64,000 nt of DNA, taken from Oryzias latipes. Taxonomy: Eukaryota; Chordata; Actinopteri; Beloniformes; Adrianichthyidae. The position numbers and the translations under genes were made by a program. The stretch's first letter is position 1. The number at the start of each line of letters is the position of its first letter. The DNA is taken from positions 10,443,983 through 10,507,982 of the forward strand of contig NC_019859.2 in the NCBI RefSeq assembly GCF_002234675.1, read 5' to 3'. This document shows positions 1 to 64,000 of the stretch, in pieces. The notes beneath the pieces are model-generated. The model made no database searches and was not told the origin of the DNA. It saw only the letters and a list, made by a program, of their open reading frames with translations.

Positions 1-131
1 CAGCGTCCATCTGACTGAGGACCATTATAAACTCCGTTCTTGCCTGTTCAACAGCACACGCGCCCCGTACACCATGAAAATCAACCACAGTTGGGCCATT
101 AAAACACATAAATGCACGAGGAAGACTGAAA
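1..131 (-). other. Unidentified open exon-like stretch at left edge
   Basis: Read on the minus strand, about 40 codons are open from roughly 131 to the window edge, including an in-frame ATG followed by Cys-Phe-Asn-Gly and later Val-Asp-Phe-His-Gly-Val-Arg-Gly. The frame has no stop before position 1, so it could be the first exon of a gene continuing to the left. A second, shorter frame with its own ATG ends in a stop and would be a candidate upstream ORF. I do not recognise the peptide and see no splice donor inside the window. Forty open codons can occur by chance, so this is only a candidate. Confidence 0.2.
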
Positions 132-899
132 AAGCCAGGAAGATTGCTGTCGGCTACACCTAGCTAACAACAACATCCGGCTAACGTAACTTGTAGTTTT
201 TACGGTGACGCCATGTTACGTGACTGTAAGCGTACTGTTTTTGACTTGGTTGTTTGGGCTAATCAAACGGCAGAAAATATCCAAATCCATATTTTTTTTA
301 TTGAGAAAATTGGCCGACACTTAAGTCACATCGACAGAGAGTTATGAAAATTAACAGAAAAGCTAAAAGCTAACCGTAAAAACCGAGCTCTTTAATCCTA
401 CCTTCGTCAATACGTTAGTATCCGAATCCTCGATACGAATTTTCAGCCCGCCGACACCGCAGTCCGGTTATTTTTTAAATACAATTCAAAATGGAAGAGT
501 TTATAAACATTGACAAATACATTTGCGCGCTGAGATCCAAACAGTAGTGGATCTAGCCGACAATTTACAAACATTGGAGAGTAGATATGCTGGCCAATCA
601 CAGGTGGCCCAATAGGCGTTGTACTTCCATAAATGGTAAGAGAGGCGTGGTTACAACTCTGTTACTACGTTATCACTGTGGTAACAGTGGGGATTGACCA
701 ATCAGAGCGCGAAGCGAAGAAAGCGGGCGATTCGTATTCGTTTGTTTCTTCAAAGACAGTCCATTCACATTTCCACGCTTTGGTTGTATTTCTTCACAAC
801 AGTGTGGAAAAAAAGGCGGGTTCATGTCTTTCGTTTTAGGCGGAATTTGCCGGCACTGATTGCACGGTGGTGAACCACACCACGGCTGCTAAATTCAGC
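132..899. other. Intergenic stretch, no gene recognised
   Basis: I see no recognisable protein exon, RNA gene or transposon here. Part of it (about 420-560) is moderately CpG-containing and could belong to a promoter of a gene to the left. The only ORF starts at 633 and is short, with no recognisable domain. Confidence 0.4.
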
Positions 900-1167
900 A
901 TATAAAGTCCTCAAGGAACAACTCACAAAGAAACAGGTGCACAAAAAACAAGTTGTTTTCAGAGGAATAATCTTATTTCAACAATTTTAAAAAGATCTGA
1001 AAAGGTGACAATAAAATCAAATTGCATGGAGATTTAATATAAAACAGTTAAAACACACAAAAAAGAAGTAAATTAAAGAAATTCTTCAGGTGCAGATAAA
1101 AGGTAAAATTCATTGTGCTCTTCTGGAAGTCCTGGAGATATGCAGTAAAGCATCTTGCAGGCTTTAC
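900..1167 (-). other. ap1m2: Probable ap1m2 3' UTR
   Basis: This lies directly downstream of the ap1m2 stop codon on the minus strand. A variant poly(A) signal ATTAAA reads on the minus strand near 1034-1039. I see no canonical AATAAA, so the exact transcript end is not defined from sequence. Confidence 0.5.
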
Positions 1168-4100
1168 TTAGGCATTTGTTCTCAACTGGTAATCTAAAAC
1201 AACAACAAATGCACACAATTTAAAACACAGATAGTGTCTACTTCATACTTGAATTTTAATCAAATATACGTAATTATTATAGTATACCTCCACTTTGTGT
1301 TATATAGCGCACCCAGGGTAAAGCCTGGTAGCCACTTTTTTCAATGATTTTCATATACCGAACCTGAAAAAAAATGCATAAAGTTAAATGACACATTATT
1401 ATCGCATATAGATTAGAAGGCAAAGACAAAACAAGTCAATGGACATAAAAAAAACTATTTAAAAGTCTTAATGACAATACAGTAATTGGCAACTGATATA
1501 ATAAACACTTTGAAGCATTCATACCTGAATTCCTGACACTGTAAAGTATGGGATTTCAAATTTAACAGTAATGGGAGGTTTGCCTTCAAGCTCGTCCTTT
1601 TCAACACTGGGTAACCCAAAGTGAGCTCTCATGAGAAACTCTTTTCCTCCCTAAATGGTTAGATGTAGACAAGGACAATTAAAAATGTTTATAATTATGG
1701 TAAATGGAGAGAATGTAAAATGAGTGAAATGTTCTCATTCCATTGTGTGTTTCTCACAGGAAAGGACTTGATGGTCCAAAGCACCAGGTCCTTCTCAGGC
1801 ACATACTTAGCACTCCCTGTGCTGGTTTTGAACTTGGGTGAATCGGCATCACTGGGGACTGGGACCCGAATCTCAACATTATTTGCCACAGATTGCTTTT
1901 TAAACTGCCCCTTTGCCTAAAAAACACAGGACAAAAAGTCATTTTGTGAAATTATCGCTAATGGTTATTATTCTTTTTTTTGGGATACAACTTCAATATT
2001 GGAATGGTTTTAAAACTTATTAAGAAAGTACACAAAGTTGTTTTTTCCTTACAAGACTCAGTAAACATCTAACAGTTCCATCTTTCTTAAAAAAACAATA
2101 TTCAGGCAAACTAATACGGTTCCATATAAAAATAAAACTGTTTTTAAATGTCATTGTAAGATGCAACATTGAAAATGAAATTTAAAGCATCAAGCAGGTT
2201 CAGATGCAAAGTCGTACAGACATTCAGCCAATGTAACATATAAAAGCTGCAACTATGAAATTCTGCATATTTTGAACCCAGTAATGTTGTAAATGTGTTT
2301 GCAACCTTGCTATGCTTTGATCAAGTTTACTGGGCAAAACAAGCCCAAATCATCAACCACCATGCTTACATTTTGACATAAATTGTTTTAGCTGACATGG
2401 AGTTCAAAATAAATACATATATGAAAAATATATGAAAATTTAGAGTTGTAATTAGTCTTAAACAAGCAGCAAAGTACCTTAACCATGATTTCCACTCGAC
2501 TGTGAGAAAATTTTTCTATCACAGATTCGATCCATATCAATGGTTTCACCTGCAAAACATACATTAAGTCTGTTATTTATTTATATAAACGCATAATAAT
2601 AATTGCATTTTCCAAAGGTAAAAAGTAATGTGGTGAACCTTACATGAGTATTGATGCGATAAGACATCAGTTCAGACTCTCCATCAGGAGGAATGAAGGA
2701 GATGGTACGATCGCTGTCAAAGCGTGAGAGACGGACGCACTGATGGAACTTCACATCCTCCATCATCACCGTTTTCCCCTTGTCACCTGAACACAAAACA
2801 CACAACCGGCGTGCTTCAAATGAAGACAGATCCTATTCAGTTTCCTGCTATAGAACAGACATAAAAAGCAAAAGTGCTTACGGCCAGTGAGAGAAAAAAG
2901 CACACGATCGTTGAGACCGAGACGCAGTTCAGGCATCCCAGACAGCATGGTCTTCAGCTTGATGCTGCCCACAATGTCGCTGCTCATCACACTGCCATTG
3001 GCATTCACCTTAAAGAGGAATAAATAAGTAATGATGAACTCAATTAGAGTTAAAAACAACCTATTTTAGTCTTTTCAAATACCAAAATGGAGAAATCTAC
3101 ACACATAAAAATATCAAATCAAATATTGTGTTGCTCTTACAAAAAGTTAATTTAGTAATAAATATAGCAGATCATATTGTTAGAAGGTGCAGTGGTAAAT
3201 AAGACTTTTCAATTTTTTGCTGTTCATGGTTTCAAAAGCACAAACAAAAAGTATTTTATTTCTGTCCGTAACTCCACTTTGGAAATAACAAGAGCTTTTT
3301 TTTTGGTTTCCCTTTACTAAGGGTTTTTTTGTTTCTCTGGTATTTTAATAAATGTAAATTGTGTTCAGGTTTTCCTGTTGCAAGAGCCAAAGCAAAAGCT
3401 TTGACTTAGTCACCTTGAAGTTTTACACTAAAGGTTTTGACAACAGGTTGTAATCTGATGCCATTTTTCAACCGCCTGATTTCTCTTTTCTTCTCGGCCA
3501 GCTCATCTTTGCATCGGTCTTTTGATGTCTACCACGTTGGTACGATCACAAAGCGATGACAGCGTCTCCTGCAGACCATTGTTTAAAAGACAAGCTGCAC
3601 AGACTCCAACCGCTGATCTTCCAACTTCCAAACCAGCACTCTCCTTTTGAAAAATGGCAGCCCCACAGAATCTGCTTCCAGAATCTGCTGTTTTCACTGA
3701 ATTGGGTTTTCTCCAAACCAGTGAAATGTTGCCCACATTGCTGGCTGCAGCACAGGCATCATAGATCCAGCTCTGGGATTAGCGTTTGGCATCACTAAAG
3801 GATTATAGTGAAAGCGTCTCCTCTGAGAATTTCTTTTAAAAGGTTTGATCTGTGCATGCACGGCTGAACAAAAGAGCAGTGGATAGAGGGTAATTTTTCT
3901 GAGATGTCTCAACAGTTTCAAATATTTCCAGGCTCTCTGGTACTTTTTGGGAGGAGTCAAAGGTATATAAACATAAAAATTCAACAACAAAAAAATTGCA
4001 GCTGTAGAAATGATATATAGTCCTAAAAAACAATCTTCTTGTAAAATATTTTCTAGAGGCAGGCAAATAGGTAACCATATCGTAATCACCCAATAATATA

Positions 4101-7100
4101 TTTTTTAAATATGTCACTTATACAAACTGAAAACAATATATCTCACTTGTTGGATCTGAAGGGTAAAATAAAGACTAAAGAATAACAACCATGTTTATTG
4201 ATCAGTGTGTATTCCGGCTACAAACAAAGTTCCTAAAATGATCTCTTAGATAAGGCAAAGTAAAATGAAAGTTTTGTTGGATTCAACCATCTGTTACTTA
4301 AAAAAAAGCACAAAAAGACTTTTATTTAAATTGAATTCTGTAGTAAAGTTGTACATTTTTTTAGCATGTGTGTCAATGGGAGTTGCTCCCTACTGAAACT
4401 TGCCTCTAGTGGTCATTTGAGGAACTGCAGAATTTATTAACGGTTTGAAACAAAATGTGGGGACTTGACATAAAACAGATTTGCATGCTTTTTTTCTTAA
4501 CAGTACACTGTGTTCTGCATCTGGATTGGCTGTTGACCTTGTCAATCAATCTCCTCCATGCTGTGTCTCCTGTACAGAATGTGTACAGCTTACCAGAGAT
4601 ACATAAATCTTTGATCACGCTCAGATCTTTGTTTTCATTCTATGACACTGGACTTATTTTTCTATGAAGGTTTGAACTTTGAGAGTTTAAACCAAAGAGA
4701 AAAATGTCTAAATGTTCATGTCTGAGAAAAGTGTGTAGTGAAGGCTTTTACAGCATCTGTAATCCTACTTTGCGGATTTCACCTTTCACAGGTTACTTTT
4801 AGAACGTAAACCCCCCAATAAGCGAGGAAACACTATTGCCTCAAGGCGTTGGATGTGAATTTGCTCTTTAAACTCAAAGTGCACTGAATTGAGCTGGACC
4901 TTCATCCTTTAACATACCAGTACATTGATGGACTCTATGACATCAATGAAGACCTCGTTCTTCTTGTATTTGATGCCTTCTGACCGCCAGGAGACGGCAT
5001 TGGTCACTGTGGTCGGCACCTTGGTCTTTGCCACCTCTAACTTCGTCCCCTCCTGAGTAATGTATCTGGGGGAAAAAAATTGCCAAGAGATTCAGTTCTA
5101 TGGAGTAACATCGCTTACATGCTGTATTTAAATTTGCCTTGTCTGCGCCTGTGTCTCACTCACTCCTGTAGGATTTTGCTGTCAGTAGTCTGAGGAAATC
5201 CAAAGTCCATCAGCTCATCCAGAAGCTCATAGACAACCACAAAATTATCCTGAATGCTCTCCTCCTCCAGTTCTTTAAAATACTCCGTAAACACCTGCAT
5301 CACAGAAACAGATCCTTTATCTGTTGGTGCTCTGAGCAGCTGAGGTTTGGTTTTAGGTAGACACAAAGATTTCTCTGTAAACTTCTACCTGCTTAGCAGA
5401 TAGATGGCAAATCTATCAAACCGGTTGAAATGATAAAGCAAAGTTTAACTCACCTCAACCAGTTTGTAAAGAAATGAGTAAACCAGGGAAGCGTTTGAGT
5501 TCTTGTTCGTGGTTGCCACAACTGCACACAGTCTGAGTCAAGGTTGGTTAACAACAGCACGTTCACGGTCAGGTGACGTTATCAGCTCCTCTGCAGCCAA
5601 CGTTGTTTTAATGTGTACAAAGCAGAGTATGAGGATACGGTACAGGTTGCTGTGTTTGATCCACATGAAGTGCACGGTGCCACGTGTTATCACAGGACAG
5701 ATCATGCCTTCCTCTTCCTGTTGCATGAGCAAAGGAATGAAGTGGTCGATTTCTGCCATGTCCACATCGCCTTTGTAGTTCCGACATATCAGCACCTGAG
5801 CAGAAAGTAGAAAAGCACAAAACGCTGTCGGTTGGGGATAAAAGACAAGTCTGACAAGCCATGTTCGGAATAAAATATGTGGGATAGGAAAGCTTTGATT
5901 GGTATCATGTAAACCTATTTTTCATTAAAAAAAATAGCCAACGCAAAAAACTGTTAGATGACCAACCAGCTGACGAAGCTGGACAAAATTGTATTTTTGA
6001 TTCCTAAACTTTTTTCAAACTCTTCAGGGAAGTCTTGGGCACGAATCATAGGTCAGTAGGGTTCATGTCTCTACTCGGAGACCAATTACAAAAGCTTTAC
6101 TTCAAAATATCGGCGTGCAACTTTTCTGGAAATATTTTTACAACATCTTCATAAGTTTTAAAACTATTGTTCATTAGAATATGCTCACAAAGGAGGCAAC
6201 AGGAATAATTCTACCTTTGCAACACATAAAGCATGCTACTTATGGAGTCCTGCAAATGCACTTAGTTTAGAATATGGCATATTTTTGTATAGATTGATTT
6301 CCTGTTTTGGCATCTTGACCCACACCAAAAAAAAAGAGCAAATTGAAAAAAAACATCACAAATAAAGGCTGCAAACATCATTGCATGGCCTGCAGGCAGT
6401 TCCCACGCTCGCCGTAGTGGCTGACCAGCTGCTACATGACCCTCACTCATCCCCTCTGCCTTTGCCACCGTGGTCAGCGCTGCGCGTGGCAAATTTACGA
6501 AAAAACACCTTTTTTAGAATGACGGCTTTTTTGTTAGTTTTATCTCCATAGCAACCATATAATTTTTGGGTCTGCCTGGGGGTGATGAACAGATCTGTGT
6601 TATATTTAAAAGAATCTGCGAAAGTAAACTTTTGGTTTTCCTTGGCAACTGAGTTTTTTTGTTTGTTTGTTTGTAAACCACGTCAACATTCCTAATTTGT
6701 TGATTTTGTATGTTACGTCGTTTCGTTCAGCCAAAAATTCTTGAATTAAATTTCTACATTTGTAAGCTCACTATGCTAATGCTGTTCAGAATCTACAAAC
6801 TTTAAAATCAACTTTTTTGATTTTTCAAATGGCTTCCTAATGATGCTTGAGGAGTTAAGAATGAAAATAGGAAAATAGGAAAATTTCTAGGACTTTTTAT
6901 TTTTAAAAGGTGATTTTTTTTAAAGAAAATTCAAGAAGGCGGCCTGTGCCACAGGTCAAAGGTCAACGAAACTTCGGTGGAGTTGCAGACTTAGGTTGTG
7001 TCCGAACTCCTTTACTACTCACTATATAGTTCACTATATAGTACGTTCACCATTTTGTAGTGTTGTCTGAATCTTCAATACAAAAATCAAGTGCTTTAGG

Positions 7101-8451
7101 AATTTCACAGAAGCCTCTGCGAAAAACCAGTGTGCATCGATGGTCACTAGATTGGTGAATATAGACAACAATGTGTTGCGTAGGAACAATTTTTGCCCAA
7201 AAAAATTGTATTTAAATGTATTTTTTTAATAAACCATCAACGTTTTTGTATTCATAAGACAGTGCATTCACAAAACGATCATTTCAATTATATTTTAACT
7301 TCGTGAAATCCATGACAACATATTCGCCATAAAAAAAGAAAAGAAAAGAAAAGAAAAGTAGTAAGCATGGTGTCCGAATTGCTTTTAAAATCCAGGGCAC
7401 TACATAGTCCAGTACTATATAGTGTTTTAGTAGTTAGGGATTAGGGTGGGAATTCGGACAGAGCTGTAGTGGGGTGTGTGAAAATTTTTACTCATATTGT
7501 GCGATAATGGCCGCCAAGTCGTAGGTCTTGTGGCCATCCCACAATACTTTCAAAACTTCCTTTGGGTATCCCCCACAGGTGTGCTTTGTTAGTGGATATA
7601 GAAATATTTTTTGAGCCTCAAATAAGATTTTGGCCCCATTAGACACTTTCGCACACTGTCATCTCTTTTTTTTTTTGGTGGGGGGAAATGCTTTACTATG
7701 CCCATTAATTAATTTACATGCATTTACAAGGTGCAAGTAAATTTTAAGGAGATTATGAGCATGTGGCGGGGGCAACATTTTTGCTCCAAGGTGCAGTAAA
7801 AAGAAGAAGAGTCACGAAAACGATATGATCCCTGCAGTCCAGGACTGCTAAATCAGACTTTGAAGCAGACCAAAGCAGCTTCCTTTTATTTTGAGAACAA
7901 TGGCTTTCACATTTCCCAGTTCCACTATGCAAAGCAGCCCTAAACTTGACACCTGCCCCCCACCCCCCACCCCACACACGCAGCAGCAAAACTGAAAACC
8001 TGCTGCGGGTCTCTGAGGAGGCAGGAGAAACGCTCCGACAGGATTGCATGTCACACAACTCCTTCATGATCTTGGCGTCAGACGCCCCCTTTAACACACT
8101 CGATCTTCTTTAAGCCTTTGCGAGGCTCCCACCCACACCCGCAGGCGCCCTGCAGATGCTGCGCCAGCTGCGCACCGAGTAGCAGCCGCTAAAAACCGGA
8201 AGTGGAAAGAAGCCGTGAATGAATAATGATCCCGACGCACGCGCGTCATTACATTTTAACGAATACATGAATGTTTAATGGCTGAGGAAAATGACCTGAA
8301 GTCGGTTCAAAAGTTGCTTCGATGTCATAAATAAATAGATAAAGACATAAATGTGCGTGTTGTCCGTTAAAACGAGAGTAATAACTTAACCCCCGGTGAC
8401 GATCTTTACCTTTCCCTTCAGGTCCAACACAAAAATAGCTGAGGCGGACAT
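1168..8451 (-). CDS. ap1m2: AP-1 complex subunit mu-2 (ap1m2), 12 coding exons
   Basis: This is the medium chain of the AP-1 clathrin adaptor, which at the trans-Golgi and recycling endosomes binds Yxx-phi sorting signals; mu-2 is the epithelial paralogue. Coding exons on the minus strand are 8410-8451, 5639-5795, 5454-5521, 5164-5294, 4918-5065, 2882-3008, 2644-2786, 2478-2549, 1758-1916, 1525-1650, 1288-1363 and 1168-1193. They sum to 1275 nt, or 424 aa plus stop, the usual family length. The start reads [14 protein letters not shown]. The N-terminal longin-like part runs to about residue 145; the mu-homology domain follows, with [37 protein letters not shown] and [13 protein letters not shown]. 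Mu-2 rather than mu-1 is indicated by [21 protein letters not shown] and the C-terminus [10 protein letters not shown]. All introns are GT-AG. Intron 1 (5796-8409) contains repeats. No defects are seen. Confidence 0.97.
3009..4917 (-). other. ap1m2 intron 5, no features
   Basis: This 1.9-kb intron between the exons ending at 4918 and 3008 is AT-rich. Short ORFs on both strands show no recognisable domain or codon pattern. I see no identifiable transposon in it. Confidence 0.6.
6740..6990 (-). repeat. Unclassified interspersed repeat, copy R3
   Basis: Reversed, this stretch matches the repeats at 34555-34965 and 35130-35525. Shared blocks are a CGT(C/T)(A/G)ACCTTTGACCT core, an adenine-rich block, an AACT(C/T)CTC-GGCATCA block and GTTGTAGATT-like text. 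The copies are strongly diverged. No coding capacity is visible, and the class is unknown. Confidence 0.5.
6992..7466. mobile_element. Non-autonomous DNA transposon (MITE) in ap1m2 intron 1
   Basis: The two ends are imperfect inverted repeats. The left end begins GTTGTGTCCGAACTCC and continues with ACTATATAGT blocks. The right end shows ACTATATAGTG and finishes GAATTCGGACAGAGC, the reverse complement of the left tip with a few changes. There is no coding region. The terminal GTGTCCGAA resembles abundant fish MITEs, but I cannot assign a superfamily because no clear target duplication was found. Confidence 0.65.
7333..7358. repeat. (AAAAG)n microsatellite
   Basis: About five tandem units of AAAAG lie inside the MITE of ap1m2 intron 1. 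Confidence 0.9.
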
Positions 8452-8700
8452 CGTGCTCGAACCTGCAACTCTTCACTAATAAGCAAACAACTTTCAGCTT
8501 ACGGTGGTTCCGTCTTCCCTTTCGCTATCAAACCCCAGAGAAAACCATAAGTGGGAGAGCAGTCCGCCGAGGCAGTTTTTTTTTCACCTCTGAGAATGTC
8601 GTGACGTGGTCACGCAGGTGAAACATTAACCTCACCTGAACGCGTGGACCCGAAGAGGCTGTGCTGAGCAACTTGACCACAAGAGGGCGCCACCGAAGCA
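8452..8700 (-). promoter_or_regulatory. ap1m2: ap1m2 5' UTR and proximal promoter candidate
   Basis: This is the 250 bases upstream of the ap1m2 start codon. Two E-boxes of the CACCTG/CAGGTG type lie at 8615-8620 and 8633-8638. A palindrome with perfect 6-base arms, CGTGAC-GTG-GTCACG, covers about 8600-8614. CACCTG pairs are the known binding sites of ZEB/Snail repressors, which silence epithelial genes; that ap1m2 is regulated this way here is inference. No TATA box is obvious. Confidence 0.4.
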
Positions 8701-9754
8701 GAGTTGGAAAATCAGGTCAACAACTCTGTTCAGGACGAATGTCATTCATACATTTAGACTTAACTATGCTCTTTATATGACACAATAGACCATTTATTGT
8801 TGGTCTGTACCAAAACACAAACATTTTACATGCATAACTGCAAAACTGGTTGGAGCTAAAGAAGTTCCCGTGGCTCTAGAGATGATACAATTGGAATCCT
8901 TCTACCAAACAAAGATTCCTGAAAAGAAACCCCATTTTCAATCTATTTTTCATTAATCTGGAAATGTGTATAAAATCCTTCAAATATATCAAAAGATATA
9001 TAGGAAAAAATATACAAAAAGTTAACTAAAACGACATTTAAGATTTTTTTTTTGGGGGGGGGGGGGTGTTTGTTTGACACTTAAGCTTGTTATAAAGATA
9101 TGTTTTGATTTTTGTTTTTTGATTTTTTGTTTAATTTAATTTTAGTTATCTTCTCTGCCTAATATAACCTTGAAAAAAAACTACGTTTGGGGCTTCTTTA
9201 CAATTTCATCTTTTTTAATCTAAAAAATATGATAAATTTGCTCCCTTAAACTATTCGCCACAAATACACAAAAATATTTTTAGTACTCAAATAAACATTT
9301 TTTTTAGAATTTTTTTTGGAACAAATTAGAATTTTGTGGATATAAAATAGTATATAATGCAGGCATATTTGTTTTTTGTGTACCCTAATTTGCAATTGGT
9401 GGGTACAAATGAGTATTTTTTCAGTGAACAAATTCATATTTTGTATCATATAGGCACAAATTATTATTTTCAGCGCACATATTAGCATTTTGCCAACACA
9501 AATTTAGATTTTGTGAACACAAATTAGCATTTTCTGTTCACAAATTAACATTTTGTATCCATTTTGTGCACATAAATGAGCATTTTGTGTGCACAAATTA
9601 GCAAAGCATGCATGCAATTACTTGAAAAAAAAATAGTTTTACGCCACGCCAAGTATCAGGAATAAACGCTCACTTTGGGTAATCTAAAGCATTAAAGGAT
9701 AAGTTAATAAAAAGTCTTTTTTAATCAATGTAAAATATTGCTGAATTAATCAAA
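8701..9754. repeat. Intergenic AT-rich DNA with degenerate minisatellite
   Basis: No gene is seen. A run of guanines lies at about 9053-9066. From about 9260 to 9605 a degenerate tandem motif recurs, built on ACAAATTAGCATTTTGTG-like units of 20-35 bases, with ATTTTGT and CACAAAT alternating. It encodes nothing recognisable. Confidence 0.6.
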
Positions 9755-9770
9755 TAAAAAGCTAATATTA
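9755..9770 (+). repeat. Target-site duplication, left copy
   Basis: The 16-base sequence TAAAAAGCTAATATTA here is repeated without mismatch at 14575-14590, exactly bracketing the LINE insertion. This is the signature of target-primed reverse transcription. Confidence 0.92.
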
Positions 9771-9771
9771 G

Positions 9772-9996
9772 AAATACCAGGAAATGGCTTTCCGAGTATA
9801 TGAAGACTACAGCCCTGAGGTGGTGGAACAGAGGAAAGTTTATAAAACTGTGATGTCGGACATGTATCAGAAAGGCTTGCGGCCCTCTCTGCTTTACCCA
9901 GCACGGTTACGCATCATCAAAACGGATGGCACCCGTGTCATGTTCAACTCTGTGGATGAGGCTAAAAAGTTTGTGGAAGACTTTGGACGAGATTAA
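9772..9996 (+). pseudogene. LINE ORF1 C-terminal fragment (truncated)
   Basis: The last 70-75 codons of an L1-type ORF1 remain. The peptide has the ORF1p C-terminal-domain pattern: DYSPEVVEQRK, then GLRPSLLYPARLRI, then FNSVDEAKKFVEDFGRD at the end. The full protein, an RNA-binding chaperone that coats LINE RNA, is several times longer. The upstream trimer and RRM regions are missing because the insertion is 5' truncated. The ATG at 9784 is probably internal, not the native start. Identification rests on the motif pattern only. Confidence 0.75.
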
Positions 9997-10480
9997 ACTG
10001 TCTACTTCAGGTGAAGTATGGAGCTGCTCTAATGCCAAACCATTAGCGTGTAGCTAAGCGTGATGCTCCATGCTTCACGCTACAATCTGCCAATAATTGT
10101 TTACAATGGGTATTTCATAAATACTCTTTAAGATATTACGTCCATTCCTTACTTGCTGTTTCTGTGTGTTTGTTTTAAAGTTTACCTTGTTCTCTTAAAC
10201 TTTATTTTTTTATCTTTATTTTTTTAATAGTTTAACTTACTATTTAAGTATTTGTAGGATAGGTAGGTTGAGTATGGAAGGTTTGCATTTAGATAAGGTA
10301 GGTGTGCTGCAGACATTTGCAGCTAGTTTCACCTGTTTTTTTTTTTTTTTTTTTTGTTTGTTGTTGTTGTCTTTTTGGGGGGGAGGGGGCTGTTTGGGGT
10401 TTGCTGTCTATGTTTCTAGCTCGAACGTTGTATAAATGGTCTGGTGATTATTTCATCCCTCCCTAGCAACACAAGTTGTA

Positions 10481-13400
10481 ATGGCTGGTTCCATTAATAT
10501 TATCACCTGGAATGTAAAGGGCTTAAATCACCCCATTAAAAGAAAGAAGGCTCTGACACACTTAAAAAATTTGAGCGCGGATATAATCTTCCTACAAGAA
10601 ACTCACCTCAAAATCTCGGATCACAACCGGTTGAAATGTGGCTGGGTGGGGCAGCTTTTTCATTCTTCCTTTCAAGGGAAAGCTAGAGGGACTGCAATAC
10701 TTATAAGAAAAAATATCTCTTTTACATGCTCCTCTGTCCTGGCTGATCCGGCTGGCAGATACATCATAGTTACTGGCTCACTTTATAATCTTGGTGTTAT
10801 TTTGGTCAATATTTATGCTCCCAATTGCGATGATCCTTCCTTTTTCGCACGCGTTTTTGGTCAGATACCGTGCCTTAACACACATTTCCTTATTATGGGA
10901 GGAGACTTTAACCTATGCCTGAACCCTGGGCTGGATAGGTCGTCTGTGAAACCTGGATACTCTGTACCTAAATCTGTTGCCCATGTTCAATCATTCCTCT
11001 CCACCTATGGCGTTTTGGATATCTGGCGTTTTTTACACCCACAAGACAGGCAATATTCCTTCTTCTCAAATGCGCATCAGTCTTACAGCAGAATCGACTA
11101 TCTCTTTACAGATAACAAATTGACTCCAAATATTCAGCTATGTCATTATCAACCAATTGTAATATCTGACCACGCCCCTCTTGTGCTAAAACTGAATATA
11201 CCTGCTTCCTTTTCTCCCAGGAGACACTGGAGATTTAACTCTCTTTTACTGAGTGACGAAACATTTGTAGATTTCATCTCAGACCAGATCTCCTTTTTCC
11301 TGGAATTTAATCTAACATCTGATGTCCCTATTGCAACTGTTTGGGAGGCTCTTAAGGCCTATCTTAGAGGTCAAGTGATATCTTTTATGGCCAAAAAGAA
11401 ACGTGATTCTGTATCAAGGCAGAAAGATCTGGAAAAACAAATAGCTGATGTGGATCAAAGGCACTCTCAAAACCCCACACAAGATTTATATAAAAAGCGC
11501 TTGGCACTCAGTGCTGAGCATGACAGGCTCACATCACACTCTATTGAATACTTGTTAATGAAAAATCGGAGCAACATGTATGAACATGGGGATAAGGCAG
11601 GTGAAATACTGGCGAGGCAACTGAAAAGTGCGAGGGCCAAGCAAGTTATTCATGGGGTTGCTGCACCAGATGGCACAGTTTTGACTGACCAGCAGGAAAT
11701 AAATGATGCTTTCCAATCTTATTACTACAAATTATATAGCTCTGATAATATGTGCAACTCTAACCTTCTTTCTGAATTTTTTAGAGACCTACAAATACCC
11801 ACCCTGAGATCAGAGGAACTGTCGAGGTTGAATGCGCCTATACAACAGCAGGAAGTCTTGAAAGCAATTAGGGCTTTACATCCACAGAAATCACCAGGCC
11901 CCGATGGTCTGCCAAGTGAGTTTTATTCTACTTTTGCTGAAAAACTGGCCCCTTTGATGACCACAATGTTTGCAGACTCTTTCTGCAAAGGTACTCTTCC
12001 TAATAGTTTGAACCAAGCCAGTATTACTTTACTCCCTAAAAAGGATAAAAACCTACTAGAGTGCGGTTCTTACAGGCCAATTTCACTCTTGAATACTGAC
12101 TATAAAATCCTGGCTAAAGTCCTTGCCTGCCGACTCGAAACTGTCCTGCCTAGTCTTGTCTCTAATGACCAATCTGGTTTTGTTAAGGACCGTCGGTCAT
12201 TTTTTAGTATTAGACGGCTTTTCAATATTTTATACACCCCTAGTGTAACCGAATCTGAATGCCTTCTTTCCATGGACGCTGAGAAAGCCTTTGATAGGAT
12301 TGAATGGAAATATCTTTTTGAGACTCTAAACAAATTTGGGGTCGGGTCATCCTTTCTATCATGGGTCAAGCTTTTGTATACTTGTCCATCTGCTACAGTA
12401 CTCACTAATAATACCTACTCCAAACCGTTTAGTCTGCACCGTGGTACCCGACAGGGCTGCCCCCTCAGCCCACTACTCTTTGTGTTAGCCATCGAGCCCT
12501 TAGCAATAACAATAAGGAAAAATAATTACATTTGTGGCATTTCAAGATGGGGTACAGAACATAAGTTAGCCCTTTATGCGGATGACCTCCTGCTGTTTAT
12601 ATCTAAGGCTAAAGACACTATCCCTCACGTTTTAGAACTGCTTGGTAAGTTTGGAACTATCTCCGGTTACAAAATAAATCTGCAGAAAAGTGAGCTATTG
12701 CCACTTAACATATCTGATTCAGCCATGAAGGAAATTACTCTCCCATTTAAGATAACAAAAACTAGCTTTGTCTATTTAGGAATAACTGTAACACAAAAAC
12801 CCTGTGATCTGTTTAAAGAAAATTTTGGGAAACTGCAGGTGACAATACAACAGGACCTGGCTAAATGGTCTCCCCTCTACCTCTCGCTAGTTGGGAGAGT
12901 GAACGTGGTTAAGATGTCTGTATTACCCAGATTTCTATATCTATTTCAGAGCATCCCCGTATATATCCCTAATAGTTACTTTAAAAAACTTGACTCTATT
13001 ATCTCAGCGTTCATATGGAACGGCAAAAAACCACGGCTGCGCAAGGAACATCTGCAGAAAGCAAAACAACATGGTGGTTTTTCACTTCCAAATTTACGCT
13101 ATTATTATTGGGCTGCTAATCTGTTTTGTGTGACATACTGGGCACATTACTCTTATGATGTTGGACCGCCGTGGGTGGAGATGGAAAAACTTTCTGCTGG
13201 ACCTGGTCTGTTACCCTCGGTCGTTGGTGCAGCACTCCCACTGACTAAACCTCTGACTATTGATAATCCTGTAGTACATAACTCGATTAAAATCTGCCAT
13301 CAATTCAGGAAACATTTTGGTTACTTAGGGATGAGCCTGCAAGTTCCAATAGCATCCAATACATTTTTCCAACCTTCATTGTTGGATGCTGCATTTCAGA

Positions 13401-14275
13401 GGTGGCGGCGACACGGTTTGACGACCTTTAACGATTTATTTTTTGATAATCAATTTGCCACTTTTCAGCAACTGGTCGACAAATATAATGTTCCTAACTC
13501 AGATTTTTTTAGATACTTGCAGGTGCGTCATCTCATCATGACCTCCATCACAGGGTTCCCTATTAAACCTCCTCAAAATACTCTGGATAACATTTTGATC
13601 TTCAATCCCACCCGGAAGAAATCCATCTCTAAATTGCTTGGCATGATCTCAGCCATAGAGTCTTCCTCGATGCTAACCATTAAAACATATTGGGAGCAGG
13701 ATCTTGATGAAACCATTAATGAAACAGACTGGGAAAATATAGTGAGGAACATCAACTCATCCTCGATTTGTGCAAAACACTGTCTATTGCAGTTTAAGGT
13801 TGTGCATCGTGCTCACCTCTGTAAAGCCAGATTAGCCCAAATGTACCCACAAATTGATCCACTGTGTAACAGATGCAAATCAGCAGAGGCCACACTAGTT
13901 CATACTTTTTGGTACTGCCCCAAAATACAGTGCTTTTGGGGAAATATATGTGAGGCACTTAGCTGCATCTTGGGAGTCCAACTGACTTTAAACCCACTTA
14001 TATTTCTGTTTGGAATAAACAGCGGGGCTCCGACATTGCCTCCAGGTGGTCAGAGAATCATTACTTTTACAACTTTACTAGCTCGACGCCTCATTCTGCT
14101 TAAGTGGAAAGATGCTGCCCCACCCACTTTATCACATTGGATTCAAGATGTGCTTTACCATCTTAAGCTTGAAAAAATAAGATTTACTGTAAGACAATCA
14201 GAGCATAAATTTTATAAGGTATGGAGACCATTTCTCAACTTTTATAGTTTACCATCTACAAGTGTAACAGAATGA
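10481..14275 (+). CDS. LINE ORF2: endonuclease-reverse transcriptase, uninterrupted
   Basis: A 1264-codon open frame runs from ATG to TGA without breaks. Residues 1-240 form an APE-type endonuclease: ITWNVKGLNHP at the start, a LQETH block, GGDFN at 140-144, SRIDYLF, and SDHAPL from 229 with the catalytic Asp-His pair. The reverse transcriptase occupies about 440-800, with SPGPDGLPSEFY, YRPISLLNTDYKILAK, QSGFVKDR, MDAEKAFDRIEW, QGCPLSPLLF and the catalytic YADD at 699-702. A C-terminal Cys-rich motif has C1129, C1132, H1141 and C1146. All core catalytic residues are present, so the enzyme could be functional. The layout fits the L1/Tx1 group; the exact clade needs a tree. It is transcribed opposite to the neighbouring host gene. 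Confidence 0.95.
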   Translation: MAGSINIITWNVKGLNHPIKRKKALTHLKNLSADIIFLQETHLKISDHNRLKCGWVGQLFHSSFQGKARGTAILIRKNISFTCSSVLADPAGRYIIVTGSLYNLGVILVNIYAPNCDDPSFFARVFGQIPCLNTHFLIMGGDFNLCLNPGLDRSSVKPGYSVPKSVAHVQSFLSTYGVLDIWRFLHPQDRQYSFFSNAHQSYSRIDYLFTDNKLTPNIQLCHYQPIVISDHAPLVLKLNIPASFSPRRHWRFNSLLLSDETFVDFISDQISFFLEFNLTSDVPIATVWEALKAYLRGQVISFMAKKKRDSVSRQKDLEKQIADVDQRHSQNPTQDLYKKRLALSAEHDRLTSHSIEYLLMKNRSNMYEHGDKAGEILARQLKSARAKQVIHGVAAPDGTVLTDQQEINDAFQSYYYKLYSSDNMCNSNLLSEFFRDLQIPTLRSEELSRLNAPIQQQEVLKAIRALHPQKSPGPDGLPSEFYSTFAEKLAPLMTTMFADSFCKGTLPNSLNQASITLLPKKDKNLLECGSYRPISLLNTDYKILAKVLACRLETVLPSLVSNDQSGFVKDRRSFFSIRRLFNILYTPSVTESECLLSMDAEKAFDRIEWKYLFETLNKFGVGSSFLSWVKLLYTCPSATVLTNNTYSKPFSLHRGTRQGCPLSPLLFVLAIEPLAITIRKNNYICGISRWGTEHKLALYADDLLLFISKAKDTIPHVLELLGKFGTISGYKINLQKSELLPLNISDSAMKEITLPFKITKTSFVYLGITVTQKPCDLFKENFGKLQVTIQQDLAKWSPLYLSLVGRVNVVKMSVLPRFLYLFQSIPVYIPNSYFKKLDSIISAFIWNGKKPRLRKEHLQKAKQHGGFSLPNLRYYYWAANLFCVTYWAHYSYDVGPPWVEMEKLSAGPGLLPSVVGAALPLTKPLTIDNPVVHNSIKICHQFRKHFGYLGMSLQVPIASNTFFQPSLLDAAFQRWRRHGLTTFNDLFFDNQFATFQQLVDKYNVPNSDFFRYLQVRHLIMTSITGFPIKPPQNTLDNILIFNPTRKKSISKLLGMISAIESSSMLTIKTYWEQDLDETINETDWENIVRNINSSSICAKHCLLQFKVVHRAHLCKARLAQMYPQIDPLCNRCKSAEATLVHTFWYCPKIQCFWGNICEALSCILGVQLTLNPLIFLFGINSGAPTLPPGGQRIITFTTLLARRLILLKWKDAAPPTLSHWIQDVLYHLKLEKIRFTVRQSEHKFYKVWRPFLNFYSLPSTSVTE

Positions 14276-14574
14276 TGCCGTTTTTTTTTTTTTTTTTTTT
14301 TCTTCTTCTTTACGTGTGTATTAATATATTTGCACTTTACTTATTTTTTTATTTTATTTTTTTGTAATGTATATGCTATTTAACCTATACTGTGACAGAT
14401 TTTATATATTCATGTTTCTGCTTATAACTTGCACCATTTTATTTCCTTATATTTCCATTACTAAAATTGATATTGGTGTATATGACACTGACAGCAGCAG
14501 GGGGTGGGGGACTGGGTTTTGAGTTTGTTTGTTCTATGTTTTAAAACTGAAAACTTAATAAATATATAAAACAC

Positions 14575-14590
14575 TAAAAAGCTAATATTA
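14575..14590 (+). repeat. Target-site duplication, right copy
   Basis: This is identical to 9755-9770 and marks the 3' boundary of the LINE. The first bases (TAAAAA) could partly overlap the element's A-rich tail, so the true duplication may be a few bases shorter. Confidence 0.9.
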
Positions 14591-15789
14591 GTGTATTTAT
14601 TTCAAAAAATTAATTAAAAATTAATAAGAACTTCAGTGCTTAATGGTGTAAAACAAAAAGTAAACAGAAGGAAACTCAGACAGGAAAGAGACAGAGCAGT
14701 GGCTTTAAATCACTCATTTGTGTTTTAAATTTAATGACATTTTTGGATTCTAATTCATAAAGACTGCATCGCTGTAAGCATAACTGATGAGGGAATGAAC
14801 AAGTTGCCCAAGATGGGTTTATTGAGTTATATTCCTTAAAATGTAATTAAGCTTTTGCATTTTATTGAAGTCCGGCTTCAGATCAATCTTAATCCGTAGC
14901 TTGAAGGATTTGACTTTAGGGCTTGACAAATATTTACTGCTCACATGCAAAGGGGAACTTATTTAGCCATAAACGCTGTGGGCCTCTCTGTGAGGCTTTA
15001 TGCCCCACGTCTCAGTCTGGATGCTTCTTCTTATCAGCTCTGTGCAGGAAAACAGTGACTCACAAAAGTACACATCCTGAGGTGAGTAAATGAGTGTCTG
15101 TCAAAAAGCAGATGGGGATCAAATGTTTTCAGCATCTCCCTCCCTTAGTCCATTCTGTGTGTGATGCTCTTATCTGAGCTGCACTCTTTGCCTTTGGGTT
15201 GTAAAGGAGGGAGTCACGCCTCATGAGGACTGAGCTCACCTTGGATACGAACCACAATATAACAAAAATGATACTCTTGTTTTCTAAATTTACACAAATG
15301 AATTATAACGTTGTTCCTTAAACAATACTGCTTCAAATATCACCACTTTTATACTAAACTCACAAAAGTACGGTACTCTTAAGGAGAATCTTCTTTCTTT
15401 TTTAAAGTTTAAAAAAAAAATAGATGCCAAAATGGGATAATTAAAAATAATTGCTCACAGGTAATTTACTGGTTTGACCTCTCTCCAAAGAAGAGTTAGA
15501 AGAAAAAATTCCAACCAAACCATGTTGGAGTGGAAAATTTCAGATTAATGGTATTAGGAATATCTGGTGTTTGTTTTTCAAAGTAATCCCACAAATAGTA
15601 AAAAGTTTCATTTTTTAAAATTTAAATTAAGGACTTAAAAAGAGGAAATGTGTTGAAAGGATTGCTGGAAAAACTTGAAATCATACTGTCAGAAACTAGA
15701 TAACATACTTTATACTGCACTTTTTACACCATCCATTCTATTAATAAAATATTTTATAAGTATTTTATAATTTACAAGTCTTTATAAGA
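14591..15789. other. Intergenic, nothing recognised
   Basis: AT-rich, with no exon, RNA gene or transposon that I can name. Short A- and T-runs are the only structure. Confidence 0.5.
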
Positions 15790-16150
15790 GTTTGTTAGTA
15801 ATTCACCTCTGAGTTAAGGGCAGGACTGTTGGTTTGAAGTAAGCCTGCCTCTAATAATTTTTAATTTATATTATTTATATTATTATTTATTTTTTGCTTT
15901 CTTTCCCACTAGCTTACAGCCCTTCTCCCCCCTGATGCAACAAAGATGGCGAGCAATATTGGAGCTATTCAGCCGGACAGTTTTAGTCAGATACCGGCTC
16001 AGACGAGGAAAACGAAGACGTACACGGATCTATTTGTCTACAAGTAATTGCATGGATGGAGCGGAGCAGGGAGCTTGCGGCTTGCCGTAGAAGCTTCTAA
16101 GTCACACCTACAACCTTATTCCGGCAGCATTTTTTGCGTCTGCACTGGAT
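15790..16150 (+). mobile_element. Diverged copy D of the TTAA element family
   Basis: On the plus strand this matches the reverse complement of the element at 55467-56042 over several blocks: TTCACCTCTGAGTT followed by GGGCAG-ACTGTTG, the AATATTGGAGCTATTCAG block, a GACGAGGAAAACGAAGACGT block, GGAGC(G/A)GGGAGCTTG and GCATTTTTTG. Both termini are too decayed to find the TTAA flanks. The conserved peptide frame of the family (Gly-Ala-Ile-Gln-Pro) is present but broken by substitutions. Confidence 0.7.
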
Positions 16151-16382
16151 TTACCATGAAAAATATTTCAAATTGTAATTTAACGCTGAATATATTTTTT
16201 GATATAAGTCCTCCATCCAGAGGAAAATGCCACAAGAACATGTTAAAAACAGGATTTTCATTGGACCATGTCTCTAATCGCTGGAACATTAAATGGAATC
16301 CAGTTTTAAATTAAATCCTGTTTAAGGTTAATAAAATATTTTTCAATGATTTGAATATAAAGCAAAAGTTCCCGAAAAAATT

Positions 16383-16412
16383 CCTATCATACAGTTAAAC
16401 ATGTATGATAGG
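16383..16412. repeat. Perfect short inverted repeat
   Basis: Arms CCTATCATACA (16383-16393) and TGTATGATAGG (16402-16412) are perfect complements of 11 bases around an 8-base loop. The site lies between two repeats and has no evident function. Confidence 0.8.
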
Positions 16413-16439
16413 TAATAAGAGTGTAGAATAACCCAACCC

Positions 16440-16756
16440 TCAGCCCCTTGAGTGGCAGCGGCCCAGGTGGTTCAGCAGGTCAGCCGGTGATCAGCGATTC
16501 AACCCCCCCAGTCAACTGTTGTTGTGTCCTTGGGCAACACACTTCACCCTTTCTGCCTTCAGTGTGGCTCCACCGGTGCATGAATGTCCCGGCGATGGTC
16601 AGAGGGCAACCACGCCCCGTCCTGTCAGTCTGCCCCAGGCTACACCAGCAGCTCACCATCACCAAGCATGACTGAGGAGTGAATGAATAATGCATACACA
16701 TTGTAAGCACTTTGAGCAACTGGAAAAGCGCAGAAAAATCCAATATTATTATTATC
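16440..16756 (+). mobile_element. tRNA-derived SINE
   Basis: The 5' end carries tRNA-like promoter boxes: an A-box-like TGGTTCAGCAGGT and a B-box-like GCGATTCAACCCC. The fish SINE body TTGTGTCCTTGGGCAACAC follows. The 3' end has the LINE-derived tail CATTGTAAGCACTTTGAGC and finishes in ATTATTATTAT. The ORFs inside it are not genes. Confidence 0.82.
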
Positions 16757-18600
16757 AAAAGCACTACAGACATTTCATGAGCTGTGGAGATAACAGGTTT
16801 CTCAAAACATCTCTGTATCTCTGCAAGTTGGGTTTGCTACCCGATACGTAATATAATATCTCAGCATTGTGGGAAACGCTGCATCTTGTGTGTGTGCAGG
16901 GAGGAATGAGAAGACGAGTCCAGATCTCAGTGGGGGGGACACTGAAGTTTTTAGAGAACATTTGCAGTTGATTGTTTGAGAAATTGTTGTCCAGCTGAGT
17001 AGCTCATGTGTTTTGTTTTTTCAAACTCTGATAAAGAAAAATCTCATTTAGGAACACCAAATAAACCATTTGTGTCCTCTCACGCCCTTGCAGGAATCCG
17101 CCCACCGTCTTTGCCCCTCAGGCTGTCCAGGTGAGACCTGCATCTCATCAGGAGCTTTTGGTGATGCTGCTGGATACCTGACAGGGGAGTTTCTTTCCAT
17201 CTACGCCTTATCTTCCGAGGACACTCCCACTTTGCTTACACAAAAGTGGTGTGAGATGCAGCTCCTCCCCTTTTTTCTTCACCTGGCCAATTGAAAGCCA
17301 GCATACATATGTAAACGATGAGGAGAGGATGTGAATGACAGCCAGCAGAGCAGGTAACAGGTGCCTCCTGAGTCCAGAATGCATCTGTCTTTTGTCCCAT
17401 GGGCTCTACCAGAGACAAAAACACAAACAGACAATTTGAGACATTTAAGAGATTGGCTGTCGCCGTCAAATCAGTCAGCCATGGTTTTTGTGGCATTTCC
17501 AGGAATGGACAAAACCCAGACGTTCAGCCTCGATCAGGTGTGATGGGCGTGGAGCCCTGGAATGTGGACGTAGAACTCGATGAACAACATACCTCACCCT
17601 CCGTGTTGTAAAACATCGTGATGGCACACCGTGTCCCAAAACAAGGACGGTCTATGATCCTAACTTCCTGCAACCCCATCCCCTCACACACGTATATTTC
17701 TACTCTCTCTAGAGGAAATGATGCACATGTCTTTATGAACGGCCCTTCATGTTTTCCCCCCCTGTTGTTTCCTATTTTCTTTAAGCTGATTTGTTTGCTA
17801 CCCTATTTTTAGAATTGATCACGTTTTTCAAAAGTTAAAAAAACCTTCCTACTTTGGCTGCCTGGATCTTCTCTACAAAACTGGCTTTCGTGCGTCACGG
17901 CAAACATTTTTCCACGGAACTCAAACACACTTTACAGGTTGAAGTGGGATTTCTGTCCACAACTGACCCAGCTGGAACAGACTCTTCTGACCCCGATTGA
18001 TATGAACGAGTGGATTTATTCCAGCATGAAAATTTCAGTCAATTTTAAATTAGCTGAATAAATCAGAATGAGAGTTCTGATTAAAAAAAAAACAAAAAAA
18101 AACCACACAGTCCTGAATAAAAAAGGGGGATCAATCAACTCTGACTCAAAGAACTCCCTTTTCAGTTGAATGAATACAGTCTTTTTTTTCCTGCTTCCTC
18201 TGTAACCTCCTCTTGGCAGAACGCTTGACTGATCAAGGCTTTTGGTCTCCAGAATTTGATATCAATTATGTAGGAGCTTAATCACATTAGTGTTCGTCTG
18301 GTTCTTTGCTCTTTGGGACATATGTAAAGGTCATTTTTGGTGACTAAGAAAGGAAATTTCCTCCAACTTTGAGTGGATGTGCGCAACTATTTTTCAGGCA
18401 ACACATCATGGATATTAACTTTTGTATTATTTTTCTCTCAGTTACTTGTGTCTTTGTTTTTTTTAAGACTTCAGGATTTAAAAAGTCATTATGTAATTAT
18501 ATGAAGGGTAATGATCTGCTAAAGTCATGAGAGCAGAGATCTAAGTTGGTGAAATCACAAACCCGACATTCAACAAGCAGAAAAACGAGTTTACAGTTAG
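16757..18600. other. Intergenic, nothing recognised
   Basis: No exon with splice signals and no classifiable transposon is seen. Several ORFs of 60-86 codons overlap between 17070 and 17812 on both strands, without domains. An A-run with interruptions lies at about 18083-18103. Confidence 0.5.
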
Positions 18601-18603
18601 AGT

Positions 18604-20102
18604 CTTTTATTCAACATAAGAGTCATTTCAAAGTAAAAACAAACAAAAAAATACAGTGCAACTTAAAAACCAGTTTGCCGGACATCAACCTATAGCAAAC
18701 GTGAACATTACTTCTGCAGTGAAGGAGAACAAACGTCTCTAAAAGACATTTCTCCTTATTAATTCCACATTAAAAAAAAAAAACTCTCAGTAACAGAAAC
18801 AAAAGAAACAGAACAAAGGACGCAAAATGAATTATCTAAGACAAGAATGAAGAACCTGGAACAAAGGAGGGTTTTAACCAGGCACAGTTGTGAACAAGTT
18901 AAACACAACCCTTTGTGGGCTGTTGAAAGGCTTCATTAAGGTAAGTTAAATAACAGCTGCATGATAATATACTGGGTGAACAGGCTTTCAGGAAAACAAA
19001 AACCCAGCTTTTAATTTGAAAGATGTGCATTAGATTCAACTTCTATACTATTAACATTCAAGAACTTTCCATAAATAAATAGAAGACTATATCAGATATT
19101 TACACAGTTTTGATTAAACTTACACAAGTAAAAAATAAAACCAAAACAATCCAGGAAAGAATTTTTACAAAACATTTACAGAAACTATTTACAGTTTTTA
19201 GGAAGTCATTGTATGTACTATATCTTCACTTTAGACAGGAACCTTTTCTTCATTTTGGTTGTAGTCATAAAGCTCAGCAGATAAAATGTAAACCGTCTGT
19301 GACTTACAAAATAAAAGCATTCAAAAAAAGAATTTATTCAAGACACAATATTGAGAGAAAAAAAATAAAAGCTTTTGATTTAGGAGTCAAGCAAATGTGC
19401 AACCCTGATCTTCCAGTAAGAATAAGCTGCCTGCAGTGGCTTTGGAAAGGCACAGAAATCAATAGGGCTTTTTTGTGCAAAGCTTCACCCGTGAGGCTAC
19501 AAGGCACACTTGAGCATTACGAAAGCATGAGTCAAAGGAACGGCTTGATGAGACACTTGTAGGAAGCATGTGCATCTCAGCAAGAACATTTCAACATTCT
19601 TCAAATAGCATCCACAGCTTCAGAGCCCTGACAGGAAGAGAACATCCATGCAGGGGCGGTAATTCTTCATCGTGAAGTAGTTCTGCTTCATTCTACCATG
19701 CTGGGGGCTCAGAGGAGGCCTGTTAGCAGTCTTGAACGGCACAGTGCTGCGGTCAGTGACGAAAACCTCAAAACAAGTTTGGAGAGAAAGGGCAGAGCAG
19801 CAAGGCCCAGAGACACAGAGGGGGAAAAAATCTTTGTTTCATTCATTCATTCATCGTCTAAACCCGTTCTGTCCCTCTTTGGGGTCACAGGGCTGCCGGA
19901 GCCTATGGCAGCCAGTCCTGGGTGGAGGCAGGAAACACCCTGGACACGTCCGCCAGTCTGTCGCTGGGCTCTTCGTTTTTCTGTTTATGCCAAATCCATT
20001 TCGTCCGTGTATACCACTTGTTTCTGTAAAAGAAGTAACGCGGAATAAGAAAAGCTGCAAAAAGGATCGCCTGGTTGTAATGAATAAATAAAGGGATGCT
20101 AC
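18604..20102 (-). other. ldlr: ldlr 3' region: last intron, unplaced last exon, 3' UTR
   Basis: A minus-strand AATAAA poly(A) signal (18606-18611) marks a plausible end of the ldlr transcript. An AU-rich element of the ATTTATTTA type reads on the minus strand near 19071-19082, as in mammalian LDLR 3' UTRs. The final coding exon should lie in this interval, but I could not place it with confidence. A plus-strand 150-codon ORF (19110-19562) has no domain and is probably chance. Confidence 0.55.
19836..19965 (+). repeat. Interspersed fish repeat (GGGGTCAC-GGCTG family), copy 1
   Basis: This contains TTTGGGGTCACAGGGCTG, GGAGCCTAT, and CACCCTGGACA-GTC blocks typical of a very abundant fish repeat with a CATTCATTCATTCATC leader. 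A second copy is at 34150-34300 in the same orientation. Copy 1 falls in the last ldlr intron. Confidence 0.8.
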
Positions 20103-23100
20103 CGGAGGATAAACAAAGCCGTCAGAGCCGTTCCTGCAGATGTGCACCTCGTCCTCTGTGGTTTTCTGGTACACGGGGTTGTCGAAGTGGATGCTGTTGG
20201 TGTTCTTCACACGCCAGCGCCTCCACAGAAACAAAGCTCCCATGGCCAGCAGGGACACGAGCACTGCAGAGAACAGTTTCGTTGAGATCAGCGAGAATAG
20301 AGAAGATGAGGAATGAAAACACAAAACTGTAACTTACTGATAGACAAAACGACGACGAGAGTAGAAGAGTACGATGTAGGGGCCTCCGTAGGAGTCACAA
20401 ACTGTCTGTTACCTGAAAGTATCAACGTTATAATGTTATTTTAGATGATAAATATTTATTATCCCAAAGTTAAGATTGCAACTTCATAAACCTTTTGCCT
20501 ACCTTGGGCATTGGCGGACGGCACCTGTGTGCTCCGCACAGATGAGGTAGATGCAGGTCCTTTATTAGCGACGGTGGTGGTTGTAGTCTTGTCAACTGGG
20601 ACGGGCTTGGTGGGGGTCACAGATGGGAGTGGATTTCTGTTTTTGTCTGCTGAGCCTTTTGGGAAATGATATAAGGGCTGCAGTCAACATGTGATGTCAC
20701 ATAACTCATCAATTTTTAAATGAATGCTGCACACACGTACCTGTCACACATGACCTCATGTCGGGACCCAGGCTCATGTCGTCAGGACAGGCACAGCTGT
20801 ATTTAGGGGAGGTTGTGTTGGCTTGAGGAGCAGGGAGACACAGAAACTCACAGCTGTCTTTCCCACTGTTGCACCAGTTGATGCCTAAAAAAACAAAAAC
20901 AAAGTTTTTGTGATCAAGCGTAGACGTTCTTTAACTTCAGTCAATGTACCGGTACGTACCGATGGGCTGCTTGAGGTTGTGGTAAAGGATGATGTCCTCT
21001 GGATGATCCAGGTCTCCAGCAATCTGGGTGAGGTTTCTTCCTGTGAGACGACTGGCGCTGTAAATGCCCCGCAAACCAGTGTCCGTCCAAAACACTTTGT
21101 CCTGTTTAGAGAAAGTTTGAATGATTACAAGCAGTCATGAGAAAAAGTCATGGTTAACAGTCCAACACCTAAATAGCGTTTCATGAATGTACCGTTAATT
21201 TGTTACATTTTATGTCCATTTTTGAGGCAACATTTTGTTTTTTAGTTTTTTATAATAGTATATTTCTGAAAAAAATAACTTTAGAACAAAATAAACTGGT
21301 TTCTACAAAAAATACTTTTAAATACATGGCTGTAAGATTTACAACATTACAACGAACTAAAAGTTTTTTAGCAAAAATAAAGCTTAACATGTGTACTAAA
21401 CCTTAATTTGATAATTCTACCACAAAATTATTATTTTTTGTTTTCTGAACAAATTGAATATGAGATTAAAATCTGCTACCAAAACACACATAGATCATGT
21501 AGAAGATGTAATGAGGACCAAAAATGAGGCCTTTAAATCTGTATGAAAACACTACATTGAAGGCAACTTAAAGTGTTGCGTGTCTCTTGATCTGTCACTT
21601 GTTAGGCTGCTGGATGAAATAGTTGCAAAATTCTGCAATAAGTTGTATAAGAAATTAACTGAATTGATATGTAACAGTTCAATTCTAAAATTATATCGCA
21701 TTACTCTCACAAGTTACAAATCATTTTTCTTCAAGAGATCATTTTTGTCCCTGCTGGGTTTCCAGGAAATTGTGCAACTAGTAGATGAAGAACAACATCA
21801 TAGCAACTTGTTCCTTTACACATTTAAACCAAGGTGTGGGATGGTGGAAGCGCTAACCTCAAAGACGGTCAGTGAAAAAGGATGAGAGGGCCTTTGGTTG
21901 ATAACAACGACCCTGTGTCTGGTTCCTCCATTCACATCAATGCTGAAGACCGTGTGCAGTTTGGAGTCCACCCAGTACAGACGCTGGTTGACCATGTCTG
22001 CCCAGAGAGCAAAAACCTGATTATCATGTTTCAGTCTAGGGAGTTTTGTTTTTTTTACTTCCATTAACAAAGTTTTAACGTTTTACTTACCAAGAGTGAT
22101 GCCATTGGGCGACACAATGTTTTCTGTTACCAAGGCAACACGACCGGCTCCATTTAGACCACTCTTCTCGATTTTGGCGTGATGTCCCCAGTCTGTCCAG
22201 TACACGAAGCTGAAAAAGAAGTAAATGAGATGTTTAAAAATCTGATCGGGAAATGGGAGTCAGCTAAAACAAAAAGCTGTAGAAAGTGTGTTGGCTTACT
22301 TATTGACTGGGTCTATGGTGATGGCTCTTGGTTTATCCAGGTTCTCTCTAATAAGGGTTTTCCTCTTGGTGCCATCAGTGCTCGCCACAGAGATCGTCTT
22401 CAAAGTGCTGTCAGTCCAGTAGATGTTGCCGTGGACCCAATCTACGGCAATACCCTCTGGGGTCTCAATCCCACTGTCAATGACTGTGACAGGCTTGGAG
22501 GAGCTGTCAGCCAAGTTTAACCTAAACGCAAAAGGAAAAACTCAGTTTCCCGCCAATTTTGAAGATGTTTTTCCAACACCATTTCATACCAGAAAGCTTT
22601 AAAGTTTAGTTTATAAAGGAGCAGCAAACACGTTATCAATGAATTCAAGCTTTTATATTTGTTGTGCTCATTTAAAGGGATCTGAATGTTGACGCTGGCA
22701 AAATGAAATTCTAGCACCGTGTCAGGTGTCATGCAGAAAAAACAACAAAAGTCAGCTGTTTCATGTAAAGAAACCCACGTTCACTGAGGAGATAGCAATA
22801 GTTGTTTTAAGGTAGACAGATATAAGAAAAGTTAAAAGCTGAGGATTTTATTTAAAATATTTAATTAGTTGAAATCTTTCATATGCAGTTTTCAGCGTGT
22901 ACAACATTTTTACCTGAATATCTTCTTCAGAGACACGTCAGACCAGTAGAGGGTCTTCTGAGCCATGTCCATGTCCAGAGCCGCAGCGTTTTTCAGGCCA
23001 GGGATGACCTGGACATACTCGCTATGGTCCACTAAGATCTTCCTCACATCGTGCCTGGTGGTGAAGAGCAGGGCGGGCACAGTTCCTGCAGAGGGCGGTT

Positions 23101-26100
23101 GATCAGACTTTAACACAGGGCTGTGAAATGAGCCACGCAGTGAAATAAAAAAAAAGATCCAGTCAAGTTGTACCTGATTCAGCTTTGCATGTGTTGCTCA
23201 CAGGGTCAATCTTGTAGCCCCACTCGCAATCACACTTGTAGCTGCCAGGCAGGTTGATGCAAATTTGGCTGCATGTGTCGGCTTCAGCACATTCATTAAT
23301 GTCTGTATACGGAAATACATAAGAACGCGTTAGGAACAAACTTGATTTTTGATTTTACGCGTTTTTTTCATCCTAAAAACCAAAAGTCAATCTTCTCACC
23401 TTCACAGTTTCTCTGGTCTGCTTTTAGTTTGTAACCAGCGGGGCAGGAGCAGTTGAAGCCGATCTTCAGGTCATTGCAGTGGTGAGAGCAGCCGCCGTTT
23501 GCCGTTGAACACTCATTGATGCCTGCGGAAACCAGAGGCAGAGAGTTTTCCACTGGAAGTCCTTGCAGCAGATTCGGGAAGGTGATCTGTATCCAGTGGG
23601 CTGTCGCAACGTCACTCACCACATGAGCTTTCAGGCTCATCAGATCCGTCACTGCAGTCTTTTGTCTTGTCACACACGTTTTCCATGCTGATGCACTCCC
23701 CACTGCTACACTTGAACTCCGATGGAGCATCACATGCTTTACATTGTGGAAAAGGAACATAGGATTAAGGTCATGAACGTCTCCAGCGGTAAACAACATA
23801 ATATACACAAACTTCTTCAGATTTTTAATCACCTGTGGAGCAGTCAGTCTCATCACTGCCATCACTGCAGTCGCGTACCGAGTTACACTTGAGGTTGCCC
23901 TGCAGGCAAGAACCATCACCACACTGGAACTGGCCTTCCAGACAAACAGGGCGACCTGGAGAAAGAAAAATGTAAAAACGAATTAAAGATGAATTTGCAC
24001 ATCTCGCAATATCTTATTTAGATCTTTCAAGGTAATGAATGTGCAGGTGCCATGTGTGGAAAACAGAAATAGGTGATCTTACATACCTAAAATCTTAAAA
24101 TGTATCACTGACAATTATTATTTTTTTTTAAATAAAATATTTCTGTACTAGTTCTCCCAAATGCTCCAACTTACTGCAGTTGAGCTCATCGGACCGATCA
24201 TCGCAGTCAATGCCTCCGTCGCACCTCCAGCTGCCAGGGATGCACTGCCCATTCGCGCACTCAAACTCGCTGACGCTGCATTTAGCTGCTGGTTTTTTCC
24301 CGCCGCAGGTCTCCGGCCACTCGTCAGATCCATCGGCACAGTCCTCGTCCCCGTCACAGCGCCACAGGGAAGGCACGCACACAGAGTTGTTGCATTGGAA
24401 AGACAGAGGGTTACAAGTGGGCTTGGAACAGGTCGTCTCGTCGGAACCATCTGAGCAGTCGTTGTCGTTGTCGCAGACGAAACTGAGGGATATGCACTGG
24501 CCGTTTGCGCAGCGAAACTCGTCGTTTTTGCATTGTTTCACGGCTGTGACAAAAAACAAGACGACAGAATCAGCAAAATGTGGACAGAAGCAATTAAGTC
24601 TAAACATTAAAGTTGCAATGCAAAAAGGTTTGATGACCACTTTAGTGATTGTAAGAGGTTTTTGGCTCTGTTGCCCAAATTTGATTTGATTTGATTTTTG
24701 ATTTGAAATGGTTCATTTCAAGCAATCAAAGCAAGAATAATAAACAAAACAATACAATCAGCAGTTATACATTCATACAAAGACAGATAAACTTAAGATA
24801 ATTAGACATTAAATAAAAGAAAGGGAGTGGAAGGAAGCAAATTTATATAATCCCACCCCTGTTCTACCGTAACCATTTTCATTACATGATTTATCATTAT
24901 CCTGTTCAAATCATGAACCCTCTACTACCGTGTTTGACATGTCTTTTTTCTTTTTTACCCGATTTAATCTGCTTGGGCTTATCCCACTTTTAAGATTTGT
25001 TTAAGACCAAGTGGTTCATTAAATTACACAACTTTACTTATTTTGCACAGGAAAAATGGGGGAAAACCTCCTTCCTATTGGACGCCAATAATTAACTTTT
25101 CTTCCTGATAGTGATGTTTGATCCCGTTGTGTTTGCTATCATCGATCACAAGAACAAAACCCCCTTTGTGCGTAAAACTTACTGCAGTTTTTCTCATCCG
25201 CTCCGTTGCTACAGTCAGCTTTGCCATCGCAGTGCCAGCTTTTAGGGACACACTGGTTGATTGGGGCGCCGCAGTTAAACTGTGACGGCAGGCAGGTTTT
25301 AGAGGCTGAGGGCAGAAACGGGAACAATGATGGATCTTATGCGTGGATGCGATCTTGATTTTAAGCTGTTCTGTCCAATTAGATGAGAACAACCTACCAC
25401 AAGTGGAGAGGAGCTCATCCGTCCCATCGCCACAATCATCTGTTCCATCGCAGATCCACCTGCGAGTGACGCACCTCCCGTTCCCACACTTCAGCTGAGA
25501 AGAGCTGCATGTGAGCGCGCCGTCTGCACAAAAAATAAAAATAAAAAGTGTGTCATGAGGAACAACTAACACACGACATTATCAGCGTTTAAACGTCACC
25601 TAACAAAAAGCTTATCTACATCGCCTTGTGGTAATCAGGTAGCAATGTGGCAATGTGCCAACTCACACACAGCTAAGATCCTTGTTAAGTTAACGTTCTC
25701 TAGGTTAATATTGTAGTAAAGCTGAGATAAAAATATAAAGAAACACGTTTTTTTCTACTAAAATGTTGTATGGTTGTTTTGGCTTACATTAGAGCGAAAG
25801 ATGGAGCAACACAGCAGCTGGGCAAATGATGTGGTCACATTTTTTTCTTTTTTTGCATGACTCTCACATACAGGCTGAAATGTTAGACTGGAAATCCAAC
25901 AAGTATGGGAAATAAATCTAGCATGAATTAACTCGGGTTTATTGTGCGGTCCTGTACTGAGATGATCCGACGTAGGCAGGTGCCCCCTGATAATAGAAGG
26001 TTGGGGCAAAACTAAAGGTCCCTTGTCACCTAATCAGCTGGAGGCTCAGGACACTGTCAGACTATCCCTTTAAGACAATGGCATGGGAGGAGTTTAAGAC

Positions 26101-28471
26101 AGAGATCACACCACCAGCTGCTGATTGGTCCCCTGCTGACATTCCTCATAACAACATGCCACAGTGACCCAAAGGCAGCAGCTCAGACTCTCAATGCTAA
26201 GTCATCCCAAGAACTCCGGAGTGACGAAACTCCAAAAAACACAAAACAAGAAGACAGGTCAGACCAGATTATGAGGAGTTTAGGAGGATTGTAAAAAAAA
26301 AAAAAGGGCATCAACAATGGGAAAATCGTTAACAATGACCTCCTACCTACTCTGGCACCTAATAAAGAAATGAACAGACTGACTTTTAGGCAGATACTTT
26401 TGCTCCGTAAAGTAAACAGCCCCTTTCCAATCCATGGTTGCATTTTTGTAGAAACCACACACACTGACATGAGTCAGAGAAGTTAGGAAACAGACCCTGG
26501 AGTGGATTTTCTCAGCAAAACTTACATGACTCAAGACTTACAGGAACAGAAAAAAAAAAAAAACCTTATAAGTGAAATTTTCCTTGAGTTTTTTCAGAAA
26601 ACTTTCATTTAGAACACATCAGGGAAGTGGTTAGTTTTACATCTTGTCCTTTCAAACCTCATCTGATAGTGTAATGCGGACACAGAAACTGCTGATAGTG
26701 TAATGCGGACACAGAAACTGCAGACTTAATGAATGTCTAAACTTTGTGAGCGAACTTTATCACGTCACATGCCTGCAGTAAAAGTACAATAAGCCCCTGT
26801 GCAATAAGGTGTCATCATATACACACCCAATAGTTAATAACTAGCCAGTTTTACTGTTATTGCTCAGTGGATAGGTTAAAGTTTAATTATGTCAGTATGA
26901 AGTTTTCTGCTTTATGATAAACTCTTATGATTGGCGGTCCAATGTAATTTGGGAAAAATCCACATCAGAATCTAGAAGAAACATTTTGTTGTGCGTTTTC
27001 TGAGTTTTGTTCCCAACAGCAGAGAGCAAAAACCAAAACAAATATTGAATTATTTATTAAAAATGAAGGATCATATCCTAATTAAAATATTTCCCACAAT
27101 TCTTTTCCCACTCTGCAGCCCTTACAAGCAGTGAACATGTCAATTACAAATCCTAACCATTTGTTTCTATAACGCATTACAACCAATTGCAACCATTTTA
27201 GAATGAACAATAATAGTGACAGTGGAAAAGTTGCCGAGACGTTCGCTCTGGCACTGAGGTCAGCAAAGAAATCCCAAAGTGTGGCATAAAGATTGTCGTT
27301 TATGAAGTACGCAGTCACTCCCAAAGTCAGGTGTCACAAACATGGACATCACCTCATTGACAGGTATGTGGACTGTGACACTAGTCTGTGTCTTTCAAAA
27401 ACACAAATAACATTACTATGATCTTAGGCCAAAATTAATCTTATATCTCAACATTAATTTGATCTGTTGTAGGGAAAAAAAAATTTAGGCTTTTATTTTG
27501 TAAAATGTAATGGAGGAAAGTGGCAATCATTGAGGGATTTCTGGAGAATCTGACATAATAGATCAACAGCAAATGTTGATATTAGAAATTAAAAGGGTTT
27601 GGTAACTAATGTACTCCATCCCAAATCAGTGATTTCAAAACAAAACTAATTTTAAGTTATTAGAATAAAAGAAAGTATGACTAATTAATATTAATAATAA
27701 CAACATTATAATTTTAATTAATTAATTTTGCTCTGTCATGGGCAGCAAAGGGAGAACAGGCTGTGCAGCATCCCGCGCTCCGCACCCGGCCTGCAGGAGA
27801 GACGAGGAGGAGGTCGCGCCCTCCATGACAACCCCATGACAACCGTCAGTCAGCATTTTTTAGCACACGCCCACTGAAACTCGAGACGAGCCGGTATCGA
27901 ACGTGATTGGGTGTTGCCCAGCAACACCTAGCAAACCCGACCAATGACAGCGCCGTACACACATCCCTTTCATTTCTCTTTACTGCAAAGCATATTAAGG
28001 TTTTTTCCGACATGAATTTCGACAAATAGCTTTTAAACGAGTAAAATCTTGAAAAATACAATTTTTACAGGAATCAAAATAGTTAAAATCTAATTAAATA
28101 TTAATTTTCAAGAAAATTACAAAACCATACATTTCCAGAAACTGTGTTCCAAACTAAAAGAATAATTGGTGATAAACCAAAAGGAGTTTGTCGTAAACAC
28201 AATTTTACAGACGTTGGCATAACTTATTTTAAATTCATAATTAGTGTATTTCATAGCAATTAATAACATTTAACCTCAAACTCATTTAAAACTATATCAA
28301 AGTGAGTTTAAGCTTAATGTTCACAGACAAAGAGCTAAAACAAAAAACCAAACAAAAAACATACACACAAAGGAAAAAACAATAAAATTATTTCTTACCC
28401 GTCTTCGCCAAGCAGTGAATCAGCATCAGCAGACATGACAGTTCGGCGAGTCTCCTCCGCGTGCCAGTCAT
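20103..28471 (-). CDS. ldlr: Low-density lipoprotein receptor (ldlr), 17 exons, 3' terminal exon not placed
   Basis: This type I membrane receptor internalises cholesterol-rich lipoproteins through clathrin pits. Exons on the minus strand are 28399-28471, 25398-25523, 25183-25305, 24175-24543, 23833-23955, 23620-23736, 23400-23522, 23174-23302, 22914-23085, 22300-22521, 22091-22209, 21858-21997, 20960-21101, 20741-20884, 20503-20655, 20338-20412 and 20103-20263. They give 837 codons in frame, and many lengths equal the human exons (123, 123, 172, 119, 140, 142). In order: signal peptide (about 1-24); seven LDL-A repeats, exon 4 holding repeats 3-5 and each with a CD-SDE calcium motif; two EGF modules; a YWTD propeller (about 395-660); a third EGF; a Thr/Ser-rich O-glycan stretch; one membrane helix (about 775-797); and a tail with [17 protein letters not shown] (NPVY about 812-815). 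Seven LDL-A repeats and linkage to smarca4 identify LDLR rather than VLDLR. The stop codon is not located. Confidence 0.96.
24660..25075. repeat. Probable retroelement 3' fragment in ldlr intron 3
   Basis: A TTTGATTTGATTTGATTTT-type tract is followed by 350 bases with the AATCCCACCCCT-TCT motif often seen in the 3' region of fish LINEs. There is no coding capacity. Classification is from the general pattern only. Confidence 0.4.
25524..28398 (-). other. ldlr intron 1
   Basis: This 2.9-kb intron contains a perfect 29-base tandem duplication at 26663-26720 and a GC-rich, CpG-containing patch at about 27760-27960. No exon or transposon is recognised in the rest. Confidence 0.6.
26663..26720. 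repeat. Perfect 29-bp tandem duplication
   Basis: The unit starting CTGATAGTGTAATGCGG occurs twice back to back (26663-26691 and 26692-26720) without mismatch, which suggests a recent replication-slippage event within ldlr intron 1. Confidence 0.9.
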
Positions 28472-28682
28472 CTCCTCTTTCTCTTTAGTCCTCAACTCTT
28501 TTTTGTGGGGCAGCAACAGAGAAGCTGGTTACCGGCACTGGAACTGATGAGTCGATTTCTAGAGAAGGAAAAAAACGCCGCTAAGGACGGTCAGGCAGAG
28601 AACCGGGCGTCGGAAACCAACTGTTGGCTAAATGACAGCGAGATCTGCGTCGCATCCGACCATTTGTACGGAGCCTGAGAAA

Positions 28683-28709
28683 GGGGCGGGGCCGTGTCAG
28701 TGGTGTGAT
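28683..28709 (-). promoter_or_regulatory. ldlr: SRE-like site with adjacent GC box upstream of ldlr
   Basis: On the minus strand, ATCACACCACTG (28709 to 28698) differs by one base from the human LDLR sterol regulatory element core ATCACCCCACTG. Five bases further toward the gene is a GC box, GGCCCCGCCCC (28693-28683), a Sp1-type site. The pair lies 230 bases upstream of the ldlr start codon. SREBP binding next to Sp1 is the established mode of LDLR sterol feedback, so the arrangement suggests the same control. Function is inferred. Confidence 0.65.
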
Positions 28710-28799
28710 GCTCGGGAACAGACGTGAACGCACGAGGGGGGAGGAGCCAAGAGTGGCATCACTTCCAACTTCGCTCAACCTCCCAAACCTGTGCAACCT

Positions 28800-29229
28800 G
28801 CTCGGTTTGCATTCAGAATGAAGAAAATGCGATTAATCAGAGACAACACAAACTGTACATACCAAGTTTATTAGCCTTTTTTTTTTTTTTTTTTTACACA
28901 AATCTATGTATCTCTGTGGACAAGAATGTACTGCAAGTACTGACTATGTATTCAGGTATTAATGATTGCAAAACATTAACACTGACATTGAATTTACAAC
29001 AGACCTATCAGATAGGAGCATGTGAAGAAAAGAAAAAAGGGATTGCATTTTGACTTGTAGTTCTAGTGGAAATATCATGACACACCTGCAACAATGACAG
29101 TTTAAAACGAGTTATGTCAGGTAAATCGATTGACAGTCATGGCTATAACTTGAAATTTAAAAAAAAGTCAAATGAAGAGGTCTACACTGTCAATGACTCC
29201 ATCATAACTGCTGGGAAGGAAGAGCTCAA
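28800..29229. other. Intergenic, nothing recognised
   Basis: Only a long T-run (about 28878-28897) and short chance ORFs are seen. Confidence 0.5.
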
Positions 29230-29737
29230 AGACCTACTCCAATAAAAGTCGTGTTTTGTTCTTGTAGAATTTTTCTCTTGGTGGAGGACAAAAACCAAAT
29301 TAAGATAAAAACTGTTTTGCTCAGTATTACCTTCTTCAAATGATTGCGAATCAGGAGCAGAGGAGAAGAATTGTTGCCAAAAGCCTGGGTAGTCGTAGCA
29401 ACTAGCTCCCTGCTCCACTCCATTCCGATGCTGCCACTTTCAGACGATTGAACGTCTTTGTTTTCCTTGTCTGAGCTGGCATCTGGCTTCAAACCGTATG
29501 GCTGGATAGCTCCAATTTTGTTCGTCAGTTTTGCTTCCATGGTAATGTTAGGTTGGCGTTCTGAGGGTGTAAGAAAAAAGGGATGATGGGAAATGAGGGT
29601 AGGCTCCTGCCGCTCTGCTGAAACTATGCCCTGGAAAACGAAGCGCTTTTTTCGATTTTGGCTAAAAACGGCATGATCATAATTAAAAGACCACTGGGAA
29701 TGCTATTAAAATATATAAAAATGATCAGAGTGAGACT
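29230..29737 (-). mobile_element. TTAA-flanked element, copy B (508 bp)
   Basis: The left end AGACCTACTCC and the right end GAGTGAGACT are imperfect inverted repeats. They are flanked by TCAA (mutated TTAA) at 29226-29229 and TTAA at 29738-29741. The family layout equals the copy at 55467-56042. On the minus strand a short frame reads Lys-Ile-Gly-Ala-Ile-Gln-Pro-Tyr then an Asp/Glu/Ser-rich block, as in the other copies. TTAA targets are used by piggyBac and Kolobok elements. Confidence 0.8.
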
Positions 29738-29741
29738 TTAA

Positions 29742-32424
29742 AGTGTCTGTCATATCAGGCTTCAACACAAGCAGGAAACGAGACCAACCCAAAGGTGACT
29801 ACTCATTTGAATTGTGCCACCAGCTCCAACTAAGAAGCTCTGGGGATCATTTGCAAAGCAAATTCATAGCATTGTTTGTGACACCAGTTTCATTGTAGAA
29901 ATTTTGGACCACAATGCAGAAGACAATAACTGATTTTGGAGGCAGACGCCTCACAATCTAAGATTTTATCCTGGTATTCAGATGGAAAGCATGGGCTGCA
30001 ACTCCAGACTCCAGGAATTTTCACCCATTTTCACTCTTGGTGCATCGTATAAACAATGCTGTTTGCAGAGTTTAGTTTGTTGGAGTCCTAAATTGGTCAG
30101 AAGTAGGATTTAGCTCATAATTTGGGCCACTGAAATTTCTTGAGGTATTCAAGTCAGATAGAGACAATGTGTTTAATCCTCAACTTAAATACCTTTTGAA
30201 GGCAAGTGGCTAATTAAAAACAATAGGTAAGTTCTTTTTTTATTTCTGTTCTGACTGTTTTATAAAAAATACATCAAGAAGTCCTCCCTTCCTGCTTCTA
30301 GCACAGGGGTGGATAAGAAGGAGGGTCATGGTGACTATCTTTGTTTAGGTAAGGGAGGAGCCATTCGGGGAATGTCAAAATAGTTGTTGGATTACATACT
30401 TGAAACACTGACAGTAAAAAAAAGGTGGAAAAAAGTACACAGGAAGATACGCAAAGTTTGCCATCAATGAGCATGTTGAACATTTTTTAAAAAGTTGGTG
30501 AAACACAAACACTACTAACTTTATTTCAATTAAGCTGATTTACATAATCGATCCATCTCAATTTACTTAGACAGGAAAAAATTCCAGACTCTTTAACATT
30601 TGTGGTAACATGAATAAAATGTACGCAGACAAGTTATACGTCTATCAATTCTAAAAAAAATCTTATTTCAAGAAATAAAAAAATATACATATACATGTAA
30701 GTCCAAATTTAATAAATTCTGTTTGAAACAAGTCTTCGGTACAGGTTTTAATTAGTTACAATCCCAGAAACATTTTTTTTTTTTTGCATTGGACCAAAAA
30801 TACAGGGTAAATTAAAGTTATTTATTTCTTAATGTACAAAAATAAACAACAGTCCAATTTAGTGGCTAATTTAACTGTACTGTATCGGATAACTTAGCTT
30901 GTTAAAGTTCATAGAAGATACACTTTCTTAAATCATAAATATTATCTGTACTCCATTTTTTCAGTTGGTAAGTCACTCACTGTACACACTATGCCCCGTC
31001 TCCAATATCAGCAACATGATAATCTGTTTTAGTTTGGTAAAGTTTGTAAAGCACAGAAATGTTCTGCATCAGCCTCTCATAGGTCAGAATATTATCATTG
31101 TTTTTGCATTAGGATCCAGAGTGAGTGGTTGTTCTAGTGTCAATATCTGTTTAACCAGTTGCTCTGTGATTGTTTGTGGAAGCATTACTGTCTGTTACAT
31201 GTTAGTTTACACTTTAGTGATTGCAGCTTCAATGCAGAACAGTAAAGATAATTTGCACGTAATGAAAGAAAAAACATCTCTCATTCACGCAAAAATGACG
31301 AACATGCTGCCAAAGAATTGCAAAGTTGTAAAATGAAATGACTCACGTCCTACAAAAAAAAAACTGATTCTGTCAAGTATTTTTTAATTCATTACATTTC
31401 TTTTAGGTTTTGCTTCATAAAAAAATAGTAAAATCAGTCAACATTAGAAGACTGCAAGTACAGAATAAAATCAATGCTTAATTCAAACTAATAATTTCAA
31501 GTCTAAACGCAGGACAGCTTAAACTCAATATGATCAATCAAAGCCTGACATCAACACCAGAGAAACCTCAGTGTTACTGTACAGTATGTGCTTGTTCAGA
31601 TAAAAGAGACAGACATCTCCAGGACAACAAATTTGATGTAGATTTATCTGAATGTACACTCAGAAAGCTGTTATAACAGTGATAGTAACAGCACTGTAAC
31701 TGCAGTCAAAGAAGCACTGATAAAACTACAAATCCCAATCATGCCAAGGGAAAAAAAACACAAGTGCGCGGTGCAAACATGTAGATCAATGTTCTGTATC
31801 TTCAAAGCTGAGCGTTGTGTCAGCCTTGTTCAGAGAAATGAGAATCACTGATGAAACACAGAAGCGTAAAGGTTGTCATGAAGCTGCGCAGGAGGAACTC
31901 TACTCACTTGAATTGTTCCTCACGGAAAAAGAGGACTTTGCGCAGGAACTAAAATTCATTGATGTCAGAGCATTCTCTTTATACTTTTTAACACGTCAAA
32001 ATCATAAGCACTGGGAAAAAATATCTTTATGTTTTGTTTGAGGGTAAAACAATCGGAATGACATGAAAACATTCAGTTTTGGCTGAAGCAACAACAAAAT
32101 ATGGAAACAAATTTGATAATATTTAGGGCCACAATAATGTTTAAAGTTTAACAAGTAGGTGTGATAACGCTGAGCATCAGAATGTCACTGCGTAAAAAAA
32201 TACATTATTCCAGCTGAATGGGAAGATATGATTACTTTTTATATTTGTAAATATTACAATAAGTATAAGTATCATAGTAAATATATAAAATATTGTAGTA
32301 AATATTACATTAAGTAATATTTTATGGCAAGCGTACTAATTTTAGTCAACCAAAAACATTTTTTTTGACTCAATGCAGCTCTAGAAATCTCCCTCATTAC
32401 CAAGCAAAACAAGTTGCTATGTTC
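29742..32424. other. Intergenic, nothing recognised
   Basis: AT-rich DNA with short ORFs on both strands (the longest is 123 codons, 30965-31336 plus) that show no domain, splice pattern or start context. No transposon could be named. Confidence 0.5.
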
Positions 32425-33500
32425 CCAAATGTATTGGCTCACCTTGTTTGACTCACATATGAACTGAGGTGCCATCCCATTTCTATCCCATAGAGTTTAA
32501 TAAGATGTTGGTCCACCTTTTGCAGCCATTACAGCTTCAACTCTTCTGGGAAGGCTGTCCACAAGGTTAAGGAGTGTGTTTACAGGAATTTCTGACCATT
32601 CTTCCAGAAGCACATTGGTGAGGTCACACACTGGTGGAGAAGGCCTGGCTCTCAGTCTCCGCTTTAATTCATCCTAAAGGTGTTCAATCGGGTTCATGTC
32701 AGGACTCTGTGCAGGCCGGTCAAGTTTATTCACACCAGACTATCATCCATGTCTAGATAGAAAGATAGATAGATGACTTTATTAATCCCACAATGGGGAA
32801 ATTTCATTTATCTGTTTATTTATTTGTCTACATGGACTTTGCTTGTTGGAAGAGGAAGAGGCCCGCTCCAAGCTGTTCCCACAAGGTTGGGAGCATGGAA
32901 TTGTCCAAAATGTTTTGGTATCCTAAAGCATTAGTCCTGAAAAAAACAACCACACATCATAATTCCTCCTCCAACAAACTTCACACTTGGCACAATGCAG
33001 TCAGAAATGTACCGTTCTCCTAGCAACCTCCAAACCCAGACTCATCCATCAGGTTGTCAGATGGAAAAGTGGGATTCACCACTGCTCCAAAGTCCAGCGG
33101 CAGTGTTCTTTACACCACTGCATCCGATATTTTGCGCTGCACTTTGTGATGTATAGCTTAGATGCAGCTGCTTGGCCATAGAAACCCATTTCATGAAGCT
33201 CTCTGCGTACTGTACTTGGGCTAATCTTAAGGTCAAATGAATTTTGGCGCTCTGTAAGTTGACTGTGGAATATTTAGGAGTGAGGAAATTTTACCACTGG
33301 ATTTGTTGCACAGGTTGCATCCTATGGCAGTTCCACGCTGGAATTCACTGAGTTCCTGACAGCGGCCCATTCTTTCACAAATATTTGTGAAAACAGTCTG
33401 CATGCCTGAGAGCTTGATTTGTGCATCTGTGGCAGGGCCAAGTGATTAGGACACCTGATTCTGATCATTTAGATGGGTGAGCGAATATTTTTGGTTTGTT
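32425..33500 (-). pseudogene. Degenerate Tc1/mariner transposase copy
   Basis: On the minus strand this reads as a decayed Tc1-like transposon. Near 33370 a Met-Gly-Arg-Cys start is followed by a helix-turn-helix-like segment with NKSSGKISSLLNIPQST. Later there are remnants of WRLPGERYIS-type and HNASAYQ-type catalytic-domain text and a Pro-Asp-Leu-Asn-Pro-Ile-Glu block near 32690. The element is broken: a large internal deletion falls after the first helix-turn-helix, there are several frameshifts and stops, and a short repeat (32750-32812) has inserted in the middle. The inverted-repeat ends are too decayed to place. It is not functional. Confidence 0.8.
32750..32812. repeat. GATA-type microsatellite with CTTTATTAATCCCA tail, nested
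   Basis: TAGATAGAAAGATAGATAGA is followed by CTTTATTAATCCCACAATGG, the widely repeated tail of certain fish retroelements. It interrupts the Tc1 copy and so arrived later. Confidence 0.75.
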
Positions 33501-33505
33501 TAAAG

Positions 33506-34149
33506 AGAACATTGCCCTGCTCCCGTGTCGCTCTTGGTGTTGTTTGTACCTGTATATCAGGGGATTTAAAAAAAAACAAATAAATAAAAGTGGAACAAAA
33601 GACCAGATTTAGTAGCTGATTAACATTTTTTCAAGTTCCACTTCTCAGCTGCTACTGAAGCAAACGGGAAGTTCATAACTACCATCGGTACACTTAATAA
33701 ATAAATAAATAAATTCTGTATGGGAAATACGTGTACAATTATTATCTTTGACTTGAAGACATTTTATCTTAATTTTACAAATTTTGAGTGTACTGTTTGC
33801 TATTATTAATCTGCAAAGTAGACATTTCTGCAAAAAATAATTTTACAGAACATTGCTAAATGTTCACCCTATTGTTTATATTTCAGTGGGCTGTGAAAAA
33901 ACGCATTTAGATATTTTTGCAGTCCTTAGAATTCACTGTTGCTCTGAGTTACTGCATAAAAAGACTTTGGTTTCCTCACCTTTTAATCTGAAAAACCAGA
34001 ACAACAGACTGGTGTGACAGGAATGCCTTATTTTGTATTATTACAGCCTGCAGCAGTCAAGGACTGCAAGGACCTTTTTCTTTTTTTGAGAAAAACTCAA
34101 AAAGGTTCAAAAAGCCCTCAAAGGAAAGGACTAAGCCAAAAAAGACATG
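33506..34149. other. Intergenic, nothing recognised
   Basis: AT-rich; an AAATAAATAAATAAAT-like tract lies at about 33695-33712. No gene is seen. Confidence 0.5.
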
Positions 34150-34300
34150 ACCATTCTATCATTCATTCATCTGCTGAACCCGTTTTGTCTCTTTTGGGGT
34201 CACTGGGCTGCTGGAGCCTATCCCGTCTACTTGTGGGTGAAGGCGAGGGACATCCTGGACAGGTCGCCAGTCTGTCACAGGGCCACAAATCACACACCCA
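34150..34300 (+). repeat. Interspersed fish repeat (GGGGTCAC-GGCTG family), copy 2
   Basis: Same family and orientation as 19836-19965: TTTGGGGTCACTGGGCTG, GGAGCCTATCCC, ACATCCTGGACAGGTCGCCA and GTCTGTCACAGGGCC blocks, ending in a CACAC-rich tail. Confidence 0.85.
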
Positions 34301-34554
34301 TACACACTCACACACTGAATTTCTGCGCTTTTGAGTGAAAATTTGTCCCCCGCCCCTTTGAAAATTCACCTAAATTTGCACACACCTAGTACCCGGCGAA
34401 AATTAATTTTGGGCATGGTGAACGACCCCCACTCCCCAAGACCATGACATCACAGCGAGCAGTTTTGTAAAAATTATGACTGGGCCAAAAGTCGCTTGTG
34501 TAGCCACACATTTTTTTTTCTTCAAAATACAGTAACGAAACCAAAACACACATG

Positions 34555-34965
34555 TCGAGGATATCCAAGGGAATTTTTAAATTATTATGGGATGGCCAAA
34601 CGTTTCACGGCTTGGCTGCCATTTTGTGGCAAAGCTTGAGATTTGTGTTTTTACGACATCATGGGAAAACAATATTTTATTTTGTGCGATTTTCACAAAA
34701 TTTCACATGCAACCAGCTCGAGTCTACAAACACAACAGATAATTCATTGACCTTTGACCTTGGGAAGAGGCCATTATCTTAGATTTAAAAAAATGCACCT
34801 TTATTACCAGCTAAAAACTAGAACTCATCCTAAGGATTTTTATCAACTGTCTCGTAATTTCTCAGGCATCAATGGCAAACTAATTTGGAAAAAAAGGTTG
34901 GAATTACAAGTTGTAGATTTTAAACGGCGTGCGCGCGCACATTTTTTAGCGTAAAAATTAAATCT
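34555..34965 (+). repeat. Unclassified repeat, copy R1
   Basis: This is the first of two diverged direct copies about 579 bases apart. Shared landmarks with R2 are GGATATCCAA, GCGATTTTCAC(A/G)AAATTTCACA, GAGTCTACAA or AAGTCTACAA, CCTTTGACCT, CAGGCATCAATGGCAA and GTTGTAGATTTT. There is no coding potential. Confidence 0.8.
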
Positions 34966-35129
34966 GCGATTCCCTGGGGCAAGATGAACAAAACGATTTA
35001 ACATTCAATAAGATTATATTAGGAATGTGGATGTGGTAAACAATAAAACGCTGCAAGAAATTTTGCTGACTCAGTTAGAAAATTAAAATCAGAAGTTTTT
35101 TATCCATTCACCAACAAAACCAATATACC

Positions 35130-35525
35130 CAGTCGGGGATATCCAAAGGAAGTTTTGAAATCCTTGTGGGGTGGCGACACGACCTACAATTTGGCCGCTA
35201 TTATGTGTCTAAGTTTGTGATTTAGCAATTTTTTATGTTTTTCCACAATATTGGAAAATTAACTTTTTTTCAGGCGATTTTCACGAAATTTCACACACAT
35301 ACCGCTAGCTTAAGTCTACAACCAGGTCTGGAGTTTCGTCAACCTTTGACCTCAGGAAGAGGCTGTCATCTTCAATTAAAAATAAAAGCACCTATGGTAA
35401 CAGATTCTAACAACAACAGCGAGCGTCTCGTAACTTCTCGGGCATCAATGGCAAGCTACTGTGGAAATGTTGCTGTAAGAAGTTGTAGATTTTGAACGGT
35501 GTGTGTGTGGTGAGCTCACAAAAGT
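35130..35525 (+). repeat. Unclassified repeat, copy R2
   Basis: Direct diverged copy of R1 with the same landmark order. A third, reversed, weaker copy lies at 6740-6990, so this is a dispersed family rather than only a local duplication. Confidence 0.8.
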
Positions 35526-35699
35526 GGCATTCTCCTGTAACTTGCCCACTGTGAAAATTTAGTGCAGGCATCCATGGCTAGAACTGGAAAAATTGAAATA
35601 ACATTGGAAATGAACATATAAGCAATGTGGTTAGGTAACAGCTCTGTTGCTAACGAAATCCAAAAGTTTACTTTTTCCGTCTGAAACATATGTAGATCC

Positions 35700-36290
35700 G
35701 TTCGAAGAATGTGTGTGTGTGTGAGAATGCATGGGTGGGGGCTTCCTCACCAGTACCCGCTGGGGCTCACCTTCCCTTTTGCAGCGTGGGGAGCGTGGGG
35801 GGGATAAGGAAGGAGGGGTCGAGGAACGTGTTGGGTGAGGGGGCTGTAGAGGGTAGTGTAGTGTGGGGAGGTAGGGGTGGAGCTGTGGTTGCGTCGTGAT
35901 CTTTGGGCTGCTTGGGTTGGGCGCTGGGGCTGACCTGCGGTGACGAGGCCTGCGGTGGTGGGCTGCCACCACCGGGCCACTGGGTCCTGGCTTCGTCTTT
36001 GACCCGTGCCTCGGTTTTCAGTGCTCGGTGGCTCGGTATGGCGGAGCGCGCCTGTCCTGAGGCCTGGGGGTCCTCCTGCCTCCTGGTGGCGGAGGGGCAC
36101 CTGCAGGGGGGCCTCCACTGCACCTGGCTGGGTGGGTGGGCAGTGTCTCTCCCCCCGCTCAGGCTGCGCTGGGGACGCTCCTGGTCCGGGGTCTCCCCCT
36201 CTCTCCTGGTCTGGCTGGTTGGGCTGGGGAGGATCTGATTCCCCTAACGATCACATGGTTCACTTTGGCAGCGTGCATGTAGCTCCACCC
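35700..36290. repeat. G-over-C skewed GC-rich island
   Basis: About 600 bases are far richer in G and T on the plus strand than the surrounding AT-rich DNA, with runs such as GGGGGG and repeated CTGGCTGGGTGGGTGGG-type text. Overlapping ORFs of about 110-123 codons in several frames arise from the composition. The text resembles GC-rich repeats scattered in teleost genomes; a CpG island is less likely because CpG is not the dominant dinucleotide. Confidence 0.5.
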
Positions 36291-36514
36291 CCATGTGCAC
36301 GTGCACACTGGCACACGGCTCCCTGTCTGCTTTATCCCTCCTCCCAACCCACAGTGTACTGATGGACAGATATCTTCCACTTTTCTTAGTGTCAGAATTT
36401 CACTTTTTTTCACTTCACAATTTTCAAAGCTTAAAATCATAACCTGTTGAAATTAGCAACTCTGCACTTGTATCCCCTCACTTTCCCCTCCCTCTTTATT
36501 TCTTTTTCTTCTAC

Positions 36515-36542
36515 CCCCCCCCCCCCACACACACACACACAC
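36515..36542. repeat. (C)n followed by (CA)n microsatellite
   Basis: A run of about 15 cytosines passes into about eight CA repeats. Confidence 0.9.
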
Positions 36543-36559
36543 TTTCCAACTCTCCCTCC

Positions 36560-37490
36560 CTTTACTAAAAAGAATATGTATATATAAATAAAACACAAAA
36601 TGTAACAAATAAATAAAAAGTAATAAAAAACATATAATAACTAATCTAAAAGGGGTTTATACAAATTTACACCCTGGTTACCCGAAGATTCATAACCTCT
36701 TTTTGTAACTGTAAAACCTGTCCAACACAAAAGGCCTTCAGCTCTCATCTGTTGGCTCAGTTGTTGGACAGAACAAGTTAAAAAAAGTGCATTTTCCATA
36801 AAAGTATCACCTGCAGGTCTTACCATTACTAGCCTCTTAAGCCATGTGTTTTTCTGTAAAACAGCCTAATCTCATTATGGCACAAAACAAATGTAACATC
36901 AACTTCATTTCAAAAAGTAAATTTGAAATAAACTTTTCCTATTTTTGTTTTTGCTTGTTCTTGTTAATTCAAATGTTTGGAAGAAAATGTTAAAGTGAAG
37001 GAAGAAACCTTTGGGGCTTACATTTGCAATTATGAGACTTCCTCCTAGTGGTGAAGTAGGGCCACTGCATCCAGCAGCCAAATTCAACGCTAAATCTGAA
37101 ATATGAAAGGCAATTCTCCTTTACAACCCTTTTCATTCCTATGAAATTATTACAACAAAAATATAATTTTATTTAATCCTCATTTTAAGGATCTAAAAAT
37201 CCAAGCGCATAATCAAAAATCTCCAAAATTACCTGGAATTTAAGTATCAATACCAGTCATACTTTATTCTAAAAAATCACAAACTTTAAAATAAGTAAAA
37301 TATCTACAAGTAAAACTAGGCATTTTGTTAATATTAACTCCAAGTAAATCTTTCCATTTTTAATAAAATAAATCTAAATAAAATAAATCTAAATAATAAA
37401 TCTAATAAAACAAAAACTTTTATTTGGAAAAAAAAATTCTGGCCATGGTGTAAGAAGGAATGAAGATATCTTGACAATGTCACACAACAT
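36560..37490. other. Intergenic AT-rich stretch downstream of smarca4
   Basis: No exon or named repeat is seen; TAAATAAA-type simple tracts occur at about 37365-37410. Confidence 0.5.
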
Positions 37491-37497
37491 CAAAAGT

Positions 37498-39455
37498 TTA
37501 TTATTTCCTTCTTAGTTCAAGCAGCAAGAATACAACACAACAAAGACAGATCTTGAAAAATCAGTGAAGAAAACATTGACGCTTTGGTTCACTCTAGTTA
37601 CCTACTGAAATGAGAGAAGTAAAGTACTCAGCTTGCAAGCTGTACATACGTGCATTGACGTTATTATAAATACTCTTCACAGTATATCCAAAAACACACA
37701 GCCATGAGGCAGTCATGAGCAGAGGAGCCGCTGTCGCTTCATCTTGGAAACAAAAACATAAAAAGTGCAAAATATCACCACACAAGATTAAAAGAAAAAA
37801 ACGGAAGGAGGACTCATTAAAGCTACAGTGCTCACTGATTTTTTTTAGGCTTACAATCAACTTTTATACAGTAAGTGCTGTATACAGGGTGTGGAGCAGG
37901 TAAGCAGCAGGAACGTTGTTTTTTTCCTTCTTTGTTGAGCCCCTTGGCCTCAGCTCCCATTAAACCTCAGTCAAATAACTGGTGACTTGCTAAACAAGAC
38001 AGGATAAGGGTGGAAACATCCTGCGCCCACACCAGACTTAAAGAGTAATCCCTGGTCACAAACACATTTCTGCAATCATAGCGCTTCCAAAAAAACTAAC
38101 TGCTTTTACAAAAGATGACAGGAAAGAGGTCTGCTTTTGTCCAGATGTGAAATGAGGTGGTGGCTTCACAAAAAAAAGCATTTCTAACAAAATAATTTTC
38201 TGTTTACAGTCTACATCCTTCACTTGGCTAATTAGGCCCAGGTCTTACATGAATTCTTTGCCCCCAAAAAAGCCCTAATTAATCAATTTTACAGCAAATC
38301 TCTGTATTTTAACATAACATAAGCAGTATTTGTCAGGGCTTAAACAAAAGAAACTTCAATTATATTCTTGCGCATCTTAATGGCAACATTTTAATTATAA
38401 TTTAAAAGCTACTTTATGATTATTAAAAGTGATGCCTAACAAAATATTGGAAGGTATTTCGGAGAAAATTCCATCCCCTTGTGTTAATAATTCAACAGAC
38501 TTTCTTTCATATGTTAAAGGTTGACATACATTTTAAGTCTTTATCTATGCGCACAGAAATGCGCACCACTACATGATGTTTTATAGATTATTTTAAAAAA
38601 AAAAGAACAAATAAATTCTGAATATGGAGGCTTTAGAATAAAGTGAAGCCTCATTTCCTTCAGGGCTCGGCTAAAATGAAAAAAAAAAAAACAGGAAATC
38701 TACATAAGTGAACTGAAGGAGTTAGACTAATAAAATTAGGATTAGCATGAAATAATTTCACATTACACACGTATATTTCCGTTTCTCACGTAAATCTAAC
38801 AACATTGTAGTAGTTGTGTCCCTTTACCAGCTCTGCCTCTCAGTGCTCAGTGGGCTGCATGTTATCATATCAGACACTTGTTTTACTGTCAACATTTTGG
38901 ACCTCTGAAGGGTTTTGACCTTTAAAAGACTAATGCCATCAAACTGGCTAGAGATGTAGATTTATTTGGACTTGACCGAGCAACTGTCACAAATTACATT
39001 ATTGTTTTACTTAATAAGATTATCTGGCTTTAAATCACAAGCACTCAAAATGCCTTGAATGACGGTTAAAAGAAACGTAACTTAAAAAGCCGTAACATTT
39101 TGAAGACAGAAGAGGCAGGCCTGCCCGGTTTGGTTGTGAATATCTTTAAAAAGTGTATTATTTTCTATCAGGTATTTTTCCAGGAATTCACTAGACACTT
39201 ACAGGGATTTCAGAGACTTTAGGTAGATTTAAAAAAAAAAAGTTATTTATTTTTTATCAGCTTCTCTGCGCAATACAGAAAAGTCCTCCTTCAAATCAGT
39301 CAGCAATAGTTTGGACTCTGAAGTCACATTCATCATATCTCCATTCAACTTTTGACAGAGGGTGGAAGGGGTTGACTGAGGTTTATTCAATATTGTTTAT
39401 GTGCTGTTTGATTTGTGTCTCTTTCAGGCCTCCTCCTTTTCTAGAACAGTACAGT
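37498..39455 (-). other. smarca4: Probable smarca4 3' UTR
   Basis: This lies between the smarca4 stop codon (39456-39458) and a minus-strand AATAAA signal at 37498-37503. The ORF at 37594-37860 on the minus strand shows no family resemblance and I treat it as untranslated. Nearer signals may be used instead, so the end is uncertain. Confidence 0.45.
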
Positions 39456-56336
<16,881 letters not shown>

Positions 56337-57020
56337 CACCCTGGATCTCCTGCTCCAAGTCGAGCAGAGGGGACCTGAGAGGAAAAAGGAGTGTGCACAA
56401 AAATGACAATCTAAATATAATCCTATTTTTATGATGATGATAAATCTGATATTTTCTAATTGCTGTATGCCTTCCTCGTGACAATTAATATTATCATTAT
56501 TATAAGGTGAATACTGTCAAAGCCATTCTTTAGCTGCGTTGCACCAATTCCACCCGTTGGGCTGATATCCAATTACAGCTGCCAAGTCCAACTGTGAGCT
56601 GGCCGCGGGGAGATACAGTAAATGATGCACATGAGCCTCTGCAGCTGAGAACCGCCTCAACAGGAACGCTTTCATCGGCTGAATAAATATATATAAAAAA
56701 AAGGGGGGGAGAATGGCGGACTGTGCTTCTGCGATTTACCTACCCGGATCATGAACAGGACAGGCAGCTTTTAGCTAAAACCTCTGCGCTCACGAAGGGG
56801 TTTTTGCGGGAGATGGAAGAAGACGCAGCAATTTTCGCAATTAGACAACTCACCCTCTTTATAATCTGCCTTCAAGCGTTGATTTGTTTCACCGACGTGG
56901 CTCGAGCGCCCCCCTCCACCGCTCCTATGACCGAATGTCTAGTCACGGCCGTTGGGCGGTGCGCATGCGTGCGAGGCGACAACGGTCCTGAGTTTGAGGC
57001 GTCAAGAAGATGCTCCCCGG
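56337..57020 (-). promoter_or_regulatory. smarca4: smarca4 5' UTR and putative upstream promoter region
   Basis: The first coding exon extends 38 bases upstream of the ATG to an acceptor (CTCTCAG at 56375-56381), so at least one non-coding exon lies further upstream. The GC-richer, CpG-containing stretch at about 56880-57010 is the likeliest promoter, but no donor could be fixed with confidence. Confidence 0.4.
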
Positions 57021-57740
57021 ATAAAAGCAGAACATCTAGGGGAATTTATTCTAGAAACATCATCTGCCAGTATGGAAGTAAACAGTTGGATCCTTTTTCA
57101 AGTAATTTTTTTAATTGCTCCAGTTTTAGAAGCTATATAAAACATGTCATTATAAAATGCCTGACTTTTTTAAGGGGAAAAAACAAGAAAAATTAGGTTT
57201 AACTATTTAAAAAATGGTATGTGAAAAAGATTTATACATTAAGGATTGAAAAAAAAAAACGATTAAAAAATACAAATTAAAGCAAGTTTATAACAAAGAT
57301 AAGGACTACAAAATAAAGTTCAGAATTCTCACAGAAATTCTAAACACTGGAAATTCAGGCAGAATTCTATTGACATTTAATTACAAATTCCAGGTTTTTT
57401 TTTACTTCTGATGGAAAATTTAAGCAACTAAGTTAGGGGAAAAAATAAAACGTTCCCCTTTTTTTTCTAATCTTGGGGCTTTCCTCTTTTTCTTTATGCT
57501 TCCCAGGAAACGTAACAGACAAATCCAAAATAGTATTTAAGATTTGCAAACAGTGGGGTCTAACGATGTCTTTATAGAAAAAGTTGCCTGCAGTGCACGC
57601 AAACCTTAAAATATAAGGACAAAAGTCTTAATGACTCATGTCTTCACCAACAGGCCTTGCAAAAAATGTTCATTAAAATAAACCCAAAGATAAAATAAGG
57701 ATGAAACAAATAACACACAGCCAGACCATGGTAAAGACAC
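57021..57740. other. Intergenic AT-rich stretch
   Basis: A- and T-runs; no gene or named repeat is seen. Confidence 0.5.
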
Positions 57741-57953
57741 CAGGGGCCTGTTTCAGAAAGGAGGTTCGACCAACTCTGAGGTTGAACTTGAACTCTGAGT
57801 TGGTCAAAGAGATTAACAACTCTGAGTTTTCTGTTTCAGAGAAGCTGATCCGAGTTAGGTCAATCAACTCTGAGTGGACTGATTCGGAGGTGAGCGTGCG
57901 CACCGCGACTATAAGAAGCCATTATCAATGGAGCGCAGATATCACGAGTCACC

Positions 57954-58987
57954 ATGGCAACCGTGAAAAAAAGAGGTCTGCGTATTTTTCGCCAGCTGAA
58001 CTTGACGTGCTGCTGCAGAGTTACAGTGAATATGAGCACATAGTCCAGAAGAAAAGCAACACCGCTGCATCTGCAAAACAGAGACAGTTAGCGTGGGAAA
58101 ACATAGCTGCTCAAGTTAATGCCTAAGTTTGCATTTAAATCATTGTTATGAAATATTGACTGTAATAACTTTTTAAATAGCGTAAGGAGTGAAATAAAAA
58201 ATGGCGATATTTAGGTGTACTTTTGAAGTGTTATTCCTGGTGTAATTGCATGAAATGCTGCATAGTGTACAGAACCAATCTGGGGGGAAAATGCATTTAA
58301 CGTCGGTAATGTTTAGAGGACTTTTTGTTAACCTTCCCCTCTTGGTCAGTTTAATATTAATACATGCAATTGTGTTTTAAAAGTGAACTTTTGTCTACTG
58401 TTGAACCTTTCGCTGCGCGAAGGCTTCTCCTTTCTTTTCTCTCGTCTTTCCGACCGTGGTCAGAAGCGCAGGGGAGATTTCCTCCAGGGCCGAAGGGAAT
58501 TCTCCTTCGGGGTTCACTTCCCGTTGGAAACCCTCAACCTCCAGAGCGGATTAAGAATGACTCCAAAACAGTTATTCTGGGAATGACACCTTCTCTTTAT
58601 TTAACTAAGTGCTCCGTCCTCCGAACACACAATATATACCACGCACACACCTCCGCTCCGTGCTCACCCCCCCCCCCCCCCATCTGCACCTGCACTCGCC
58701 CCCCCCCCCCCATCTGCACCTGCAATCGCCCCTCCCCTTGTCTCTCGTGGATCGCACCCCGCTCAGCACACACACACTGCAACACTACCCTTGTATTGAT
58801 CAAGTGGTATAGGTTTATATGGGATTAAGAAAGTAAGCAGTACTAGCAAATTGTGTTTCCAAAAAGTAATTGTTACATTGATCTAATTCAATGTCCCTGA
58901 TTTCATTTTCATGTAGATGCAATCCTGCAGGAATTAAAAGAACATGGCAGCAGCTAAGAATGAAGTATAAAACCATAATTCAATCAG
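57954..58987 (+). pseudogene. Harbinger Myb/SANT-like gene, decayed two-exon remnant
   Basis: The Myb/SANT-like protein of Harbinger elements helps bring the transposase to DNA. Exon 1 (to 58122) encodes FSPAELDVLLQSYSEYEHI, then a segment ending QRQLAWENIAAQVNA. Exon 2 (58917-58987) continues in frame with CNPAGIKRTWQQLRMKYKTI, a typical end of the trihelix-like domain. Two breaks are visible: the ATG at 57954 is one base out of frame with the domain, next to an A-run, and the intron starts CTAAGT rather than GTAAGT, a lost donor. The rest of the gene is absent. It cannot make a normal protein. Confidence 0.8.
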
Positions 58988-59003
58988 GTCAAATCTGAGC
59001 ATG

Positions 59004-59258
59004 TCATGGATGTAGGCTTTGTTGACAATATTTGACATATGAAACATCTACATAGCAATACATATCTAATGTTGTTTTCATTGTATATGTAATTGACTGC
59101 AACGAAAAACGGTAACGCTCAAACAGAAACGTATGGAGCAATGACAAAAAATCGAGTCTTCTCAAAATCCTCGTACGAGGTAAATGTAATTCTCTATGAA
59201 TCAATGCAGCCTCCTCGTCTATTGGGTCCTCCAAAAAAGAACAAGCCATTCTTGTCAC
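59004..59258 (-). pseudogene. Harbinger transposase N-terminal fragment
   Basis: A minus-strand frame of 84 codons opens with a Met-Ala-Cys-Ser-Phe-Leu-Glu-Asp-Pro motif, then EEAALIHREL, TRILRRLDF and FLFERYRFSLQSITY, the pattern of the first exon of HARBI1-like transposases. The text after SITY looks non-coding. The DDE catalytic exons are missing, so it is a deletion remnant. Confidence 0.75.
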
Positions 59259-59590
59259 TTAGACCGTCTCTGTCTGTGTGACGGAAATGTGGGCAATGAA
59301 GGTTAAAGCGAAAAATACCGCTTCGTCTTTAAAAAGGGGAGGGGACCGGCAGAAACCTTGAGTTTAGGGAATAAAACCTGCTCCCGACCAGGTTAGGTTC
59401 ACAGCATAAGTAACCATGGACACTGACTCCGTGTATAAGTTACCTCTCTTTCAGAAACGGGTTTGACTTACTCTGCTTTCTCTGGTTTAACAAACCTCCC
59501 ATTCTGAAACAGAAAACCCAGGGTTTCCCTGATTTCAGGGTTAACATACTCAGAGTTTACACTTAACCTCCTTTCTGAAACAGGCCCCAG

Positions 59591-60839
59591 GAAGCCAACT
59601 TTAAGAGTGAACTTTATTGACTGATCCTTCTGGTTGGTAATGAGGTCTAGACAAAAAGGTAAGAATGTGGAATTCAGAAGCAGAAGGAGCAAGTGCACAT
59701 GTAATTACCAGAAGATGCTTTTTATTCAGAGTTTTCCAGAGTTGTTTGAGTTTAAAGCTTTTAGATGAGTATAGAACACACCCCAAACCTCCTCTCCAGG
59801 TTACAGTGAGCCGACAACAAAAAAGACAGAGACAAACCTCCCTAATAAAAGAAAAGTACTACGGCAAAGCAAGACACGTACATCAATTTTACAACCAGTG
59901 TTCAGATTTATTCAGGACACAAATCCTGACGTTTGCAGCAGTATTCTTCACAGAAAACATTTCTCATTTAGGGGAAGTAACAGAAGATGGAGCAAAACTC
60001 TTGAGTTTAAGTTGTAAAGAATCTTAATAGTTTTTTGGCCATGAGACACATCACAGGACTAAAAAAAACCCAACTCTTTAAATTCTATAACAATGTCAAG
60101 TTATAACTCAGCCTATGAGGATTTTCATTTCTATAACATCTCAGAGTTTTAATGTGTGATGAACCATAACACACAGTTAAAAAGAAGTGCTGTTGTTAGT
60201 CTTCGTAAAACCTTCCAGAACTTGTTTCCAAGTTTTTCTTTTTAAAAACAAAAAAAAAAGTGCAAACCCCTTTCTGACCTTCAACGTAAAGCTCTAGCAT
60301 CTCCATCTCCAGCTAAAAAATGTTGTGTTCCAGCAGAAACTGAGCGTTCAGTATCATTAGATTAATTGTAACAATGGAAGGATATACGGTTGGAAAAGTC
60401 AGTATATTCAGTTGAAAACAGTGCCACTTAAATAGACTTGTGCAATCAACCATAAACATACATTACATAACATTCACTCCCTCACAGATAGACAGATTGA
60501 AATGTGATAAATAAACCAAATAAAAGTTAAAACATGTGCAGCAGATGGCTTGTTTTACATGAACTATACCAGACAGACGACGCTGAGGATTTTAGGTTTC
60601 TTTTCTCATTGGATAAAAGTCTTTTCAAGTACTTGAATGGGTTTTTTTTCCAGCCGTGACCCTTTGAAAAAACTACTATTGAGAACAACCACTTAAAGGG
60701 GATGACAGCATCAATGCAGAAGGAAACAAACTCCAAGAGTCACCATGTAGCTGCAACCCCACAGACTTTCCTACCAGTGGAAAGACCACCAACACTCGCT
60801 GCTGCCACCTAGAGGTAGCAGTCAAGAATGCATTTTTCT
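59591..60839 (-). other. atg4d: atg4d 3' UTR and downstream intergenic DNA
   Basis: This lies downstream of the atg4d stop. A minus-strand AATAAA at 59907-59912 is the likeliest poly(A) signal, which would make a 3' UTR of about 0.9 kb. The plus-strand ORF 59665-60027 has no domain. Confidence 0.45.
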
Positions 60840-63105
60840 TCACAAGAACACAAACTCCTCACTGCCTTGTCTGATGTTACCCCTGCCACGCTGTTCTGCA
60901 GACAGAAGGTGAGGTGGAGGTCCAAAGTGGTTACTGCTGAGAGCGACAAGTCCGTAGTCCTGCCCTCGTCCATCGACAAAGGTGAAAATGGGATACTTCT
61001 CCTTGGAGGACGAGAGAACCTGGAAGGACACCACAGTGAAATCATACTTTATTTGCATAAAGCACAATATTTAAACAAATATGTTAAACAAGATAGAGCT
61101 AGAAATAAAAAAAAGGATGTTCTATTCCATTTTTAAAAACTATAATTGATGACAAATAAAAGCAAAACAAAGGTTTCTCTTAATTAAAAAAAAAAGAAAC
61201 TGAAAGCGTTACTTTTCGCTTCATCATTTAAAATATACAATGAGAATAAGCCTGCAAAATAAATCACCAACTTGTTGTTATCCCGATATCATATCATGTC
61301 GCAAAAGTTGGCGAAATTTGCAACAAATGGTTACCTTAAATGTGCTAAAACAATCTTATGGCAGCTTGAAGTATTTAACGGATCAAATAAATCCCTTGAT
61401 GCATTTGACCAATCAGATGGACGCCTTTTATGTTAGACGGTCGCCTCCTATGTAGACGAAGGCCATTTGGAGTTATGTTGACCGTTATTTAAATTAAACT
61501 GTTGCAGTGAAATGGAAATGATGTATTTAGTTGTTTTGCTATATGTTTATGTATCACAAGTTATATCTTCATCGCAATATTAATCACTAATATTGCAAAT
61601 TGCAAGTTTTCCTCATATTGTGCAGAACTAAATAAAAACAAAAAATCCTTTAAAATAATGATAAATAGATGCATTTCCTCTCATTTCTGACAATCACAAT
61701 TAGTGTACGAGAAAATGGGAGGAAGGTGTGAAGCTCACCATGCCAACAACAGAGCACATGGACTCAAAGTCCTCCTTGGTCCGCGCGTAGAAGCCGATAG
61801 TGCAGCTGGGATCCATGCGGCTGAAGGGCATTTTCTTTGGAGAACTACAGTGAAAGGACTGCAGAGAGAAACATGAGATAAGGGTCAGACAAGCACAGGT
61901 CAACAATAGACTCCAATCTGTTTGGGCAAAAGACGTACAGAGTGTTAAAAAATGAGAACACAGACTTGGAGTTCTGCTGACATTAGAGGAAGACGTACTG
62001 TCTTACTGTGGGCAGGACAGGGCAACATGATAACAAACCTCCAATGAGAAGTTGGCCTGAGTGAAATCAACGACTGGTTGGCAGTAATGGGGGTCCAGGT
62101 ACAACAGCTGCTCATCTGTCCAACAGAGATGTATTTAAGTAAAAATTTCCTCCTTAGACAAGAAAAAAAGCATTTGTCCCCCAATAATTCTATATATAAA
62201 AAGAGAAAGAAGTTGGTTCCCACCTTGGAAACCAATGAAGTAAAGTGAATGTTTGGGTTTGCCTCCAATAATTCCAATGCAGCAGTCCAGACTTAGAATG
62301 TTCTGAAAGTCAAAACCAAAGTTTTCAATTTGATACACTGGGTTTTAATCTTCAGCGTGAAGTTTTTGCAGCGTAACACAGACCTTGACGCATTCAATGT
62401 ACGACGGGTTGAGGGCCTCTCCTCCCAGCCGGACCGGCACCAGGATGATGACAGACTTCCACGCCTGGCTGGAAGGATCAGCGACTCTTTGACTTAGTGA
62501 GGGATCACAAAGCTGTAGCACGTCTTCTTTGTAAACTAAAGTCAACATCAAACCAAGAACATCCTTACAAGTGAAGCCCAACAATGTCATCTCGACATCA
62601 GATGTCTGACATTCTCACCAGTGCAGTCCTGTGCCACATACACAGCCAAGCTCTGCCCGACCGACGTTTTTGCCACCGCTTTTCTGGAGAGAATAAGAAA
62701 GGGGAAAAAAAACGAATGTTATTGTCTTTATTTGGGTAAATAAAATGATCTTACAATAAAAAGGTTCTTACCGTAGTATGTGTGCCACTACTGAAGGGCC
62801 ATACCAGTCTCCTGCTTTCTTTCCAGAACCTTTGCCGATATCCACCAGCTGATGAACACCAAAAGGTGCTGGAGGTTGATCACCAAACAAGGTAACAAGT
62901 TTTTGGTGGGTGGGCTCTGCCTGTCGGTCCCTTGAAGATTCCGTTTTTTTCTTCTGGGAACTTGAACAGGATTTCTCAGGTGTGGTGGAAGCACGAGGAG
63001 CGCCAAAAGAAGGGATGGGGACCCCTGCAGCCCGCACTGGGGAGCGCGGTCGGAAGATCTCAAAGTCCACGTCAGTGAGCTGGTGAGCGTCTGGCCAAGT
63101 CCAAT
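60840..63105 (-). CDS. atg4d: Cysteine protease ATG4D (atg4d), C-terminal seven coding exons
   Basis: ATG4 proteases trim LC3/GABARAP precursors and remove them from lipid during autophagy. Visible exons on the minus strand are 62772-63105, 62619-62683, 62384-62535, 62224-62302, 62039-62115, 61739-61858 and 60840-61019; they join in frame into 334 codons plus stop. Order: [18 protein letters not shown], a Ser/Pro-rich linker, [62 protein letters not shown], then [11 protein letters not shown] with the catalytic Asp and His, [18 protein letters not shown], and EEFVFL at the end. The N-terminal part with the catalytic cysteine (GWGCM) lies beyond the right edge. ATG4D rather than ATG4C is chosen from the EEFVFL end and linkage with smarca4/ap1m2; some stretches resemble ATG4C, so the paralogue is slightly less sure than the family. 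Confidence 0.88.
61243..61630. mobile_element. GCCTGCACAATA-type MITE, copy 2, in last atg4d intron
   Basis: This matches 53951-54376 along most of its length in the same orientation. The right end TTGTGCAGAAC is the inverse of the left CCTGCAAAATA tip with changes. It is non-coding and old. Confidence 0.78.
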
Positions 63106-64000
63106 CTACAAGATAAACAACATTTAAAAAAATAAAAAAACATGTCTACTTAAGTCTCAAAACCTCAGCAAACTTATTCTTAAAAAGGCCAATTGCTGTT
63201 ATGAGATTTTTATTTTTATTAAAACAAATGGCTAAAAAGGTGGCTGTGAAACAGAGGAAGAGCGATCAGCTGCAGGGTTGGTGGCTTGTTTCCTAGTTAC
63301 TTAAGTCACATGACAGAGTACCTTTAAGTAAGTCTTTAGTAATGCAGATTTTTTTAGGCTATTTCATACATTTATTTCACTGTTCCTGAGAACATATCCT
63401 TAGTATCCTCTCGAGTGTAAGCCTGTTGTAAAGATTTTACTGATGAATGATTGCCTCTCCTCTGAGAACCACCAGCAAAGGAAGTTCCTACCGGAACGTA
63501 TTTGCTTTGATGGACATTAAACGTCCGTGCTGCTGCTGGTAAGTTTGGTTAGCAGCACTTCCCATCAGTGTGTGAATGTGAGCGTGTTTGTGAACGGGTA
63601 GAGGGGAAGCAGCATAAATAGACTGAGCACTAATATGAAGAAAACTGCTCTGTAAGCAAAGACAGAGCGATTTGAGTTTATAGGCAACATGTAAAAAATT
63701 TAAAGGAAAACAAATTCAAGGTGAGAAAAAGAAAAGTTAGAGAATTGATGTTTTTTCATTCTGGAAAAAACTTGTACCGGTATACTAAAAACTCTCAGCC
63801 AAGTTCAACTTTGTAAAGTATTTTATAAGAAAATAGGAGTGCAAGAGAAATGTTTGCATTTCAAAAAGTGATCCAACAGCATTGAGGTTAGTGTAATCCA
63901 GGGCAGGCTGATGGTTTAAAGGCAAACCTTCATAATCCTCAAGCTAAAAGTAGAGAAAGAACATTTTGGATGATTCAGACAAAAAAAAAACAGTTATACC
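63106..64000 (-). other. atg4d intron, no features
   Basis: Sequence upstream of the first visible atg4d exon. I searched both strands for the preceding exon (GWGCM-SGQM block) and did not find it, so this is intron up to the window edge. No transposon is recognised. Confidence 0.6.

Follow-up and report, generated by a model that had tools for sequence, protein, structure and literature searches.

Evidence for a recent, 5'-truncated L1-clade LINE insertion in the medaka genome and for a sister copy from the same source lineage

The LINE at positions 9771–14574 of the stretch of medaka (Oryzias latipes) DNA analysed here, 64 kb long and called the window below, is very probably a recent, 5'-truncated insertion made by target-primed reverse transcription (TPRT). 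On the same reading, the element belongs to a low-copy family of the L1 clade and not to Tx1, it shares with a copy on C5 a source lineage that was under purifying selection, and none of the copies found in the assembly with a 5' end could be identified as that source. The insertion marks, at the level of a single site, that L1 was recently active in a model fish, and it can be typed across strains and wild populations. Since recent daughters were observed without an intact source being found in the reference, the location of fish L1 sources becomes testable with existing strain assemblies.

The element lies on the + strand and is flanked by two exact copies of TAAAAAGCTAATATTA, at 9755–9770 and 14575–14590, to which no further exact match exists in the 64-kb window. 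The next-best match has three mismatches, and a search at up to three mismatches found a single such place. Because shuffled sequence gave 1.41 expected matches at this tolerance, with three or more matches in 15 of 100 shuffles, the loose count is uninformative by itself, and the weight lies on the two exact 16-mers at both ends of the element. The identity goes one base beyond TAAAAAGCTAATATTA, with G at 9771 matching too (9755–9771 equals 14575–14591, 17 bp), and the target-site duplication is thus 16 or 17 bp long. The copy begins at about base 728–731 of an element of about 5.5 kb and keeps only the last 74 codons of ORF1 (9772–9996), in register with ORF1 of full-length copies (a 272-codon frame). 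This remnant is followed by 484 bases of spacer with T- and G-rich runs (9997–10480) and by ORF2 (10481–14275), which is intact over 1264 codons from the ATG at 10481 to the stop ending at 14275. The 3' UTR (14276–14574) carries a T-rich tract, AATAAA at 14557–14562 and the family 3' end ATATATAAAACAC, and terminates in ...AATAAATATATAAAACAC without a poly(A) tail. A degenerate 21-bp minisatellite is located at 9455–9603, about 150 bp upstream of the insertion.

Pfam analysis of the ORF2 product identified an AP-like endonuclease domain (PF03372, E 1.7e-15; 10490–11197) and a reverse transcriptase domain (RT; PF00078, E 1.3e-40; 12035–12790). The six motifs sought were all present, including WN, QETH, GGDFN, RID and SDH in the endonuclease and YADD at residue 699 (12575–12586), as was a C-terminal CCHC pattern, C-x2-C-x8-H-x4-C, found by motif scan at residue 1129 (13865–13918). 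The zinc-knuckle family zf-RVT matched ORF2 at 23.1 bits, under its cut-off of 27.5. Hence, the sequence-only reading of this stretch, which had proposed a perfect 16-bp target duplication, truncation inside ORF1 and an open 1264-codon ORF2 with endonuclease, YADD and CCHC motifs, was borne out on all of these points, the zinc knuckle at a sub-threshold score, and its statement that the copy itself is unable to encode ORF1 agrees with the 74-codon remnant.

The same reading had called the element an L1/Tx1-type LINE, of which the LINE insertion and the L1 part stood and the Tx1 part did not. An AP-like endonuclease and an RT are combined in a single ORF2 (Pfam and PDB matches), as in the L1 clade, and the best PDB match of this ORF2 was human L1 ORF2p at 585 bits. 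With the same program it scored 316 bits against one medaka ORF2 labelled as Tx1, a comparison made with this single reference and without a tree, and the Tx1-labelled ORF2 itself scored 260 bits against human L1. The full ORF1 of the copy on C9 matched LINE-1 ORF1p chains 2ykp and 2yko (E 6.4e-10, residues 66–247) and also the mouse-type chains 2ldy and 2jrb in the PDB search. Target sites fit a TTTT/A-type nick with target duplications (22 copies tried), as described below. The Tx1 label was rejected because of these ORF2 scores, the ORF1 match and the targets, and judged by these comparisons the family is best placed in L1 proper.

Membership in the Tx1 clade, as kin of Tx1L, Keno and Kibi, would draw on the alignment of the two medaka ORF2 proteins over 863 columns at 28% identity, on the C-x2-C CCHC pattern that both contain, and on the Pfam result for the full ORF1, where no L1 ORF1 family was named and all 18 weak matches were under their cut-offs. 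The ORF2 scores and the ORF1p match argue against it, as do the flanks of 14 duplication-bearing copies, which have just the nick motif in common and no fixed target gene or repeat of the kind used by target-specific Tx1 members. We therefore regard a Tx1 origin as very unlikely, keeping in mind that the Tx1 side of the comparison is one reference.

The L1-clade family resembles mammalian LINE-1 in having an ORF2 with endonuclease, RT and C-terminal CCHC pattern, an ORF1 related to LINE-1 ORF1p, a TTTT/A-type target, duplications of up to 18 bp and 5' truncation. Unlike mammalian LINE-1, it lacks a poly(A) tail wherever a 3' junction was read (14 duplication-bearing copies), and it is a low-copy family, with 42 places carrying the 3' end at up to three mismatches. 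Its CCHC spacing also differs from the C-x3-C-x7 of human L1, and about 480 bases separate ORF1 and ORF2, whereas the corresponding spacer in human L1 is short. Among teleost elements, Swimmer 1 (SW1) is likewise described as low in copy number and similar to mammalian L1 (Duvernell and Turner 1998), and a medaka sequence, AF055640, serves as a reference in PMC4746887; the family may be Swimmer 1 itself. The latter source reports young, diverse L1 families in zebrafish and counts six L1 families in medaka. An element of this kind is therefore ordinary, and the family may already be catalogued among those six; in the titles and abstract openings examined, we found no report of the window copy. 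A published medaka L1-Tx1 LINE (chr3:2856757–2860916; PMC8550402), from the same genome, likewise has an endonuclease, an RT and a zf-RVT-like end but belongs to another family, with 28% protein identity. This copy (L041, 50–4003) is present on C3 at the published coordinates as one open frame of 1317 codons.

The family was surveyed in the assembly (734,051,031 bases, 25 contigs), taken to be that of medaka Hd-rR. When the element was used as query and 40 of the 143 candidates were scored, at least 51 matches were obtained, many of them at 97–99% identity, and 30 loci were taken from these matches for further work. A 32-base pattern of the 3' end, at up to three mismatches, was found at the 42 places mentioned above, 19 of them exact, with none for the reversed control. 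In a 5'-end search, for which bases 1–730 of the C9 copy served as query (19 matches; 19 of 19 first-look candidates scored), young 5' ends (99%) were confined to C9, C16, C18 and C21; older ones were located on C12 and C3 (91–94%), a partial one on C6 (87%) and a weak match on C7 (66%). The remaining matches included a sister family, with nine places at 70–71% near the end of C22. Against this sister family, dN was 0.20 with saturated dS in ORF2 (670 codons), and dN was 0.21 with dS 2.33 in ORF1 (265 codons). Two copies, on C9 and C16, have a length of 5.5 kb and begin near GACTTCCGGTTGGG, and the ORF1 frame is open for 272 codons from stop to stop on C9, C16 and C21. On C18 (L033), a different element, about 650 bp in length and with a terminal repeat of about 10 bases, splits ORF1.

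Several minor observations were made during this survey. The 650-bp element has a 97% relative inside the C12 copy and another relative a few kb from the C9 copy. The nine sister-L1 places (C22:28837001–28953291; G000, with L023, L024 and L025) lie on one strand, 11–22 kb apart, and the three copies fetched from there are 97–99% alike over about 5 kb; this spacing and likeness point to a tandemly duplicated block. At L039 (C22:26204500–26212000), a family copy without a target duplication directly precedes a frame that resembles, by eye, ORF1 of a second L1-like LINE. L042 (C7:6249127–6249158) is a young copy of 160 bases, 99.4% identical to the window copy, with a readable duplication, and L044 (C13:6964643–6964674) has the 32-base 3' tail alone in common with the family, with unrelated upstream sequence and no clear duplication; it may represent either an extremely truncated family insertion or some other element that ends in this tail. 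Among the 42 3'-end places, of which part were inspected and six short ones fetched, no SINE partner with the same tail was demonstrated.

The junctions of the family copies indicate how they were inserted. Exact duplications of 10–18 bp were found in 14 of the 22 loci (from the set of 30) searched for them; seven others gave chance-size matches of 2–4 bases, and one had no recognisable tail. As read by eye, the duplicated target opens with TAA or TAG right at the junction, followed by purines, in 9 of the 14 copies. A looser reading raises this to 11 of 14, since L020 and L028 have T-A-rich letters just ahead of the exact match; C9 and L012 (C|AA...) as well as L014 do not conform. These sites fit a bottom-strand nick at TTTT/A. 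At the 3' junctions, the 14 copies read ...AAAACAC (AAAACAA in one) and at most a few letters before the target begins. The T that follows CAC in C9 and L012 does not come from the target, and the RNA therefore probably has ...CACU and then a short stretch of A, which pairs with target DNA. A folded recognition element in the 3' UTR was sought in three stretches, and no significant fold was obtained (z 0.47, −0.65 and 0.23). For the window copy, an L1-type endonuclease would have nicked the bottom strand at TTTT/A, TPRT would have started after ...AAAACACU, at the RNA 3' end, and halted within ORF1, and repair would have left the duplication of 16–17 bp. The end product of this series is what was observed, and the individual steps are deduced from the anatomy of many copies.

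The recency of the insertion rests on divergence. The window and C5 copies differ by 0.22% over 4001 aligned sites, and their truncation points, flanks and target duplications all differ. Near-identity combined with different truncation points and target sites suggests that one source lineage produced both copies recently. When two misaligned positions in a T-rich stretch are left out, seven substitutions separate them, two private to the window copy, both non-synonymous, and five private to C5. In the first 803 bases, where C5 has no counterpart, six sites distinguish the window copy from the other copies; four of them were polarised, and these changes may have arisen before or after the split of the two copies. 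As a calibration we used the SNP rate of 2.455% between Hd-rR and HNI and their split near 18 million years ago, as given in PMC5705604, which corresponds to about 1.23% per lineage. The window-private divergence (2/4001, 0.05%; Poisson interval about 0.006–0.18%) is about 4% (0.5–15%) of this per-lineage distance, and the insertion would thus be about 0.7 million years old (about 0.1–2.6), well after the split on this calibration; the interval is wide because there are just two window-private substitutions. The recent mobilisation proposed in the sequence-only reading is therefore well supported by the sister copy, and the finding that was to speak against it, a lack of other copies above about 95% identity, does not hold, as the element search showed. 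The open ORF2, which had been cited for recency, is a consequence of youth and hence no independent evidence of it.

Two other explanations of these features were considered and rejected. Gene conversion or duplication of genomic DNA, in place of two recent insertions, could account for a difference of just 0.22% between two distant places but not for differing truncation points, flanks and target duplications with no common flanking sequence at the junctions, and is highly improbable. Equally improbable is a domesticated ORF2 retained by the host, since 1264 codons open where several older copies are broken are expected from youth alone with two private changes in 4001 sites, both non-synonymous, and the C5 copy, elsewhere in the genome, is likewise open over the part present.

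A phylogenetic tree of the copies gave a ladder in which C3 and C10a lie outside, C21, C18 and C22+C19 are poorly resolved, C9, C16, C10b and C1b follow, and window+C5 come last. UFBoot values were 99 for window+C5, 96 for these with C1b, and 99 for the node that sets all the others apart from C10a and C3; the other nodes received 25–82. In mammals, too, L1 evolves as one dominant lineage. When the seven main copies were compared without polarisation, 17 of 3242 gap-free sites (12 synonymous, 5 non-synonymous) set window and C5 apart from all of C9, C16, C18, C21 and C22. At three of them (2135, 2395 and 3608), outgroup pieces carry the window/C5 base, so that there the other copies may be the changed ones. 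Polarisation with the C3 and C12 pieces gave 17 derived changes limited to window and C5 (11 synonymous, 5 non-synonymous and 1 non-coding). Some window+C5 bases recur in partial copies, namely 3107 in C1b and C10b, 3384 in C1b, 3857 in C19, 4340 in C1b, C10a and C10c, and 4581 in L047. C1b covers eight of the polarised sites and has the derived base at three (3107, 3384 and 4340), as expected if it represents an earlier branch of the window/C5 lineage.

Selection on ORF2 was examined at sites with two bases that are present in at least six of the seven main copies, polarised by the C3/C12 pieces or otherwise by majority (6 sites). The ratio of non-synonymous to synonymous changes (N:S) was 14:28 for changes common to at least two copies and 64:28 for private changes (Fisher p 1.3e-4), against a neutral expectation of 2.5–3.5 to 1; the comparison among copies, which had been suggested beforehand, thus gives purifying selection in the shared changes and none in the private ones. 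"Shared" is here a rough stand-in for inner branches, and some patterns conflict with a single tree or depend on one copy with the outgroup base. Changes limited to window and C5 gave 5:11 (p 0.005 against private changes). By copy, private N:S was 19:8 in C22, 18:3 in C21, 12:6 in C18, 9:2 in C16, 4:6 in C9, 2:0 in the window copy and 0:3 in C5; the C9 value is unlike neutral decay, and C9 alone does not show decay of daughters. Taken together, these ratios suggest that the source lineage kept a working ORF2 under purifying selection while the daughter copies decay.

The earlier expectation of a probable active source in this genome was not supported. The genome search for full-length source copies yielded 5.5-kb copies, and no copy with both ORFs open was found in the Hd-rR assembly by these searches, which give lower bounds. 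Frameshifting indels in ORF2 number one in C9, three in C16, two in C18, four in C21 (with two stops) and three in C22; among partial copies, there is a single one in C10a and in C10b and, as in window and C5, none in C1b and C19. Frameshifts could be assembly errors, although some deletions, of 4 and 13 bases, do not look like errors at single bases. The C9 endonuclease in addition has SYH in place of SDH. At the 17 gap-free sites, the changes shared by window and C5 are absent from all four young 5'-end copies. Because of the broken ORF2 and these differing sites, the immediate source is not among the 5'-end copies found. We infer that it existed recently and is now polymorphic in the population, lost from the inbred line or unassembled. 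The window copy has neither a 5' UTR nor most of ORF1 and presumably cannot mobilise by itself; at most it might supply ORF2p in trans. That the family still moves although no autonomous copy was found in the inbred genome is improbable; its source would then survive in only some wild fish, or the copies whose ORF1 is open (C9, C16 and C21) and those whose ORF2 is open (window and C5) would complement each other in trans. Such complementation would run against the usual cis preference of L1.

The surroundings of the insertion were examined with Pfam for 10 of the 42 frames listed in the window, six of which had no match. On the minus strand, LDL-receptor class A repeats (24.1–24.7 kb), EGF-type domains (23.4–24.0 kb), a helicase C domain (43.7–44.2 kb) and a peptidase C54 stretch (62.8–63.1 kb) were identified. 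The LINE sits 5 kb beyond a frame at 19.85–20.33 kb without a Pfam match, which we take to resemble an LDLR tail by its NPVY motif. A search of the window with Rfam gave no match. A 154-codon minus-strand frame at 49015–49479, also without a Pfam match, presumably resembles the end of an RTE-type LINE ORF.
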